A DNA stretch of 64,000 nt from assembly GCF_000153825.1 (NCBI RefSeq), contig NZ_DS022299.1, forward strand, positions 585,216 through 649,215. The letters run 5' to 3'. Both the position numbers and the translations under genes were made by a program. Below are positions 1 through 64,000 of the stretch, piece by piece; position 1 is the stretch's first letter; each line of letters starts with the position of its first letter. The notes beneath the pieces are model-generated. The model made no database searches. It saw nothing but the letters and a program-made list of their open reading frames with translations, and was not told the origin of the DNA. Origin of the DNA: Synechococcus sp. RS9916 (GTDB lineage: Bacteria > Cyanobacteriota > Cyanobacteriia > PCC-6307 > Cyanobiaceae).

Positions 1-937
1 CCTGGCGCTAGTCGAATCAAGTGGCACTGTATTTTGAGTTCAACCATTGCGATGTTGTTTCGATCATTTTGTTTGACAGCAACTTGTGAAATCTTGCCGG
101 TGGGTAGTTCGCGGGCCACTCTCCACCGAAAAATTGAGGTATTACCTACGTGATCTGCCCATTGGTCAGACCCTTGGGGAGCCCTTGGTATTGGCTCAAT
201 TGACAATCCGAACTCATCGTCGTCTTGGTAAGTGGATATTCGTAACCATTGATTGTCCACATGTGCAAACAATGAAAGCAGCTGCAGCATTGGCACTGAT
301 TTGTGGTGCCAGATGAGGGCTTCGGGTGTTGAGGCTTCGTTTAGTGCCATTTCTATGGCTTGCCATTCCTCGACATTGGAATTCAGAAGCTGTTCAAAGT
401 TAACGCGTTGAAAATGAGTCCATTCAGTCACGAATCTTGTGCGGTCTACTGGCTCAAGGTTACTCCTTTGTTTTTTGTTGTTGGCTTTGGTAGGTCATAA
501 GTTACAGATGGGTTGATTCACATGGTTGGAAAGAGCCGTTTTGAATGATTAGCCGGGTTTGATGAAGCATCGATATTTCTCTGTTACTTCTCAGCTTTGT
601 GGCGACATTCGTGCATTGGCATTGATCTCGTTATTCGCAAGTAGTTCGACATTGGTGAATTCCTTTATCTCTTCGATCTCAAGATCAAGTGTGGGGCGAA
701 TATTTCATCAAGCTCTTGCGTGATTTGATTGTTCCCGCAACTCGGTGCCTCTGTGTGGGGGGAGGCTCAGCCGCCAGCGCGTTGGCGAACACCACAGGAA
801 ACTCTCATCGCACTCTCTCCTTGAGATACAGCTGGCGTGAGGCCTCCAAAGCAATGCTGAATAGGTCCCAGGCAGTGCCAATCCCCATGGTCATGACAAC
901 ACCTTTGGCAACAGTTGTTCATTTTGCATCTTCGGTG
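1..937. other. Gene-poor stretch, no supported gene
   Basis: I see no convincing gene here. The longest frame (86-316, TTG start, about 76 residues) matches no family I know and lacks a ribosome binding site. The frame that ends at 1177 stays open upstream to 689, but its first 83 residues look unlike protein, so I treat them as leader DNA of the Nif11-like gene. The base composition is more AT-rich than the neighbouring metabolic genes. It may hold the promoter of the peptide gene or decayed coding sequence. Confidence 0.5.
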
Positions 938-1177
938 ATGTCAGACGAGCAACTCAAAGCTTTTCTTGACAAGGCCCAAGTCGATGCACGCCTTCGGCAG
1001 AAGCTCCAATTAGCGAGCGATGCGGATGCTGTGATCGCACTTGCTGTCGAAGCGGGCTTTGCGACTTCACTTGAACAGCTCAACAGGCCTCATTCAGTCC
1101 GTACGGAGCTTCCAGATGACTTGCTGGAAGGTGTTGCTGCTGGTGTCTCACGCGATCGTTGGCAACCCGGGTTCTAG
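938..1177 (+). CDS. Nif11-like leader peptide protein, possible RiPP precursor relic
   Basis: This 79-residue protein has the Nif11 (nitrile hydratase leader) pattern: residues 1-41 start MSDEQLKAFLDKAQ, followed by an Ala-rich helix ending in EAGF. Residues 58-69 read LPDDLLEGVAAG, close to the LSDEELEGVAGG cleavage motif of Nif11-derived peptides in marine picocyanobacteria, with AG in place of GG. Only ten residues follow (VSRDRWQPGF), with no Cys, Ser or Thr cluster apart from one Ser, so a lanthipeptide core is absent. The start at 938 was chosen because the family begins at this Met; the upstream in-frame extension does not resemble it. No modifying enzyme or peptidase-transporter lies in the window. 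It may be an orphan precursor, a decayed one or a stand-alone Nif11 protein. Confidence 0.7.
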   Translation: MSDEQLKAFLDKAQVDARLRQKLQLASDADAVIALAVEAGFATSLEQLNRPHSVRTELPDDLLEGVAAGVSRDRWQPGF

Positions 1178-1356
1178 CGAGAGAGTGCACGCTAAGAAAC
1201 GGCAGTGGATCCTTTCAGCAATCCCCTTTCTCTAATACCAGGGTTGACTGATGCGCGACTGGTTTGCTTCCTCTTGGCTAAGACAATGGCCTCACTGCTT
1301 CCATTGGGTTGCAGTGCCAAGCAGCTGTGAGATAGACCCATGAATGAAAGGATCCG

Positions 1357-1384
1357 GAGACCGCCCATGCGGGTGGTCTCTTTT
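1357..1384 (+). terminator. Rho-independent terminator
   Basis: A 10-bp stem (GAGACCGCCC pairing with GGGTGGTCTC, one G-U pair) with an ATG loop is followed directly by TTTT. It lies 180 bases after the Nif11-like gene and is its likely transcript end, perhaps with a small RNA or a 30-codon frame (1251-1343) in between. Confidence 0.6.
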
Positions 1385-1441
1385 ATTGGAGCCTGTTTGC
1401 CAGTTGCGTAGGGCAGTCGGTCGACATCTTTCTTTCCTTGA

Positions 1442-1540
1442 TTAGGAGTGATTCAGCAACCGCATTAGTTCCCACGCGCCGGCAATGATGGCTCCGTTCA
1501 GCAAAAGGAAGCCAACAACGACTTTGAATTGTTGATCCAT
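1442..1540 (-). CDS. Putative 32-residue single-span membrane peptide
   Basis: An ATG-to-TAA frame of 32 codons encodes MDQQFKVVVGF at its N-terminus, then a hydrophobic helix through about residue 24 and a polar tail ending NHS. The pattern (short polar head, one transmembrane helix, short tail) is that of the small membrane proteins common in picocyanobacteria. I do not recognise the family. There is no clear Shine-Dalgarno sequence, which is frequent in this group. The nearest gene is the Nif11-like protein on the other strand. The evidence is composition and continuity only, so it could be a chance frame. Confidence 0.4.
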   Translation of the reverse strand: MDQQFKVVVGFLLLNGAIIAGAWELMRLLNHS

Positions 1541-1777
1541 GCGGAGATGCTGGCGAACCAGGCAGTCCAGCCGTGAGCTCAAATCTGCTGTGATGTGGAA
1601 GGTCTTACCTCAGGTTCAGGCCATGTGAACCCCCTCTCCGGAGCAAGGTTCTTTGGTCAGCTCGAAAGGTGGACCTTCCTATGACGATGACCATTGCCCC
1701 AGTGATGAGCGTGGGTATAAAGCGCTCGGCACAGACAAGAAGACCGCCCCCTAGGGGACGGTCGATGCCTAAGTAAT

Positions 1778-1983
1778 CCCCATCACCCGGCCCTTGTCTG
1801 TGCCACCAAATGTGGAACATGTCCAAGAGGATACATGCGCCATCAGTTGCGTGGTGTAGGTAAAGATGCTCTTCAGGGTTGAGTGAACTTTTAGACCAAA
1901 GCTGTGACCAAATGTGGTTTAAGTGTGAAGACCCTGCATTTAGTGTTGGCCAGGTGTAGTTTGTGCTCCCCCATCACCCGGCC
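1778..1983. repeat. Pair of 15-base direct repeats
   Basis: CCCCATCACCCGGCC occurs at 1778-1792 and again at 1969-1983, 191 bases apart. The second copy runs into the left arm of the terminator at 1981. The copies may be remnants of a duplicated gene end. Confidence 0.6.
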
Positions 1984-2006
1984 TGCCCTTGAGGCAGGCT
2001 TTTTTG
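1981..2006 (+). terminator. Strong Rho-independent terminator
   Basis: A perfect 7-bp stem GCCTGCC/GGCAGGC with a CTTGA loop is followed by TTTTTTG. No recognised plus-strand gene precedes it within 800 bases, so it may end an unannotated small transcript. Confidence 0.8.
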
Positions 2007-2124
2007 TTGGTCAACACCATGGGTAGTGGTTTTCAGGCGTGTGTGCTGATTGCCTTGTTTTGATGCTCTGCTTCAACCAAACGTTCGTGCCGTCAAATAT
2101 TCAATATCAATCTGGGCGCAGGCA

Positions 2125-2155
2125 CAAAAAAACCACCCCCTGCAACAGGAGGTGG
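2125..2155 (-). terminator. Rho-independent terminator of rpe
   Basis: On the minus strand CCACCTCCTG and CAGGGGGTGG form a stem (one mismatch) around TTG, followed by eight T. It lies 35 bases past the rpe stop codon. Confidence 0.85.
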
Positions 2156-2189
2156 AAATTGGTTCAATATTGATGCGTGGGCCGAAGGA

Positions 2190-2858
2190 TCAGCTGCGCT
2201 TGCTGTCGCGGATGCCCTGGATTGCAGCGGCATAGTCAGGCTGGTTGAACACGCCTGAACCGCTCACGATGGCGTTAGCACCGGCTTCGATCACTTTCCA
2301 GGCATTGGCGCCCTTGATGCCGCCGTCCACCTCGATCCAGGGGTCAAGCCCCTTTTCGTCGCACATACGGCGCAGATCACGAATCTTCTGCACCTGGTTC
2401 TCGATGAAGCTCTGGCCGCCGAAGCCAGGGTTCACGCTCATGATCAGCACCAGGTCGCACAGCTCAAGGCAGTACTCCAAGGTGTCAATGGGAGTGCTGG
2501 GATTCAGCACGGCACCAGCCATTTTCCCGAGGTCCTTGATCTGAGCCAGGTTGCGGTGCAGGTGGGGGCACGCTTCGACCTGAACGGAAATAATGTCGGC
2601 GCCGGCCTTGGCGAAGTCGGGGACGTATTTCTCGGGCTCAACGATCATCAGATGCACGTCGAGTGGCTTCTGCGTCACAGGACGCAGAGCTTCGACGATC
2701 AGAGGACCAATGGTGATGTTGGGCACGAAGCGGCCGTCCATCACGTCGACGTGAATCCAGTCAGCACCGGCCTGGTCCACCGCTTTAACCTCTTCTCCGA
2801 GTCGGGCGAAGTCGGCAGAGAGGATGGATGGAGAGATCACCAGTGGCTTGGTGCTCAT
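2190..2858 (-). CDS. rpe: Ribulose-phosphate 3-epimerase
   Basis: This enzyme interconverts ribulose 5-phosphate and xylulose 5-phosphate in the Calvin and pentose phosphate cycles, in the cytosol. The 222-residue (beta/alpha)8 barrel has family-typical length. Metal ligands are visible: H36 and D38 in HVDVMDG, H69 in DVHLM, and D178 in EVDGGI. The phosphate-binding NPGFGGQSF loop is at 144-152. It is transcribed away from glpX, and the roughly 170 bases between the two start codons should hold both promoters, so two Calvin cycle genes share one control region. A strong terminator follows the stop. Confidence 0.97.
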
Positions 2859-3027
2859 GAATGGATCCGCGCGATTGCGGGGCGATTGTAGGAACCGCTG
2901 AAGTCGCTGATACAGTTAGCCGCGCTCTTGAGCTGGAAAGCCCTGCTGCATCGGGATCTTCGCCCGTCCCGTGCATCCGTCAGGACAGCTCTCCGTTCGT
3001 TGCACCCTTACCCACAGCCGCATTCCC

Positions 3028-4032
3028 GTGGATCAGACCCTCATTCAGGAAATTCTCGAGATCGTCGAGCAGGCCGCCATCGCTTCCGCTTCGCTCTCCG
3101 GCAAAGGCCTGAAAGATGAAGCGGATGCATTGGCTGTCGATGCCATGCGCAAGCGCATGAATCAAATTCAGATGCAGGGCCGCATCGTGATCGGTGAGGG
3201 GGAACGTGACGAAGCCCCCATGCTTTACATCGGAGAAGAGGTCGGCACTGGCACTGGCCCTGGCGTTGATTTCGCCGTTGACCCTTGCGAAGGCACCAAC
3301 CTCTGCGCGTTCAACCAGCGCGGCTCCATGGCTGTCCTCGCCGCTTCCGACCGTGGTGGTCTGTTCAACGCCCCCGACTTCTACATGAAGAAGCTGGCTG
3401 CTCCTCCGGCCGCCAAGGGCAAGGTGGACATCCGCAAGTCGGCCACTGAGAACATCAAGATCCTCAGCGAGTGCCTGGGTCTTCCCGTCGACGAGCTGAA
3501 CATCGTTGTGATGGACCGTGCTCGTCACAAGGATCTGATCGCTGAAATCCGTGCCACCGGTGCTCGCATCCAGCCCATCTCCGATGGTGATGTGCAGGCC
3601 GCCATCGCCTGCGGTTTCGCCGGCACCGGAACCCACTGCCTGATGGGCATCGGCGCCGCTCCTGAGGGTGTGATCTCCGCTGCGGCCATGCGTGCTCTTG
3701 GCGGCCACTTCCAAGGTCAGCTGGTCTACGACCCTGCCATTGCTCAGACCTCCGAATGGGCTGACATGACCAAAGAGGGCAACCTGGCGCGTCTTGCTGA
3801 GATGGGCATCGCCGATCCCGACAAGGTCTATGAAGCTGAGGAGCTGGCCTGCGGCGAGCATGTTTGTTTCGCTGGCAGCGGCATCACCGATGGCCTGCTC
3901 TTCAACGGCGTTAAGTTCGAAAAGGACTGCACCCGCACGAGCAGCCTGGTGATCAGCAACCTCGACAACACCTGCCGCTTCACCAACACCGTGCACATCA
4001 AGGACGGCGCCCAGAGCATCGCTCTGAGCTGA
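3028..4032 (+). CDS. glpX: Class II fructose-1,6-/sedoheptulose-1,7-bisphosphatase
   Basis: The bifunctional cyanobacterial enzyme dephosphorylates fructose 1,6- and sedoheptulose 1,7-bisphosphate in the Calvin cycle. I start it at GTG 3028, giving 334 residues beginning [15 protein letters not shown], the usual length and N-terminus; the frame is open to an ATG at 2971, but that extension is not family-like. Metal and phosphate sites are visible: [10 protein letters not shown] (56-65) and VDPCEGT (84-90). It is followed after 31 bases by hemA, so the two are probably co-transcribed, linking carbon fixation to tetrapyrrole supply. Confidence 0.95.
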
Positions 4033-4063
4033 TCGTTAATACCTGGTTGAGAGGAACGTCTCC

Positions 4064-5374
4064 ATGCATATTGCCGTCGTCGGCCTCAGTCATCGCACGG
4101 CACCGGTTGAAGTCCGTGAAAAGCTCAGCATCCCTGAGCAATCCATGGAGACCTCTCTCCAGGCCCTCCGTGGCCATGAGCAGGTGCTAGAGGCTTCAAT
4201 CCTCAGCACCTGTAATCGACTGGAGATCTACACGCTGGTGCGTCATCCCGATTTAGGGATTTCTGCCGTTCGTGATTTCCTCAGCGGTCACTCAGGTCTG
4301 GCAACAGATGATCTCTCGCCCCATCTGTTTGCTTTCCATCACCACGAGGCGGTTGATCACCTTCTGAAGGTTTCTGCCGGTCTCGACAGTCTTGTTCTTG
4401 GAGAGGGGCAAATCCTTTCCCAGGTCAAGAAGATGATGCGTATTGGGCAAGAGCACAAATCCATTGGTCCGATCCTCAACCGCTTGCTCACGCAGGCTGT
4501 GAGCACCGGCAAACGGGTGCGTTCGGAGACCAATCTGAGCACGGGTGCTGTTTCTGTCAGTTCAGCCGCAGTTGAATTGGCTCAATTGAAGCTGGGTCAG
4601 TCTCGCGGTCTCGATGAGCTGGTGTCACTGGAGTCTGAGCAGGTGGCGGTGGTTGGTGCCGGCAGGATGAGCCGATTGCTGCTTCAACATCTCCAGGCCA
4701 AAGGGTGTTCTGGCGTTGTGTTGCTGAATCGCACCCGTGAGCGGGCTCTCGGATTGGCTGCCGACTTCCCTGGACTTCCGGTGCAGTGCCGCACGCTTGA
4801 AGACCTCGATCATTGCCTGAGCACCTGCTCCTTGGTGTTCACGAGTACGGCCGCTGAAGATCCGATCATCGATGCAGCCCGTCTGAATCAACTCAATCGC
4901 CGTAGTTCTCTGCGTTTGATTGATATCGGTGTTCCGCGGAACATTGCTGCTGATGTGAAGGGGATATCCGGGGTTGAGGCCCATGATGTGGACGACCTTC
5001 AGGAAGTGGTCGCTCGCAATCAGGAAGCCCGCCAAAAGGTGGCACGCGAAGCGCAAGGGCTCCTCGACGAGGAGTCCAGACTGTTTCTGGAATGGTGGGA
5101 CAGTCTTGAAGCGGTTCCGACCATCAACCGTCTACGGGCTTCTTTGGAGCAAATCCGCACAGAAGAGCTGCAGAAGGCGCTGAGCCGCATGGGCCCTGAC
5201 TTTTCCGCTCGGGAACGCAAGGTCGTTGAAGCCCTCACCAAGGGCATGCTCAACAAAATCCTGCATACGCCAGTCACCCAGCTGCGGAGCCCCCAGCCCC
5301 GTCCGCAACGTCAAGAAGCACTCCGGGTCGTCGAGCGGGTGTTCCAGCTGGAAAGCGACTCCGCAGCCTCCTGA
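4064..5374 (+). CDS. hemA: Glutamyl-tRNA reductase
   Basis: It reduces glutamyl-tRNA(Glu) to glutamate 1-semialdehyde with NADPH, the committed step to heme, chlorophyll and phycobilins. At 436 residues it is a normal length. The N-terminal catalytic domain begins HIAVVGLSHRTAPVEVRE and contains the nucleophile Cys50 in STCNRLEIY. The NADPH domain has VVGAGRMSRLL near residue 195 and the C-terminal dimerisation helices follow residue 310. A GAGAGGA sequence upstream of the ATG can serve as the ribosome binding site. It lies 31 bases after glpX and is probably its operon partner. Confidence 0.97.
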   Translation: MHIAVVGLSHRTAPVEVREKLSIPEQSMETSLQALRGHEQVLEASILSTCNRLEIYTLVRHPDLGISAVRDFLSGHSGLATDDLSPHLFAFHHHEAVDHLLKVSAGLDSLVLGEGQILSQVKKMMRIGQEHKSIGPILNRLLTQAVSTGKRVRSETNLSTGAVSVSSAAVELAQLKLGQSRGLDELVSLESEQVAVVGAGRMSRLLLQHLQAKGCSGVVLLNRTRERALGLAADFPGLPVQCRTLEDLDHCLSTCSLVFTSTAAEDPIIDAARLNQLNRRSSLRLIDIGVPRNIAADVKGISGVEAHDVDDLQEVVARNQEARQKVAREAQGLLDEESRLFLEWWDSLEAVPTINRLRASLEQIRTEELQKALSRMGPDFSARERKVVEALTKGMLNKILHTPVTQLRSPQPRPQRQEALRVVERVFQLESDSAAS

Positions 5375-5438
5375 GATCGCTTCTCTTGCAAGCCTCTTGC
5401 CTTGTCTATCTCTGAGACTCGACGGTCTTGATTGATCT

Positions 5439-5486
5439 GGGGGCAAGCGTGGTTTTTCTGGCAAAAAGTCCGTTAGGTTTGCCCCC
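5439..5486 (+). promoter_or_regulatory. Nested hairpin in the glgC leader
   Basis: Outer arms GGGGGCAAGC (5439-5448) and GTTTGCCCCC (5477-5486) pair over ten bases with one G-U, and an inner TTTTT/AAAAA stem closes on CTGGC. It ends 23 bases before the glgC start and lacks a T-rich tail, so it looks like a 5-prime leader element of glgC and less like a hemA terminator. Function is inference. Confidence 0.45.
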
Positions 5487-5509
5487 GTCTCCAGTCTGTA
5501 GGGACCGGC

Positions 5510-6805
5510 ATGAAGCGCGTTCTGGCAATCATTCTTGGTGGAGGTGCGGGTACGCGCTTGTATCCACTCACCAAAATGAGGGCCAAGCCAGCTGTGCCTC
5601 TCGCTGGCAAATACCGCCTGATTGATATTCCGATTAGCAACTGCATCAACTCCAGCATCACCAAGATGTACGTGTTGACGCAGTTCAACAGCGCTTCTCT
5701 TAATCGTCACCTGTCTCAGACCTACGACCTGAGTGCGGGCTTTGGTCAAGGCTTTGTTGAAGTGCTGGCTGCGCAGCAGACTCCTGAGAGTCCTTCCTGG
5801 TTTGAAGGCACTGCTGATGCAGTCCGCAAATATCAGTGGCTTTTCCAGGAGTGGGATGTTGATGAGTACCTGATCCTTTCCGGTGACCAGCTTTACCGGA
5901 TGGATTACAGCTTGTTTGTTGAGCACCACCGCAAATCAGGCGCCGATCTCACGGTCGCCGCGTTGCCTGTGGATCCTCAGCAGGCAGAGGCATTTGGTCT
6001 GATGCGCACCGATGAGCATGGAACAATCCAAGAGTTCCGTGAGAAACCCAAGGGTGATTCACTGAAAGAGATGGCGGTGGATACCTCCCGCTTTGGCCTG
6101 TCTCCCGAGTCAGCTCAGTCCAAGCCCTACCTGGCTTCGATGGGGATCTATGTGTTTAGCCGCAAGGCGCTTTTTGATCTTCTAAACGATCACCCCACTT
6201 ACAAGGATTTCGGTAAAGAGGTGATCCCTGAGGCGCTCTCCAAGGGCATGAGCTTGAAGAGCTATGTCTTTGACGACTATTGGGAGGATATCGGAACGAT
6301 TGGCGCTTTTTATGAGGCCAATCTGGCACTCACCCAGCAGCCCAAGCCTCCCTTCAGCTTCTACGACGAAGATTTCCCGATTTACACCCGTCCCCGTTAT
6401 CTGCCGCCAAGCAAGGTTGGTGATTCTCAGATTATTGACTCCATCATTGGTGAGGGTTCAATTATCAAATCCTGCAGTGTGAATCACTGCGTGCTTGGGA
6501 TTCGTAGTCGGATCGAAAACAGCGTTGTTGTGCAGGACTCCCTGGTGATGGGTTCCGACTTCTATGAATCCACGCAGGAGCGAGAGGAATTGCGTCGCAA
6601 CGGCGGTATCCCTCTGGGTGTTGGTGAGGGCTCCACTGTTAAGCGAGCAATTCTCGATAAAAACACCAGGATCGGCCGCAACGTCACGATCATCAACAAG
6701 GACAACGTGGAGGAAGCCGACCGTCCAGAACTCGGTTTTTATATCCGCAATGGCATCGTTGTGGTCTGCAAGAACGCCACCATTCCTGATGGCATGGTGA
6801 TCTAA
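5510..6805 (+). CDS. glgC: Glucose-1-phosphate adenylyltransferase (ADP-glucose pyrophosphorylase)
   Basis: It makes ADP-glucose from glucose 1-phosphate and ATP, the regulated step of glycogen synthesis. The 431-residue protein has the nucleotidyltransferase motif [20 protein letters not shown] (residues 8-27), the sugar-phosphate region around [31 protein letters not shown] near 260, and a C-terminal left-handed beta helix. Lysines in the C-terminal segment ([13 protein letters not shown] and [10 protein letters not shown]) sit where 3-phosphoglycerate activator sites occur in cyanobacterial homologues. It has its own leader with a structured element (5439-5486), so it is likely transcribed separately from hemA. 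Confidence 0.97.
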
Positions 6806-6863
6806 CCAAGGGGGCTGCGTCTCCTGTTTCTGACAGTCGGTGTTACCGGATGTCCTTTTTGGT

Positions 6864-6892
6864 TTGCGATGGTCACACTGAGGCCATCGCAA
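6864..6892 (+). promoter_or_regulatory. Perfect inverted repeat just before gnd
   Basis: TTGCGATGG (6864-6872) and CCATCGCAA (6884-6892) form a perfect 9-bp inverted repeat with an 11-base spacer, ending 13 bases before the gnd start codon. As DNA it could be an operator; as RNA it would fold next to the ribosome binding region. A terminator of glgC is less likely because no T run follows. Confidence 0.5.
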
Positions 6893-6905
6893 GCCTCCTC
6901 TGACG

Positions 6906-8324
6906 ATGTCCAAGGCGCATTTCGGTCTGATCGGCCTCGGCGTGATGGGTGAAAATCTTGTGCTCAATGCTGAGCGCAACGGCTTTTCAAGCGTCGTCTA
7001 CAACCGCACCTACGCCAAAACAGAAGAGTTCCTCGCTGGAGCCGGAGCAGGTAAAGACATTCAAGGGGCTACCGACCTTCAAGATTTCGTTAACAAGCTC
7101 CAGCATCCGCGCCGCATCTTGATGATGGTGAAGGCCGGTGCTCCTGTTGATGCGGTCATCCAGCAAATCTCCCCTTATCTGGAAAAAGGAGATCTGTTGA
7201 TTGATGGCGGTAACTCTGAATACCACGACACTGAGCGGCGTGTTGCCGAGTTGGAAAGCAAGAGCTTTGGCTTCATCGGCATGGGGGTGTCGGGTGGGGC
7301 CAAAGGTGCTCTTGAAGGACCCAGCATGATGCCGGGTGGCACGAAGGCCTCCTACGACGCGATCGAAAGCTTGGTCACCAAAATGGCTGCCCAGGTGGAG
7401 GATGGTCCTTGTGTGACCTATATCGGCCCTGGTGGCTCAGGTCACTTCGTCAAGACCGTTCACAACGGCATTGAGTACGGCATCGAGCAGATCCTGGCTG
7501 AGGGTTACGACCTGATGAAACGGGTCGGTGGAATGAACGGTACGCAGATGGCCGACGTCTTCAAGCACTGGAACAGTACGGAGGAGTTGGCCTCCTATCT
7601 GGTGGAAATCACGGAAGTTTGTCTTCGCACGAAAGATCCTGAGACCGGTTCTGATTTGGTGGAACTCATCCAAGACAAAGCAGGTCAGAAAGGTACCGGG
7701 CTTTGGACCGTGGTCAGTGCGCTGCAGATGGGTGCGTCCGTTCCCACGATTTATGCCGCTCTAAATGGACGGGTGATGAGCTCGATGAAGGACCAACGCG
7801 TCAAGGCGGAGACCATCCTCAAGGGGCCAGCCATTGCACCTTTTGCGATGGGCACTCCTGCCGACGGTATGGGCCCGTTGATGGATGCCATGGTTCTGGC
7901 ATGCATGGCCAGTTACGCCCAGGGTATGGAGCTGTTGCGGATCGCGTCTGCGGAGCACAATTACAACTTGCACATGCCGTCCATTGCCCAAATCTGGAAG
8001 GGGGGCTGCATCATTCGTGCGCGTCTGCTGAAGCGCATTCAGGACGCCTTTAATGCTGATCCACAGCTGCCGAATCTGTTGATCGATCCCTGGTTTGCTG
8101 ACCAGGTCAACCGTCGTTTGCCTGGCCTTGCGCAGGTCGTCGCGGGTGCCGCTCAGGCCGGTATCCCTGTGCCCTGTCTCAGCAGCACGCTTGATTACAT
8201 CAACAGCTATCGCACAAGTCGACTTCCCCAGAACCTGGTGCAAGCGATGCGGGACTGCTTTGGATCGCACACCTATGAGCGCATCGACAAGGACGGCATC
8301 TTCCACACCGAGTGGCTCGACTGA
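6906..8324 (+). CDS. gnd: 6-phosphogluconate dehydrogenase, decarboxylating
   Basis: It oxidises 6-phosphogluconate to ribulose 5-phosphate and CO2 with NADP+, the last oxidative pentose phosphate step and a main night-time NADPH source in cyanobacteria. The 472-residue protein has the dinucleotide motif GLIGLGVMGENL (7-18), the substrate loop MGVSGGAKGALEGPS (126-140) and catalytic K183 and E190 in GSGHFVKTVHNGIEYG. The all-alpha C-terminal domain is complete. pgl, the preceding step in the pathway, begins 9 bases after it, so the pair is an operon. Confidence 0.98.
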   Translation: MSKAHFGLIGLGVMGENLVLNAERNGFSSVVYNRTYAKTEEFLAGAGAGKDIQGATDLQDFVNKLQHPRRILMMVKAGAPVDAVIQQISPYLEKGDLLIDGGNSEYHDTERRVAELESKSFGFIGMGVSGGAKGALEGPSMMPGGTKASYDAIESLVTKMAAQVEDGPCVTYIGPGGSGHFVKTVHNGIEYGIEQILAEGYDLMKRVGGMNGTQMADVFKHWNSTEELASYLVEITEVCLRTKDPETGSDLVELIQDKAGQKGTGLWTVVSALQMGASVPTIYAALNGRVMSSMKDQRVKAETILKGPAIAPFAMGTPADGMGPLMDAMVLACMASYAQGMELLRIASAEHNYNLHMPSIAQIWKGGCIIRARLLKRIQDAFNADPQLPNLLIDPWFADQVNRRLPGLAQVVAGAAQAGIPVPCLSSTLDYINSYRTSRLPQNLVQAMRDCFGSHTYERIDKDGIFHTEWLD

Positions 8325-8333
8325 GGCGGATCA

Positions 8334-9053
8334 ATGAGCACCTATCAGCTTGTGCGGGCCAAGGATTCTCAGGATCTGGCCCGCCGCGCAGCGGAAACCA
8401 TTGCTACCACCATTGATCTCGCCTTGGATCAGCGTGATCGTGCCCAGATCGCCCTTTCGGGGGGGAGCACTCCCGCTCAGGCCTACTCCCTGTTGGGGCA
8501 GCAGCACCTGCCCTGGGATCGGGTTGATGTGCTCCTCGGTGATGAACGCTGGGTCGCTGCTGATGATTCCTCCAGCAATGCCCGCATGTTGCGTCACACC
8601 CTCTTCAGCGATGGATTGCCTGGAGCGCAAGCGTGCTTTCATCCGGTGCCGACAGTGGAGCTTGCCAGTGCTGAGGCCAGTGCTGAAGCTTTTTCTGACC
8701 TGGTGACACGGGTTTGCGCCGGATCACCTCCGGCGTTTGATCTCATGCTGCTGGGCCTTGGGGATGACGGACACACGGCTTCGCTGTTTCCTGGCACTGA
8801 AGCGCCGCTGGTTCAGGATCGCTGGACCACCATTGGTCGAGGCAAAGGGTTGGATCGCATCACCCTGACCGCTCCAGTGCTCTCCGCTGCTCGCCAGGTG
8901 GTGTTTCTGGTCAGTGGGGAAGGCAAACGTCAGGCCTTGCGTCGGTTGCTTGATCCGATGGAGTCCCCAGATCGCACGCCCGCCAAGTTGGTCCGTCCCA
9001 ACACGCCGATTGTGGTTCTCACCGATGAGGCCGCCAGTCAGGGGCTTGCCTGA
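8334..9053 (+). CDS. pgl: 6-phosphogluconolactonase
   Basis: It hydrolyses 6-phosphogluconolactone to 6-phosphogluconate, feeding the Gnd reaction encoded just upstream. The 239-residue protein carries the family motifs ALSGGSTPAQAY (about residue 41-52), LLGDERWVAADDSSSN (about 66-81) and LGLGDDGHTASLFPGT (about 140-155). The 9-base spacing to gnd suggests co-transcription. Confidence 0.96.
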   Translation: MSTYQLVRAKDSQDLARRAAETIATTIDLALDQRDRAQIALSGGSTPAQAYSLLGQQHLPWDRVDVLLGDERWVAADDSSSNARMLRHTLFSDGLPGAQACFHPVPTVELASAEASAEAFSDLVTRVCAGSPPAFDLMLLGLGDDGHTASLFPGTEAPLVQDRWTTIGRGKGLDRITLTAPVLSAARQVVFLVSGEGKRQALRRLLDPMESPDRTPAKLVRPNTPIVVLTDEAASQGLA

Positions 9054-9121
9054 GTCGCAGTTCTGCGGTCCTCATCTTGTGCTGCCAGGCGGCAAGATGA
9101 GATGCGTTCTAGCTCTCAAGC

Positions 9122-9694
9122 GTGTCCTTTCCTCCCACACCGCCGCCGGAGTCGGTGCAGGTGGTTGCTTCTCCGGAGACCTTTCCGGACTGGACGAGCC
9201 TGAATGACACGATCATGGGTGGGCGTAGCCGTGCTGGTTGTCATCCCACGACCGCGGGCTTGGTTTTTGAGGGAGAGGTGGTGGCCGATGGAGGTGGTTT
9301 CGTCAGCTGCCGTTCGCCCAACTTCCGTCCTCCTCTCAATCTGAGTGGTTATCAGGGATTGCGTCTTCAGGTGGATGGAGGCGGTCGGACCCTGAAACTC
9401 GCGGTGGCCTGCAGCGATGGGGTTTTGGGGCTGACCGAATTGATCCCCGGTGGGTTGCGTTGGGTGGCCCCCATTCACACCCAAGCCGAAGGCACCACGG
9501 TGGTGGATGTTCGCTTTGCCGATCTTCGACCCGTGGTTCGGGCCAACCCCGTCACGCTGCCCGTTCGCTTCAATCCTGCTGCTGTGACCAGGCTGCAGCT
9601 GCTGTATTCCCGATTTGATGAGGGTGGTCAGGCGAATGCCGGCTTCAAGCCGGGCTCCATTCGGCTGGTGCTGCGATCGATTGAGGCCTTTTGA
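9122..9694 (+). CDS. CIA30 family protein
   Basis: The 190-residue protein begins at GTG 9122 and matches the complex I intermediate-associated protein 30 family, a galactose-binding-like beta sandwich: WTSLNDTIMGGRSRAG near residue 24, a GGGFVSCRSP strand, and YQGLRLQVDGGGRTLKLAV in the middle. In cyanobacteria and plants such proteins have been linked to assembly or stability of redox complexes; a role with NDH-1 here is inference. It has no signal peptide. The gene directly downstream begins 1 base after its stop. Confidence 0.8.
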   Translation: MSFPPTPPPESVQVVASPETFPDWTSLNDTIMGGRSRAGCHPTTAGLVFEGEVVADGGGFVSCRSPNFRPPLNLSGYQGLRLQVDGGGRTLKLAVACSDGVLGLTELIPGGLRWVAPIHTQAEGTTVVDVRFADLRPVVRANPVTLPVRFNPAAVTRLQLLYSRFDEGGQANAGFKPGSIRLVLRSIEAF

Positions 9695-9695
9695 G

Positions 9696-10130
9696 ATGCT
9701 CCCTGAGTTGCGTCCTGACCAAGACGATGCGTCCAATCCGGGGTTGTCTGGGCTGATTGCTGCTGCAGCTGATGTCTGCCGCAAGCCGTTGCGCCATGCC
9801 GTGGTGCTGTTGGACGCGGACCATCCTGATCAGCCGATTGGATTAGCGGACCTTTTGGACCGGGGTGATGACCTGAGGTTGCGGCTCGAGTGTCGTGATC
9901 AGGATGGGGTGCGCTGGGCTGATCAGGATCTGGAACTTGAGCTCTACCGCAGTGGTGATGATCTCAACCTGATGTTGGGCTGGTGGGATCAGCCCGACCG
10001 CCCCTTGTTGTGGCAAGGACAACACCCCGTGTGGATGGATGGCAACACAGGGAAGCGTTGTTCACCCCCGCAGGATGCTGCCCCGCTCGAAGCACTCACC
10101 CGTCGCTTGCGGGCGTTGCTTTGCGGCTAA
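9696..10130 (+). CDS. Conserved hypothetical protein
   Basis: The 144-residue acidic protein starts at ATG 9696, one base after the stop of the CIA30 gene, so translation is probably coupled; an in-frame start at 9615 would overlap that gene by 80 bases and is rejected. It is rich in Asp, Leu and Arg with no membrane segment (LLDADHPDQPIG, DLELELYRSGDDLNLMLGWW). I do not recognise the family. It faces ilvD tail to tail across 17 bases. Confidence 0.7.
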   Translation: MLPELRPDQDDASNPGLSGLIAAAADVCRKPLRHAVVLLDADHPDQPIGLADLLDRGDDLRLRLECRDQDGVRWADQDLELELYRSGDDLNLMLGWWDQPDRPLLWQGQHPVWMDGNTGKRCSPPQDAAPLEALTRRLRALLCG

Positions 10131-10147
10131 GCCCGCGAGAGTGAGGG

Positions 10148-11821
10148 TTAGTCCGCGATGTCGGTGGTGGCGCCGCGGCTGGAACTTGAGACCAGGCGCG
10201 CATATTTGCCCAGGATCCCTGTGCGGTACTTCGGGGTCGCAGGCGCCCAGGCGTTACGGCGGCGTTCCAGTTCGGCTTCGTCGATGTTCAGTTGAATCAG
10301 CAGTTTGTTGGCGTCGACAGTGATGCTGTCGCCTTCATGCACTAGGCCGATGGTGCCACCGACGGCGGCTTCTGGCGCCACGTGGCCGATCACCAAGCCG
10401 TAGGAACCACCGGAGAAACGTCCGTCGGTAATCAGGGCCACTTTGTCGAGCAGGCCCTGTCCCACAATTGCGGATGTGGGGCTGAGCATTTCCCGCATGC
10501 CGGGACCACCCACCGGGCCTTCGTTGCGAACGACCACCACATCACCGGCCTTGACCTGGTTGTCGAGGATGGCGGCAAGGCAGGTTTCTTCGCTTTCGAA
10601 CACCCGTGCCGGACCGGTGATCACCGGATTTTTCACACCGCTGATCTTTGCGACGGCACCTTCTGAGGCGAGGTTGCCTTTGAGGATGGCCAGGTGCCCC
10701 TTGGCGTACAAGGGATTGGACAGTGGGCGAATGACCTCCTGATCAGCAGGCGGAACCGAAGGCACATCAGCCAACAGTTCCTTCAGGCTTTTGCCTTCGA
10801 TGGTGCGGCACTCGCCATGGAGTAGTCCTCCATCCAGAAGCAATTTCATCACCTGAGGAATGCCCCCAGCCTGATGAAGATCAACCGTGACAAAACGGCC
10901 ACTGGGTTTGAGGTCACAGATCACCGGGACCCGCTGACGGATGCGCTCAAAATCGTCGATGCTCAGATCGACGCCGGCAGTGCGGGCAATGGCGAGCAGG
11001 TGGAGCACTGAATTGGTGGAGCCACCCACGGCCATAATCACGCTGATGGCGTTTTCAAACGCTTCCTTGGTGAGTAGATCAAGCGGGCGAATGTTGGCTT
11101 TGATGGCATCAACAAGCACCTCGGCTGAACGGGCTGCGCTATCAGCCTTCTCGGAGTCTTCCGCCGCCATGGTGGAGCTGTAGGGCAGGCTCAGACCGAG
11201 GGTTTCGATCGCAGCACTCATGGTGTTGGCGGTGAACATGCCGCCACAGCTGCCTGCACCGGGGCAGGCATTCTTTTCAATCGCCGTTAGCTGTTCTTCG
11301 TCAATCTTGCCGCTGGTGATCTGACCTACGGCCTCAAAGGCACTCACCACGGTGAGATCACAGCCGCCGAGTTTGCCGGGTTTGATGGTGCCGCCATAGA
11401 CAAAAATGGACGGGATGTTCATGCGGGCCATCGCGAGCATGGCGCCGGGCATGTTTTTGTCGCAGCCACCGACAGCGAGCACCCCATCCATGCTCTGGCC
11501 ATTGCAGGCCGTTTCGATCGCGTCAGCGATCACTTCCCTGCTCACCAGGGAGTACTTCATTCCTTCCGTGCCCATCGAAATGCCATCGCTGACGGTGATG
11601 GTTCCGAAGGTTTGGGGCATGCCGCCGGCCTGACGCGCTGACGCTTCAGCTCGCATCGCCAGATCGTTCAGCCCCACATTGCAGGGGGTGATGGTGCTGT
11701 AGCCGTTGGCGATGCCGATGATCGGCTTGCCGAAGTCGGCGTCACCAAAACCGACCGCACGCAACATGGCGCGGTTGGGGGAGCGGGAGATTCCCTGCGT
11801 GACGGCGTCGGAGCGGAGCAT
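10148..11821 (-). CDS. ilvD: Dihydroxy-acid dehydratase
   Basis: It dehydrates 2,3-dihydroxy acids to 2-keto acids in valine, leucine and isoleucine synthesis. The 557-residue IlvD/Edd protein has cysteines in the iron-sulfur ligand positions: C47 in [10 protein letters not shown]120 in [10 protein letters not shown] and C192 in [13 protein letters not shown]. The C-terminal [10 protein letters not shown] and GRFSGGSYG segments are complete. It is monocistronic by position. Start at ATG 11821 gives the usual [11 protein letters not shown]-terminus. Confidence 0.97.
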
Positions 11822-11889
11822 CGAAAGCAGCCGGCGGGCGGTGAGTGACGTTCCGCCAACCTACCGACGGGCGGGATTGCTCCCTGGGC

Positions 11890-12177
11890 TCAGTTTTTGG
11901 CGCCGAAATCCTCGAGCTGACGGCGCACATCCGCGATGGCTGCGTTGAGTTGCTCAACGCGTTGCTCCAGCTGCACCTCCTGGCCAAGGCGCTCGCTTGA
12001 CTCCAAGGCTTCGCTTCCGTCTTGGATTCGCGGGGCGTAGAGCATCGACTGTTGGCGCTTGGTGCGTTGTCGACGCTCGGCTTCCGACAGCAGCCACCAG
12101 GCCAGGCCCGCAGCCCCCAGAACGGCGCCGCTGATCAGGGTGGCAAAGGTGCCGGAAGCGGATTCGCGCTGGGCCAT
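11890..12177 (-). CDS. Small membrane-anchored coiled-coil protein
   Basis: I chose the ATG at 12177 (95 residues, MAQRESASGTF); another ATG three codons upstream is possible. Residues 8-24 form one hydrophobic segment (LISGAVLGAAGLAWWLL), followed by a charged region and a predicted coiled coil near the C-terminus (EQRVEQLNAAIADVRRQLEDF). The family is not recognised. It lies 19 bases downstream of the UPRT-like gene on the same strand and may be in its transcript. Confidence 0.65.
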   Translation of the reverse strand: MAQRESASGTFATLISGAVLGAAGLAWWLLSEAERRQRTKRQQSMLYAPRIQDGSEALESSERLGQEVQLEQRVEQLNAAIADVRRQLEDFGAKN

Positions 12178-12196
12178 GGTCAGCAAACTGATGCCA

Positions 12197-12823
12197 TCAG
12201 GCTAGAGACTCTGGGCCCGTTCGGATCAGCATTCGTTCCACGGGCGCGCCGATCCCCGGGAGGACGCGACCTGCGTCATCGAGTGCTTCATCGATGCAGG
12301 CGGTGTGGAGGGTCAGATCGGGGATGGTTTCCCCCAACACTTTCAAGCCTGGGCTGGCGGCAACGGCTGTGATCACGCGCACGCGGCGCAGATCATCGAC
12401 GCCTGCTGCGGCCAGGTCTTGCAGGGTTTTCAGCAGGCGCTGGCCATCGCTGACCTGATCGATGAACACCACAATTCCGGCCTGAGACTCGATCTTCTCG
12501 GGCACACCGCTCAGGCAGAGCTCAGCATTGGGAAGCACCTGACGGGCCCCTTGCCAGAGCGACAGGCCGCCGGGAAGCAAAGGAATCGCGAGCAGGGGCA
12601 CTGAGCCCTCGATCACGCTTCCCTCGGTTTCCTGAAGCGGTGTTGTGACGGTTTCACGCCGGTGCGGGAGCCAATCCCGCACCGCTTCGTAGCTCAGCCA
12701 ACGACCCAGTTCCTCCATGCCCGTGGCAAATAAAGCCGCGGGTGTGCCGGCGTGGCGCAGCACGGTGAGCCAGTGGGCAATCAGGGGATGTGGGGGAACC
12801 ACCACCCTCAAGGTCTTGGCCAT
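12197..12823 (-). CDS. Uracil phosphoribosyltransferase-like protein, PRPP loop lost
   Basis: The 208-residue protein follows UPRT from end to end: VPPHPLIAHWL (9-19), ELGRWLSYEAVRDWLP (38-53), ITAVAASPGLKVL (151-163) and a C-terminal LPGIGAPVERMLIRT (188-202). Active UPRTs carry a PRPP loop close to DPMLATGGS; here the place holds IDQVSDGQR (121-129). The segment between the central strands is shortened and LPGLGDAGDR-type uracil-binding residues are altered. It is therefore probably not a uracil phosphoribosyltransferase, though the fold looks intact. I start it at ATG 12823; ATG 12850 would add nine residues. Function is unknown. Confidence 0.75.
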   Translation of the reverse strand: MAKTLRVVVPPHPLIAHWLTVLRHAGTPAALFATGMEELGRWLSYEAVRDWLPHRRETVTTPLQETEGSVIEGSVPLLAIPLLPGGLSLWQGARQVLPNAELCLSGVPEKIESQAGIVVFIDQVSDGQRLLKTLQDLAAAGVDDLRRVRVITAVAASPGLKVLGETIPDLTLHTACIDEALDDAGRVLPGIGAPVERMLIRTGPESLA

Positions 12824-12941
12824 GCGCGTGGATCGGCGAACAACTGCCATAACGTGTCGGTCAAACTACGGCAGGTGCTCCGCTGCCCTGTCTGCTGCCC
12901 TGTTGGTGTTGCGCATGCCCGCTTTGTTCCGTCGTTCTGCA

Positions 12942-13463
12942 ATGCGGCTGTTGAATCCCCGCGCGCTCTGCTCTGGCCTGCTCGCAACGCTGGTCTGCTG
13001 TGTGATCAGCGTCGCGCTGTTGCCGAGTTCGCCCGCTCAAGCGATTACGGCTCCCGAATTGCGGGGTCAGAAAGCTGTACAGGACATCAGCGCCGATATG
13101 CACGGCCGTGATTTGAAGGAAAAGGAGTTCCTGAAGGCGGATCTTCAAGGTGTCGATTTATCCGAGGCTGATCTGCGTGGAGCAGTGATCAATACCTCCC
13201 TTCTTCAGGGTTCCGACCTGCGCAGTGCTGACCTCGGCGATGTGGTGGCGTTTGCCAGCCGATTTGACGGAGCTGACCTGCGCGATGCTCGTTTTGTCAA
13301 TGCGATGTTGATGCAGAGCCGCTTCACCGAAGCGAACATTGAAGGAGCCGATTTCACCAACGCCGTGATCGATCTTCCTCAGCTCAAGGCAATGTGTGCG
13401 CGTGCTGAAGGGGTTAACAGCGCCACTGGCATCAGCACCCGTGAAAGCCTGGGTTGTCGTTGA
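12942..13463 (+). CDS. Exported pentapeptide-repeat protein, probably lumenal
   Basis: The 173-residue protein has an N-terminal signal peptide (basic start, hydrophobic core, cleavage near SSPAQA at about residue 34) and then pentapeptide repeats of the A(D/N)LxX type: LKADLQGVDLSEADLRGA, GSDLRSADLGD, GADLRDARF and NIEGADFTNA. Such lumenal repeat proteins occur in thylakoids. ATG 12915 is an alternative start adding nine residues. The stop TGA shares its last base with the ATG of the CobW gene, so the two are translationally coupled. Confidence 0.8.
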   Translation: MRLLNPRALCSGLLATLVCCVISVALLPSSPAQAITAPELRGQKAVQDISADMHGRDLKEKEFLKADLQGVDLSEADLRGAVINTSLLQGSDLRSADLGDVVAFASRFDGADLRDARFVNAMLMQSRFTEANIEGADFTNAVIDLPQLKAMCARAEGVNSATGISTRESLGCR

Positions 13464-14524
13464 TGGCCCGCCTTCCCGTCACGGTGATCACCGGTTTCCT
13501 TGGTGCCGGTAAGACCACCCTGCTTCGCCACCTTCTCAGCCAAAGCGGCCAGCGATTGGCTGTGATGGTCAACGAATTCGGCACCGTTGGTCTTGATGGT
13601 GACTTGATCCGCAGTTGTGGCTTCTGCCCTGAGGAGGATCTTGAAGGTCGCCTGGTTGAGCTCAACAACGGATGTTTGTGCTGCACCGTGCAGGACGATT
13701 TTCTGCCCACGATGCAGACCCTGCTCAAACGGGCCGACAGCCTCGACGGCATCGTGGTTGAGACCAGTGGTCTGGCCCTGCCGCGACCTCTGCTGCAGGC
13801 CTTGGAGTGGCCTGAAGTTCGTGCCCAGGTGGTGGTGAATGGTGTGATCACCGTGGTGGATGGTGAAGCCCTGGAGGGTGGCAGTCCTGTGGGCGATCCC
13901 GACGCCCTTGAACGTCAGCGGTTAGAGGACCCCAGCCTTGATCACATCGTCGCGATTGAAGAGCTGTTCGAAGATCAACTCCAGGCCGCTGACCAGGTGT
14001 TGATCAGCCGCGCTGATCGTCTTGACCCTGGCCAGCTTCAGTCGGTGCGTGATGGCCTGCTGAATCGGGTGCGCAGCGGCACGCCGCTGTTGCCCATTGA
14101 GCGGGGAGTCATTGATCCCGCCGTGGTGCTCGGCATGGTTCGACAGGCGTCTGCGGTAGAGGCGGAAGTTGACCACGATCACGATCACGATCACAGCCAC
14201 GACCACGACCATCACGACCACACGCACGTGGATGCCGTGAGTGGCACGGTGCGTCTAGAGCAATCCATCACCCGCGCCGCTTTAGAGCAACTTTTGCCTG
14301 AATTCGCTGTGGCTCATGGCGTGGTGCGCCTGAAAGGGCGCGTGTGGTTGGCCGGCAAAACGTTGCCGCTGCAACTGCAGATGGTGGGCCCTCGTCTGGA
14401 AAGCTGGTTTGAAGCGGCACCGGATCACGCCTGGCAACCCAGCTCGGGCGCCGGGGTCGATCTCGTGGTGATTGGGTTCAATCCCCATGCTGCCGAACTG
14501 CTCAGTGCTCGCTTGCTGGCGTAA
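13463..14524 (+). CDS. CobW/COG0523 metallochaperone GTPase
   Basis: This G3E-family P-loop GTPase has 353 residues: Walker A GFLGAGKT (11-18), the metal-binding CLCC (71-74), a Walker B-like VVETSG (98-103) and a C-terminal CobW domain from about residue 265. A linker at 238-255 holds ten His in 18 residues, a likely metal reservoir. The guanine-recognition motif, usually NKxD or TKxD, reads SRAD (182-185). Family members insert or deliver zinc, cobalt or nickel; the metal here cannot be told from sequence. It is coupled to the lumenal pentapeptide gene by a one-base overlap and overlaps the convergent MFS gene by 23 bases. Confidence 0.88.
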   Translation: MARLPVTVITGFLGAGKTTLLRHLLSQSGQRLAVMVNEFGTVGLDGDLIRSCGFCPEEDLEGRLVELNNGCLCCTVQDDFLPTMQTLLKRADSLDGIVVETSGLALPRPLLQALEWPEVRAQVVVNGVITVVDGEALEGGSPVGDPDALERQRLEDPSLDHIVAIEELFEDQLQAADQVLISRADRLDPGQLQSVRDGLLNRVRSGTPLLPIERGVIDPAVVLGMVRQASAVEAEVDHDHDHDHSHDHDHHDHTHVDAVSGTVRLEQSITRAALEQLLPEFAVAHGVVRLKGRVWLAGKTLPLQLQMVGPRLESWFEAAPDHAWQPSSGAGVDLVVIGFNPHAAELLSARLLA

Positions 14525-15863
14525 GTCGACGATCCCAGCCCTTCATCAACCAGAGGGCCGTCATCACCAGCAGAGCTGGAACAACCCCCATGCACAAACG
14601 AATCATCACCAGTGCGCTGTGGGGTTGTTGAGGCCCCAGAGCGGCCACGTAACCACTCCAGCTCAGGAGGAGACCGAGAGCAAACACTGAACAAGCACTG
14701 CCCAGTTTTTGGATTTGAACCATGAAGGCGGTGATCAATCCTGCTGGATGTCCTTGCTGGAGATCAACAGCATCCGGCAGAAACGCCCAGGGCAGCAGGT
14801 AGGCAGTCGAGGCCCCTAGTCCAAGCCCCAGCACGGCAGTGATCAGCAGGATCAAAGGCATGCGGTTGGCTGATGCCCAAGGGCTCAGATCGACATGAAG
14901 GCCAGGCAGCAACGTGGCCACCAGGCACAGGGTGATCCAGAGGCAGCCTCCGATCAACAGTGCTCTGAACCGGCTGCTGCGATCAGCCACCTGATTCCAG
15001 ATCCACAGGCCCATCAGCGCCGCCAGTTGGAAGGGGATCAAGAGACCTGTGCTCCAGCTGTGGGGGAGGTGCATCGCATCCCTCAAATAGATGATGGCCA
15101 CGGGCTGCATGAGCTGAAGGGCGCACCACAGCAGCAAATACAAGACCACCACCCTTAAAAAGAGGGGGTTGGGTAGCAGAGACCGCAATTGGGGGAGTAA
15201 CCCTCTCTGATCGTGGCTTGGGCGGCGGCACTGCCGAGCAGCAGGAGCGAGACCCAAGGCACTGAGCGAGCTACCGGTGATCAGCACGACGCCTGCGAAG
15301 CAACCCAGACGCCAGTACCCCGAAGCGCCGTGGTGGGTGAGCATGGCTCCTGCCACCAGTCCGATCAAGCTCGCCAGCACAGAACCGGTGAAGCGTGCTG
15401 TGTTCAGTCGTGTCCGCAACGGGGTGTTGTTGGTCAGCTCTGTGGCCAGCGCTGCATAGGGCAAGTTCACCCCTGAATAGGTGGCTTGGAAAAGACTGGC
15501 CACCAGTACAAACCAACAAAAGCGCCAGGGATCTGCAAACGGGGGTACCCACCACATCAGGGCCATCGACAGCCCTAGGGGCACGGCACAGCCGAGTATC
15601 CAGGGAATGCGTGGACCGAGCCGGTGTTGGGTGTGGTCCCCAAGCCAACCGATCACTTGATCACTGATCACGTCCCAGATGCGCACCACCATCAGCACGG
15701 TGCCGGCCAGCCAGGCGGGAAGTCCGGCAACCGCTGTGTAAAACACAAAGAGGTAAAACCCCACCAGAGCTGCTGCCATGCCTGTGCCCGCATCGCCGAT
15801 GCCGTAGGCCAGCAGGGTGCGTCTCCGCAAGCCCCCTGAGGCGTCAGCGATGTCGGCGTGCAT
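14502..15863 (-). CDS. MFS sugar:cation symporter family (GPH) transporter
   Basis: The 453-residue protein resembles the glycoside-pentoside-hexuronide symporters: an N-terminal YGIGDAGTGMAAALVGFYLFVFY segment, VRIWDVISDQVIGWLGDHT (the family-typical WDxxxDPxxG-like loop) and RLGPRIPWI, with about twelve hydrophobic segments. A role in uptake or export of a glycoside or sugar at the plasma membrane is inferred from family. The YkuD-like gene ends one base upstream, so the two are likely co-transcribed. Confidence 0.82.
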   Translation of the reverse strand: MHADIADASGGLRRRTLLAYGIGDAGTGMAAALVGFYLFVFYTAVAGLPAWLAGTVLMVVRIWDVISDQVIGWLGDHTQHRLGPRIPWILGCAVPLGLSMALMWWVPPFADPWRFCWFVLVASLFQATYSGVNLPYAALATELTNNTPLRTRLNTARFTGSVLASLIGLVAGAMLTHHGASGYWRLGCFAGVVLITGSSLSALGLAPAARQCRRPSHDQRGLLPQLRSLLPNPLFLRVVVLYLLLWCALQLMQPVAIIYLRDAMHLPHSWSTGLLIPFQLAALMGLWIWNQVADRSSRFRALLIGGCLWITLCLVATLLPGLHVDLSPWASANRMPLILLITAVLGLGLGASTAYLLPWAFLPDAVDLQQGHPAGLITAFMVQIQKLGSACSVFALGLLLSWSGYVAALGPQQPHSALVMIRLCMGVVPALLVMTALWLMKGWDRRLTPASEH

Positions 15864-15864
15864 G

Positions 15865-16518
15865 TCAGTTGGTCACCACCAGCTCACGAATTTTGGCCTT
15901 GTTCACTTGGCGCGCCAATTCGAGAAGATCGTTGCGCTTGATCAAGCCAATGCAGCCCAGCGTTCCGCTGTTGGCACCCAGTCCTGCGCTGGGGTCTTGG
16001 TGAATGCCCAGCACGCGTCGCCCCGTGGGGAAGGTGGGCTCGATGCCAATCCAGATGGGGCCAAGTTCGGGATAGGCCCCTGCGGCCAGTGGTTCCACTG
16101 GGCCAAGGATGTAGTGCCCTGCGGGTAGCGGAGCGCGGCTGCCGAGGCGGTCACGGTCAGCACTCTGGCGATTGGCCCTGCCGCTGACGGCATCGAACTG
16201 ACGCACCGGCTGGCCTGGGATTTCCAGACGAAGACTCCAGATTGGATCGCCGGTGCTGGGCAAGCGGCGATGGGTCTTCTCCAGCACCAGAACCGACGTC
16301 CCCTCCTCCTGCAGCTTGGCGAGCAGCTCTGCCGGTGAGGCCCGGTGCTGTTGCGTGTCGCTGTGGCTTCGGGCGGCCACACTGCTGCGCGTTGTCTCGT
16401 TGGGCGTGGCCAAGCGGATGGCCAGAGCCTCGTTCAGGGTCAGGGCTTGGCCTGGGCTGGCGAACGACACTCCGGCGCTGATCAGGATCAGTAGGCGCGA
16501 CAGACGGTCCGGCAGCAT
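15865..16518 (-). CDS. Exported L,D-transpeptidase-like (YkuD fold) protein
   Basis: The 217-residue protein has a signal peptide (about residues 1-25, cleavage after GQA) and a YkuD-like domain: GHYILGPVEPL (134-144), IWIGIEP (155-161), then H173 in LGIHQDP and C189 in SGTLGCIGLI. YkuD enzymes cross-link peptidoglycan or attach lipoprotein through a Cys. The usual SHGCIR is here GTLGCIG, losing the His and Arg next to the Cys, so activity is uncertain. Family assignment is fairly sure, catalytic role less so. Confidence 0.75.
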   Translation of the reverse strand: MLPDRLSRLLILISAGVSFASPGQALTLNEALAIRLATPNETTRSSVAARSHSDTQQHRASPAELLAKLQEEGTSVLVLEKTHRRLPSTGDPIWSLRLEIPGQPVRQFDAVSGRANRQSADRDRLGSRAPLPAGHYILGPVEPLAAGAYPELGPIWIGIEPTFPTGRRVLGIHQDPSAGLGANSGTLGCIGLIKRNDLLELARQVNKAKIRELVVTN

Positions 16519-16597
16519 CGATCAGGCGAAAGGGGATGCCGAAACTACGGATTGTTTTTATCGCTCCCGAAAAGAAAAGCCAGTTTTCAGTCCGGAC

Positions 16598-17902
16598 TTA
16601 GGTCTTTGCTGAGACGGGCGCGCCTTCTCCGGTCGTGCTGCCCTGCAGGGGGGCAAAGGCGGTTTCGCGCGTGAATCCCACGGCGGTCACCAGGGTGACC
16701 ACCCCAGCACCCACTAAAAGCAAGGCGGGGCTTGTTGGATGGCCGCTGTGCATCACCAGCCAGGTGGCTGCCAGCGGAGTCAGTCCCCCGATCCAGCCTT
16801 CCGCAAGGTTGAACGCGAGTGCCAGGCCTGTGTTGCGAATCGCCTGCGGCATCAGTTCCACATTGGCTGCGTTTTTGGCTCCGGCCAGAATGGCGACGGC
16901 CATCACCAGCCCCAGCTCCCCTCGCCAGATCGTCGAGGGATCGTGGCTCTGCAGCAGATGGAGCACGGGCCAGGCTCCCAGCACAAGCCAGCCTGAGCCC
17001 AGGATGAACATCGGTTTTCGGCCGACTCGATCGCCGATCAGTGCCGAGATTGGGTAGAGGATCAACAGCAACCCCATCGCTTTGGTGTTGAGGTTGAGGG
17101 CGGTGGCTGACGCCAATTTGTCAATGCTCTCCAGGTCACTCACGACGTACACGAACAGCAGATAGAAGCTCACGCTGCTGGCAACATTCAGTAGAAGCAC
17201 CCTTAGGAGTGCTGATCGATGCATCACCAGCTCTCTTAAGGGCTGATTGCTGGGTGGTTCGACCGATTGCATCGGGCGCAGATGGTTGCGCAGCAGCACC
17301 CCCACCAGGGCGATCACTGAACCCAAGGCAAAGGCGATCCGCCATCCCCAGGCGTGAAGCTGTTCCGGGCTCAATCCATGGGCCAGGCAATCGCCCAACG
17401 CCGAGGCGAGGAGCATGCCTGCAACCGATCCCCACAGTCCCCACATGGCCATCCAGCCGCGTTTGCGGGAAGGCGCCCGTTCGCAGAGATAAATGATCGA
17501 CGTCGTGTATTCACCACCCGCTGAAAGTCCCTGCATGAGGCGCAAGATCACCAGCAGGATCGGCGCAAGGATGCCGACCTGGTTGTAGGTCGGCAGGGCC
17601 GCCATCAATGTGGTTGGGATCGCCATGGCCACCACGCTGATCAGCAGGGCGTGTTGACTTCCCATTCGGTCGCCAATGCGCCCGAGAACGACACCACCAA
17701 GCGGTCGAACGAGGAATCCGGCTGCAAACGTCGCGAAAGCCGCAAGCAGGGAAACACCGGGTTGTGCGTCTGGAAAAAACTCGTGGCCGATCGTGACCGC
17801 GAAGTAGCCATACAAGGAAAAGTCGTACCACTCCATCACGTTCCCGATCAGCCCTGCGCAGATCACACGGACCAAAGGCTTTTCGCTTGGCCAACGCACC
17901 AT
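16598..17902 (-). CDS. MFS transporter, metabolite:H+ symporter (MHS) family
   Basis: ATG 17902 gives 434 residues starting MVRWPSEKPLVRVICAG; the frame is open further upstream, but that part is out-of-frame shadow of the next gene. The MHS signature IGNVMEWYDFSLYGYFAV is at residues 18-35, with FLVRPLGGVVLGRIGDR in the loop between helices 2 and 3 and RLMQGLSAGGEY in helix 4. MHS members (ProP, KgtP, ShiA) import betaine, organic acids or shikimate; the substrate here is unknown. It follows the membrane methyltransferase by 2 bases. Confidence 0.88.
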   Translation of the reverse strand: MVRWPSEKPLVRVICAGLIGNVMEWYDFSLYGYFAVTIGHEFFPDAQPGVSLLAAFATFAAGFLVRPLGGVVLGRIGDRMGSQHALLISVVAMAIPTTLMAALPTYNQVGILAPILLVILRLMQGLSAGGEYTTSIIYLCERAPSRKRGWMAMWGLWGSVAGMLLASALGDCLAHGLSPEQLHAWGWRIAFALGSVIALVGVLLRNHLRPMQSVEPPSNQPLRELVMHRSALLRVLLLNVASSVSFYLLFVYVVSDLESIDKLASATALNLNTKAMGLLLILYPISALIGDRVGRKPMFILGSGWLVLGAWPVLHLLQSHDPSTIWRGELGLVMAVAILAGAKNAANVELMPQAIRNTGLALAFNLAEGWIGGLTPLAATWLVMHSGHPTSPALLLVGAGVVTLVTAVGFTRETAFAPLQGSTTGEGAPVSAKT

Positions 17903-17904
17903 GG

Positions 17905-18489
17905 TCAGTCCCTCACGCGCCAGTTCAGGCCAGGAACCCCTGGCGCAAGTCCTGCGGTGTCGGCAAACACCTGGGCATAGGACGGATGCCTCTGCAGCAA
18001 CCGGCGCTCTTCGCGGGTGGCCTTGCCCCGCAGCACGAAGGCCAAGGCCACCAGAAGGATTCCGTGCAGGGCGCTGAGCCGGATGAGCATCATGCCCGTC
18101 GTGCAGATCAACACGGCGAGATAGAGGGGGTGACGACAGAGTCGATAGGGCCCGTTGCTCACCAGATCGATTCCTGCTTTGGGTTCCGGCAGTGGAGACA
18201 AATTGACGCCGAGGGTGATCAACGCCTGGCTCGCAAGCAGCGCGCCTCCCCCCAGAAGAATCCATCCGAGCGTCAGACAGACCCAACGCAGCTGAAGCGG
18301 TGGCAGGACAGACCAGGCTGCCGGCCAGGCCGGCAGCAGGATGACGGCAAAGATCAACACCAGTTGGCCCATGAGCCACCACTCCCCTTGGGCGTTGTTG
18401 ATCAGGCCACGCCAGCTCAGGTTCCACCCGCTGAAGGCGGCGCGGATGCGGCTGTTGTTTGCACCATCACCGGGTTGGGGTGTCTTCAA
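17905..18489 (-). CDS. Membrane methyltransferase, isoprenylcysteine carboxyl methyltransferase-like
   Basis: The protein has several hydrophobic helices and the ICMT/PEMT C-terminal pattern GPYRLCRHPLYLAVL, a late FVLRGKATREERRLLQ segment and a final helix pair. Such enzymes methylate small lipophilic or protein substrates with SAM at the membrane. The start is uncertain: TTG 18489 (194 residues) keeps a likely first segment containing WRGLINNAQGEWWLMGQ, while ATG 18372 gives 155 residues. The true cyanobacterial substrate is not known. It is divergent from the SDR gene, 21 bases away. Confidence 0.7.
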   Translation of the reverse strand: MKTPQPGDGANNSRIRAAFSGWNLSWRGLINNAQGEWWLMGQLVLIFAVILLPAWPAAWSVLPPLQLRWVCLTLGWILLGGGALLASQALITLGVNLSPLPEPKAGIDLVSNGPYRLCRHPLYLAVLICTTGMMLIRLSALHGILLVALAFVLRGKATREERRLLQRHPSYAQVFADTAGLAPGVPGLNWRVRD

Positions 18490-18510
18490 TGGGCCAACAC
18501 GCCAGGGGTC

Positions 18511-19218
18511 ATGCGCACAATTCTGATCAGCGGAGCCTCGCGTGGCATCGGACGTGCGATTGCTGAACGCGCCTTGCGTGATGGCCACCGCCTGAGCCTG
18601 GGGGTGCGTAATCCAGATGGGCTCATCGGTACGGCTCTTGATCCAGCTGTGGCTGGCTCCGACAGGATCCAGCTGGTGCCTTACGACGCTGAGGATCCGG
18701 CGGCGGCAACCGCTTGGGTGCAACAAGCCTTGGAGCGTTTTGGTGGCATCGATTCCCTGATTCACAGCGCTGGGTTGTTGCTTCCGACGCCGCTTCTGTT
18801 TACGGACGCTCAATCACACGAGCCGGAACAGCTGATGCGGGTCAATCTGATGGGCCCCTGGTGGCTGACCCGTGCTGCCTGGTCATCGCTTATCGCCCAT
18901 GGCGATGCCCGCATTCAGGTGTTGGTGTCGATGAGTGGTAAACGCAGCAAGGGGCGTTGGGCGGGTTACGCCAGCAGCAAGTTCGCGCTGATGGGCCTTT
19001 GTCAGACCATCCGCAATGAGGGTTGGGACCATGGCATTCGAATCACGGCCATCTGTCCTGGTTGGGTCAACACCGACATGGTCAGTGGCATCAACGCGGT
19101 GCCTCCAGAGCAGATGACGCAACCCGAGGATCTGGCGGCGTGGTCATCGCGCCTGCTGGAGTTGCCACGGTCTGCGGTGCCCTTTGAGTTTGCGTTGAGT
19201 TGCCTGCCTGAGGTGTAA
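18511..19218 (+). CDS. Short-chain dehydrogenase/reductase
   Basis: ATG 18511 gives 235 residues beginning with the Rossmann motif ISGASRGIGRAIAE (5-18). The active-site Ser region is VLVSMSGKRSKGRWAG and the catalytic YASSK lies near residue 155. ICPGWVNTDM follows in the usual place. The frame is open far upstream, overlapping the divergent methyltransferase, but the family start is clear. Substrate unknown; it acts in the cytosol with NAD(P)H. Confidence 0.88.
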   Translation: MRTILISGASRGIGRAIAERALRDGHRLSLGVRNPDGLIGTALDPAVAGSDRIQLVPYDAEDPAAATAWVQQALERFGGIDSLIHSAGLLLPTPLLFTDAQSHEPEQLMRVNLMGPWWLTRAAWSSLIAHGDARIQVLVSMSGKRSKGRWAGYASSKFALMGLCQTIRNEGWDHGIRITAICPGWVNTDMVSGINAVPPEQMTQPEDLAAWSSRLLELPRSAVPFEFALSCLPEV

Positions 19219-19751
19219 GACCGAGCGAGCGACCCAGCCAGAGTCGCTTGGTCCGAGCACGATCGCGCCGAGCGAAGTTCCTTGTGATTCAAGCAAGTCT
19301 GAACGGAGCCTCATTGCAGTGCTGCTGCTGATTGCCCTCTGGTGTCCTGCACTGGTGGTGGCGTTGCAACGCACCGATGTGTCTTGATCTTTCCGGTTCA
19401 TCCTGAATCGCTCAATACCGAGCATCAGATTCCGGCGTTTTCAATCGATGGGTGTACCAACTTGTGGTGTTGCTGCTGTCAATTTAAATGTGGTTGCAAT
19501 TGTCTTTGCGATCAAAGACGCAGTGCGACCCACGTAATCTGCTGCCCGCCGCTGTTTGGAGGTTCATCGCTAGGGGTCTCGCTGATGGTGCCAATTGTGA
19601 TCGACACCTGATCATCATTTGCTGTGCAGATAATCGAGAGCGATTCGTTGCGAGCGTCCCTCTCGAATTCCCAGGTGAAGTGATCAAGATCACAGCCATC
19701 GTTGACCCAGGTCAATGATTCGGGTGGTGATCGCGGCGATGGTGTGTGTGT
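19219..19751. other. Intergenic, no supported gene
   Basis: No convincing gene is seen. Short frames on both strands lack family features and plausible starts. A hydrophobic stretch (LIAVLLLIALWCPALVVAL, around 19311-19370) is encoded in one plus frame, but no credible start codon precedes it. The rest may contain the promoter of the peptide gene at 19791. Confidence 0.5.
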
Positions 19752-19767
19752 CGGAGGGAGACCTCCG
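19752..19767 (+). promoter_or_regulatory. Small hairpin with GNRA-type loop before peptide gene
   Basis: CGGAGG and CCTCCG form a perfect 6-bp stem around GAGA, 23 bases before the ATG at 19791. The left arm contains an AGGAGG-like ribosome-binding sequence, so the stem could mask or present it. Regulatory meaning is inference. Confidence 0.35.
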
Positions 19768-19790
19768 CTTTAACCCTCACACACAAAACC

Positions 19791-20063
19791 ATGAATCAAT
19801 CCATTGCTTGTATCGCCGCGATGCAAGATCAAGAGCTCGACTTTGACACGCTTCAGACCATCAGTGGTGGTGGTCGAGAAGCCAAAACCAAGGTAGGAAA
19901 ATGGTTCGAAAAAACCTTTGGCAATGGTGATGGCACGCACACGCTCGGTGACTACGTCGATGATGTTGCAAAACTCGTGATCTTGATTGCCAAGAAAAAA
20001 AGCTCAGGCAACGTTCATCAACCACCTGGGGAAGACGATCCTGCTCCCGGTACCTGGTACTGA
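19791..20063 (+). CDS. Double-glycine-leader peptide, bacteriocin-like
   Basis: The 90-residue product has a short leader ending ELDFDTLQTISGG (residues 15-27), which fits the LxxxELxxIxGG consensus processed by C39-peptidase ABC exporters. The predicted mature part (28-90) is highly charged: GREAKTKVGKWFEKTFG, then a central hydrophobic KLVILIAKKK and a Pro/Asp tail ending PGTWY. It contains no Cys, so it would be an unmodified class II type peptide. No exporter or immunity gene is adjacent. A good terminator follows 19 bases after the stop, so it is a single-gene transcript. The start at 19791 was preferred over in-frame codons at 19746 because the leader begins there. Confidence 0.72.
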   Translation: MNQSIACIAAMQDQELDFDTLQTISGGGREAKTKVGKWFEKTFGNGDGTHTLGDYVDDVAKLVILIAKKKSSGNVHQPPGEDDPAPGTWY

Positions 20064-20081
20064 TCCATTCTCTAGAAAAAT

Positions 20082-20104
20082 GCCCCGCGAAGAGCGGGGC
20101 TTTG
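20082..20104 (+). terminator. Rho-independent terminator of the peptide gene
   Basis: GCCCCGC and GCGGGGC form a perfect 7-bp stem with a GAAGA loop, followed by TTTGCTT. Confidence 0.8.
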
Positions 20105-20215
20105 CTTGGCTTACTGAGCAGAATTGTTTTCAGGCTTCTGGATGTATCGCCAGGGTGATGCCTACGACCTGATCAACGCTTTCGCGTTCAATTCTTCTGT
20201 GGTGTAACCCAGGCC

Positions 20216-20581
20216 TCAGTCGAGGGGAAAGGCTCCTCGGGCGCAGATCGATCCCCAGCACAACACCTGGTTGCCCGCCCAGTTCGGTTCGACGCTGGTC
20301 CACGCAGCATGGGCTCCGGTTCGCATGCGCACATGACCGCTGCCGTCATGTTCAAAGCGAATGCGCTCGTTTCCCATCTGGATCCACCATTGGCTTCCGA
20401 CCTTTTGAATCCCCATACGGCAGGGACTCCATGGGCCATTGGAACGGCTGCATTGCAGCTCGACCGCCTGTTCCGTGTCCCTTCGCGCCAGGGTTTGGTC
20501 GGCCCGAACGCTGGCCTGCTTACCAAGACACAGAATCACCAAAGCGATCAGCCAGGGCGCAGTCGACGGCGAACGAGACAA
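20216..20581 (-). CDS. Exported hypothetical protein
   Basis: The 121-residue protein has a signal peptide (MSRSPSTAPWLIALVILCLG, cleavage probably near residue 27, ASVRA) and a small mature domain with four Cys (ELQCSRSNGPWSPCRMG; NQVLCWGSICARG) spaced as two possible disulfides. Trp-rich strands (SQWWIQMGNERIRFEHDG) suggest a beta fold. I do not recognise the family. It is divergent from purS, 92 bases away. Confidence 0.75.
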   Translation of the reverse strand: MSRSPSTAPWLIALVILCLGKQASVRADQTLARRDTEQAVELQCSRSNGPWSPCRMGIQKVGSQWWIQMGNERIRFEHDGSGHVRMRTGAHAAWTSVEPNWAGNQVLCWGSICARGAFPLD

Positions 20582-20673
20582 GGCAGCACCGGATCCCTGT
20601 CTTCAACGTGCAGTCGCTGGATCAGGGGCGGTGCCTCGGCCTGCCAAGATTTAACAATCCCTGCGAGGTGACC

Positions 20674-20928
20674 GTGCCGCGTTATCAAGCCCGCGTATTG
20701 GTGAATTTGCGCCCGTCCGTGCTCGATCCTGCTGGAGAGGCCACCCGGTCTGCGGCCTCCCGTCTTGGCGTGGATGGTGTCAGCAAGCTGCGGATTGGCA
20801 AAGCGGTGGAGCTGGAATTGGATGCCCCTGATGAACAGGAGGCCCGCCGTCGCCTGGAACTTCTCAGCGACAGGCTTCTGGCCAATCCTGTGATCGAGAA
20901 CTGGACCCTGGAGCTTCAGCAGGCATGA
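20674..20928 (+). CDS. purS: Phosphoribosylformylglycinamidine synthase subunit PurS
   Basis: PurS bridges PurQ and PurL in the FGAM synthase complex of purine synthesis. GTG 20674 gives the usual 84 residues starting [21 protein letters not shown]; the GAGG just upstream (in GCGAGGTGACC) is the ribosome binding site and argues against the GTG at 20668. [19 protein letters not shown] is the family centre. Its last four bases overlap purQ (ATGA), so the subunits are coupled. purL is not in this window. Confidence 0.93.
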
Positions 20929-21578
20929 GCGTCGGTGTTGTCGTTTTCCCCGGTTCCAACTGTGACCGGGATGTGCGCTGGGCCAGTGAGGGGTGCCTGG
21001 GGCAGCCGACCCGATATCTCTGGCACGAGGAGAGAGACCTCAGTGGCCTGGATGCTGTGGTGCTTCCCGGCGGTTTCAGCTATGGCGATTATCTGCGCTG
21101 TGGGGCCATTGCCCGCTTTGCCCCGGTGCTGGAATCCCTTGTGGAGTTCGCCGGTCGCGGCGGGCGCGTCCTCGGTATCTGCAATGGCTTTCAGGTGCTC
21201 ACCGAACTGGGTTTGCTCCCCGGGGCCTTGACCCGCAATCGCAATCTTCACTTCATCTGTGAGGACGCCCAGTTAGAGGTTGCTTCAGGCCGCACGGCCT
21301 GGATGAAGGGGCATCAGTCTGGTGACCGGCTCACCCTGCCCATTGCCCATGGCGAAGGGCGTTACCAATGCAGTGATGAGACGCTCAAGCAGCTGCAAGA
21401 CGACGATGCCATCGCTTTCCGCTACCTCAACAATCCGAATGGGTCGGTGGCCGATATCGCTGGCATCACCAACGCTGCTGGCAACGTGCTCGGCCTGATG
21501 CCTCACCCTGAGCGGGCCTGTGATTCCACAACGGGTGGCGTTGACGGTCGCACCTTGATGCAGGCGCTGTTGGCCTGA
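20925..21578 (+). CDS. purQ: Phosphoribosylformylglycinamidine synthase glutaminase subunit PurQ
   Basis: PurQ releases ammonia from glutamine for FGAM synthase. The 217-residue class I glutamine amidotransferase starts [17 protein letters not shown], has the nucleophile Cys86 in [10 protein letters not shown] and the His194/Glu196 dyad in LMPHPERA. It overlaps purS by four bases. Confidence 0.97.
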
Positions 21579-21617
21579 ACCCCTCACAATGCGGTGACGT
21601 CGCGCTGAGCATCGGCT

Positions 21618-22625
21618 GTGGGGGAAGGGCTTCGCTTCGCACGCCTCGGTCGCCGCGACCTGTTGCGGGTTGGTCTTTCAGGGGCTGGTCTCGGGATTTT
21701 GGGACCAGCGATTGGGGCTTCTGGCCGTGCTGAGGCGCGGCCCTTGTCTGTGCTCCCTGCACCGAAGCCCTTGCGGCCCGGTGCCTGCCTTCGGGCGGTC
21801 AATCCAGGCACCTGGATGGATCCAGCCATTGACCTTCAGCGCCTGAGGCAACGTTGTGAGGCCCAGGGCTGGAAGCTCGAGGTTCCAGCGTCAGTTCTGG
21901 GGCAGTGGCGCTACTTCTCGGCCAAAGATCGTGAACGGGTGGCTGACCTGGAAGCAGCCTGGCGTGATCCCAAGGTGGATGCCGTGATCAGTCTTGGTGG
22001 TGGTTGGGGCGGTGCTCGTGTTCTGGAAGCGGGCTTTCGCTTCCCCCGCCGTGCCAAATGGGCATTGGGGTTTTCAGACAACAGCTCTCTTTTGCTGGCC
22101 CAGTGGGCTGCTGGTTTACCCGGTGCTCTGCACGGGTCGAGTGGTGGCGCCGAGGAGCAGTGGCAGCGCACCGTTGATCTGCTGACTGGATGCCCTGTGG
22201 CACCGCTCCAGGGGCGGGGAGTTCGCCCTGGTCAGAGTGAGGGCCCTCTTGTGGTGACCAACCTCACGGTGGCAACGCATCTGATTGCTACCCGCTGGAT
22301 GCCTGATCTGCGTGGATCAATCCTCGTTTTCGAAGACGTTGGCGAGGCCCCTTACCGGGTGGATCGCATGCTGACCCACTGGCGTACAGCGGGTTTGCTT
22401 CAGGGATTGGCAGGCGTGGCTTGTGGGCGCTTCAGTTGGGCTGAGGATGACATCCTTCCCGGCGATTTCAGCATGGATGAAATCCTGGAGGAGCGACTGG
22501 GAGATCTGGGTATCCCCCTGGTGCTTGATCTGCCGGTGGGCCATGGGCGTCCGAATCTGGCGCTGCCGATCGGTGCGCAGGCCCGTCTCGACGGTCGCCG
22601 GGGGGTGCTCAGTGTGTTGTCTTGA
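21618..22625 (+). CDS. S66 family peptidase (L,D-carboxypeptidase-like), Tat-type signal
   Basis: The 335-residue protein starts at GTG 21618. Residues 10-33 hold a twin-arginine-like signal, LGRRDLLRVGLSGAG followed by a hydrophobic run. The S66 catalytic triad is visible: S153 in LGFSDNSSL, E239 in LVFEDVGE and H309 in PVGHGRPN; the substrate loop SLGGGWGGARVLE sits at 125-137. S66 enzymes trim D-Ala from muropeptide tetrapeptides during murein recycling, or cleave microcin-like adducts. An exported form suggests action in the periplasm. It follows purQ by 39 bases. Confidence 0.88.
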   Translation: MGEGLRFARLGRRDLLRVGLSGAGLGILGPAIGASGRAEARPLSVLPAPKPLRPGACLRAVNPGTWMDPAIDLQRLRQRCEAQGWKLEVPASVLGQWRYFSAKDRERVADLEAAWRDPKVDAVISLGGGWGGARVLEAGFRFPRRAKWALGFSDNSSLLLAQWAAGLPGALHGSSGGAEEQWQRTVDLLTGCPVAPLQGRGVRPGQSEGPLVVTNLTVATHLIATRWMPDLRGSILVFEDVGEAPYRVDRMLTHWRTAGLLQGLAGVACGRFSWAEDDILPGDFSMDEILEERLGDLGIPLVLDLPVGHGRPNLALPIGAQARLDGRRGVLSVLS

Positions 22626-22704
22626 CCATCGCGCATGCACCCAGGCATCAGCTGCCAATGCTGAGTAGGGATCCACGTTGAACAGGCATCAACCCTGAGC
22701 AGAC

Positions 22705-22734
22705 ATAAAAAATGGGGGGCCGTAGCCCCCCATT
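22705..22734 (-). terminator. Rho-independent terminator of fba
   Basis: On the minus strand ATGGGGGGC and GCCCCCCAT form a perfect 9-bp stem with a TACG loop, followed by TTTTTTA. It lies 21 bases beyond the fba stop. Confidence 0.9.
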
Positions 22735-22755
22735 CGCCGTATGGCAGAGCCTGAA

Positions 22756-23829
22756 TCAGGCAGCCACTGCGGTTTTGGGATCCAGGGAACCCTTGGCATA
22801 CAGACCGGCGTAGTAGTTGATGTCGCGCTGCTTGATCTTGCTGGCGTTGCCGGCGGCCCAGAACTGCTGGTAGCGGTCGAGGCAGACCTGCTTCATGTAC
22901 TTACGAGCAGGCTTGTTGAAGTGGCGGGGATCGAAGTTGGCAGGATCCGCAGCGGCGGCTTCACGCACAGCAGCGGTGAAGGCCAGGCGGTTATCGGTGT
23001 CGATGTTCACCTTGCGGACACCGTTACGGATGCCTTCCTGGATCTCCTCGACGGGAACGCCGTAGGTCTCAGGAATCTGACCGCCGTACTTGTTGATCAT
23101 CTCCAGCCACTCTTGGGGCACGGAGGAGGAACCGTGCATCACCAGGTGGGTGTTGGGGATGGCCTTGTGGATTTCAGCGATGCGGCTGATGGCCAGCACT
23201 TCACCGGTGGGCTTGCGGGTGAACTTGTAAGCGCCGTGGCTGGTGCCGATGGCAATCGCCAGGGCATCAACCTTGGTTTTGGCAACGAAGTCAGCAGCTT
23301 CGGCAGGATCGGTCAGCAGCTGGTCCTTGGACAGCTCGCCTTCGAAGCCGTGGCCATCTTCTGCTTCGCCCTTACCGGTCTCGAGGGAACCCAGGCAACC
23401 CAGCTCACCTTCGACGCTGACGCCGATGGCATGAGCCACGTCCACCACTTCCTTGGTGACAGCCACGTTGTACTCGTAGCTGGCAGGAGTCTTGGCGTCG
23501 GCTTCCAGGGAGCCGTCCATCATCACGGAGGTGAAACCGTTAGCAGCAGCGCCGTAGCAGGTGGAAGGGCTGTTGCCGTGGTCCTGGTGCATCACCACAG
23601 GGATGTCGGGATAGGTCTCGACAGCCGCCAGGATCAGGTGACGCAGGAAGCTTTCACCGGCGTAGGTGCGTGCACCACGGGAGGCCTGGAGGATCACGGG
23701 AGAGTCGGTCTCGTGAGCCGCCTCCATGATCGACTGGACCTGCTCAAGGTTGTTGACGTTGAACGCAGGGATGCCGTAGCCGTTTTCGGCGGCGTGGTCG
23801 AGCAGGAGCCGAAGCGGGACGAGCGCCAT
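22756..23829 (-). CDS. fba: Class II fructose-bisphosphate aldolase
   Basis: This zinc aldolase joins triose phosphates to fructose 1,6- (and sedoheptulose 1,7-) bisphosphate in the Calvin cycle and gluconeogenesis. The 357-residue protein begins [19 protein letters not shown], and includes [14 protein letters not shown] (zinc His and catalytic Asp), the [15 protein letters not shown] loop, and TSHGAYKF and VMHGSSSVP with further zinc His. Length and motifs are those of the cyanobacterial CbbA type. It has its own terminator; many residues of strong codon bias suggest high expression. Confidence 0.97.
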
Positions 23830-23907
23830 GGTGAAGATCCTCGGGGGGTAAACGTCGTGGAGACGGATGCGGGCGAATCTACCGGATTTGCCTCACCTCG
23901 ATCACTC

Positions 23908-25005
23908 TCAGTGGCACCAGGAGCGATGTGAGGCCTGGGATTGGTCGCAAGCGGTCTGGCTCAGCAGGCCTTCACTCAGGCCAGGAACCATGGGTCGACC
24001 CGTGCGGATGCTGTCAGCCCACCACCCTTGAAGCCGTGCCACGGGTGCGATTCGACCATCGCTCCAAGTGGTGGGGAAGTTGAGGTCGGCATCCGGTTGG
24101 ATCACCCTTGGACTGTCCCCGTCCTTGCTGAGGCAGAGACTGAACCCATGGACGTAGTCCTTCTGGTTGTCGCTTCCGAGGGTGAGGCTGCCTTCGGAGC
24201 CGTAGACCTCAATCCAGCAGCCCCGGCCGTTGCGGGCGACTGAGGCCAGGCTGATCTGGGCAGGAACCATGGTCTGCCCATCAGGGGCCTGAAGTTGGGC
24301 CTGAATGAGGGCTACATCCTCTGCATCAACAGAACGCATCTCGCCGCTGGGTGTGGGCCGTTGGCCAATGGCGGTGTGATGAAGGGCTCGCAGGTCGGTG
24401 CTGGGGCCGATCAGCCAATGGAGAGTGTCAAAAGCATGGGTTCCCAGTGCACCGATCACGCCTCCGCCTTGGGCTGCATCGGAGTACCAGCTCCAGGGGC
24501 GCTGCGCATTGGCACGACTGCTCATTAGCCAGTCGTATTTCACCAGCCACGGTGTGCCAATGGCACCCGCTTGAAGCAGTCGGGCGGCCTGCATGAACAG
24601 GGGAACGGCCCGGTATTCGAAATCCACGGCGACGCTGAGGCGCTTTTGCACGGCCAGCCTCTGAAGATCCGCGACCTGATCGGCATGGAGCGCGACCGGT
24701 TTCTCGAGCAACAGATGTTTTCCTGCTTCGAGAGCGCGTCGGGCTAGGTCATGTCTCGGCGCTGGAGGGGTGGTAACGATCACGGCGTCCACTGCAGGAT
24801 CCGAGAGCACGGCATCCCATTCGGTGAAGCCCTTCAGCCCATGGCTCATGCAAGCCTGATCCAGTCGTTCCTGGCGTGGATGCCAAAGGGCGACGGGTTT
24901 GAGCCCAGGGTTGGCCTGGAGTGCTGGCAGGTGGACCGCCTCCCCGAACCCCAGGCCGGCGATGGCGACGCCGATGGGTGGTTGCTGGGAGGATTGAGAG
25001 TGCAT
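23908..25005 (-). CDS. Gfo/Idh/MocA family oxidoreductase
   Basis: The 365-residue NAD(P)-dependent oxidoreductase has the Rossmann motif VAIAGLGFGEAVHLPAL (13-29), the EKPVALHADQV segment with the family EKP triad near residue 100, and GGGVIGALGTHAFDTLHW with the conserved active-site His region near 186-200. Substrate, probably a sugar or cyclitol, cannot be told. It lies 3 bases after the small exported protein on the same strand and is likely in the accD transcript. Confidence 0.88.
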   Translation of the reverse strand: MHSQSSQQPPIGVAIAGLGFGEAVHLPALQANPGLKPVALWHPRQERLDQACMSHGLKGFTEWDAVLSDPAVDAVIVTTPPAPRHDLARRALEAGKHLLLEKPVALHADQVADLQRLAVQKRLSVAVDFEYRAVPLFMQAARLLQAGAIGTPWLVKYDWLMSSRANAQRPWSWYSDAAQGGGVIGALGTHAFDTLHWLIGPSTDLRALHHTAIGQRPTPSGEMRSVDAEDVALIQAQLQAPDGQTMVPAQISLASVARNGRGCWIEVYGSEGSLTLGSDNQKDYVHGFSLCLSKDGDSPRVIQPDADLNFPTTWSDGRIAPVARLQGWWADSIRTGRPMVPGLSEGLLSQTACDQSQASHRSWCH

Positions 25006-25008
25006 GAG

Positions 25009-25413
25009 TCAGGCCAGATCAGCTCGGCAGACCGCATCGATCACACGTTCGATCAATCCGTCGCCGCCAGCAGGTTCCCACTGCGCGCCCCATCGCGGCA
25101 AACCATTCACCTGTTTGTCGCGGAACAGACGCTGATCACAATCGATCTGCATGACCACCAGGGTTCCGAGTGTGGCGACGTCTTCGTCTGTTTCGGTGGT
25201 GTAGCGGCTGAGAACGTTCACGAAGCCGTCGCGATCCCGGCGAAGGCTGCCTGCGTCCCACCATTGACGTCCTTCCGCGGTCGGTTCCACTTCCTGCCAG
25301 TCCACTGGCCCGGCGTAGACGACGCCTGCATCACGGTGCAAGTGGAGGGGCACCAGCAGCAGCAAGGGCAACACCAGAGACAGAAGCCACCTGCGCCAAG
25401 GCAAGGTGCGCAT
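25009..25413 (-). CDS. Exported/membrane-anchored hypothetical protein
   Basis: ATG 25413 gives 134 residues and shares its A with the accD stop TGA, so it is translationally coupled to accD. An N-terminal signal or anchor ([25 protein letters not shown]) precedes a soluble part with VDWQEVEPTAEGRQWWDAGS and a late Cys pair (QIDCDQ, DAVCRAD). The pattern resembles the small cyanobacterial surface proteins found beside accD in picocyanobacteria, but I know no function. Confidence 0.7.
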   Translation of the reverse strand: MRTLPWRRWLLSLVLPLLLLVPLHLHRDAGVVYAGPVDWQEVEPTAEGRQWWDAGSLRRDRDGFVNVLSRYTTETDEDVATLGTLVVMQIDCDQRLFRDKQVNGLPRWGAQWEPAGGDGLIERVIDAVCRADLA

Positions 25414-26291
25414 CAACCTGCCACTCCAACCGGTTGGCTGCCGTGCAGTCGCAGCAAAGTGGCGAGGGTGCTCTTGAGCTGGGTCCGGGGCACGATGGTG
25501 TCGACGAAACCTTTCTCTTGCAGGTATTCAGCTGTCTGGAAATCGTCAGGCAGTTTTTCGCGCAGGGTCTGTTCGATCACGCGGCGTCCGGCGAAGCCGA
25601 TCAACGCCTTGGGTTCGGCCAGGATCAGATCCCCAAGCATGGCGAAGCTGGCAGTCACCCCTCCCGTGGTGGGGTGCGTCAACAGAGGCATATAAAGCAG
25701 TCCTTGTTCCCTGTGGCGTTCGAGGGCTCCGGAAATCTTGGCCATCTGCATCAAGCTGAGCATTCCTTCCTGCATGCGAGCACCGCCCGACGCGCAAACG
25801 ATCAGCAGTGGCAGGCGCTCGTCGGTGGCTTTTTCCACCAGGCGGGTAATGCGCTCCCCCACCACGGATCCCATCGACCCTCCCATGAACCGAAAGTCCA
25901 TCACCGCGAGGGCCATGGGGAGATCATTCACCCGGCATGTCCCCGTGATCACCGCATCTCTGAGACCTGTCTTGGCCTGGGTTTCCCGCAGCCGATCGGC
26001 ATAGGCACGGCGATCCTTGAAACCAAGCGGATCGGTCGGTTCCAGCTCGCCATTGATGGCGGTGAAGCTGCCTGGATCAGCAATCAGGGCAATGCGCTCG
26101 GCGCTGTCGATCCTGTTGTGATGGCCGCAGTTACTGCAGACGTTGGCATTGGCAATTAAGTCCTTGCGGTAAACGACTTGGCCACATTCCGAGCATTTGC
26201 TCCACAGGCCATCTCCCTCATCCTGTTCTTGGGTGACCTTGCCGACCGACTGATCTTTGCGGCGATCAGCAAACCAGTCAAAGAGACTCAT
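25413..26291 (-). CDS. accD: Acetyl-CoA carboxylase carboxyltransferase subunit beta
   Basis: AccD with AccA moves CO2 from biotin to acetyl-CoA, giving malonyl-CoA for fatty acids. ATG 26291 gives 292 residues starting [12 protein letters not shown]; the frame is open eight codons upstream, but this is the family start. The zinc ribbon uses C33, C36, C52 and C55. The carboxyltransferase domain contains [27 protein letters not shown] and [11 protein letters not shown]. accA is not in this window. The next gene begins at its stop codon. Confidence 0.97.
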
Positions 26292-26387
26292 CCATTCCCC
26301 CCACGATTGGTGCACTGTAATCGCAGTGACGACAGCGGTTCAGGCCAGTCAGGGGAAGGGGTGAGCCCCCACTGATGTGTTGATCAA

Positions 26388-27194
26388 TTACCCAAAGAGC
26401 GCAAGCCAGTGTTGCCACCACCAGTTGGGTCCCTGCAACCACACCAGCCAGATGCCGGTGGCGATGAAGGGGCCAAAGGGGAAGGGTTCCCGAGGACCGA
26501 GCCGCCCGCTAATTCGGGCGAGTGAGCCAATCACCGCCCCGCCCACAATGGCCAGGAGCATGGCGATCGCGACACCTTGCAAGCCCAGCCAGGCACCGCC
26601 CAGAGCTGCCAACTTGGCGTCTCCCAGTCCAAGTGCGGGTTGACCAAGGGCTTTTTCGGCTAAGGCACTGAGCCCCTCCAGCACCAGCAGTGCAGCGGAT
26701 GCCCCCAACAGATGACTGAGCATCAGGGCGGCGCCACCGGTCATGAGGGTCGATGCGGCGATCAAGCTGGCCGTCAGGCCCGCGATCACTCCGGCGCGAC
26801 AGAGCGGCTCTGGCAACCAGAGATGATCAAGATCGATCAACGTGAGCGGCAACAGCAGGCTCACCAGCAGCACACCGGCAATGAGGTTCAGCCCTGCGGA
26901 TGTGGCCGGATTGAAGCCGTGGGCCCCTGCTGCAGTCCACCACAAACCTGCACTCAGCAACTCCACCAGGGGATAACGGATGGGAATCGACCAGCCGCAG
27001 TCTCGACAGCGACCGGTGAGTGCTATCCAGCCCAGGACAGGGATGTTGTCGTGCCAACGCACCCCATGGCCGCAGTTTGGACAGTGGCTTCCAGGCCACA
27101 CGACCGACTCCTGTCTGGGCAGGCGCCAGACCACCACGTTGAGAAAACTTCCAATGCAGGCACCCGCGAGCAGGAGCAGGATCGACGTGCTCAT
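26388..27194 (-). CDS. pilD: Prepilin peptidase (type IV prepilin leader peptidase/methylase)
   Basis: This inner-membrane aspartic protease cleaves and N-methylates type IV prepilins. The 268-residue protein has the zinc-type cysteines C38, C41, C63 and C66 (HCPNCG, GRCRDCG), catalytic D121/D123 in LIDLDHLWLPE and D192 in LGLGDAKL, and about eight transmembrane helices. Type IV pili in picocyanobacteria serve flotation, grazer avoidance and DNA uptake. It overlaps the small upstream gene by four bases (ATGA). Confidence 0.95.
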   Translation of the reverse strand: MSTSILLLLAGACIGSFLNVVVWRLPRQESVVWPGSHCPNCGHGVRWHDNIPVLGWIALTGRCRDCGWSIPIRYPLVELLSAGLWWTAAGAHGFNPATSAGLNLIAGVLLVSLLLPLTLIDLDHLWLPEPLCRAGVIAGLTASLIAASTLMTGGAALMLSHLLGASAALLVLEGLSALAEKALGQPALGLGDAKLAALGGAWLGLQGVAIAMLLAIVGGAVIGSLARISGRLGPREPFPFGPFIATGIWLVWLQGPNWWWQHWLALFG

Positions 27195-27442
27195 GCCCGT
27201 CCTGGTCCGCGCCGAGTTGCTTTGCCACGAAGCAGCTGCGTGGAAAGAAAGTCTTCATCGGGTAGCAGGGTCGGCATCTCAAACACGACCCTGCCTTCTC
27301 CGCTTTTGGCACAGAGCACAACGCCAGTCGGTTCTGTTGAGCGTCCTGCCTCACTTAGGTAGCGAAAGTAGATCGCTCGTGCTCGAGCGATGAGCTCCTG
27401 ACTGTTGACACGATCCCATCGTGGTGAGGGTGTTGAACTCAC
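27191..27442 (-). CDS. Small conserved hypothetical protein
   Basis: I start it at GTG 27442 (83 residues). An in-frame GTG at 27514 would lie in the terminator hairpin that ends prk transcription and is therefore unlikely. The body reads VNSQELIARARAIYFRYLSEAG, then VVLCAKSGEGRVVFEMPTL and a basic tail (LLRGKATRRGPGRA). It has no membrane segment. Its stop overlaps the pilD start by four bases, so it may be part of pilin maturation or simply co-transcribed. The family is unrecognised. Confidence 0.6.
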   Translation of the reverse strand: MSSTPSPRWDRVNSQELIARARAIYFRYLSEAGRSTEPTGVVLCAKSGEGRVVFEMPTLLPDEDFLSTQLLRGKATRRGPGRA

Positions 27443-27482
27443 CGCCGCACCGGCGATTACAAACGATGGGGTGGAAATAGAA

Positions 27483-27514
27483 ATGGGCCCACCTGATTGC
27501 TCAGATGGGCCCAC
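27483..27514 (-). terminator. Terminator-like hairpin after prk
   Basis: On the minus strand a 14-bp stem (GTGGGCCCATCTGA with TCAGGTGGGCCCAT, two G-U pairs) closes on GCAA and is followed by TTCTATTTCC. It begins 26 bases after the prk stop. The tail is only moderately T-rich, but stem strength makes termination likely. Confidence 0.75.
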
Positions 27515-27539
27515 GATAGATGTTGAAAGCAGATTTGAA

Positions 27540-28442
27540 TCAGGCGAGCTTCTTCTTCTCTTCGATCATGCGGTGAATGATCGGGGTCAGGATCAGTTCC
27601 ATGGCGAAGCCCATCTTGCCGCCGTTCACCACGATGGATGTGGGGCTGGACATGAAGGAATCGTGGATCATGTCGAGCAGATAAGTGAAGTCAATCCCCC
27701 ATTTCTCACGGGCTCCCTTGCGGAAGTGAATGATCACGAAGCTTTCATCCGGAGTGGGGATGTTCCGGATCATGAATGGGTTCGAGGTGTCCACGGTGGG
27801 GACACGCTGGAAGTTGATGTCGGTCTGGCTGAATTGCGGGCAGATGTGATTGATGTAATCAGGCATCCGGCGCAGGATCGTGTCGACCGTGGCCTCGGCG
27901 GAGTAACCACGCTCGGCGTTGTCACGGGAGATCTTCTGGATCCACTCCAGGTTCACGATCGGCACCACACCCACCAGCAGGTCAGCGAGGCCGGCCACGT
28001 CATAGCCGCTGCCTTTCACACCGCCGTGTAGGCCTTCGTAGAACAGAAGATCGGTGCCGGAGGGGATGTCTTCCCAAGGGGTGAACTGGCCGGGCTCCAG
28101 GTTCACATTGAGGCGGCCGTTGTGGTGGGCAGCCTCTTCAGTGCTGTGCAGGTAATAACGCTTCTGTCCACCACCGGTTTCGCCATAGACGCGAAATAGC
28201 TCTTCGAGCTTGTCGAAGAGGTTGGCTTCAGGGCCGAAGTGGGAGAAGTTCTCCCCTTTGGCCAGAGCGTCGGCCATGGCCTGTTTCATGGCCATGCGCT
28301 CGAAGCGGTGGTAGCTGTCGCCTTCCACCACCGCAGGCGTGATGTTCTCGCGAGCGAAGATGTGCTCGAAAGCCCGTTTCACGGTGCTGGTGCCGGCTCC
28401 GGACGAACCAGTAACGGCGACAACGGGATGGCGCTTCGACAT
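27540..28442 (-). CDS. prk: Phosphoribulokinase, proteobacterial-like type
   Basis: It phosphorylates ribulose 5-phosphate to the Rubisco substrate RuBP. The 300-residue protein begins MSKRHPVVAVTGSSGAGTST; the P-loop is residues 11-20 and the catalytic Asp is D42 in EGDSYHRFER. FYEGLHGG (134-141) and IVNLEWIQKISRDNAERG follow. Only one Cys (C201) is present, so the N-terminal thiol pair that regulates plant and freshwater-cyanobacterial enzymes through thioredoxin and CP12 is absent. The sequence is like the short proteobacterial kinase, which fits the alpha-carboxysome lineage. A terminator follows. Confidence 0.96.
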   Translation of the reverse strand: MSKRHPVVAVTGSSGAGTSTVKRAFEHIFARENITPAVVEGDSYHRFERMAMKQAMADALAKGENFSHFGPEANLFDKLEELFRVYGETGGGQKRYYLHSTEEAAHHNGRLNVNLEPGQFTPWEDIPSGTDLLFYEGLHGGVKGSGYDVAGLADLLVGVVPIVNLEWIQKISRDNAERGYSAEATVDTILRRMPDYINHICPQFSQTDINFQRVPTVDTSNPFMIRNIPTPDESFVIIHFRKGAREKWGIDFTYLLDMIHDSFMSSPTSIVVNGGKMGFAMELILTPIIHRMIEEKKKLA

Positions 28443-28524
28443 CGACGCAGGAGAACTGAACCCAGCGAGTTTGGCAGACGCCGGCCCGCCGCGCCTAATC
28501 CGGGGCCGGCGTTCTCAATGGTCG

Positions 28525-29604
28525 TTAGCGATCGAGGGCTTTGAGCAGGGCCTCACCCATGGCCTTGCAGCCCAGGGCGGTGCAGCCTTCGGCCATCAGA
28601 TCACCGGTGCGGAACCCGTCTGCCAGCACCTGATCCACGGCGGCTTCCAAGGCGGATGCTGCTTGGGCTTCCTTCAGGCCAATGCGCAGCATCATCGCGG
28701 CTGAGAGCACCATGGCCATGGGATTGGCCTTGTCCTGCCCTGCAATGTCGGGGGCTGAGCCGTGCACCGGTTCAAACAGACCTGGCCCGTCGGATCCCAG
28801 AGATGCTGAGGGCAACATGCCGATGGAGCCAGTCAGCATCGCGGCCTCGTCGCTGAGAATATCCCCGAAGAGGTTGCCGGTGAGCAGCACGTCGAACTGA
28901 CGCGGGGCCCGCACCAATTGCATGGCGGCATTGTCCACGTACATGTGGCTGACTTCAACACCGGCATAGTCCGGTGCCATCGCGTCAACCCGATCCCGCC
29001 ACAGCTGGCTCACATCCAGCACATTGGCCTTGTCGACAGAACAGAGTTGACCACGGCGTTCTTTCGCTAGATCGAAGGCTACTCGGGCAATCCGATCCAC
29101 CTCCGAGCTGGAGTAGGTCATGGTGTTGAATCCGCGCTCTTCGCCATCGGCCTCGACGCGCCCTTTGGGTTGGCCGAAGTAGATGCCCCCGGTGAGTTCA
29201 CGGACCACCATGAGATCGACTCCCTCGATCACCTCCGGCCGCAGGGTGCTGGCATCGATCAGCGCCGGCACGATTTTTACTGGCCTCAGGTTGGCGAACA
29301 GCTCCATGCCGGCACGCAGTGCCAGTAGGCCACTCTCTGGACGTTTCTCGCGGGGCAGGCTGTCAAATCTGGGGCTGCCAATGGCTGCTAGCAAGACCGC
29401 ATCAGCAGCACGGCAGGCAGCAAGTGTGCTGGCGGGCAAAGGTTCCCCAGTGGCATCGATGGCAGAACCACCGATGGGCTGGTCTTCAAAACTGAGGGTG
29501 AAGCCATGGCGTTCGCTGACCGCCTCCAGCAGCCGGCGGGCCACCGCGGTGATTTCCGGCCCGATGCCATCGCCGGGCAGCAGAACGACGCGATGCTGAC
29601 GCAT
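28525..29604 (-). CDS. leuB: 3-isopropylmalate dehydrogenase
   Basis: It oxidatively decarboxylates 3-isopropylmalate in leucine synthesis with NAD+. The 359-residue protein has [13 protein letters not shown] (6-18), [41 protein letters not shown] and [18 protein letters not shown]. It is preceded on the same strand by lpxD with a 34-base gap, but their products are unrelated. Confidence 0.97.
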
Positions 29605-29638
29605 TGAACCTCAAAGGATGCGGGTGCAGCCTGCGAGG

Positions 29639-30709
29639 TTACTGAGGAGCATGGGGAGTGTCCTTGAGGGATGCAATCTCCTTCTTCAGCTCCCGGAGCT
29701 GCTTGGCCATCTCCGGCAACTTGGCGAAGGCAGCGGAGCAGCGCAGCCAAAGACGGTTGGAGATGGCGGGATAGCCGCTGACCACCTCTCCAGCAGCGAT
29801 CTCCCCATGGATGCCGCTCTTCGAGCTGGCAATGGCACGGTCACCGATCTGCGCACGATTGGCGACGCCAACTTGGCCGGCAAGAATCACGCCATTGCCG
29901 AGTCGCGCTCCACCCGCGATGCCCACCTGGGAGGCCAAGGCACAGCCTCGACCGGTCTCCACCCCGTGGCCGATCTGCACGAGGTTGTCGATTTTCGTTC
30001 CTGCTCCAATGCGGGTCTCTCCCACAGAAGGACGGTCGATGGTGCTGCCGCACCCCACTTCCACCCCTTCTTCCAGCACCACAAGCCCGGTCTGGGGCAT
30101 CTTTCTCCACCCTTTGGTAGTGGGAACAAAGCCAAATCCTTCAGAACCCACGACTGCGGTGGAGTGGATCACACAGCGGCGATGCAGGCGGCTGCCGGGA
30201 TGTAAGACGGCGTTGGCGTGAACCACGCAATGGTCAGCGATCTCCACATCGCCGTAGATCACGACGCCGGGATAAATCACGCTGTGCGCCCCGATGCGGC
30301 TGCCATCGGCGATGCACACGTGGGCTCCGATCGAGACTCCAGCCCCCAGTTCAACGCGGTTACCGATCACCGCGCTGGGATGAATCGCGGCCACGGGCCG
30401 CGGGTCCGGATGCAGGTGTTCGAGGGTTTCGGCAAAGGCCAGGCGTGGATCACGCAGAACAGCCCAGGCCAGACCTCGTCGTTGCGCGAGCTCGCGTAAA
30501 TCCGGTTGATCCGGGAGCAGCACGGCTCCCACTCCGCTGGCCTCCAGCTCACTGGTGAGGGCATTGCCTTTCTCCAGGAAGCTGATCTGGCCGGCATCCG
30601 CCTTTTCAAGGGACGCAGCACCGCTGAGTTCAGGATCCTCTCCGAGATCGTGGGCCTGCAGTCCGGCCTCTCCCTGTTGGAGGGCGGCGATCAACTGGCT
30701 GAAACGCAT
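29639..30709 (-). CDS. lpxD: UDP-3-O-acylglucosamine N-acyltransferase
   Basis: LpxD adds the second acyl chain to UDP-glucosamine in lipid A synthesis. The 356-residue protein has an N-terminal uridine-binding domain, a left-handed beta helix of hexapeptide repeats (about 104-295) with the catalytic H248 in LVQIGHGVE, and a C-terminal coiled-coil extension ending [11 protein letters not shown]. It shows the strain keeps lipid A type outer membrane synthesis; lpxA, lpxC and fabZ are not in this window. It follows proB by three bases. Confidence 0.95.
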
Positions 30710-30712
30710 GGG

Positions 30713-31837
30713 TCAGAGCTGCTGCGGCCGGATCGTAGGCGTGGCCGTCATCACCAGCACATCCCTGTGCACCACCACTGGTGAGTTGGTCTTGTTGTCA
30801 GCGCTTTGATCAGTCGCTGCAGCAAGGGCGCGATCCAGGTCCTCACTGCTCATGGAGCTCAGGCCGCGTGCGAGTTCTTGACCATCAGGGTCCATCAGGG
30901 TCACCGGTTGGTTCGGGCCAAAGCTGCCTTCGATGGCCTGCACTCCAACAAGTAACAGTGAGGCTCCCCGCTCGCGCAGGGCCTGGCATGCGCCGGCGTC
31001 CAGGCGGAGATTGCCCATGGGTTCCAGAGCGTGCGCCAGCCAACTTTTGCGACTGCCAAGGGGTTCCGGGTGGGGGTGGAACACCGTTCCGCCCCGTCCG
31101 CCATCCAGCAGCTCTTCCAAGACGCCTGGCTGACGACCGTCGGCCAGATGCACCGTGATGCCGCTGGCCGTGGCGATTCTTGCGGCAGCCAATTTGGTGG
31201 TCATGCCACCGGTGCCCCAGCGTCCGCCATCTCCAGCGCCTTCCTCCAGTTCAGCCAGCTCGTCGGGATGGTGCACATCACTGATGGGTTTGGCTGTGGC
31301 ATCCACCCGGGGATCGGCGGAATACAGCGAGTCAATATCGGTCAGCAGAATCAGCTCATCTGCCCCCACTGCTGCAGCCACAAGGGCTGACAGGGTGTCG
31401 TTGTCGCCGAATCTCAATTCGGCCGACGACACCGTGTCGTTCTCATTCACGATCGGAAGCACCTCCCAATCGAGCAGCTGGTGCAAGGTCGCTGATGCGC
31501 TGGTGTAGCTGCGGCGGTCGGCGATCTCGGAACGGGTCAGCAAGACCTGAGCTACAGCACGGCCATGGCGTGCCATGGCCTGGTCGTAGATGCCCATGAG
31601 ATGCCCCTGCCCGATCGCTGCAGCGGCTTGAAGCCCAACCACTCCCTCCGGACGCCTCTCCCGTCCCAAACGCCGGCAGCCCAGACCAACCGCACCACTG
31701 CTCACCAGAACAGCTCGATCACCACGGTCAAGGCTCTCGGCCAGGGCGGTGGTCAGTTGATCGATCACGTCGGCGGTGGTCTGACCCTTCTGCCCCCTGA
31801 GCAGGCTGGTGCCCACCTTCACCACCCGCAGGGTCAT
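30713..31837 (-). CDS. proB: Glutamate 5-kinase
   Basis: It phosphorylates glutamate in the first step of proline synthesis and is normally feedback-inhibited by proline. The 374-residue protein has an amino acid kinase domain (VVKVGTSLLRG, VLVSSGAVGLGCRRL, IVNENDTVSSAELRFGDND, GGMTTKLAAARIA) and a C-terminal PUA domain from about residue 285. The start overlaps the YqeG gene stop by four bases (ATGA). Confidence 0.96.
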   Translation of the reverse strand: MTLRVVKVGTSLLRGQKGQTTADVIDQLTTALAESLDRGDRAVLVSSGAVGLGCRRLGRERRPEGVVGLQAAAAIGQGHLMGIYDQAMARHGRAVAQVLLTRSEIADRRSYTSASATLHQLLDWEVLPIVNENDTVSSAELRFGDNDTLSALVAAAVGADELILLTDIDSLYSADPRVDATAKPISDVHHPDELAELEEGAGDGGRWGTGGMTTKLAAARIATASGITVHLADGRQPGVLEELLDGGRGGTVFHPHPEPLGSRKSWLAHALEPMGNLRLDAGACQALRERGASLLLVGVQAIEGSFGPNQPVTLMDPDGQELARGLSSMSSEDLDRALAAATDQSADNKTNSPVVVHRDVLVMTATPTIRPQQL

Positions 31838-32343
31838 TGCCGTTCAGCTCCCAACAGGCGGGCCACTTTCCGTTCAAAACGTTGCACCCGGTCATGGGGA
31901 CATGGTGTGCCATCGGCCTTGAGGGGTCGCACCAGAACGGTGTAGAGACCCAGGCGATTTCCAGCCAGCACATCGGTGAACAGGCGGTCTCCCACGATCG
32001 CCAGCTCATCGGGTTGCACCTGCAGATCGCGCAGCACCTTGCGCAGTGCAGCGCGCCGAGGCTTCGCAGCACCGCTGGTGTAACTCACACCGAGTTGATC
32101 GGCCACGGCACCAATGCGATGGCGAGATGGGTTATTGCTAAACAGATGCAGGCGCAGGTGGCGTTGGGCCGACGTGGCCCATCCCATGACCGCATCCGGC
32201 AAGCGCACGTCATGGCCGGGTAGCAGGGTGCGATCCACATCCAGCAGTAACGCGGTGATGCCGCGATCGAGCAGATGCTCGAGCGGCAGTTGCACCACCG
32301 TCAGGCCAGGGTCCCAGTCAGGAAGAAGCCACTGACGCTGCAT
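31834..32343 (-). CDS. YqeG family HAD-type phosphatase
   Basis: The 169-residue protein shows HAD motif I LLLDVDRTLLPG (about 33-44), motif II LFSNNPS, motif III KPRRAALRK and motif IV VGDRLFTDVLAGNRLG, in the order of the YqeG (class IIIA) branch, close to phosphatidylglycerophosphate phosphatases. In plants and cyanobacteria the relative PGP1 makes phosphatidylglycerol, so this may act on lipid precursors; that is inference. It starts at ATG 32343, sharing a base with the stop of the DUF3727 gene, and overlaps proB by four. Confidence 0.88.
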   Translation of the reverse strand: MQRQWLLPDWDPGLTVVQLPLEHLLDRGITALLLDVDRTLLPGHDVRLPDAVMGWATSAQRHLRLHLFSNNPSRHRIGAVADQLGVSYTSGAAKPRRAALRKVLRDLQVQPDELAIVGDRLFTDVLAGNRLGLYTVLVRPLKADGTPCPHDRVQRFERKVARLLGAERQ

Positions 32344-32888
32344 CACTCGGCCGGCTCTCGCTCTTCCAGTTCGGCTTCGATGCGCGGTTGGATGCGATCA
32401 AAATCCTCGCCCTCCACCAGAACGGCACCGGACTCTTCCATGCGAGCCACGACAAAGAAGGGGTCCAGAGGAATGTAGAGGCCGTAGTCCTGGTTGTCCG
32501 CCACAAAGCTCACCAGCAGTTCGTAGGTCTCGGAGTCATCGTCGTCTCCCTCCTCGTCTTCGAGGTCTTCCGGTTCTGGTTCATCCAGTTCACCACTCAC
32601 AGTCAGGGTGACTGCGGAGCGAACGAGAGTGAGCTCATGCTCTTGGAGAACGACATCGGCGATGGACAAGATCTGCTCACTGTCGGCGATGGATTCGATT
32701 AATTCAGGGTCTCCTTCGTCTTGGAGGCGGAAGAGACACACCGGGGTGTCGACAGGTGTCAGCAGGGCGTAGTCCTTGCCATCCAGGGGAATCAGTTGTT
32801 CCAGAAAACAGAGCAGATCTCTGCCCGTGCTGTCCCTCACCAGGACGGTGGGCACTTCTCCGCTATTGCCGGGGCCGCTGGCGGTCAT
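32343..32888 (-). CDS. DUF3727 protein
   Basis: ATG 32888 gives 181 very acidic residues. The first half (VLVRDSTGRDLLCFLEQLIPLDG, VCLFRLQDE) and the second (YELLVSFVADNQDYGLYIPLDPFFVVARM) each resemble a DUF1292-type small beta unit, joined by an acidic run EPEPEDLEDEEGDDDDSE. The family is present in cyanobacteria and plastids; its function is unknown to me. The gene is 25 bases after ruvX and overlaps the phosphatase by one base. Confidence 0.85.
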   Translation of the reverse strand: MTASGPGNSGEVPTVLVRDSTGRDLLCFLEQLIPLDGKDYALLTPVDTPVCLFRLQDEGDPELIESIADSEQILSIADVVLQEHELTLVRSAVTLTVSGELDEPEPEDLEDEEGDDDDSETYELLVSFVADNQDYGLYIPLDPFFVVARMEESGAVLVEGEDFDRIQPRIEAELEEREPAE

Positions 32889-32913
32889 GAATGGGACGTC
32901 GGTCTTTTCAGGA

Positions 32914-33387
32914 TCATGCCTTGTCGCAGCTCGCGCCATCGCCAGGGGCCGCAGGCTCGACCGGTACTGGTTCTGGTCCGTCCTGAAGCCATTGCTCCAG
33001 CAACAGGGCTGCAGCTTCGCTGTCGAGGCGCCCGCTGCGGTCCCCGTGCAGATTGCGGCTCTCGCCAGCAGCCCAACTGCTGCTGTGTTCATTCACCCAG
33101 GCCAGCGGTAACGCCAACGTCTGAGCGAGACGACGTCCGTAGCGTTCGCAGTGCTCAGCCTGCGCGGTGCGCTGTCCCTTGTCGTCCAGTGGCAGCCCCA
33201 CCACAAGTGCATCCACTTGGCGTGTGGTGCACAGCGCTCGCAGGTGCTCCAAGTCTTGATCAAAACGACTGCGCCTGATGGCTGGTAACGGCCGAACACT
33301 GATGCCAAGGGGGTCACACCCAGCGAGGCCAATGCGTTTTCGCCCCACATCGAGGCTGAGGACGGAACGTGGTTTTGGGGTGCCCAC
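32914..33387 (-). CDS. ruvX: Putative pre-16S rRNA nuclease / Holliday junction resolvase-like YqgF
   Basis: The 157-residue RNase H-fold protein starts MGTPKPRSVLSLDVGRKRIG, with the first catalytic Asp at residue 13. LVVGLPLDDKGQRTAQAE is the central motif and EHSSSWAA with a later LDSEAAALLLEQWLQ supply the other acidic residues. In bacteria YqgF matures the 16S rRNA 5-prime end. It lies 5 bases from the upstream GNAT-like gene. Confidence 0.9.
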   Translation of the reverse strand: MGTPKPRSVLSLDVGRKRIGLAGCDPLGISVRPLPAIRRSRFDQDLEHLRALCTTRQVDALVVGLPLDDKGQRTAQAEHCERYGRRLAQTLALPLAWVNEHSSSWAAGESRNLHGDRSGRLDSEAAALLLEQWLQDGPEPVPVEPAAPGDGASCDKA

Positions 33388-33392
33388 GACCG

Positions 33393-34445
33393 TCAGCGCC
33401 TCCCCAGCACCGGCGTGGGCAGTGGAGGTTGCTGGGGCTGAAGCCGACCGAGCATCGATTCCAGCGGGCGTGTTGCCTGGAGCCTGCGGGCTTGGGCCTG
33501 ACGGCGCCAGAGGCTGCGACCCAGCAGCAGTTCATCGTCGATGGAGTGCCAACCGAGCGAATTGATTTGAGCCGCCACGATGCTGTCTTCGCTGTTGCAG
33601 ACGAGCGTGGCCTGGGTGCAGCGTTCTTGTAGTTGGTTCACGAGTGCCGGCAATCCAGCGTCGAGGCGCTGATCCCAGGCAGGGCCCCTCAAGAGTTCAA
33701 ACACCTGCGCATCGTCCGAGCGCTGCTGGCGCACCAAGCCTGCGATGGCAACAGGGGAGCTCCGATCATTCGGCAGTTGGCCGGATGTGAGCAGGACGCC
33801 ACTGCCTGCCCCCGCCTGGTCAAGGAGGTCAATCGGATGTCGATCGACAATTTGTCGTTGGTGGCTTGTGGTCGAAGCCTGATCGAGGGCCCAGAGCAGG
33901 GGAGCGCTCTGACGGTTGATGGGGACCCAGGAACAGCCCTGAGGCCAGGGGGTTGGCTGGAGGGTGGTGGTTGCAGGCTGAGGGCGCCAGCGCCGGAATG
34001 TGCGAATCGGTTGGAATCCCAGTTCCCGCAAGATGCCGATCTGCACGTTGTCGCTCGCACTGCAACGCACCACCCAGCTGCGTGAGCGGGCGTGCCCCCC
34101 CGTGAGGGCGAGTTTGAACAACGCACGGTTCAGATCCCCTTGGCTGTGTTTGCTCGGAGGGGAGAGGGTCTGCAGCTCCAAACGCCAACAGCTGGCCTGG
34201 CGGTTGTGGGGCCGTGACAGAAGGAGGGAGCGAAGATTCTGGTCCTCGCTGGCGACGAGTGCCAGAGGATGCCGGTTCAGCAGTAAACCAGGGATGAAGC
34301 TTTCAGCCTGGGCCAGCCAACCCCGCACCAACAAGGTCTGGAGCCTGGGCAGCAGCAAGGTCTGATCGGTGGCCTGAAGCCAAGACAAGTGGACCGCCTT
34401 CAGCGGCTCAACCTGCAGTGAGCTGCTGGCCGACTCCACCTCCAT
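33393..34445 (-). CDS. Conserved hypothetical protein, GNAT acetyltransferase-like
   Basis: The 350-residue protein has segments reminiscent of tandem GNAT domains: an N-terminal half with QTLSPPSKHSQGDLNRALF and CSASDNVQIGILRELGFQPI, the latter like the C-terminal helix and strand of a GNAT fold, and a second half with AIAGLVRQQRSDDAQVFELL and INSLGWHSIDDELLLGRSLW. No classical acetyl-CoA P-loop is obvious. The tail is Pro/Gln-rich. It is followed by ruvX. Fold assignment is low confidence; the gene itself is secure. Confidence 0.6.
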   Translation of the reverse strand: MEVESASSSLQVEPLKAVHLSWLQATDQTLLLPRLQTLLVRGWLAQAESFIPGLLLNRHPLALVASEDQNLRSLLLSRPHNRQASCWRLELQTLSPPSKHSQGDLNRALFKLALTGGHARSRSWVVRCSASDNVQIGILRELGFQPIRTFRRWRPQPATTTLQPTPWPQGCSWVPINRQSAPLLWALDQASTTSHQRQIVDRHPIDLLDQAGAGSGVLLTSGQLPNDRSSPVAIAGLVRQQRSDDAQVFELLRGPAWDQRLDAGLPALVNQLQERCTQATLVCNSEDSIVAAQINSLGWHSIDDELLLGRSLWRRQAQARRLQATRPLESMLGRLQPQQPPLPTPVLGRR

Positions 34446-34492
34446 CTCCTCAGGCTGTCTTCACAATGTATCTCCCGAAATCTGTCAGTGCG

Positions 34493-35662
34493 TCAGGGAT
34501 GGGGACGCACCAAGACCAAGGGAGTGCGCTCGTTGGCATTGCCTGCAGGATTTGGGCGCAGTGCCCGGTGCAACAGCGCTTCATCGCAGTCACGGCTGCT
34601 GGCCAGCACCTTGACGCGACCCAGGTCATTGACATCAACGATGGCCACGGCAACGCCCAGAGCATCGGCAGCCTCCTGACAGATCAGATCAGGATCGGCC
34701 GGTCCAAGAACAATCGTTTGGTCGTAGGGAGGGGTCGTGCCGGTGACGTCATCGATCAGGCGGGCCTGGGAACCGGCAAGCCGATAGAAACCGCCCGGGC
34801 TGCCAATGAGTTTCAGGCCAAGACCAAGGATCCAGGCCATCAGCACACGAGTGGGCCCGACCTGGTCGATCAAGGTTTGCAGTCCGCAGGCTGTGGCGAG
34901 GCTGCTGGTTGGATGGAACGCTCGGCAAAGCAAACGAGCCAGCCAGCCCGGTTCCACGGTGGCGGGATGGGCGTAACGCCCCTGAATCACCGCAACAGGT
35001 GTTTCTCCAATGGTGAGCACATCGCCTGGCTTCAGCAGCGCGCCGGCATAGGTGCGCAACACGTCAATCGTGGTGTCGAGGGGCCCCAGGAGATGGGTGC
35101 GGATCGGCAAGACAGCGCAGGCGTCTCCAGCCCTGAAGTTGGCTTCTCCAGGTGAGAGAACAGCGGGGCGCCTCAGGGGGACCACCACGCCTTGCCGGCG
35201 CTGAAGGCGACCAAATGGGCCGTAGTTGACCCAGTGCACATCAGCCCAGAGGGTGTCGACATCTTGAGCAACATTGACTCCGTTCTGGGAGTCGATGGCG
35301 ATCTCCACCTTGACGCGCGTTGTCTTGCGGCCTTTGACGATGTATGCCGCCCAGTAGCCGTCCCGACGGGTCTCTTCATCGGGATGGTGAGCAATCAGTT
35401 TGGTTTGAGGACGCAGGCCACTGAGATCCTTTTGTCCAAGCAACACCGGGTCGACCTTGATCTCAGGCACAAACACCTCCATCCGTTGGTGAGGGTTGTG
35501 GATCTCGAGCCAGCCTTCAACTTTCAGCTGAATGCCATCGACATGGACAGACCAATCGCGGGCACTGAGTCGCAGAGGGGATGCCGGCCGCAGGCGGTGA
35601 CGGGCTTCAAGCCAGAGCACTCCCAGACCCAGGAGGAGAAGGATCAGGAGCAGCACTGGCAT
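34493..35662 (-). CDS. F420-0:gamma-glutamyl ligase-like (CofE fold) protein
   Basis: The 389-residue protein has one N-terminal anchor (VLLLILLLLGLGVLWLEARH) and a C-terminal CofE-like region: LPIRTHLLGPLDTTIDVL, LLKPGDVLTIGETPVAVIQGR and CQEAADALGVAVAIVDVNDLG. CofE adds glutamates to coenzyme F420, which picocyanobacteria are not known to make, so the true substrate is unknown. The first half (about 30-170) is unlike CofE, with immunoglobulin-like strands. ORF start at ATG 35662. Confidence 0.7.
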   Translation of the reverse strand: MPVLLLILLLLGLGVLWLEARHRLRPASPLRLSARDWSVHVDGIQLKVEGWLEIHNPHQRMEVFVPEIKVDPVLLGQKDLSGLRPQTKLIAHHPDEETRRDGYWAAYIVKGRKTTRVKVEIAIDSQNGVNVAQDVDTLWADVHWVNYGPFGRLQRRQGVVVPLRRPAVLSPGEANFRAGDACAVLPIRTHLLGPLDTTIDVLRTYAGALLKPGDVLTIGETPVAVIQGRYAHPATVEPGWLARLLCRAFHPTSSLATACGLQTLIDQVGPTRVLMAWILGLGLKLIGSPGGFYRLAGSQARLIDDVTGTTPPYDQTIVLGPADPDLICQEAADALGVAVAIVDVNDLGRVKVLASSRDCDEALLHRALRPNPAGNANERTPLVLVRPHP

Positions 35663-35724
35663 GCGGTCGACGACCTTCGGCCGTAGGGATCAGCCGCGCA
35701 GCGTAAGCGGTTTCAGGCTCGGGA

Positions 35725-36285
35725 TCAGCGGGTCTGGACTTCGGTGTTGAGCTCGTTGAAACTCAGGCTTGTGCTCACGCCCTCGGGAGCGGTGAGTCCT
35801 GTGGCCTTGCTGATCGCTTGATTGATCGCATCAAGGGGCACCTGACCGTCTTGATCCAGCAGCACGGATCCCTCGCCATTGAGCACCACCACCTGGGGAA
35901 TCCGTCCGTGCCAGTAAGTCGCAGGATCTCCTGCACCCTCGGCTTTGCGGTTCTGGAGGGTGTCAGTGGTTAGGGGCATCAGGTCGACAGACCGTCCCCA
36001 AAGCCGTTGCAGTTCCGAAACCACCGGGGAGAAGGCTTTGCTGGTGCTGCTGTCATCGAGATAGAACACCAGGACGCTTGTGCGGCCGGCGGCCTGTGAA
36101 TCTCCCAGGGTTGTGGCTGGTGGTACGAGAGAACCGTTACCTGCGTACAGGGCGTAGATATTTCCGTCGTAACTATCGCTTGTGAGGCTGGCCTGCACGG
36201 GAGCACCGATCAGGGTGATGGCGCACAACAGGCCCAGAAGCGAGCGAAGCAATCGGGCCATGGGGCGAAGCAGGAAAGGGCGCAT
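35725..36285 (-). CDS. Exported thioredoxin-fold-like protein
   Basis: ATG 36285 (186 residues) is favoured because it lies 8 bases past the upstream stop. A signal peptide (residues 1-33, ending GAPVQA) is followed by SVLVFYLDDSSTSKAFSPVV, VDLMPLTTDTLQN and IPQVVVLNGEGSVLLDQDG, which follow a thioredoxin-like beta-alpha-beta order with a cis-Pro at RIPQVV. The CxxC is missing (no Cys near STSK), so it is not an oxidoreductase by that route. It is probably thylakoid-lumen or periplasmic. Function unknown. Confidence 0.72.
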   Translation of the reverse strand: MRPFLLRPMARLLRSLLGLLCAITLIGAPVQASLTSDSYDGNIYALYAGNGSLVPPATTLGDSQAAGRTSVLVFYLDDSSTSKAFSPVVSELQRLWGRSVDLMPLTTDTLQNRKAEGAGDPATYWHGRIPQVVVLNGEGSVLLDQDGQVPLDAINQAISKATGLTAPEGVSTSLSFNELNTEVQTR

Positions 36286-36293
36286 TCTGCCCT

Positions 36294-37979
36294 TCAGCCC
36301 CTGTTGGTGGAGCCGCGTTGCCAACTTCGGCCCATGCCCTGGGCGATGCCGCGTCCGACAAGACCGATTGCTCTGCCGATCACCTGCGTCAACACGACAA
36401 CCATCAGATCGCCGATGCGCTGAACCAAAGCTTGCATCTGTGGAGCAATCGCGTCACGCGCTTCAAGCAGCAGGGCCACCTGTTGTTGCCACCACCCCAA
36501 ACGGCGGAGCTCTTCATCCCGGGGCTCGATCAACAGCAGAGGAGCAATGGATCCACCCCGGAGTTGGTAAAGCAATCGCTGGCTTTCATAGAGCTGCACA
36601 GGGCGCTTCACCCACAGCTGCCAACGGGACTGATTGTTTAGTTGGTTCCGAAGTCGTTCGAGGTCACGGGTGGGAAGTAGACGCTCATCAAGCAGATATC
36701 GGCGCAGTTCGGGCCAGTCGCCGCAGAGACCCAGCAGTTCAGCGCTGATCAGTTCGGCACTGCGCACCAGCCAGTTGCTGACAAGCGTTTCCAGCTGCAG
36801 CAGTGCTTTGGGATGGTCCGCTGGCAGCAGTTGGCCATTCACCAGAACGGGTTGATCACGCACGAGCGGCTCAAGCATCCGACGTGGATCCGGAAGGTCG
36901 TCGTCGTTTTGGGAGAGATCGCTGGCGTTGATCAAATGCTGGGCAACGGGCTGCAACTGGTCACCTCGGGGCAGGTGCACATAGCTCCCCGCCATGGCCT
37001 GAATGGCCTGACGTCGCAGCTCGGGTTGAAGGCTGTCCCATTGGGCATCGATGGGCAGATTGTTGGATGAATCGGAGGAGACGGAGGGCGCTCGCAGGCG
37101 GGCCATCACCTGATCCAGCTGTTGCAGGAGAGACAGGAGAAGATCGCGACGCCGTTCGGGTTGTAAACCCTCGATTGCGAGCAGGGAGCCAGTGCCGTTG
37201 CTCACTCCGGCGTCCACGGCCTGCGAAAGGCGCTCCTGAATGGATGACCACACCGCGATGGCATTGCGCTCGCGCACCGTGATCGCCATCCCATTGCCGT
37301 CGATGGTGAGATCTCCTGGCTGCGACACCGTTGTCTGACGCTGGCCAAGAGGCTGAACATCCGCCAGGCCGATCTGAAGTGGTCCCCAGAGCAACAGCAA
37401 CAGGCTGCGGGCACTCTGCAATTCCCGTTGGCGACCTTCCAGCATCAGCCTGAGCAGAAGATTGTCCGGAGGTGGCACCAGCAGTGCATCAATCACCTGC
37501 AAATCGTTGGTGATCTGCTGGAGGCCACTGGTGAGCAGCCATTGGCCAAGCCCCATGGCGGGTTGGGGTGGTGGCGTGGAGGGATTGGCTTGGGCCAGAC
37601 GAACCACGCGTCCGCCCTGCAGCAACGTCTCAATCGCCTCGCGCAGTGTGTTGAGATCTGGAGCTTGGAGCAGGCCTGGGATGTCCAGGCTGAGCAGATC
37701 AACGGCAGGGATCGCAACCGAAGCCGGCAAGAGCAGCAGCACAGGGGCTGGTTGCCAGTGCTCCTGAAGTCGGATCAATTCTTGGTGCAGCAGTGCGATC
37801 GATTCGGTCGAGTCAAGCGACCAGATCACCAGCTGTGGATGCCGGTTGAGCTCATCGGAGCGAAGTGCAATCGACCAAGAGGGCACTTCACTGGTGAGCT
37901 GAAGAGCCAGCGATTCACCAAGCAGATCGGGGGCAAGCAGGAGGATCTCGGCTTTCGCTGCGTTCACCGGACCGTCCAA
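36294..37979 (-). CDS. DUF3685 (Ycf55-like) protein with receiver-like N-terminus
   Basis: The 561-residue protein begins with a receiver-like fold (AEILLLAPDLLGESLALQL, LVIWSLDSTESIALLH, PAPVLLLLPASV, residues about 9-120) and continues with the long helical DUF3685/Ycf55 region (about 160-540). The C-terminus is hydrophobic and amphipathic (RIGDLMVVVLTQVIGRAIGLVGRG). Ycf55 is also encoded in red algal plastids; its role is unresolved. The receiver looks degenerate: the acidic pocket at the first strand is absent (AEILLLAPD). Confidence 0.8.
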   Translation of the reverse strand: MDGPVNAAKAEILLLAPDLLGESLALQLTSEVPSWSIALRSDELNRHPQLVIWSLDSTESIALLHQELIRLQEHWQPAPVLLLLPASVAIPAVDLLSLDIPGLLQAPDLNTLREAIETLLQGGRVVRLAQANPSTPPPQPAMGLGQWLLTSGLQQITNDLQVIDALLVPPPDNLLLRLMLEGRQRELQSARSLLLLLWGPLQIGLADVQPLGQRQTTVSQPGDLTIDGNGMAITVRERNAIAVWSSIQERLSQAVDAGVSNGTGSLLAIEGLQPERRRDLLLSLLQQLDQVMARLRAPSVSSDSSNNLPIDAQWDSLQPELRRQAIQAMAGSYVHLPRGDQLQPVAQHLINASDLSQNDDDLPDPRRMLEPLVRDQPVLVNGQLLPADHPKALLQLETLVSNWLVRSAELISAELLGLCGDWPELRRYLLDERLLPTRDLERLRNQLNNQSRWQLWVKRPVQLYESQRLLYQLRGGSIAPLLLIEPRDEELRRLGWWQQQVALLLEARDAIAPQMQALVQRIGDLMVVVLTQVIGRAIGLVGRGIAQGMGRSWQRGSTNRG

Positions 37980-38038
37980 ACGTTCAACTCACGCCAAGGT
38001 AACGACCAAAACGGTCAGGCTCCAGTGCCTGAGTTGAT

Positions 38039-38497
38039 TCAGTTCGCAGATCGACGTCCGTTCAGTTGCAGCGTGTACGACTCAATCCGAAAGCCTGTGC
38101 TCTCTTCGATCTGCTTCAACAATTGGGCCGGAAGTTCCACGTCGATGTCTTCGATCTCGCCGCTGTCAAGACAGGTGAGGTGGCTGTGCGGATCACTGCG
38201 GTAGCCATACAGCCGTCCATTGGCACGATCCAGGCATTCGATCACTCCAGCCGATTGGAGCGCTTCAAGGTTTTGGTAGACGGAGGTATGGCCGATCCGT
38301 CGACCTCTGGCGTTCAACTTCTCGAAGATGTCGCGGGCGCTCATGTGACTCGCTTCACTCCAGAGCAAATCGAGCACCATTCTTCGCTGGCGGCTCAGAC
38401 GCATCCCCAGTTGCCGGCAGCGCTCAAAGGCGTCTTGCACGCCCTGGGCGATCAGGCCGGAGCCGGATGCTGGGGTTGGGCCGGAAACGCCAGACAC
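38039..38497 (-). CDS. Fur family transcriptional regulator
   Basis: The 152-residue protein has the winged helix (RLSRQRRMVLDLLW, HMSARDIFEKLNARG, IGHTSVYQNLEALQSAGVI) and a shorter dimer/metal domain with DPHSHLTCLDSGEIEDID. Fur, Zur and PerR share this plan. Only three Cys are present and no CxxC pair, so the structural zinc site of many Fur/Zur proteins is missing; PerR/Fur-type without zinc is most likely. Targets are unknown; the gene stands alone. Confidence 0.9.
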   Translation of the reverse strand: MSGVSGPTPASGSGLIAQGVQDAFERCRQLGMRLSRQRRMVLDLLWSEASHMSARDIFEKLNARGRRIGHTSVYQNLEALQSAGVIECLDRANGRLYGYRSDPHSHLTCLDSGEIEDIDVELPAQLLKQIEESTGFRIESYTLQLNGRRSAN

Positions 38498-38562
38498 AGC
38501 CGTAAGTGGAATGACTTCACTTTAGGTTCCCGGTTTAAGCGCCGTTCATCAAGAGCCGCTGA

Positions 38563-39327
38563 TCAAGCGAGGTTGTTCGGGGTGGTGGGATCTTGCAGCC
38601 GACCATCACCGATGGCCTGAATGCCGTCCTTCAGGGTCACGCGACCGTCATAAAGGGCCCTGCCAACGATGACCCCGGTTACGCCGTGTGGTTCCAAAGC
38701 CAGGAGTGCGATGAGGTCGGCCATGCAACCCACGCCTCCTGAGGCAATGACCGGCACCGTGCTCGCATCGGCCATGCTGCGCAATGCAGCGAGATTGGGC
38801 CCGGCCAAGGTGCCATCCGTAGCGATGTCAGTACTGATGATGGCAGCAATCGCGGTGCTGCTCAGTTCACGGGCCAGAGCAGTGGCGTCCACATTGCTTT
38901 CTTCGATCCATCCCCGTGTTGCCACCTTGCCGTCCCGGGCATCGATCCCAACGATGATTCGGCCTGGATGGCGGCTGGCCAGTTCCTTGACCAGGTCAGG
39001 GTTTTCAATCGCTGCTGTGCCAAGGATGACCCGCTCGAGGCCACAGTCGAGGAGGGATTCAGCCCGTTCCACCGAACGCACACCACCGCCCAATTGCACC
39101 GGGATTGAAAGGGCTTCGGTGATCGCCTTCACGCTGGCGTCATTGACGGGATCCCCACTTTTGGCGCCGTCGAGATCCACCAGGTGCAGGCGGCTCGCTC
39201 CCTGCTCCTGCCAGCTCAGGGCTTGGGCGACAGGGTCATCGCTAAAGCGCGTGACTTGGTCGTAATCCCCTTGATGGAGACGTACGCAGGCTCCACCCAG
39301 CAGGTCAATGGCGGGGATGATCTCCAT
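38563..39327 (-). CDS. hisA: Phosphoribosylformimino-5-aminoimidazole carboxamide ribotide isomerase
   Basis: HisA isomerises ProFAR in histidine synthesis. ATG 39327 gives 254 residues starting MEIIPAIDLLGGACVRLHQG; the frame is open for 58 codons upstream but that region is overlapped by the divergent gene leader. Catalytic D8 (AIDLL) and the second Asp in ISTDIATDGTL, plus LGGGVRSVE phosphate loop, are present. Confidence 0.96.
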   Translation of the reverse strand: MEIIPAIDLLGGACVRLHQGDYDQVTRFSDDPVAQALSWQEQGASRLHLVDLDGAKSGDPVNDASVKAITEALSIPVQLGGGVRSVERAESLLDCGLERVILGTAAIENPDLVKELASRHPGRIIVGIDARDGKVATRGWIEESNVDATALARELSSTAIAAIISTDIATDGTLAGPNLAALRSMADASTVPVIASGGVGCMADLIALLALEPHGVTGVIVGRALYDGRVTLKDGIQAIGDGRLQDPTTPNNLA

Positions 39328-39409
39328 GCGTGAGGGCTTCAGTAAGGGCACCATCCTGCAATCCAGCGTCCCCGACTCACGCTTCAATGGCGCCAGTTCC
39401 GATGCCCTG

Positions 39410-40333
39410 ATGAAGATCCTTGTGATGGGGGGGACCCGTTTTGTGGGGAAGCCTCTGGTGGCCTCCCTGCAGGAACAGGGCCATGCGCTCACCCTGTTCA
39501 CCCGTGGTCGTCAACCAGCCCCAGCGGGGGTGGACCACGTGGTCGGTGATCGGGGTAATCCCAATGATCTGGAACAGCTCAGCGGCCACCACTTCGATGT
39601 GATCGTTGATAGCTCCGGTCGCACCCTGGCCGATAGCCAGGCCGTTCTGGCGATCACCGGAGCCCCCAGTCATCGCTTCCTTTATGTGAGCTCAGCGGGG
39701 GTTTATGCAGGGTCTGATCAGTGGCCCTTGGATGAGGATGCGGCCGTTGACCCGGCCAGCCGCCATGCGGGCAAAGCGGAAACGGAGGCCTGGTTGCTGA
39801 AGGAGGGCATCCCTTTCACCAGTTTCAGGCCGACTTACATCGTTGGTCCCGGCAACTACAACCCTGTTGAACGGTGGTTTTTCGATCGGGTTTTCCATGG
39901 CCTCCCGGTGCCGATGCCTGGGGATGGCAGCACGATCACCCAGTTGGGGCACGTGGATGACCTGGCCGATGCCATGGTGCGGGCACTCGCTGTAGATGCC
40001 GCTGCAAATCGCATCTACAACTGCTCGTCTCGCAAAGGGATCACCTTTGCTGGCGTGGTGAAGGCCGCTGCTCTGGCTTGCGGGAAAGACCCTGAGGCCG
40101 TCGATGTTCGCCACTTCGATCCCAGTGGGCTGGATCCCAAAGCCCGTAAGGCCTTCCCCTTGCGGTTGAGTCACTTCCTGACAGACGTGAGTCGCGCTGA
40201 ACGGGAATTGGCCTGGTCCCCGCGTTATGACGCCATTACGGCGTTCAAGCACAACTTCGACCTTGACTACAGCAAGCGCCCTACGACGCCACCGGATCTC
40301 AGTGGTGATGCGGCGTTGATCGGGTCGGTTTGA
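39410..40333 (+). CDS. NAD-dependent epimerase-like protein, CSP41 type
   Basis: ATG 39410 gives 307 residues. The Rossmann motif MGGTRFVGKPLVASL is at 6-20, YVSSAGVYAGSDQWPL follows near 96, and HAGKAETEAWL replaces the classical YxxxK of sugar epimerases, as in chloroplast CSP41 RNA-binding proteins, which act on rRNA and plastid transcripts. The RPTYIVGPGNYNPVERWFFDR segment is typical of this cyanobacterial branch. Role in RNA stability is inference. It is divergent from hisA and overlaps pgsA tail to tail by 35 bases. Confidence 0.85.
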   Translation: MKILVMGGTRFVGKPLVASLQEQGHALTLFTRGRQPAPAGVDHVVGDRGNPNDLEQLSGHHFDVIVDSSGRTLADSQAVLAITGAPSHRFLYVSSAGVYAGSDQWPLDEDAAVDPASRHAGKAETEAWLLKEGIPFTSFRPTYIVGPGNYNPVERWFFDRVFHGLPVPMPGDGSTITQLGHVDDLADAMVRALAVDAAANRIYNCSSRKGITFAGVVKAAALACGKDPEAVDVRHFDPSGLDPKARKAFPLRLSHFLTDVSRAERELAWSPRYDAITAFKHNFDLDYSKRPTTPPDLSGDAALIGSV

Positions 40334-40847
40334 GATAGCCAACGGCCGACTGAAGGGCCAGCACAAGGGATGGCCAGAACAGCCACCAACCCAGCTGCTG
40401 CAGGGACTTCACTGCATCAGCATGTCCCCATTGGTCGGGCCAGAGCAACAGCAGCAGACTCATAAATTGGAGGATTGTTTTTGCCTTCCCCCACTGGGAG
40501 GCGGGTGCTCCGTCTTGGGCATTCCTCCTCCAGCCTGAAATCAGAAGTTCGCGAGCCAGCAACAACCAGACAGCCCAGATGGGCAATGTCCCATTAGTGG
40601 CCAGCCAGAGCAGGGGCGCCACCAAGAGCAATTTGTCGGCGAGGGGATCGAGACGCGCGCCCCAGCTGCTGCCGCCTCCTGCCCGGCGGGCCATCCACCC
40701 ATCGAGGGCATCGGTCAGACCTCCCCCTACAAGCAGGAACCAGGCCAATGCTTGCTGCTGGTGGATCAACGCAAGCACCAGGGGGAGGCCTGCGACGGCC
40801 CGGATCAGGGTGAGGCGATCAGCCCAGGTGCGCCAACGGGAGTTCAA
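40299..40847 (-). CDS. pgsA: CDP-alcohol phosphatidyltransferase (PgsA-type)
   Basis: This 182-residue membrane protein carries the CDP-alcohol transferase motif DGx2ARx8Gx3Dx3D as DALDGWMARR...GARLDPLADK (about residues 46-71). It probably makes phosphatidylglycerolphosphate, the precursor of phosphatidylglycerol needed in thylakoids. LTLIRAVAGLPLVLALI is the first helix. It overlaps the CSP41-type gene convergently. Exact substrate (glycerophosphate or other alcohol) is inferred from family. Confidence 0.88.
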   Translation of the reverse strand: MNSRWRTWADRLTLIRAVAGLPLVLALIHQQQALAWFLLVGGGLTDALDGWMARRAGGGSSWGARLDPLADKLLLVAPLLWLATNGTLPIWAVWLLLARELLISGWRRNAQDGAPASQWGKAKTILQFMSLLLLLWPDQWGHADAVKSLQQLGWWLFWPSLVLALQSAVGYLKPTRSTPHHH

Positions 40848-40877
40848 GCTCAGAATGCGTGCACATGCATGCGTCCC

Positions 40878-41348
40878 ATGGTGCTCCAGCAGACGGTCCG
40901 CGACGTCATGACCTCCCCTGTGCTCACGGTGACCCCTGAAACCGAGCTCCAGGACGCCGTCGCTTCATTGAGTCAGCACCACATCAGTGGTTTGGCTGTC
41001 GTGGATGGTGATGGCGCGCTGATCGGGGAGCTCACCGAACAACACCTGATGGTGAGGGAAAGCGGGGTCGATGCCGGGCCCTACGTGATGTTGCTCGACA
41101 GCGTCATCTACCTACGCAACCCCCTCAACTGGGACAAGCAGGTGCATCAGGTGCTCGGCACGACCGTGAAGGATCTAATGGTCCACGACAGCCATTCCTG
41201 CCCGGACAACCTGCCGTTACCGAAAGCCGCTGCCCTGCTCCATGAACGCAGCACGCAACGGTTGTATGTGGTCAATGAGCGTCAACAACCGGTGGGCGTG
41301 ATCACTCGGGGTGATGTGGTGCGGGCCCTTGCTGCCCATGGGGCCTGA
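40878..41348 (+). CDS. Two-CBS-domain protein
   Basis: The 156-residue protein consists of paired CBS modules: first TVRDVMTSPVLTVTP to DGDGALIGELTE (6-56), second TVKDLMVHDSHSCPDNL to RQQPVGVITRGDVVRAL (about 97-152). Stand-alone CBS pairs bind adenosine nucleotides and tune enzymes; in cyanobacteria similar proteins are linked to redox or carbon control. ATG 40869 is an alternative start three codons earlier. It faces pgsA head to head across 30 bases. Confidence 0.9.
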   Translation: MVLQQTVRDVMTSPVLTVTPETELQDAVASLSQHHISGLAVVDGDGALIGELTEQHLMVRESGVDAGPYVMLLDSVIYLRNPLNWDKQVHQVLGTTVKDLMVHDSHSCPDNLPLPKAAALLHERSTQRLYVVNERQQPVGVITRGDVVRALAAHGA

Positions 41349-41362
41349 GCCTTCAGTTGGTG

Positions 41363-41650
41363 ATGCGAGGTGCTCGTTTTCGGTGGTTGCTGTGTTCAGC
41401 GCTGCTGGTTGCCAGCGGTGCTCCAGCGGTCGTGCATGCGAATGACCGCCGTGAACTGTTGGAGCCCGACTTCCTCGACTTGGTGGATCAGGCCGGCCTG
41501 GTGTTGATCACTGGCCAAGGTGCCGTGGGAGTGGATGCGAAAGCACGGCGTCTTGGCCTTCAAGTTCCGGCCCTTGGCTACTGGTCACCCGAGGGCTTTT
41601 GTTTCAGCACACCAGCCCAGGGGGATTGCCACGCCATGTTTCGCCCCTGA
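41363..41650 (+). CDS. Small exported hypothetical protein
   Basis: ATG 41363 gives 95 residues with a signal peptide (MRGARFRWLLCSALLVASG, cleavage around AVVHA) and a mature part with LLEPDFLDLVDQAGLVLITGQG and two Cys (GFCFSTPAQGDCHAMF) that could pair. Unrecognised family. It is 14 bases after the CBS gene on the same strand. Confidence 0.65.
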   Translation: MRGARFRWLLCSALLVASGAPAVVHANDRRELLEPDFLDLVDQAGLVLITGQGAVGVDAKARRLGLQVPALGYWSPEGFCFSTPAQGDCHAMFRP

Positions 41651-41653
41651 CGC

Positions 41654-43168
41654 CTAAGGAAGCGGTGGGGGGAGCACCGGAGGCGGTGGAGCGTCGTAGA
41701 AGAGTTCAGGCATCACTCCCCCTGCGTCTGAATCCGCAGTACCCCCAGTGCTGGCCTGGTCTCCATCCGCTTCCGACACCGGGTCGGGCATCACCAGGGG
41801 TGGTGGAAGATCCGGTGGCAGGGAGGGTCGAATCAACTCTCTGTTGTCGACGTTGGCTTCCGAGGGGGTAAGGGAGTCATTGCCTTGTGTAGTTGGCGCA
41901 AGGCTCTCGCGCAGCACCAGAGGGTCGGCAGTAATGGGCGGTTCGGGGAGGGGAGCGCGATCGGATGAACCGTTAGCCGAGGCATCTGGGGCGCGGTCGG
42001 GACGCTTTACAGGCCCCTTTTGTGGGGGCCAGATCATGCGGGCCACCGGTTCCACACCCTTTTCCATCACACGGTTGAGGCCCGCAAGCGAGCGGTCCAT
42101 CAGGTGACCTGCCATCCACTGGCTGCAGTCGATTGGATTGGAACAGCTGTTGTTGAGGCGGAATTTCAGCCCCAGATTGGTCATCAGATTGCCCTCGAGT
42201 GCTGCTGGGCGTTCACTCAGGCGCAGGAGATAAGGAACATGCACAAAGCTGGTGGCTCCACCGCTGATCCAGTTGGCGTCTTCTTCTGTGAACCCTTTGA
42301 CGCCTGGAATGATCAGGCGGCTCTTAGAAGCGTGATCGGGCATGTAGGCGCTGACTAAACCGCGTCGGCGTGCCAGTTCACGGGTTTGTTCAAGCGTGAG
42401 CCCGTCCTTGCTCATCAGCATCTCCATGCGGCCGTCTTGCCGCAGGCCAAAAAGCATCCGGATGCGGGGAAGGTAATAGCGGATGCGTTGCCCCATGCTG
42501 ATGCTGTAGGCACCGGTGTAAGAGGGGGGTGGCTCTTCGAGGTCGTTGTAGACGCTGTGTAGACCTCCAATAAAGGTGTCGTAGGTCTTGGCCCTCTCGT
42601 CAGTCAGTTCCCCATAGCTGAAATCCACGCTGCCGTCGTGGCGGATCCCGATGAAGGCCCGTTGTCGCGATGCGGTGCGGTTGCGTCCTTTCCAAACGCG
42701 CTGGCCTAGCTTGAGATCCCCCAAAGGCACCGTGACTTCCTGGCCCCCGGGCTCGAGGTGGCGCTCATACATGGGCCCCGTGACGTAAGCCAGGGCAGCG
42801 GTGTCCTGAAAAGCGTCATTCTCTCGATCCCATCCCTCCAGCAAGCCGACCCTGACTTTGCGTGGATCGAAGTCGATGGCGTACACCTCGTCGTCCGGGA
42901 GATAGCGGAACGTTCCTCCGGCTTCCCCCAGATTGTCGTAGCTGACCTGAGCACCGGTGTCTCCGGGAAGCGGTGATCCGGGTGCAAGGGCCACAAGCCC
43001 AGCAAAAGTGAGCAACGGGAGGCCCAGCAGCACCCGTTTGCGTCGCAGAAGGGGGCGTTTGCGCCGCTTAGGACGTCGACCAGTTCGCCGTTTGGGTGGT
43101 TGCCCTTTGGTTGCAGTCGTGGCTGGACGACGTCGTCGCTGGGAAGAAGAAGGAAGGGTTCCTGTCAT
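41654..43168 (-). CDS. Large basic/proline-rich membrane-anchored protein, phosphodiester glycosidase-like
   Basis: ATG 43168 gives 504 residues and overlaps pdeM by four bases, which supports this start. The N-terminus is very basic (RRRRPATTA, RPKRRKRPLLRRKR), followed by one anchor helix (VLLGLPLLTFAGLVAL, about 45-60) and a central domain with AIDFDPRKVRVGLLEG, FIGIRHDGSVDFSYGELTD and DGRMEMLMSKDGLTLEQTRE, a weak resemblance to NAGPA phosphodiester glycosidases. The C-terminal hundred residues are Pro-rich (PPPPVLPPPLP). It is likely at the cell envelope. Family assignment is tentative. Confidence 0.6.
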   Translation of the reverse strand: MTGTLPSSSQRRRRPATTATKGQPPKRRTGRRPKRRKRPLLRRKRVLLGLPLLTFAGLVALAPGSPLPGDTGAQVSYDNLGEAGGTFRYLPDDEVYAIDFDPRKVRVGLLEGWDRENDAFQDTAALAYVTGPMYERHLEPGGQEVTVPLGDLKLGQRVWKGRNRTASRQRAFIGIRHDGSVDFSYGELTDERAKTYDTFIGGLHSVYNDLEEPPPSYTGAYSISMGQRIRYYLPRIRMLFGLRQDGRMEMLMSKDGLTLEQTRELARRRGLVSAYMPDHASKSRLIIPGVKGFTEEDANWISGGATSFVHVPYLLRLSERPAALEGNLMTNLGLKFRLNNSCSNPIDCSQWMAGHLMDRSLAGLNRVMEKGVEPVARMIWPPQKGPVKRPDRAPDASANGSSDRAPLPEPPITADPLVLRESLAPTTQGNDSLTPSEANVDNRELIRPSLPPDLPPPLVMPDPVSEADGDQASTGGTADSDAGGVMPELFYDAPPPPVLPPPLP

Positions 43169-43857
43169 CGGGCGACCCTTGTGCGATGCGGAGTGGGAGT
43201 GGGGTCGAGCCAAGGAACGACGGCGTTATCCGCCACCAGCCATTTGCGGTAACGCTCGTCGCAGTGGTGGCCCCCCGTCAATTCCCCGAAAGCCGGAATC
43301 AGCAAACGCTGTTGATCCTTGGCATAGGCGAAGCAAGGCACCCTCATGCGATCGCATCCTTGGCGGATGCTGGCCACGGGATGGATATGACCGCACACAT
43401 TCAGCAGCGACCCAGGCTCATGCCCTGCTGGTGTCTCCGGTTCGTGGCTGAGCCACAACGCCCCAAGCCTGCGGCTTGGGTGCTGGGGTAGCCCTTCGAT
43501 CACGCTGGAACGGTCGTGGTTGCCGCCGATGAGAAGGATGGGACAGTCGCACAACTCCGGTAAGGCCCGCAGGGTGTCTCTCAGGGAATTGGTCAGCCCA
43601 AGTCGTCCGTGAATCAGGTCACCCAGCACGATTAAGCGTGTTGGCCTGAGCTTGTTGCAGAGGCTGAGCAGTGGGTTCAGCGTTCCCCGATCGCCATCAC
43701 TGGGCAAAGCAATGCCATGGGCCTGAAACAGCTCCGCTTTGCCGAGATGCAAATCGGCCACCATCAACTCACGGCCCTTCGGGCGCCACAGAGCACGCTC
43801 CGGTAGAAAAATCAGTTCCTCGCCCCGCCAATGCCAGGTGTGATTCATCCCTGACAT
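43165..43857 (-). CDS. pdeM: Ligase-associated DNA damage response endonuclease PdeM
   Basis: The 230-residue calcineurin-like phosphoesterase has metal motifs in order: MVADLHLGKAELFQ (32-45), LIVLGDLIHG, LLIGGNHD, LSHEPE and NVCGHIHPVAS. PdeM is the fourth member of the helicase-ligase-exonuclease repair set; the other three are at 50378-55517 on the same strand. It overlaps the upstream-coded basic protein by four bases. Start at 43857 or nine bases later (MNHTW) are both possible. Confidence 0.88.
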   Translation of the reverse strand: MSGMNHTWHWRGEELIFLPERALWRPKGRELMVADLHLGKAELFQAHGIALPSDGDRGTLNPLLSLCNKLRPTRLIVLGDLIHGRLGLTNSLRDTLRALPELCDCPILLIGGNHDRSSVIEGLPQHPSRRLGALWLSHEPETPAGHEPGSLLNVCGHIHPVASIRQGCDRMRVPCFAYAKDQQRLLIPAFGELTGGHHCDERYRKWLVADNAVVPWLDPTPTPHRTRVAR

Positions 43858-43975
43858 GGAGGCTGTGTAAGAAGACTGAGGAAACGCATGGGAACAGTTT
43901 GACGAGCATTGCCCGTTACGGCCAGCGTTCTCGTCGAAGAAATGCCAATGTGAGCCCGTTTCTTAAACCGAGACC

Positions 43976-44056
43976 ATGACCCTGGCCCTTTTGATTGCTC
44001 TTGCCGGTTCGCTTGTGGCGATGGGACTGATTGTGCGCAGGCTCGAGCAGGGCTGA
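43976..44056 (+). CDS. Putative 26-residue transmembrane peptide
   Basis: The frame begins MTLALLIALAGSLVAMGLIV, a single membrane helix, and ends RRLEQG before TGA. This is the size and plan of small photosynthetic or NDH subunits, but I cannot match it to PetL, PetM, PetN, PsbX or PsbT sequences. It has no clear Shine-Dalgarno sequence. It sits in an otherwise empty 294-base gap between pdeM and the RHH gene. Confidence 0.4.
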   Translation: MTLALLIALAGSLVAMGLIVRRLEQG

Positions 44057-44151
44057 CGGTGGGTTTGCGGCGTAGCGGCTTGTTGATCAGGGCTTAGACC
44101 CTGCATCCTGATCGTCCGCTGAACTTGACCAGGTTCTGCGCCGAAACTGAC

Positions 44152-44388
44152 TCACTGCAGGCTGGTGTGTCGCCTTAAACCATCCTCGATCAAGAATGTG
44201 GCCAGGCTGCTGCAGCTGCGACCTTCCTGCAGGGCCTGTTGCTTCAAGCGTGCCATCACGCCACCAGGCAGGGTCACATTGAGACGCTCGGATTCAGCGG
44301 CTTCAGCCACCTGCGCCGCGGTGGGGGATGGTTGTTCGGTGTCGAGCCGCTCTTGAAGTTCGTGCAAGAGAGACCGAAGAATTGACAC
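44152..44388 (-). CDS. Ribbon-helix-helix (CopG-like) protein
   Basis: The 78-residue protein has a C-terminal RHH motif: strand RLNVTLPGGVMARL (about 34-47), then helix KQQALQEGRSCSSLATFLIEDGLRR (not split by a Pro). The N-terminal half (SILRSLLHELQERLDTEQ) is a separate helix. RHH proteins bind DNA as dimers, often as antitoxins or repressors; no toxin gene is adjacent. Divergent from the PPC-glutaredoxin gene by 96 bases, which it may control (inference). Confidence 0.72.
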   Translation of the reverse strand: MSILRSLLHELQERLDTEQPSPTAAQVAEAAESERLNVTLPGGVMARLKQQALQEGRSCSSLATFLIEDGLRRHTSLQ

Positions 44389-44484
44389 GTTTTCGTTCCT
44401 TTGGCGTTACTAAATCGTAACGGCAGTTCGGTTTGGTTGGCAAGTCTGGGCAGGCGGTAATCTGGCCCGAGTTTTGGGGTTCCG

Positions 44485-45141
44485 ATGCGGTCTCTGGCGT
44501 TGAAGCTTGCTCCCGGCCAGGACCTGCGTCTCGCATTGGAAACCTTGGCCAAAACCCACAATGCATCGGGCTATGTGCTGGGCGTTGTCGGCAATCTGTC
44601 GAGGGCAGCTTTTCAGTGCCCTGGGCAGGATGAGCCGACGGTGCTGGAGGGTGATCTTGAAATCATCACCCTTCAGGGGCATTGTTCCCCGGATGGTGTT
44701 CACCTTCACCTCAGTCTTTCGGATGGTGCCTGCCAGGTTTGGGGCGGCCATCTCGAACCGGGCACCCTGGTCCTCAAAGGGGCTGATCTCTTAGTGGGCC
44801 TGCTTGATCAACCATTGCCGCAGGCACCCACCAGCCTGGAGCCGATTGAGCAGAAAGCTCCTGCTGCCGTTTCAGCAGTCACCGCTGTTTCACCTGCAAC
44901 TCGCGTTGAAATCGCCGTTCTTCCAGGTTGCCCCTGGTGCACAAGAGCTCTTCGCATTCTCCGCAGCCTCGATATTGCGCACACCGTCGTGAATTGCGAC
45001 AGCGATTCCACCTTCAAAGCGTTGTATGAACGCAGTGGGATGACCACCTTCCCCCAGGTGTTCATCGATGGCGGAGTGGTCGGCGGGTACGACGCGCTTG
45101 CTCAACTTCACGCTGAGGGCGCTCTCGCTCAGTTGCGGTGA
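44485..45141 (+). CDS. PPC (DUF296) domain fused to a glutaredoxin-like domain
   Basis: Residues 4-110 form a PPC/DUF296 domain (APGQDLRLALETLAK, GYVLGVVGNLSRA, VHLHLSLSDGACQVWGGHLEPGTLV), a fold known from AT-hook plant proteins and bacterial homologues. After an Ala/Pro linker, residues 141-218 are a glutaredoxin with CPWC at 149-152 and the GSH-binding TFPQVFIDGGVVGGYD (188-203). Fused, the disulfide reaction could be linked to whatever the PPC domain senses. The gene overlaps the next by four bases. The joining of these domains is unusual to me. Confidence 0.88.
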   Translation: MRSLALKLAPGQDLRLALETLAKTHNASGYVLGVVGNLSRAAFQCPGQDEPTVLEGDLEIITLQGHCSPDGVHLHLSLSDGACQVWGGHLEPGTLVLKGADLLVGLLDQPLPQAPTSLEPIEQKAPAAVSAVTAVSPATRVEIAVLPGCPWCTRALRILRSLDIAHTVVNCDSDSTFKALYERSGMTTFPQVFIDGGVVGGYDALAQLHAEGALAQLR

Positions 45142-45413
45142 GCACTCAGAACGAACTGCCGACCGTCGATGCTCCAAGGCAGGCTGATCTCTGGTCTCAG
45201 AAGCCCTGGTGGTGTCAGCCCTGGAGCATCGTGCTCACCGGTGTGCTCGTTTCTTTGGGAAGTTGGTTGATCCTGCACAAACTCTGGATCACGATTCCCG
45301 TGACCGTTGGAGTCTTGATGTGGTGGCTGCTGTTTTTGGTGCTCGCGCCCGCTGCTTACAGCCAAGCTGCCAATGCCGCCCAACCATCAGACGCTCAGCA
45401 GCTCCACCACTAA
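45138..45413 (+). CDS. DUF6737-like membrane protein
   Basis: GTG 45138 gives 91 residues, overlapping the preceding stop (GTGA). WSQKPWWCQPWSIVLTGVLV leads to two hydrophobic helices (about 30-48 and 50-72), with a polar C-terminal tail ending QQLHH. This W-rich PWSI pattern is seen in small cyanobacterial and plant membrane proteins of unknown function. Coupling to the PPC-glutaredoxin suggests a shared membrane redox role; that is inference. Confidence 0.72.
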   Translation: MSTQNELPTVDAPRQADLWSQKPWWCQPWSIVLTGVLVSLGSWLILHKLWITIPVTVGVLMWWLLFLVLAPAAYSQAANAAQPSDAQQLHH

Positions 45414-45442
45414 CACTCTTGGCTGCAGCGCGAGTGGCCTGA

Positions 45443-45640
45443 TCAGGCTTGCTTCTGCAGTCGCACCGTTTGCTTGGCGTCGATCAGCTCAGTTTCCAGC
45501 TGCTCGATCAAACGACTAACCAGCGTTTGAAATTCAGGCTGGCACCCACGGAATGCAGCCTTATGACGAATCGGTTCGTTGCGCGTGCGTAGATCAGTGA
45601 GCATCAGCTCGAGGGCGTCGATGCTGGCGTTGCTGTTCAT
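45443..45640 (-). CDS. Small helical hypothetical protein
   Basis: The 65-residue protein is entirely helical and polar, with LELMLTDLRTRNEP and TLVSRLIEQLETELIDAKQT as two amphipathic helices that could form a hairpin coiled coil. Unrecognised family. It is 25 bases from the ABC ATPase gene on the same strand and may share its transcript. Confidence 0.65.
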   Translation of the reverse strand: MNSNASIDALELMLTDLRTRNEPIRHKAAFRGCQPEFQTLVSRLIEQLETELIDAKQTVRLQKQA

Positions 45641-45665
45641 GGCGGGGATCCACGGCCCTGCGAGG

Positions 45666-46463
45666 CTATGACAGGGGCATCACCTGGCGATAGCCGCCAG
45701 CGCTGATCACTTGCAAAGGGGTGTCGAACAGGGCACTGAGTTTTGGGCCTGTGAGGATCTGATCACTGGGGCCATCGTCGACCAAGGCCCCTTGTTTGAG
45801 GCAGACCACCCGGCTGATTTCCGGTATCAGGGTCTCCACTTGGTGCGTGATCACGACCAAGGTGGTGTCGTCGCGGCTGAGGCGGCGAAGGGCAGCAAGG
45901 AGTTCGTTCTTGGCTTTCAGATCAAGGGCATTGGTGGGTTCATCCAGCACCAGCACCTCGGGCTGATGGGCGAGGGCTCGTGCAATCAAAGCCCTGCGTC
46001 GCTGACCATCGGAAAGTTGTTTGAACGGGGTCTGAGCCAGTTCGCCCAGGTCGAGCGTGTCCAGCAGGCTGTCGACTCGGGTCTCTTGGGCATCGCTGGG
46101 CTGCTGATCCTTGCGCAGACCAACGGCACCAAAGAAGGCGGCCAGCACCAGATCACGCACCTGAACTCCTGCTGGGATGCGTTGTTCCAGCTCCGCCGAA
46201 ACCAGGCCGATGCGTTGCCTCAGCTCCCACTGGCGCGGCAGCACAGAGCCGAAGAGACGGAGGTACGACTCTGGTTTCACCACTGGATGGATGCTGCGGT
46301 CAATCAGACGCACCAAGGTGCTTTTGCCCGATCCATTGGGCCCGAGGATGGCGGTGTGCTCCCCCAACCTCAGGCTGAGGGTGAGATGGTGAAAGACACA
46401 GCTGCTCTGAATCCAGGCCTCTACAGCCTGAAGTTCAAGCCAGGGGTGTCTGTGATCTGTCAC
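45666..46463 (-). CDS. Stand-alone ABC transporter ATP-binding protein
   Basis: GTG 46463 gives 265 residues starting M-TDHRHPWLELQ; the frame continues upstream over the divergent gene start. Walker A GPNGSGKS is at 41-48, the signature LSDGQRRRALIARAL near 157-171, Walker B VLVLDEPTNALDLKAKNE next, then the switch His in VVITHQVE. No permease is adjacent, so it resembles ModF-type orphan ATPases that act in uptake or regulation. Partner and substrate are unknown. Confidence 0.88.
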   Translation of the reverse strand: MTDHRHPWLELQAVEAWIQSSCVFHHLTLSLRLGEHTAILGPNGSGKSTLVRLIDRSIHPVVKPESYLRLFGSVLPRQWELRQRIGLVSAELEQRIPAGVQVRDLVLAAFFGAVGLRKDQQPSDAQETRVDSLLDTLDLGELAQTPFKQLSDGQRRRALIARALAHQPEVLVLDEPTNALDLKAKNELLAALRRLSRDDTTLVVITHQVETLIPEISRVVCLKQGALVDDGPSDQILTGPKLSALFDTPLQVISAGGYRQVMPLS

Positions 46464-46476
46464 TGAATTGTTCTCG

Positions 46477-46692
46477 ATGTCTTCTGTCTGTTCGCAGTGT
46501 GGCTCTCGCTCTTGGCGTGCGGATCGTTCGTTAGCCGGCCGTTTGTTCTGCACCCGTTGTGGCGCTCCCCAGGGGGCTGCGTCAGGGCCGAGCAGGCGTG
46601 ATCAACGGCGTCAAGGTCAACGCTGGCGTTGGCCCTGGTGGTGGTGGCTGGTGCTACTGCTCGCCGTGGTGTTGCTGATCCAATGGCTCTGA
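46477..46692 (+). CDS. Small zinc-ribbon membrane protein
   Basis: ATG 46477 gives 71 residues: a zinc ribbon CSQCG (about 5-9) with FCTRCG (about 24-29), a basic linker and one C-terminal helix WWWWLVLLLAVVLLIQWL. Its start is 13 bases from that of the divergent ABC gene. The last 39 bases overlap the convergent Nudix gene. Such tail-anchored zinc ribbons are of unknown function. Confidence 0.7.
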   Translation: MSSVCSQCGSRSWRADRSLAGRLFCTRCGAPQGAASGPSRRDQRRQGQRWRWPWWWWLVLLLAVVLLIQWL

Positions 46693-47157
46693 TCGGTGTT
46701 GTCGCGTTTCTGGCTCGTGTGCTGCGATGAGAGTTTTGATCTCGTCGCGACGCTGAATCACGATCTCGAGGCATCCGGCCAAAGGCCTGGCCTGTCCGAG
46801 GCGCTGGCTTTGCACTTCTCCTGTGGCAATCGCATCGAGTGACGTGAGAGTGAGGTCTTGGCCTTCTTTGAGGTTTAGTGATTCCAAAGGCACAGGCAGT
46901 GGCCCGACAAACACATGCAGATGGCGTGTCGCGTTGGTGTGGCAGAACCAGGGATGAAGTGTGGTTGCCTCTAGTTCGATTTCTTCTTTGAGTTCTCGGC
47001 GTAAGCCCGCCTCGATGGATTCGCCGGGTTCCACATGGCCACCGAACAATCCCCAGCAACCCGGCGCAATGATCCCTTCGATGTCGTCACGCAATTGCAA
47101 CAGCCATTTCCCCTGGCGATACAGCATTGCCACCGCCACTTCGACGGGTTCATTCAT
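46654..47157 (-). CDS. Nudix hydrolase
   Basis: The 167-residue protein has a Nudix box at 40-62, GHVEPGESIEAGLRREL then KEEIEL, with the final Gly of the box replaced. The core WLLQLRDDIEGIIAPGCWGLFG follows the usual strand pattern. Substrate is likely a nucleoside diphosphate derivative but cannot be told. Its start overlaps the DUF427 gene by four bases (ATGA), so they form an operon. The C-terminal tail is overlapped by the convergent zinc-ribbon gene. Confidence 0.9.
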   Translation of the reverse strand: MNEPVEVAVAMLYRQGKWLLQLRDDIEGIIAPGCWGLFGGHVEPGESIEAGLRRELKEEIELEATTLHPWFCHTNATRHLHVFVGPLPVPLESLNLKEGQDLTLTSLDAIATGEVQSQRLGQARPLAGCLEIVIQRRDEIKTLIAAHEPETRQHRSEPLDQQHHGEQ

Positions 47158-47657
47158 ATCAATTCGGGATGATTGGGGTCTCCTTTAAACGGTCCGATTA
47201 CCGATGAGGTGATCCATCCGCCATAAAAGCTGCCGGGTTGGGGACTGACCTCTTCACCGTCCAGCGAACAGTGATCAACCAAACCTGGGTAGAGGCTGAT
47301 CCAGCCGGCAAGCAGTGCAAATGACGCTGTGGGTTTTGCGTAGCTCCATCCTGCGCGCGCCCTTAAATCAGAGCCATCCGATCGAGACAGTGACCAGTAA
47401 CTTGCGACCCCCTTCCATTCACAGAAACTGGCCCGGCCTTCAGAAGGATGCAAGCTCCCGGCTTTGAAGGCCGTGGGTGGTAAGTAGATGGTGGGGGGGT
47501 GGTAGGTCTCGCAAACCCGCAGATAGTGATCGGTGGTTGCAATGCATTCACCGCCGATCGACACGGTTACTACACCCTCGACCAGCTCCACCAGAGGAGG
47601 TCGCGGGTAATCACAAACGCGTTCCGCTGGCATGGAGTGAGACGAGGCATTGGCCAT
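47154..47657 (-). CDS. DUF427 domain protein
   Basis: ATG 47657 gives 167 residues. The DUF427 pattern is visible: VTVSIGGECIATTDHYLRVCETYHPPTIYLPP, then CEWKGVASYWSLSR and YPGLVDHCSLDGEEVSPQPGSFYGGWITSSV (listed in parts to show position, about 40-70, 90-103, 132-158). A small beta fold, function unknown. Operon partner of the Nudix gene, and head to head with the hydrolase gene. Confidence 0.86.
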   Translation of the reverse strand: MANASSHSMPAERVCDYPRPPLVELVEGVVTVSIGGECIATTDHYLRVCETYHPPTIYLPPTAFKAGSLHPSEGRASFCEWKGVASYWSLSRSDGSDLRARAGWSYAKPTASFALLAGWISLYPGLVDHCSLDGEEVSPQPGSFYGGWITSSVIGPFKGDPNHPELI

Positions 47658-47685
47658 GATGATGGCTAGGTCTGACGGGTTTTGG

Positions 47686-48387
47686 ATGGCGACTGCTGCA
47701 GCGGGCCAACCGGTGGTGATCCTCGGTGGCTTCCTGATCACGGAGGAGGCCTATGCCGCCATGGCTGATTGGATTCGTGAGCATCAGGGCAGTGAAGCGC
47801 ATGTCATTCCAGTGAGTCGATTCGACTGGATGCTCACCACCTGGGCCTTTGGTTGGCGCCGCGTGCTCGATCGTGTGCACACTCAGGTGCAGCAGCTGGC
47901 TGCTGCATCACCGACCAGGCGGGTCACCCTGATCGGACACAGCTCGGGCGGCGTGATGTTGAGGCTTTATCTGAGTGCTGACGCTTTCTCGGGTCGCTGT
48001 TACGGCGGAGCGCAGTTCTGTAATCGATTAATCACGCTTGGTAGTCCGCATCAGGCGCAACGCGCGACTCCGTTGCGCGCCATGGTCGACCGCTGCTATC
48101 CAGGTGCATTTTCTCCAGACGTTGACTACGTCGCTGTCGCCGGCAAGCTTGATCTCAAGTCCAGTATCGCCAGTGCGTTCAGTCAACGCAGTGCTGTTGG
48201 CAATTACAAGCGCATCGCTGGTCAAGGAAGCATCGATGGAGATGGTTTAGTCCCCGTTGATTCAGCCCTGTTGACAGGAGCTCAGCACCTCGTGCTGGAT
48301 GACACGGCTCATGGCGGATTGTTTGGCAACCATTGGTATGGTTCGCCAGAGCGCGTCGCCCTGTGGGCAGATCAGATCAGCCGGTAG
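47686..48387 (+). CDS. Lipase-like alpha/beta hydrolase
   Basis: ATG 47686 gives 233 residues; ATG codons at 47656-47664 are also possible. The nucleophile elbow GHSSGG is at 84-89 (Ser86), preceded by VTLI. An early VVILGGFLITEEAY is the oxyanion-hole strand, and late DGDGLVPVDSALL and TAHGGLFGNHWY supply Asp and His candidates. LITLGSPHQAQRAT is the triacylglycerol lipase-like GSPH motif. A cyanobacterial galactolipase or lipid ester role is possible. Followed by three small membrane protein genes. Confidence 0.86.
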   Translation: MATAAAGQPVVILGGFLITEEAYAAMADWIREHQGSEAHVIPVSRFDWMLTTWAFGWRRVLDRVHTQVQQLAAASPTRRVTLIGHSSGGVMLRLYLSADAFSGRCYGGAQFCNRLITLGSPHQAQRATPLRAMVDRCYPGAFSPDVDYVAVAGKLDLKSSIASAFSQRSAVGNYKRIAGQGSIDGDGLVPVDSALLTGAQHLVLDDTAHGGLFGNHWYGSPERVALWADQISR

Positions 48388-48404
48388 ATCAGGAGGTTGG
48401 AAGG

Positions 48405-48809
48405 ATGGGATTCAAAACTGTTATTGGCGCGAGTGTTGTCGTTGTTGGCTTCGGCACTCTTGGCCTAGGGGCTCTCTTCGTGAATCCACGGGTGTTCACC
48501 AATGAGGGGACCACGATGCTGTTGAGCTGCAACTTCAAGCAGATGTTTCTGATTCCTAGTGCAGAAATGGCCAATGAAACAGGGGTCAGTGCTGGGTTCT
48601 ATACCCCTAAAAGCTTGACATCAAGTCTCTTGGCCAAGGCTATGGAAAACTACAAACAGGAGACAGCAGAAAATCCATTTGCAGCCTTTGGAGCTGGACT
48701 TTTAGCCATGATGACCCCTGTGCTCGAATCTGCAGTCGAAACCACGATTGAGGATGTCTGTGCTGGTCGTGATCCTTCGATTAACAAGATTTTGGATGCT
48801 GCGCAGTAG
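48405..48809 (+). CDS. Hypothetical membrane-anchored protein
   Basis: ATG 48405 follows an AGGAGG ribosome-binding sequence and gives 134 residues. The first 30 residues form an anchor (TVIGASVVVVGFGTLGLGALF), then KQMFLIPSAEMANETG and an Ala-rich segment ENPFAAFGAGLLAMMTP, ending in SINKILDAAQ. Unrecognised. It lies 17 bases after the hydrolase stop and may be co-transcribed. Its codon use is more AT-rich than that of the hydrolase. Confidence 0.65.
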   Translation: MGFKTVIGASVVVVGFGTLGLGALFVNPRVFTNEGTTMLLSCNFKQMFLIPSAEMANETGVSAGFYTPKSLTSSLLAKAMENYKQETAENPFAAFGAGLLAMMTPVLESAVETTIEDVCAGRDPSINKILDAAQ

Positions 48810-48867
48810 TTGTGCGTATTGTTCTGGTCACTGCTGATCAGTTAGGGTCAAGATTGTTGGCGGTTTG

Positions 48868-49065
48868 ATGATGGAACTACTGCTCGTTCTCTTGATTCCT
48901 TCCGTTCTTCTGATCGGTGCCACACTGTGGCTATCCAGAGATCAAAGCCAGCTGAAGCAAAAACTGTTTTCCTTTGAGCTCAGTGGTCGGTCGTCGCAGA
49001 TCTGGAATTTTGGTGTGATTCTGATTGCGACGGTCTCAATCATTGCCTTTTTCTCCAAGCGCTAA
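48868..49065 (+). CDS. Small two-span membrane protein
   Basis: The 65-residue product begins MMELLLVLLIPSVLLIGATLW, has a polar middle (SRDQSQLKQKLFSFELSGRSS) and a second helix FGVILIATVSIIAFFSKR. ATG 48871 is an alternative start. Unrecognised. The two-helix hairpin with a basic end is typical of small accessory membrane proteins. Confidence 0.6.
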   Translation: MMELLLVLLIPSVLLIGATLWLSRDQSQLKQKLFSFELSGRSSQIWNFGVILIATVSIIAFFSKR

Positions 49066-49101
49066 CGCCAAGGCTGAATTGCGCGGTCTCGTGGTTTTTC
49101 A

Positions 49102-49458
49102 ATGCTGGCATGGTTAGCGTTGGGAATTAGGATTGAAGAAGGAGTGCCTGCCTTGAATCGATTGTTTCGCAAGCGCTTCAAGAGTTGGCAGTTGGTTGGA
49201 CTGCTTTTCGCTTGTCTTTTTTTGGTGTTTGCTGTTGTTCATCATCAGTACAGCGCTTACAAGAAGGGTTTTGCAGCCGGTGTGATGGCAGCCTCGTGCA
49301 AGCACTTTGATCACAGTTTTATTACGCATTCTGTATTTCTTTCCGATCTCACCAAGGCCAAGGCCATCATCAACAACGATGCAGAATGGACGAAGTTGAT
49401 TCCTGGGCCTGACACACAATCGATGCCTGGTTTTGAGGATTGTGATGTGAGGCCTTGA
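49102..49458 (+). CDS. Hypothetical membrane-anchored protein
   Basis: The 118-residue protein has a basic N-terminal region (NRLFRKRFKSWQLVG), one helix LVGLLFACLFLVFAVVHH (about 31-48) and a soluble tail with AAGVMAASCKHFDHSF, where two Cys (this and FEDCDV) might pair. Unrecognised. It is AT-rich and lies in a run of small hypothetical genes. Start at ATG 49102, with no obvious Shine-Dalgarno. Confidence 0.55.
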   Translation: MLAWLALGIRIEEGVPALNRLFRKRFKSWQLVGLLFACLFLVFAVVHHQYSAYKKGFAAGVMAASCKHFDHSFITHSVFLSDLTKAKAIINNDAEWTKLIPGPDTQSMPGFEDCDVRP

Positions 49459-49547
49459 TGCATCTGAGATTGTTTGAGCCTCTGTTTCTCAAAGTCATCC
49501 GCCGTCGTAGTGTCTGCGAAGAGGTTGCCAAGGTTTGATCGTCGACA

Positions 49548-50132
49548 TCAGATCGGTCGATAACCAAACCAATCCGGTTGGAAGCTGCAACAGGGTTGAT
49601 CTGGAGCTGGTGTCAGCGTCACTTGCCATCCCTGAAGTTCGTCGATTGGCAGGCAATCATCAAGCCCCCCTACTTGGTCAATGGCGTGAAGATCGTCTTT
49701 GTGTTGCTGGATTGAGTTGGTGAGCCAACGCTTTCGAGCTCTGCTTTTGGCTGCCTGAGCATTGGGTGCCACCACACAACCGATCTGATGCAGTTCCAGT
49801 AAGGAGCTGGCGTCATACCCTCCCATATTCACGAACCAAAGCTTTTGAAGCGGTACTTGAACACCTTCAGAGGCAACGTCTGACGACTTGATCTGACTCA
49901 ACTCCACGGCGTACCCGTCAACGCAGTCAATTCGTACGTAACTGTCGAGATGCAGCCCTTTTCGGTGACCAAACCACTGACGTTTGAGTTCGGGGATGGT
50001 GTCGTCAATGCAGCAGCCCACCACCCAGCGCACATCATGGATCTCCACATGGGTTTGGGGTGTGCGTCCCCCCAGTACTGCCAGATACAGGCCTGGGCGT
50101 TGGATTTGTGATCGAGCAGCCCCCATGGCCAT
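49548..50132 (-). CDS. DUF1543 domain protein
   Basis: The 194-residue protein has the DUF1543 opening LYLAVLGGRTPQTHVEIHD and VVGCCIDDTIPELKRQWF in the first half, and a second related unit with LWFVNMGGYDASSLLELH in the second (about 92-140). Duplicate units occur in the family. Function unknown. An ATG at 50126 is an equal candidate start. It precedes the repair gene set but faces the same direction with a 246-base gap, so co-transcription is unlikely. Confidence 0.8.
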   Translation of the reverse strand: MAMGAARSQIQRPGLYLAVLGGRTPQTHVEIHDVRWVVGCCIDDTIPELKRQWFGHRKGLHLDSYVRIDCVDGYAVELSQIKSSDVASEGVQVPLQKLWFVNMGGYDASSLLELHQIGCVVAPNAQAAKSRARKRWLTNSIQQHKDDLHAIDQVGGLDDCLPIDELQGWQVTLTPAPDQPCCSFQPDWFGYRPI

Positions 50133-50377
50133 GACGTGATGTCGAACGCGGACCGTAGCGTTGGTGAATGCAGTGTGAGCGTTGCTCTAGCGAAGGGCCC
50201 ATCCACTACCGGGTCCGTACGGAGAGAGAGCCAAGCTGGCAGTTGGTGTGTCCGGCTTGCTGGGCTCAACTCCAGTCTCAACCTGGCTACTGCTACGGCG
50301 GTACCCGTAAGGCGAATCGTCGGTCGAGAAAGCGTTCGTGATCAGTGACGCCAACGCATCCTTGGGAAGAAAGAGGT

Positions 50378-52831
50378 TCACCCTTCACGTTTCAGTGCTT
50401 CAGCCTGCATTCTCTGAATCCGTTCCAGGACAGATTCATTGCTCATACGGTTGTTGAGCCGTTCCACCAGCAGGGGAAATGCCATCGGGCCTGGTCGGGG
50501 TGTGGGGCAATGGATCACTTCGCCGCGGGCCATCCGCTCCAAAGCTGTCTTCAGTCGTGGAAGCTCAAGTTGCTCATTGAGTACTTCATCTCGCGCCTGT
50601 TGAAGCAAGAGATTGTTGGGTTCATGGCGGCTGAACACCTCGAACAGGAGCGAGCCGCTGATTTGCAATTGACCCGTGCTCTTGTTTTGCCCAGGAAAAC
50701 CTTGCACGAGTAGTCCCGCCACTTGCGCAACGCTGCGGAACCGACGTTTGCACAATTCCGAGAGATTGAGCGCCTGCTCGAGGTCTTGTTCCAGCTGATC
50801 GCTGCTGAGCAGGTCGTCAATATGGTCTTCGATCAGGTTGCTGAATGGATACTGGCGCGGGGCGAGCAGTTCAAACCCGTAGTCGTTCACCGAAACGGTG
50901 ATCGTTCCCCGATCCAGCCGGGTGAGCCGCGTCGCGAATAGGAAGCCGAGACCTTCATGCACGAAGCGTCCTTCAAAGGGATACACATAGAGATGGCTGC
51001 CTTCACGCGTCTGACAGGTTTCGAGCAGGAGCTGATCGGCACGCGGAAGAGTGGAGAGGTCTTGTTGGCGTTCGAACAACGGTTCGAGAGCCTGCAGTTC
51101 CGGCGTATCCAGTTCGCCGCCACCAGCTCGTGCCACTTCCTCACGCAGGTGATGGGTGAGCAGATCGGAAAGTGCCATCTGTCCACCAGCCCAGGCCGGG
51201 ACGGTGGTGCTCTTTCTGGTGGTGGATTTGACGTAGGCCGTCATGTCCCGCAGACGAACAAATTCCAGTTGCCGTCCGGCAAAAAAGAACACGTCTTTGG
51301 GTTTGAGTTGGCTGACGAAGTTTTCTTCAACGTGGCCCAGCACGGAACCCCGCACGAAGCGCACGCGGATCGCCGGGGCCGATGTGATTGTGCCGATGTT
51401 GAGGCGATGCAGGCGAGCAATCGCTGTTTCCTTCACCGCCAGACGGCCGTCGTCGCCTCGTTCCAGTTTCCGGTAGCGCTCGTAGGCACCCAGGCATTCG
51501 CCGCCTTGCTCTAGAAACTTGAGGCACCACTGCCACTGGTCGTCCTTCAGTTCGGAAAAACTGGCGGTCTGGCGCACAGCTTTGAGGGTCTTGTCGGGAT
51601 CAAAGCCTGGGCCGCAGGCGAGCGTGGTGAGGTGCTGCAACAACACATCCAGCGGCATCAAAGGTGGGTGCCGTTCTTCCACCAGTCCGGCACTGAGGCC
51701 TCGGCGCACTGCACTGAGCTCCAGCAGTTCCAGGGCATTGGTGGGCATGAACAACACCTGGGAGGTGCCGCCAGGCAAGTGGGCTGAGCGACCGGCTCGC
51801 TGCAGCAGGCGAGCAAGGTTTTTGGGTGACCCGATCTGCACGACGCGCTCAACGGGCTGGAAATCCACCCCCAGATCCAGGGAACTGGTGCAGACCACCC
51901 AGCGCAGATCACCTGCTTTGACGTTCGCTTCGATCGCTTCGCGTTCCTGACGATCCAGGGCGCTGTGGTGCAAAGCCAGCAAGCCGTCCATCTCCGGACA
52001 GGCGTAGCGCAGGCACTGAAACCACCGCTCCGCCTGGTTGCGGGTGTTGGTGAATAGCAGGGTGCTGATGCCGGGCACCAGCTGTCCCACCAGATCTTCG
52101 TAACGCCGAAGACCGAGGTGTCCTCCCCAGGGAAACCCGTCGATGCTGTCGGGAAGGATGCTGGTTACCTCAAGGGACCGGGGTGCCGCCCCGGTGATGA
52201 TCACCGGCTTGCCGCCAACGCCCAGGGCATGACGGGCTGCAGCATCCAAATTGCCGATCGTGGCGCTGATCGCCCAGGTCTGTAGTGCCGGATTGGTCAT
52301 CCGCAACCAACTCAGCGCCAACTCCGTTTGTGTGCCCCGTTTGCTGCCGATCAGCTCATGCCACTCATCCAGGATCACCGTGTCGAGCTGGGAAAACAGC
52401 CGCTCGGCATGGCGACCAGCCAGCAGCACGCACAGCGATTCGGGTGTAGTGATCAAGATCTGAGGCGGTGACTTGACCTGTTTGTTGCGATCGCCGGTGG
52501 AGGTGTCACCGTTGCGGATGCCCACCCGCATTGGCCAGCCCATGGCCTCAATCGGCTCCTTCAGGGCGAGCGCTAAGTCGCGGCTCAGGGCCCGCAGCGG
52601 CGTGATGTACAGCAGTTTCACCCCTGAGCTGGCCGTGTTGTCCGCCAACATCCGGGCGATCGGTGCCATCACCGCGGCATAGGTTTTCCCTGATCCAGTG
52701 GGCACTTGGATCAATCCCGATGCCCCTTCCAGGTGGGCTTTCCAAGCCTGTTGTTGGAAGTCCTGGGGCGTCCAGCCTTTGCTGAGGAACCAGGCTTCGA
52801 TCGGCTTCAACAGAGTTTCGGATCGCGTCAT
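50378..52831 (-). CDS. Ligase-associated DNA damage response DEXH-box helicase (Lhr-like)
   Basis: The 817-residue superfamily 2 helicase has Walker A PTGSGKT (44-50), TPLRALSRDL, TTPESL, the DEWH box at 155-158, SATIGNLD, and motif VI QRAGRSAHLPGG. A C-terminal Lhr winged-helix and DUF-type region follow from about residue 420. It is the helicase of the Lhr-ligase-exonuclease repair set, and its start overlaps the ligase stop by four bases. In this family the partner proteins act on DNA damage; exact lesion is not known. Confidence 0.93.
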   Translation of the reverse strand: MTRSETLLKPIEAWFLSKGWTPQDFQQQAWKAHLEGASGLIQVPTGSGKTYAAVMAPIARMLADNTASSGVKLLYITPLRALSRDLALALKEPIEAMGWPMRVGIRNGDTSTGDRNKQVKSPPQILITTPESLCVLLAGRHAERLFSQLDTVILDEWHELIGSKRGTQTELALSWLRMTNPALQTWAISATIGNLDAAARHALGVGGKPVIITGAAPRSLEVTSILPDSIDGFPWGGHLGLRRYEDLVGQLVPGISTLLFTNTRNQAERWFQCLRYACPEMDGLLALHHSALDRQEREAIEANVKAGDLRWVVCTSSLDLGVDFQPVERVVQIGSPKNLARLLQRAGRSAHLPGGTSQVLFMPTNALELLELSAVRRGLSAGLVEERHPPLMPLDVLLQHLTTLACGPGFDPDKTLKAVRQTASFSELKDDQWQWCLKFLEQGGECLGAYERYRKLERGDDGRLAVKETAIARLHRLNIGTITSAPAIRVRFVRGSVLGHVEENFVSQLKPKDVFFFAGRQLEFVRLRDMTAYVKSTTRKSTTVPAWAGGQMALSDLLTHHLREEVARAGGGELDTPELQALEPLFERQQDLSTLPRADQLLLETCQTREGSHLYVYPFEGRFVHEGLGFLFATRLTRLDRGTITVSVNDYGFELLAPRQYPFSNLIEDHIDDLLSSDQLEQDLEQALNLSELCKRRFRSVAQVAGLLVQGFPGQNKSTGQLQISGSLLFEVFSRHEPNNLLLQQARDEVLNEQLELPRLKTALERMARGEVIHCPTPRPGPMAFPLLVERLNNRMSNESVLERIQRMQAEALKREG

Positions 52832-54534
52832 CCGCCAGGCTCCTGCCTCTGTCGCAACAGCTCTTGGGCGCTGCTGAGGCTGTCAGCACTCTCGGCTGTG
52901 CGGTCGTTTCTCCAGCGCAGGATGCGCGGAAAACGCACCGCCAGCCCACATTTGTGGCGTTTGGAGGGTTGGATCCCCTCAAACCCGATTTCAAACACCA
53001 ACTCCGGTTCCACCACTCGGGTGGGCCCAAAGCGCTCCCGCGTGTGGCGGCGAATCCAGCGATCCAACGTGAGGATCTCGTCGTCGTTGAGGCCTGAGTA
53101 GGCCTTCGCGAAGGTCACCAATTGATGGTCGCTGGGATTGTCGGCGCTGCGGTCCCAAAGAGCAAAGGTGTAATCGGTGAACAGATTGGCGCGCCGGCCC
53201 GTGCCTGCCTGGGCGTAGATCAGCACCGCATCGAGGGTCATCGGCTCGAGCTTGTGTTTCCACCAGTGCCCGCGCTTGCGCCCTGCGAGGTAAGGCGACT
53301 GCAACTGTTTGAGCATGAGCCCTTCAGCCCCACCCTCACCGGCCCGTTGGCGCAGTCTGTCGAGATCGTCCCAGTGCTTCAGCGCTTCTCCCTGGCTTTG
53401 CCGGAGTCGCCAAGCCTCTGGTCCCTGGATGGATTGGCATTGGATTTGGAGTGCGTTCAGACGTTCCTTGAGGGGTTGGTCACGGAGATCTGTGCCGGCG
53501 TTTTCCAGCAAGTCGTAGGCCACGAACTGCACCGGGCACTCTTGCTGCAACTTCGCCCCCACCCGTTTGCGGCCCAGTCGTCGTTGCAGGCTGGAGAAGG
53601 GCATGGGTCTGCTCTCCTGTTGCTGCCAACAGATCACTTCTCCGTCCAGCACCGTGTTGAACGGCAGGGTTTCTGCCATTGCCACCAGCTCCGGAACACT
53701 GGTGTTGATCAGTTCCTCTCCGCGGCTCCAGAGGAAGACTCCTTCCTCACGTCTGATCAGTTGCCCGCGAATGCCATCCCATTTCCATTCAATCCACCAA
53801 CTTTCCGGTGCGGTTGCGCTGACTGTGTCGTGTTGCAGAGGGCTGGCCAGAAAAAAGGGATAGGGCACCGCTCCACGATTGGTGCGTGTCTGATCCTGCG
53901 CGGCGCTGAGCTGTTCAAACCATGTGGCGGTAGGCGTGACAGGCCCCATCAGGCGTTCCAGCACGGTGGTTTCCTCCAGCGCAAAGGCGGAGGCAACGGC
54001 CTTCACCACCAGTCCCCGGGCCACACCAATGCGGAAGCCGCCGGTGAGCAATTTGTTGAGCAGAAAGTGGCGGTTCTCTGGCACGGCAGACCACAGGGCC
54101 GTCATCGCTTGCTGCTGCTGCTCTTGTTCACAACTGGCGATGGCAGGGAGAAGCGACTCCATCCACCAATGGAGTGGTGGCCTTTCCGGAATGCGTTGCA
54201 GGAGCGGGGCCAGATCCGGCTCGTCGAGCGACGGTGGTGTTGAGAGCTGCTCCTGTAGTTGGGGCCAGAGCAGGGCCACGGTTTCTGCAGAATCGCCCAC
54301 ATGGCTGTGGCAATCCTCAAACAGCCAGTCGGGAAGTGAGGTGCTGGCCTGAAGGATCTCGCGCAGCCGCCGCCCCGTGATCAGCCGTTTGCGCCGTTCT
54401 CCCAACAGCAAGGTGAGAGACCAACTGCCATCTTCAGGAGCGACTTCAGCGAGATAGGAGCGCAGAAGTTCAACCTTTCGCTTTGATCCACTGCTGCCAT
54501 CAAGGGCATCGATGAGTTGGGCAAACCGTTCCAC
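52828..54534 (-). CDS. ATP-dependent DNA ligase, repair type
   Basis: GTG 54534 gives 568 residues starting M-ERFAQLIDALDGSS, 5 bases after the exonuclease stop; the open frame beyond 54534 has no family features. An N-terminal DNA-binding domain (1-230) precedes the nucleotidyltransferase domain: lysine K251 in EWKWDGIRGQ, the adenylation nucleophile, then NTVLDGEVICW, EGLMLKQLQSPY and WWKHKLEP, and a C-terminal OB domain with FGPTRVVEPELVFEIGF. It is a second ligase beside the NAD-dependent LigA all bacteria carry (not in this window). Confidence 0.93.
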   Translation of the reverse strand: MERFAQLIDALDGSSGSKRKVELLRSYLAEVAPEDGSWSLTLLLGERRKRLITGRRLREILQASTSLPDWLFEDCHSHVGDSAETVALLWPQLQEQLSTPPSLDEPDLAPLLQRIPERPPLHWWMESLLPAIASCEQEQQQQAMTALWSAVPENRHFLLNKLLTGGFRIGVARGLVVKAVASAFALEETTVLERLMGPVTPTATWFEQLSAAQDQTRTNRGAVPYPFFLASPLQHDTVSATAPESWWIEWKWDGIRGQLIRREEGVFLWSRGEELINTSVPELVAMAETLPFNTVLDGEVICWQQQESRPMPFSSLQRRLGRKRVGAKLQQECPVQFVAYDLLENAGTDLRDQPLKERLNALQIQCQSIQGPEAWRLRQSQGEALKHWDDLDRLRQRAGEGGAEGLMLKQLQSPYLAGRKRGHWWKHKLEPMTLDAVLIYAQAGTGRRANLFTDYTFALWDRSADNPSDHQLVTFAKAYSGLNDDEILTLDRWIRRHTRERFGPTRVVEPELVFEIGFEGIQPSKRHKCGLAVRFPRILRWRNDRTAESADSLSSAQELLRQRQEPGG

Positions 54535-54539
54535 AACAC

Positions 54540-55517
54540 TCAGCCGAGTGCGGCTAAGGGCGCTGCCTGAATCCCTTCCACTTCCATGAGGTAGCGCGCC
54601 AGCACATCGTTCTGGCCGTGGGTGACGTACACCTGCTTGGCACGACTGTCCTTCACCGTGCGGATCAGACCTTGCCAGTCGGCATGATCGCTGAGCACGA
54701 ATCCCCGTTCGTAGCCCTTGCGCCGTCGGGCACCGCGCACGGCCATCCAGCCGGAGGCAAAGGCTGTTTGAGGTGAGGGAAAGCGACGCATCCAACTCGA
54801 GCGATGGGCGGATGGTGGCGCAAGCACCAGGCGTCCTGCGAGTGATTCTTTCCTGGGAATGTCACTCACGGGCCGGCTGGGCACCATCGGGATCGCCGCA
54901 TCCCGGTAGTGGCGCGTGACGGTCTCCACGGCTCCGTGCAACAGCACTTCTTCGTCAACGCCGATCGCTGCCAGTTCGGCCAGGATCCGTTGGGCTTTGC
55001 CAAAGGCATAACAAAACAGCAGTGAGGGCCGGCTTCGATCGCCCTGCCACCAGTCCTGAATGTTGCGGGCCAGCGTGGCCCCATCACTCCAGCGATAGAT
55101 CGGCAGCGCAAAGGTTGCCTCGGTGATCAACACATCGCATGGCACCGATTCAAAGGGGGCACAACTGGGATCGGAGCAGCGCTTGTAATCACCGGTGACT
55201 ACCCAGACCTCACCCTTCACCTCCAGTCGGATCTGTGCACTGCCCAGCACGTGTCCCGCACTGTGAAAGGACACTTGGGCATCACCGATGGATTGTTGCT
55301 CGCCGTAGTTGAGGGTGCACAGGTTGATCGTTTGCCCCAGCCTCTGGCGCAGGATTCCTTCACTGGCTGAAGTAGACCAATATTCATCGCACCCTGGCCG
55401 GGCATGGTCGGCATGGGCATGGGTGATCAGTGCCCGCTGCACCGGACGATGGGGATCAATCCACGCCTTGGCGGCCGGGCAATACAACCCTTCAGCGGTG
55501 TTGACGAGCACAGTCAT
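54540..55517 (-). CDS. Ligase-associated DNA damage response exonuclease (MBL-fold)
   Basis: The 325-residue metallo-beta-lactamase/beta-CASP-like protein has H33, H35, D37 and H38 in ITHAHADHAR, then SAGHVLGSAQI, VVTGDYKRCSD, VLITEATFALP and a late LSDHADWQGL. It resembles SNM1-type exonucleases, which trim damaged ends before ligation. It is the first gene of the exonuclease-ligase-helicase operon. Confidence 0.92.
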   Translation of the reverse strand: MTVLVNTAEGLYCPAAKAWIDPHRPVQRALITHAHADHARPGCDEYWSTSASEGILRQRLGQTINLCTLNYGEQQSIGDAQVSFHSAGHVLGSAQIRLEVKGEVWVVTGDYKRCSDPSCAPFESVPCDVLITEATFALPIYRWSDGATLARNIQDWWQGDRSRPSLLFCYAFGKAQRILAELAAIGVDEEVLLHGAVETVTRHYRDAAIPMVPSRPVSDIPRKESLAGRLVLAPPSAHRSSWMRRFPSPQTAFASGWMAVRGARRRKGYERGFVLSDHADWQGLIRTVKDSRAKQVYVTHGQNDVLARYLMEVEGIQAAPLAALG

Positions 55518-55529
55518 GCAGGGGGTGAC

Positions 55530-55910
55530 TTAGAGCTCCTTCGCGGTGCTCAGCACCTTGTTGCCATCTGCAGTGGTTCCTTTGCAGGTCACGCCGATGT
55601 TTTTGACCATCACGGTCTCGCCGCCATAGAGACCGTATTGCTTGGTGTTCTCGTAGCCCCAAGCACCCTCTTTGCTGCTCCGATCCCAGACGTACACCTC
55701 ACAGCGGGTGCCGTTGATCGAAAACGCCTCGCCGCCTTCAGCCTTGATGAATTGGGCAATTTGCGGTTTGCGATCCTTCACCTCCAAACCGACCCTGGCG
55801 AGTGCGTTGTAGAGGTCGTCCATGGTCAAAGTTTGTGTTTTGGCTGGCGTGCAGCCCATCACCCCTGCACAACAGAAGGCTGTGATGCAAGTGGCGACGC
55901 GTTTGCGCAT
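55530..55910 (-). CDS. Putative lipoprotein
   Basis: ATG 55910 gives 126 residues; ATG 55919 adds three. The lipobox is GVMGC (residues 16-20), so Cys20 is the likely lipid anchor. The mature part has TMDDLYNALARVGLEVKD, a segment with two Cys (RCEVYVWDRSS; VTCKGTTADG) and a Tyr-rich middle (YENTKQYGLYGG). Unrecognised family. It lies 18 bases after nadA on the same strand. Confidence 0.75.
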   Translation of the reverse strand: MRKRVATCITAFCCAGVMGCTPAKTQTLTMDDLYNALARVGLEVKDRKPQIAQFIKAEGGEAFSINGTRCEVYVWDRSSKEGAWGYENTKQYGLYGGETVMVKNIGVTCKGTTADGNKVLSTAKEL

Positions 55911-55928
55911 GGGTATCAATCGTTTCGG

Positions 55929-56900
55929 TTAGCGGCTCATCGCGAGCATGGCTTCGATCGGCTTGAGAGCCCGTTGGCGCATGGTTTCATCCATCTCGAT
56001 GGCTGGTGCTCCAGTGGACAGGCAGTGCCACAGCTTTTCCAGCGTGTTCAGGCGCATGTAGGGGCAGGCGTTGCAGCTGCAGCCATCAGTGCCAGGCACA
56101 TCGAGAAACTCCTTGTGGGGCAAGCGCCGTTGCATCTGGTGAATGATGCCGGGCTCCGTGAGCACGATGAAAGTGTTGGAGTTGCTGGTCTCGGCATAGT
56201 TCAACAGCTTGCTGGTGGAGCCGATGAAGTCGGCCAAATCCAGCAGCGGTTGGATGCACTCCGGATGGGCGATGACTTCAGCATCTGGGTGTTTCAGCTG
56301 CAGCTTGAGCAGTGCTTCTTCGCTGAAGGTTTCATGCACGATGCAGCGCCCTGGCCAGAGGGTCAGTTCCCGTCCGCTTTGATCCTGGACCCAGCGACCC
56401 AGATTGCGATCGGGTGCAAACAGAATTGGTCGGTCGGCCGGTAATTGGCGCACGAGATCCACGGCGTTACTGCTGGTGCAGATCAGATCGCTTTGGGCCT
56501 TCACCGCCGCACTGCAATTGATGTAACTCACCACGAAGTGGTCGGGATGCTCAGCTCGGAAAGCGGCAAACGCATCAGCAGGGCAGTCATCTGCCAAGGA
56601 GCAGCCGGCCTCCAGATCTGGCAGCAGAACAGTTTTCTGAGGGCTGAGGATCTTGGCGGTCTCGGCCATGAAGTGCACGCCGCAGAACACGATCACGTCC
56701 GCATCGGTGTTAGCGGCTTTGCGCGACAACTCCAGCGAATCACCGATGAAATCGGCAATGTCCTGGACTTCGGGCTCCTGGTAGTAATGCGCCAGGATCA
56801 CAGCATTTTTTTTCCGGCGCAGGGCGTCAATCGCCGCAGGGAGTTCAGCAGGCGTCGGGGCAGCAGACAGGGCCGTCGATGGGGTGAAATCAACGGTCAT
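55929..56900 (-). CDS. nadA: Quinolinate synthase
   Basis: NadA condenses iminoaspartate and DHAP to quinolinate for NAD synthesis and carries an oxygen-sensitive iron-sulfur cluster. ATG 56900 gives 323 residues; upstream in-frame Met codons overlap the divergent gene. [20 protein letters not shown] (37-56), [16 protein letters not shown]100 in [10 protein letters not shown]186 with H189 in RCIVHE and CSCNACPYM (274-282) are present. nadB and nadC are not in the window. Confidence 0.96.
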
Positions 56901-56938
56901 CTGGACCATCTGCGGCAGGATGGGCCACAGCCTAGGCA

Positions 56939-57820
56939 TTGCCCCTGACACTCTCGAGTTCCCGGCTTCGGCTTGCCATCGCAGGGGATCTGCACGGTGA
57001 CTGGTGTGATGACGATGCGGCCCTGCTGAAACGGCTCGCTCCCGATGCCGTGTTGTTCGTGGGGGATCTCAGTGATGGTGATCTGCGCCTCACCAAGGCC
57101 ATCACTCGTTTGCCTTACCCGGTCGCGGTGATTCTTGGCAATCACGATCGCGGCAAAGACCAAAGCGGTGGCGTGTTTCAGCGTCAACTCGACTTACTGG
57201 GTGATCTCCATTGCGGCTGGCGACAGCGCCAATGGTCATCACCTCCACTTGGTGTGGTGGGCTGCAGGCCAGGGTCGGCTGGAGGCGGGTTTCACCTCTC
57301 CAAAGCGGTGCAGGCTGTGGTGGGGCCGATTACGGTCGAACAATCAGCGGCGCGAATTGTGGAGGCCAGCGCAGCTGTGCCTGATGACTGGCCCCTGGTG
57401 TTGTTGGCCCATTCCGGCCCCACAGGTTTGGGCTCCGATGCTGCAGACCCTTGCGGGCGTGACTGGAAGCAACCTGCTTGCGATTGGGGTGATGCAGATC
57501 TGGCGCTTGCGCTCACGCAAATGGCGCAGCAGCGTCGGCCCCAGCTTGTGGTGTTCGGGCACATGCATCACCGTCTTAAGGGGCGTCAAGGAGAACGACG
57601 CACTTACGTGCGAGACCGACAGGGCACTGTGTTTCTCAATGCAGCGTGCGTGCCGCGCCGCGGCCTCGATTCGGAAGGGCGCACGCTCTGCCATTGGTCA
57701 TGGGTGGAATTCGACCAGGGTGAACTGGTGCATGTGAGTCATCGCTGGTTTCTGCCTGACGGGTCCGTGGCCTACGCCGAAACCTTTCTTGATTCCGTTC
57801 CTGCAGCGACCAACCGCTGA
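56939..57820 (+). CDS. Calcineurin-like metallophosphoesterase (TIGR04168 type)
   Basis: TTG 56939 gives 293 residues; no other start fits ahead of the first motif. Metal motifs are [13 protein letters not shown] (14-26), [33 protein letters not shown] and [11 protein letters not shown], all complete. A cyanobacterial family of unknown substrate. It is divergent from nadA across 38 bases and couples to the glycosyltransferase gene by a one-base TGATG overlap. Confidence 0.86.
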
Positions 57821-58911
57821 TGCTGGTTTATCTCGCCCTTAGCAGTCATGGCTTCGGCCATGCAGCCCGTCAGGCTGCGGTGCTGTCGGCTTTGCATGCG
57901 CTGCATCCCCAATGGCGGCTTGTGGTGAGCTCTGCGGTGGATCCGGCATTCCTGAACCTGGTCTTTCATGGGATGCCCGTGGAACAGCGCCCTGTCCGCT
58001 GGGACGTGGGCATGGTTCAAAGCGATGCCCTCAGCTGTAACCAGGCGGCTACCTTGTCCGCCCTCGATCAGTTGGAGCGGAGTCTTCCGGGAAGCCTGGA
58101 TCAGGAGGTCGCCTGGATCGAGGCTCAAGGCCTACCCGTCGTGGTGTTGGGGGATATTCCCCCCGCGATTGCCCGCATGGCACATCGTCTTGACGCTCCT
58201 TTGGTGTGGATGGGCAATTTCGGATGGGACGACATCTATCGCGATCAGGGGGAGGCTTTTGCTAAGTGGGTTGATCAGGCCCGTTGCGCTTACAGCACCG
58301 GTGATCTGCTGTTGCGCATGCCCTTTCACCTGTTAATGGCGTGGGGGATTCCGGAGCAACCGGTGGGTTTAGTCGCTGCACGCCCTCGCCCTTTGCCAAG
58401 ACCTTTGAAGGAGCATCTGCTCCAGGAGGAGCACGAACTTGTGCTGGTGGGATTCGGTGGCCTGGGGGTGTCGATTGCACCGCAGTGTTTTGCCCAATGG
58501 CCTGAGCATCATTTTTTGTTGCCAACGCCTCCGAATCCAGCCGTGAGCAACGCGCTTGCAGCTGTGGACAACCTCACGCTGTTGCCGGAGGGGGTCCGAC
58601 CCTTGGATGTGATGCCCTACTGCCAACGGTTGCTGGGTAAGCCTGGTTTCAGCACGTTTGCGGAGGCCCTCAGCACGGGCACGGGCCTCCACGTGGTTGA
58701 GCGCGCTGGCTTCTCAGAGGCTGCGGCCTTGATGACGGGACTGTGCAGCCATGGCTTTCACCGCTTGATCAGCCGATCAGGTTTTGATCAGGGGGCCTGG
58801 GAACTGGATCTCCCCTTAATCCCACCCCTCGCTGACCCCTTACCGCTCGATGGTGCGCAAGCCGCTGCTTTGCAGATTTCGCATTTGGTCAGGATGCGAT
58901 TGGGTGTCTGA
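57820..58911 (+). CDS. GT-B fold glycosyltransferase-like protein
   Basis: The 363-residue protein starts with the MurG/UGT-like SSHGFGHAARQAAVLSAL (8-25), has VVVLGDIPPAIARM near 106, and a second domain with LVLVGFGGLGVSI near 207 and the nucleotide-site region KPGFSTFAEALSTGTGLHVV near 274. The donor and acceptor sugars are not evident. No membrane helix. It is translationally coupled to the metallophosphoesterase. Confidence 0.8.
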   Translation: MLVYLALSSHGFGHAARQAAVLSALHALHPQWRLVVSSAVDPAFLNLVFHGMPVEQRPVRWDVGMVQSDALSCNQAATLSALDQLERSLPGSLDQEVAWIEAQGLPVVVLGDIPPAIARMAHRLDAPLVWMGNFGWDDIYRDQGEAFAKWVDQARCAYSTGDLLLRMPFHLLMAWGIPEQPVGLVAARPRPLPRPLKEHLLQEEHELVLVGFGGLGVSIAPQCFAQWPEHHFLLPTPPNPAVSNALAAVDNLTLLPEGVRPLDVMPYCQRLLGKPGFSTFAEALSTGTGLHVVERAGFSEAAALMTGLCSHGFHRLISRSGFDQGAWELDLPLIPPLADPLPLDGAQAAALQISHLVRMRLGV

Positions 58912-59199
58912 TCCCACAGCGATAAGTAGATCTGATTAAAGATCAAGTCGTTGTGCTCAATCGCCAGGGATGCCACGGGTGATTGGGATGAGCAGCACAA
59001 TCCCGCGCATCTGCAGGGTTTTCACCTGAGTGGACAGAAGTCCAGCTGGCACTGAAATTCTGTTGACGGGGGCATCGCTTCGGGAAAGTTCACCCGTGCA
59101 CGCCCATGGGTTGTTGTACTCATTAGGCTTTTGCCGATTGTCGAACTCCATCCGCTTCTGGATTTCGACCGGTGCCTCTTCGGCGCCATTGCTCCTCGA

Positions 59200-59952
59200 A
59201 TGCATTTCATGACTGTTCTTGCTCCGACCGCCTGTCGTTTCTTTGCAGCGGCCACCGCAAGCGCAATCACACTTCTCCCTTCTCTTCCTGTTCAGGCTGC
59301 CAGGGTCTCTCTCGCACCTGGCACGACCGCCCGTTCGCTGTCTGTGCAGCTTGAGGGTGAGTCTCCCGTCATCGGTTTGCCTTACGTGATCACCCCTGAG
59401 CGTCGGGCCCTTCTGAATACGATTCGCTTCGCTGAGGGCACCTGGAAGGGTGGCCTTGATCTGGGTTACCGCGTCATGTTCGGCGGTGGGTTGATGGCCT
59501 CGCTTGATCGTCATCCCGACCGGGTGATCTACTCCTCCCGTTACGCCAGCGCAGCGGCTGGGGCTTATCAGTTCATGCCTTTCACCTGGAAGATGGTGCA
59601 GCGCAGTATTGGCGTGCGGGGTTTCGGACCTGAAGCTCAGGACCAAGGGGCGATTTATTTGATCCAGCGCCGCAAAGCTCTGCCTTTGGCTGACTCTGGT
59701 GCCATGACGCCCCAACTTTCAGCCTTGTTGGCCCCTGAGTGGGCATCGTTCCCCACCTTGCGGGGTGTGAGCTACTACGGGCAGCCGGTCAAGCGCTTTG
59801 ACCGTTTGCGCAGTTTTTACAACGTTTCATTGGCGCAGCTGCGTCAGGTGCGTGATCAACGCCGCCAACAATTGGCTGAAGAAGCTGCTCCCAGTGACGA
59901 CTCACCAAAGGGGCCTGTGTGCAAGCCCCCGACCATTCTTTGCGGATTCTGA
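59200..59952 (+). CDS. Exported lambda-lysozyme-like (GH104) protein
   Basis: ATG 59200 (or 59209) gives about 250 residues with a signal peptide cleaved near SLPVQA (about residue 33). The core matches phage lambda endolysin: catalytic E79 in IRFAEGTWKGG, GYRVMFGGG, HPDRVIYSSRYASAAAGAYQ, FMPFTWKMV and FGPEAQDQGAIYLI. Lambda-type enzymes are lytic transglycosylases that make anhydromuropeptides. The protein is not in a prophage, so it probably works on the cell's own wall. The C-terminus is Cys- and Pro-containing and not related to lysozyme. Confidence 0.86.
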   Translation: MHFMTVLAPTACRFFAAATASAITLLPSLPVQAARVSLAPGTTARSLSVQLEGESPVIGLPYVITPERRALLNTIRFAEGTWKGGLDLGYRVMFGGGLMASLDRHPDRVIYSSRYASAAAGAYQFMPFTWKMVQRSIGVRGFGPEAQDQGAIYLIQRRKALPLADSGAMTPQLSALLAPEWASFPTLRGVSYYGQPVKRFDRLRSFYNVSLAQLRQVRDQRRQQLAEEAAPSDDSPKGPVCKPPTILCGF

Positions 59953-59954
59953 GC

Positions 59955-60761
59955 TCAGTCCTGGTTCGACTCCTCTAATTTTCGGCCGACCGTCGCTTGG
60001 GCGATGAGGTAGGCGGCAACCCCTGCGCCAAGGAAACCAAGGCCGTTGCGCAGTAGAGGCAGCAGCTCGTTGGTCCTCGTCACCACTGGGGCAACGCCAA
60101 AGACACCAAACAGCATCACCCACAGCGGTGAGAGCAGCAGCAGCCACGACCAGGCGATCAAGTCACCCTTTTGACGTGGATAGGCTGCAAAGCCAGCAAT
60201 CAATCCACCCAAGATCGAGGTGCTGAGCGTCCAAAGCCACTGCTCCATCGGCAATCCAGGCACCACCTGACAACCGCCGCGATCGAGGCAGACTTCGACT
60301 GCATCGAGAGCTGCATAGATCGCTCCGTCTTCACCGTTGTCGCGCACATAGAACTGGTTGCCGTAGCGGGTTTGAAGTTCCACCCACCAGGTCCGGGGCA
60401 TTAAGGCGAAAAAGGCATCGCCAACGTTGAAATTGAGCAGATTGCCCCCGCGGGGGTCAGCGATCAACAGCAAGCTGCGCTCGTCAAGACCCCAGAAGTC
60501 CTTCACTGCTAAGCCGGGGGTGCGCTCGTACTGCGTCAAGACGCGCAGTTTCCACCCGGTGCGGTCTTCAAAACCCGAAAGTTGGGTCTCTAGTTCGGAG
60601 CGTTGACGCTCGCTCAGCGCTTTGGCCAGGTCAATCACCGGCGTGGGGTGATCGGGTAGAAGCTCGGGGTTATCAAGCGCCCAGGCTGGTCGCCCGGCCA
60701 CCAACAGCACTACCAGGGACAGCATCGCCAGAACGGATTTCAATCCTCGGTGTGCTCCCAT
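59955..60761 (-). CDS. TPM (Psb32-like) domain membrane protein
   Basis: ATG 60761 gives 268 residues; 39 codons open upstream overlap the divergent methyltransferase and are rejected. A signal peptide (about 1-29, RPAWA) precedes a TPM domain (ALSERQRSELETQLSGFE, WKLRVLTQYERTPGLAVK, SLLLIADPRGGNLLNFNVG). Three C-terminal hydrophobic helices follow (about 175-255). Psb32-type proteins help photosystem II repair; here a thylakoid role is likely. It is convergent with the lysozyme-like gene, 2 bases apart. Confidence 0.88.
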   Translation of the reverse strand: MGAHRGLKSVLAMLSLVVLLVAGRPAWALDNPELLPDHPTPVIDLAKALSERQRSELETQLSGFEDRTGWKLRVLTQYERTPGLAVKDFWGLDERSLLLIADPRGGNLLNFNVGDAFFALMPRTWWVELQTRYGNQFYVRDNGEDGAIYAALDAVEVCLDRGGCQVVPGLPMEQWLWTLSTSILGGLIAGFAAYPRQKGDLIAWSWLLLLSPLWVMLFGVFGVAPVVTRTNELLPLLRNGLGFLGAGVAAYLIAQATVGRKLEESNQD

Positions 60762-60792
60762 AGCCCAAGTGCAGACATCGGCATTCTCTCGA

Positions 60793-62007
60793 ATGGATCG
60801 CCTTGGTGCGCCTTGTCCGGCCTGGATGGTCACGCGCTTTGAAGCCGAGGGCGGGCGGATGTCCTTTCGCCGCTTCATGGAACTGGCCCTCCATGATCCC
60901 GTTGATGGGGCCTACGGCAGTGGCCGTCTTCGGGTTGGCACCAAGGGTGATTTCGTCACGTCCCCATCAATGGGATCGGATTTCGCCGCCCTTCTTGCCA
61001 CGCAGTTGGCGGAGTGGCTTGACCAGATTCATGCCGAAGCGCCTGCGAGTCCCTTGAGCCTGGTGGAGGTTGGGCCGGGTGAAGGGGACCTGGCTGCTGA
61101 TGTTTGGGCCGAACTCCATCGACTCAATCCCGCTTGGATTGGCCAGCTCGAACTGGTGCTGGTGGAACGCAATCCTGGGATGGAGAGCCGGCAGCGAGAA
61201 CGTTTGGCCGCATCGGCACCGGGCCAGGTCCGCTGGACCACCTTGGACAAGCTGGCTGCTGATCCAATTCGCGGGGTCCTCGTCGCTCACGAATTGCTGG
61301 ATGCCTTTCCGGTGGAGCGATTGATTTGGCGTGATGGGGCGATGCGCCAAATGGGTGTGGTGCTGACGTCTGATGACGCCGGTCAAAAAGTGCTGCATTG
61401 GGATGATCAGATGCTCCCTGATTCGATTCAGCAGCAGCTCGACTGGGCTGATAGGCACTGTGGTATCTCCGTGCCGCCAGCTCAGGTTCCAGAGGGCTGG
61501 ACGACCGAATGGCACGGCGAGGTAGCGCCTTGGCTGGAACAAGTGGCCAAGGCCGTCGCGTCTGGAGTGATGCTGATCGTTGATTACGCCCACGATGCGG
61601 AGCGTTACTACAGCGCTCGGCGATTTGCAGGCACCCTCTTGGCCTATCACCAGCAGCAAGCAAGTGATGAGCTTCTCGCTGACGCGGGATGCAGGGATCT
61701 CACGGCCCATCTCTGCATCGATACGCTCTTGGCACAGGCCCGAGATCAAGGCTGGACGGTGCTCGGACAGTGCCGGCAAGGAGAAGCTCTGCTGGCTCTA
61801 GGTCTCGGGGAACGGCTTCACAATCTTCAGCGGCTTCCGGCGACGGAGCTCCCCCAGGCGCTGCAACGCCGAGAGGCGTTGTTGCGCTTGGTTGATCCAG
61901 CAGGTTTGGGTGAATTTCGCTGGATTGCTCTGTCTCGATTCCCCGATGAGCCGAGGGAAAGCGAACTGATCAGCCGATGCCTTGAGGCCCCGAAAGGGTT
62001 CAGCTGA
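60793..62007 (+). CDS. MidA/NDUFAF7-type SAM-dependent methyltransferase
   Basis: ATG 60793 gives 404 residues. [20 protein letters not shown] and [20 protein letters not shown] are the family opening, [16 protein letters not shown] (about 95-110) the SAM motif I, and [18 protein letters not shown] the next block. In mitochondria the relative NDUFAF7 dimethylates an arginine in complex I, so NDH-1 may be the substrate; that is inference. It overlaps aroB tail to tail by eight bases. Confidence 0.9.
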
Positions 62008-63094
62008 GCGCCGCCAGACAGGCTTTCACCTCGTCGGTGTTCACATCCGAGCGAATGCTGACGGCCCCAATGGCGTCTGGAACCACAAAACGAACGGTGC
62101 CGTCCTGTACTTTCTTATCCCCTTGAAGGGTCTCGAGCACTGCTGAAGGGTCCAGCGGTGGCCAGACGGTGGGCAATCCACATTTCTGAATCAGTCGGCG
62201 TTGGCGGTTCGCCTGGTCTCGGCTCCAGTGACCCCGTTGCACTGCCAGTTCCCCCACCGCCACCATCCCAATGGCGACGGCTTCGCCATGCAGCCAGGTG
62301 CCATATCCGGTGAGGTTCTCGACCACGTGTCCAAACGTGTGTCCGTAATTGAGGATGGCCCGCTGCCCTCCTTCCCGTTCATCGGCCGCCACCACGTTGG
62401 CCTTGGCTTGGGCTGAACGCTCGAGGATCGTCTGCAGAACGCCATCCGGCAAAGCTGACGCCTCACTCAACCCATCGCAGCTCTCAAGCAGATCAAACAG
62501 GCCCGGATCGCCAATCACCCCGTACTTGATCACCTCGGCCATCCCGGCGCGAAATTCGCGATCCGGAAGTGTGTTCAACGTGTCGGGATCGATCAGGACC
62601 AGTTTGGGTTGGTGGAAAGCACCGATCAGGTTTTTGCCGCCTGGGTGGTTGACCCCTGTTTTGCCGCCGATGGCGGCGTCCACCATGGCGAGAAGGGTGG
62701 TCGGGACCTGCACCACGGCGATCCCCCGCAACCAGGTGGCCGCAGCGAAGCCGGTCATGTCACCGACCACGCCACCACCGAGGGCGACCATCAGTGACCC
62801 TCGCTCGAGCCGCAGGCGATGGGCTGCGTCGTGGATCTGGCTGACTGTGCCCAGGTGCTTTTGGTCTTCGCCGGCCTCGATCACCAGGGAGTCGGCTTCA
62901 AAGCCACTGCTGCGCAGACTCTCCAGCACGGTGGCGCCATAAGGTCCGGCCACATCCGCATTGCTGACGACCAGAACCTTGCGGGGTGCGCTGATCCCGC
63001 TGTTCAACATTTCCTGTCCGAGGTTCTGCAAGCCCCCGCTGCCGATCACGACGTCGTAAGGGTTTGACGCGAGCTTGACGGTGATCCGTTGCAT
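62000..63094 (-). CDS. aroB: 3-dehydroquinate synthase
   Basis: AroB cyclises DAHP to 3-dehydroquinate in the shikimate pathway with bound NAD+ and zinc. The 364-residue protein has [47 protein letters not shown] (105-124), [20 protein letters not shown] and the zinc-site [13 protein letters not shown]. The start at 63094 gives the typical MQRITVKL. Confidence 0.96.
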
Positions 63095-63192
63095 CGGGCG
63101 ATGGGCAACGCCAGGCGGCGTTCAGGATGTGGATCCACTCTGCCGCCCAGATGGTCGGATCCGCCTAATCTCCGCGCAGCGGGCAAACGGGC

Positions 63193-64000
63193 ATGGCCCA
63201 ACAGGCGGATCAAGGTCGATCGCGGCAGACCATCACAGCCTGGGCGTTTCTGGCCCCGGCGTTAATTCTTCTCAGCCTGTCGGTGTTGGTGCCAGCGTTG
63301 ATGGCTCTGGTGATGACCTTCACTCAGACGGGTCTTGATGTCTCCGAACCGCTTCGTTTTGTAGGGCTTGCCAATCTGCAACGCCTGAGCATGGATCCGA
63401 TGTTTTATCGGGTGCTGACGACCACGCTGCTTTATCTGGTGGGAATCGTTCCCCCGATTGTGCTCGGATCCCTTGCGTTGGCTGTGTTGGTGAACCGTGC
63501 CCTTCCTGGGATGCATTGGCTCCGTGCTGGGTTTTACACCCCGGTGCTGGTTTCGATCGTCGTGGCCGCGATCGCTTTTCGCTGGCTTTACGCCGAGAAC
63601 GGGTTGATCAATGGCTGGCTTGTGGCATTGCTGGGTGACGCTTTCGCGCCGATCGGGTTTCTGACCAATCCGTTGTTGGCGCTTCCTTCGGTGATGTTGG
63701 TGACTCTCTGGAAGGGGCTTGGCTACTACATGGTCATCTTCCTTGCGGGGCTGCAGGGGATTCCGCAGGAGCTCTACGAGGCCGCTGAACTGGATGGCAG
63801 TGAGGGTTGGCGGAAGCATCTCGATATCACGCTTCCCCTGCTTCGTCCCTATATCACCCTGGTTTCGGTGATTTCAGCAATTGCCGCCACGAAGGTGTTT
63901 GAGGAGGTGTATCTGATGACCCAAGGTGGACCAGCGGATTCCACCCGCACCCTTGTTTATTACGTCTATGACCAAGCTTTTGCAGAGCTGGAGATCAGCT
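63193..64000 (+). CDS. Sugar-type ABC transporter permease (MalF/UgpA-like), cut by window edge
   Basis: ATG 63193 opens a frame of 269 codons that runs past the end of the window, so the C-terminus is missing. At least five hydrophobic segments are visible, beginning TAWAFLAPALILLSLSVLVP. The cytoplasmic EAA loop that docks the ATPase is at 196 onward (EAAELDGSEGWRKHLDITLP). The closing part VYLMTQGGPADSTRTLVYYV is typical of MalF-like permeases. Substrate (glucosylglycerol, disaccharide or glycerol phosphate) needs the partner genes beyond the window. Confidence 0.9.
   Translation, partial: MAQQADQGRSRQTITAWAFLAPALILLSLSVLVPALMALVMTFTQTGLDVSEPLRFVGLANLQRLSMDPMFYRVLTTTLLYLVGIVPPIVLGSLALAVLVNRALPGMHWLRAGFYTPVLVSIVVAAIAFRWLYAENGLINGWLVALLGDAFAPIGFLTNPLLALPSVMLVTLWKGLGYYMVIFLAGLQGIPQELYEAAELDGSEGWRKHLDITLPLLRPYITLVSVISAIAATKVFEEVYLMTQGGPADSTRTLVYYVYDQAFAELEIS

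Follow-up and report, generated by a model that had tools for sequence, protein, structure and literature searches.

The window analysed here, a stretch of 64,000 nucleotides (G000:C1:585216-649215) in the one-contig, 2.66 Mb genome of a marine picocyanobacterium, contains a small gene whose product begins with a double-glycine (GG) leader, and the question raised by this locus is how such a peptide might leave the cell and what might turn its gene on. To our knowledge, little is known about what turns on GG peptides in marine picocyanobacteria. In cyanobacteria at large, 290 GG precursors in 58 genomes are reported as predictions in the consulted text of Wang et al. (2011; PMC3140520). An earlier note, made from the letters of the window, had described the gene as a stand-alone unit for an orphan secreted peptide, likened to a bacteriocin or a signal. 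The larger finding of the present analysis is a promoter-hairpin module that is common to many genes for probably secreted products, of which this gene is one.

The gene unit

The unit of hairpin, gene and terminator-like stem is real and lies where the earlier note had placed it: sequence and folding locate the leader hairpin, the GG leader, the 63-residue Cys-free product and the terminator stem, all four at the positions described. Together with the elements upstream, the unit reads as follows.

19679..19694, + strand: site 1, a CRP-type operator AGTGATCAAGATCACA with 1 mismatch to TGTGA-N6-TCACA (pattern match; at most 1 mismatch per module in 17 aligned modules)
19702..19715, + strand: site 2, a weaker palindrome of the same kind TTGACCCAGGTCAA, 22 bp downstream of site 1 from centre to centre (TGA-N6-TCA in 17/17 aligned modules)
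19738..19743, + strand: -10-like hexamer GATGGT, which follows the start of site 1 by 59 bp (fixed spacing in a gapless 91-column alignment)
19750..19750, + strand: predicted transcription start, placed 7 bases past the -10-like hexamer
19752..19767, + strand: leader hairpin CGGAGG-GAGA-CCTCCG, located where the mRNA is predicted to begin (sequence and folding)
19768..19790, + strand: C/A-rich unstructured leader without a Shine-Dalgarno sequence beside the ATG (sequence and folding; similar in style ahead of other precursors)
19791..19871, + strand: double-glycine leader, residues 1-27 (translation and leader comparison)
19872..20060, + strand: predicted mature peptide of 63 residues, with core K.GKW.EKTFGNGDG.H...DY.D and a Pro-rich tail (translation and alignment)
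20061..20063, + strand: stop codon TGA of the precursor gene (sequence)
20082..20100, + strand: terminator-like stem-loop GCCCCGC-GAAGA-GCGGGGC (sequence and folding)

The precursor open reading frame (ORF; 19791-20063) has 90 codons and an ATG start by translation; the program-made ORF list begins the same frame at an upstream GTG (105 aa), a start that precedes the predicted transcript. The 44-nt leader has a minimum free energy (MFE) of -11.2 kcal/mol. Shuffles reach -6.06 +/- 2.1, which places the leader at z -2.45, and 4 of 200 shuffles fold equally well. The terminator-like stem consists of 7 G-C pairs (-16.9 kcal/mol; z -3.15 against shuffles) and has a weak T-run (TTTGCTTG). On one side the window ORF list gives an ORF ending at 19218, which we take to be a short-chain dehydrogenase, and on the other two ORFs, presumably purS and purQ.

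The precursor and its relatives

The precursor leader ends ...QELDFDTLQTISGG, and cleavage after GG would yield 63 residues. The GG-leader consensus has hydrophobic residues at positions -4, -7 and -12; the window precursor has I, L and L at these positions and, with its GG end, bears a double-glycine leader of the C39-exported type. It further resembles the leaders of 15 other GG precursors of its own genome, among which M1, L16 and L21 are invariant and E15 nearly so (GG is invariant there by choice of the set). The mature part is indeed charged, as had been proposed, but the charges are balanced: it has 0 Cys, a pI of 6.93 and a net charge of about -0.5 at pH 7.5.

Searches of Pfam, NCBIfam and PHROGs returned no significant family for the peptide. 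NHLP and Nif11 leader models are absent from the two NCBIfam matches listed at E<=10; the CCRG-2 RiPP model reached 10.9 bits, below its NCBIfam cut-off of 24, and the ComC-type signal precursor model 12.7 bits against a Pfam cut-off of 20.4, on the leader only. Prochlorosins combine a GG leader of Nif11 type with a lanthipeptide core that requires Cys, and the mature part, lacking Cys, does not qualify as such a core. An EF-hand or dockerin reading of the GNGDG stretch was considered and rejected: the EF-hand or dockerin-like loop pattern has D at position 1, the candidate calcium loop (F-G-N-G-D-G-x-H-x-x-x-D) has F there, and no EF-hand or dockerin match to Pfam was obtained in the 6 members scanned. 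The AlphaFold model, with a mean pLDDT of 48.6, is of poor quality and indicates no more than helices at residues 3-13, 18-24, 29-42 and 52-69.

Relatives of the peptide are few and scattered. By tblastn, 6 of 201 family genomes were matched, the own genome included; three weak matches (L007-L009) were dropped as relatives because the frame read contained no GG precursor, which left G029 (4 matches), G169 and the own genome. Searching with an alignment gave matches in 5 of 31 genus genomes and 9 of 400 family genomes, several of them by the leader only, and 5 peptide loci among genome contigs, including those of Prochlorococcus sp. MIT 0701 and Synechococcus sp. UW105. The peptide as a single-sequence query found no relative in genome contigs, and viral contigs contained none. 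The earlier note had named homologues without GG as one of two findings that would speak against it; GG is retained in the five aligned homologues, as are the frame and the core. The closer relatives have in common the core K.GKW.EKTFG[ND]GDG.H...DY.DE and a Pro-rich tail, and in the alignment of 6 rows W38, E40, G44, G46-G48, H50, D54, Y55 and D57 are constant, with the exception that 46-48 reads G-D-G. Between homologue loci, blastp of flanking ORFs of at least 40 codons revealed only the peptide gene, alternative frames of it and ORFs that overlap the module as common elements; likewise, no linked immunity gene is common among neighbours of at least 40 codons, a size and sharing limit that a smaller or unshared one would escape.

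This record bears on whether the gene is a neutral or decaying orphan with no present function. Such decay would account for a family profile that matches only 5 of 31 genus genomes, some by leader only, and for two damaged copies: that in G217 (G217:C1:2036805-2037183; L015, L017) has the module and leader and a frameshift in the GDG region, and that in G209 lacks its leader. However, one homologue pair (L005/L006) has a dN of 0.09 and a dS of 0.45 over the mature part (dN/dS about 0.2), from which the product looks to be under purifying selection, and the window copy has an intact promoter, leader, core and terminator. Overall, we consider decay very improbable.

C39 exporters elsewhere in the genome

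The genome search for C39-peptidase ABC exporters that the earlier note had recommended detected 2 C39 proteins above the Pfam cut-off and a third match below it, so the other finding named there as counting against the proposal, a genome with no such exporter, was not obtained. The absence of an exporter near the gene was therefore correctly noted, since both C39 loci lie far from it. At the first (G000:C1:1834388-1840430) three adjacent genes encode a peptidase-free ABC protein, an HlyD protein and a C39-ABC protein; the C39-ABC protein is NHLM_micro_ABC1 (1025.5 bits against an NCBIfam cut-off of 853.3) and the HlyD protein NHLM_micro_HlyD (241.2 against 156.2), and the peptidase-free ABC protein has NHLM_micro_ABC2 as its best match (616.7 bits, under the cut-off of 709.4). 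The second locus (1463862-1469663) contains the same three kinds of gene with the same best models, all under NCBIfam cut-offs. Since the genome encodes two C39 proteins, one NHLP-type locus exceeds cut-offs and the homologues keep GG, secretion of the predicted peptide via a C39 exporter encoded elsewhere in the genome is well supported, and the secreted product proposed from the window is probably right.

The stretch beyond the NHLP exporter (1840446-1856832; L103:8447-9880, L118) contains a protein that matches TIGR03896 (bacteriocin-type transport-associated) weakly, at 26.2 bits against 161, another that partly matches the cNMP domain of L096 (a CRP-family protein described below), a cyclase-domain protein, and L096 itself.

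A promoter-hairpin module

When homologue loci were compared, the same upstream layout was spotted ahead of different GG peptides. It consists of a 91-bp module that ends with the hairpin: a CRP-type site, a second weaker site, a -10-like hexamer and the hairpin follow each other, and 17 copies align over 91 columns with zero gaps. The -10-like hexamer is GATnnT in 16 of the 17 copies and CATCGT in one, most continue TCGG, and its distance of 59 bp from the start of site 1 is the same in 17/17. No consensus sigma-70 promoter was found upstream of the gene, and the TGTGA-N6-TCACA-type site that marks a CRP regulon is present there. The window contains the promoter pattern a single time, and none of 40 order-2 Markov copies of the window contains it. 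A transcript beginning at 19750, as predicted, would have site 2 centred at -41.5 and site 1 at -63.5; -41.5 is the classical position in CRP-activated promoters.

To survey genomes we used R1, a sequence-only model of the 91 columns with 17 training modules, one of them from the own genome. R1 has 34 matches in the own genome at E<=0.01 and 42 at E<=10, E-values being rough. The best 17 own matches lie ahead of 11 GG precursors, 3 RTX-repeat proteins (Pfam) and 3 others, proportions to be read with the fact that the training modules were mostly picked by a GG peptide downstream. The GG-precursor modules are at 604895, 1047053, 1358798, 809747, 1367816, 1053973, 1377681, 1375285, 1048868, 775525 and 59686, and the RTX-protein modules at 1050523, 889365 and 66760. 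The window gene is thus one of at least 11 GG precursors of its genome behind the same module, and the description of it as a stand-alone or orphan unit does not hold. Weaker, partly shorter matches lie ahead of three tandem proteins, some proteins with signal-peptide-like starts (by eye) and a ThiF-family gene, and some are without a clear secreted product downstream.

Three of the loci concerned have features of their own. At 2385472-2392677 (L109) the three tandem MLEFNLDGKLNN proteins, of 729-751 aa, each lie behind a CRP-type site, and a calpain-like cysteine peptidase domain was detected in the one that was scanned. At 1024829-1027494 (L110) 3 tandem GG precursors, identical as printed (MKNLNHELTEKELQSIAGG), have CRP-type sites and are followed by the ThiF-family gene, a possible modified-peptide cluster. 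At 774281-775226 (L108) the module stands ahead of a 58-codon ORF, after which comes an RTX-like ORF (by eye); an RTX gene may have been broken here.

A leader-model search gave 41 matches at E<=10, and the 30 having loci were classified as 11 with the full module, 3 with site 1 and a similar site 2 only, 9 with a second promoter class (described below) and 7 with neither, after two reassignments by hand (775451 to the full module, by R1 match L051, and 888063 to the second class, by a variant motif) of an initial 10, 3, 8 and 9; on inspection, 3 of the 7 are without an ATG-started ORF.

The module is widespread in the genus: 29 of 31 genomes, the own included, have an R1 match at E<=0.01 and 25 of 31 at E<=1e-6. 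G202 and G207 have no match; in each of G181, G213 and G214 there is a single weak one, and in G034 there are two. In the family, at stricter filters, 29 of 251 genomes and 6 of 59 genera have matches at E<=1e-6. Behind modules in other genomes, inspection by eye again showed GG precursors together with longer proteins, some of which resemble RTX proteins or have a start like that of a signal peptide. In drafts, modules were also seen at extreme contig ends (G169:C23:21-110, C29:21-110 and C11:74-162; G156:C3, C13 and C23:167-255), which suggests that these lie in long near-identical repeats that break assemblies, and G123:C1:2280375-2283937 is a tandem array of five module copies spaced regularly at 870 bp.

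The recurrence of one layout suggests that the genes having the module are turned on together, and we take them to form a regulon in which a CRP-family protein controls secreted peptides and proteins. The recurrence also bears on what the peptide might do. A class II-like bacteriocin, an exported peptide that permeabilises related cells, with immunity coming from the exporter or an unlinked gene, would suit the GG leader, the exporter of NHLP bacteriocin type and the two helices predicted in the mature part (in a low-confidence model), and antagonism would fit the patchy occurrence and the frameshifted copy in G217. The bacteriocin-like character suggested in the earlier note is, however, matched by the leader and exporter type only: Pfam, NCBIfam and PHROGs offer no family, homologue loci have no neighbour ORF of at least 40 codons in common, the net charge is near neutral, and the promoter is the same as that of RTX proteins. 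We therefore regard a bacteriocin as unlikely, and favour a cell-to-cell or surface role.

The candidate regulator

Five CRP-family proteins of the own genome exceed the Pfam cut-off. L094 is presumably NtcA; L095 is identified by NCBIfam as PtrA (315.2 bits, cut-off 300); L097 and L098, neither of which exceeds any NCBIfam cut-off, lie on either side of one gene, which we take to be ferritin-like. The fifth, L096 (G000:C1:1856152-1856832), has cNMP_binding, HTH_Crp_2 and Crp domains over Pfam cut-offs, and matches E. coli CAP structures at about E 1e-12; against the NCBIfam CRP model it falls below the cut-off (66.4 against 266 bits). Compared with the recognition-helix letters of E. coli CRP, it has the helix ARETASR at the DNA-contact positions (contacts being HTH positions 13, 14 and 18). 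L096 lies ~8 kb from the cyclase-domain protein and ~16 kb from the NHLP exporter.

An L096 ortholog (E<1e-90) is present in 20 of 31 genus genomes, and in G213 as fragments only. Across 24 near-complete genomes the number of modules has a median of 10 with L096 (n=17) compared to 2 without it (n=7; one-sided p 0.006, which, like the p value for L097/L098 below, overstates independence since the genomes are related). The presence of L096 across genomes nonetheless fits the modules only partly: G204 and G075 (99% complete) have no L096, yet 9 modules each, and G181 has L096 and a single weak module match. As sole regulator, L096 thus does not fit cleanly. It seems to us probably the regulator all the same, and the likeliest of the five.

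Another CRP-family protein, L097/L098 or PtrA, might instead read the module, in which case the regulon would answer to a nutrient and not to cAMP. L097/L098-type genes appear to be present in G204 and G075, the presence of such genes is associated with module number (19 genomes with, 5 without; p 0.0017, from a table entered by hand from scores and positions in which genomes having one of the pair counted as having the pair), L095 is identified as PtrA, and other family members are suggested to read CRP-like sites in crp-less genomes in the consulted text of Xu and Su (2009; PMC2633013). Against this, the recognition helices of the L097/L098/PtrA type read TRVT or TRST and not ARETASR, and the orthology of the pair was judged from scores and positions alone. 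We hold this alternative to be rather unlikely and retain L096 as the candidate.

The leader hairpin

The hairpin recurs among copies of the module. In the 30 nt around the predicted start, a strong stem (score >=8) is found in 0.67 of 69 distinct leaders compared to 0.085 of letter shuffles, which preserve letters and not neighbours, the model used to retrieve the loci having itself covered the hairpin columns; in the flanks strong stems are rarer (0.09 in the stretch before and 0.01 in the stretch after), and about a third of the 69 leaders have none. Mean MFE over the 69 leaders is -8.46 versus -3.51 kcal/mol. By inspection, stem sequences vary between modules by paired changes (CGGAGG/CCTCCG, TGGAGG/CCTCCA, CAGAGG/CCTCTG). 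An Rfam search of the region returned nothing relevant, and a Yfr- or actuaton-type RNA, considered as an identity for the leader, is unsupported by Rfam.

A second class of GG precursors in the own genome, with leader IIELTDDQLELVEGG, has another promoter with TCACCAG repeats, again with a hairpin and a C/A-rich leader. Where seen (L105:3624-3695, L106:4091-11656; own genome 1049123-1368155), the TCACCAG direct repeats are 11 bp apart and the hairpin is GGGG-CAACA-CCCC; a PhoB/OmpR-type regulator is conceivable for this promoter class. Because this class also has a hairpin and a C/A-rich leader, selection may act on the 5' end of the mRNA itself, and protection from decay would be the simplest form of it.

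The same recurrence of hairpin and C/A-rich leader before GG precursors under a different promoter is consistent with a regulatory switch, acting through translation or an RNA-binding protein, in which GGAGG would be a Shine-Dalgarno-like decoy paired with CCTCC; GGAGG/CCTCC is indeed recurrent among stems. However, the end of GGAGG is about 33 nt from the ATG, many other stems lack GGAGG, and Rfam offers no match. A switch thus appears to us possible though doubtful, and 5'-end protection is the reading that we carry forward.

Proposed model

In the model that we propose, a CRP-family activator, most likely L096 and presumably with cAMP, would bind the tandem sites at the predicted -63.5 and -41.5 and turn on the window gene along with numerous further GG precursors, RTX proteins and additional proteins that are probably secreted. 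The 5' hairpin would most likely protect the mRNA end and the gene's own terminator close the transcript, so as to form a self-contained cassette. A C39 peptidase-ABC exporter encoded at another locus, probably the one of NHLP type at 1834388-1840430, would remove the leader after GG and free the 63-residue peptide, which outside the cell would more likely have a cell-to-cell or surface role (signal, matrix or biofilm-like) than act as a killer. As a whole, this model of a C39-exported Cys-free peptide from a co-activated, hairpin-protected cassette is one that we lean towards on the sequence evidence above. A broader proposal, which we put forward tentatively and as slightly less than evenly balanced, is that marine picocyanobacteria have a CRP-type 'secretion regulon', in which dozens of scattered, self-contained cassettes, each with a double CRP-type operator, a 5'-end hairpin, a gene for a secreted peptide or RTX protein, and a terminator, have spread from strain to strain and between genera and place fast-changing extracellular peptides under one switch.

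A common and recognisable promoter-leader module would tell which peptides are co-expressed and name candidate regulators, and one deletion strain could then reveal the whole peptide set at once. If L096 is the regulator, cyclic-nucleotide signalling would be tied to what these abundant cells release; if the secretion regulon is true, the module would serve as a tag for unannotated secreted peptides in genomes and metagenomes.

Comparison with known systems

In the open-access literature searched, we found neither the module nor a CRP regulon controlling GG peptides reported. Xu and Su (2009), in the text consulted, give 17 of 29 genomes as without crp, four of those with no sign of sites, and predict TGTGA-N6-TCACA-type sites in marine strains such as CC9605, CC9311 and MIT9313, as seen here; that text has no mention of a double-site module, a leader hairpin or a link to GG peptides (PMC2633013). 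In the Syn_GI122 genomic-island module of marine Synechococcus, adenylate cyclases lie close to CRP and other proteins that bind cyclic nucleotides, and surface and secreted proteins accompany them; the text consulted (Dore et al. 2020; PMC7522525) mentions neither target promoters nor GG peptides for it, which sets it apart from the module described here.

Among peptides, the C39-processed precursors of Wang et al. (2011) likewise have a GG leader, a C39 peptidase-ABC exporter and diverse cores. As far as their consulted text goes, they were sought around exporter clusters, whereas the window gene is far from an exporter; its leader matches no NHLP or Nif11 model, and its dispersed companions have a promoter module in common, unlike that set (PMC3140520). 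Prochlorosins and synechococsins are likewise peptide precursors of marine picocyanobacteria, and the words 'promoter' and 'upstream' are absent from the main text of the 2023 RiPP survey of marine Synechococcus that covers them (PMC10783134); the window peptide, with its Cys-free core, is unlike prochlorosins. A further likeness, by description and not by sequence, is to EbfG1-4 and PteB of Synechococcus elongatus. According to the text consulted, ebfG1-4 form one transcript with a locus number adjoining that of the exporter gene, unlike the window gene; as proposed here for the window peptide, the EbfG proteins are small, secreted, GG-motif proteins (6-7 kDa after cleavage) with a C39 exporter, and their role is in biofilm and not in killing (PMC4997328).
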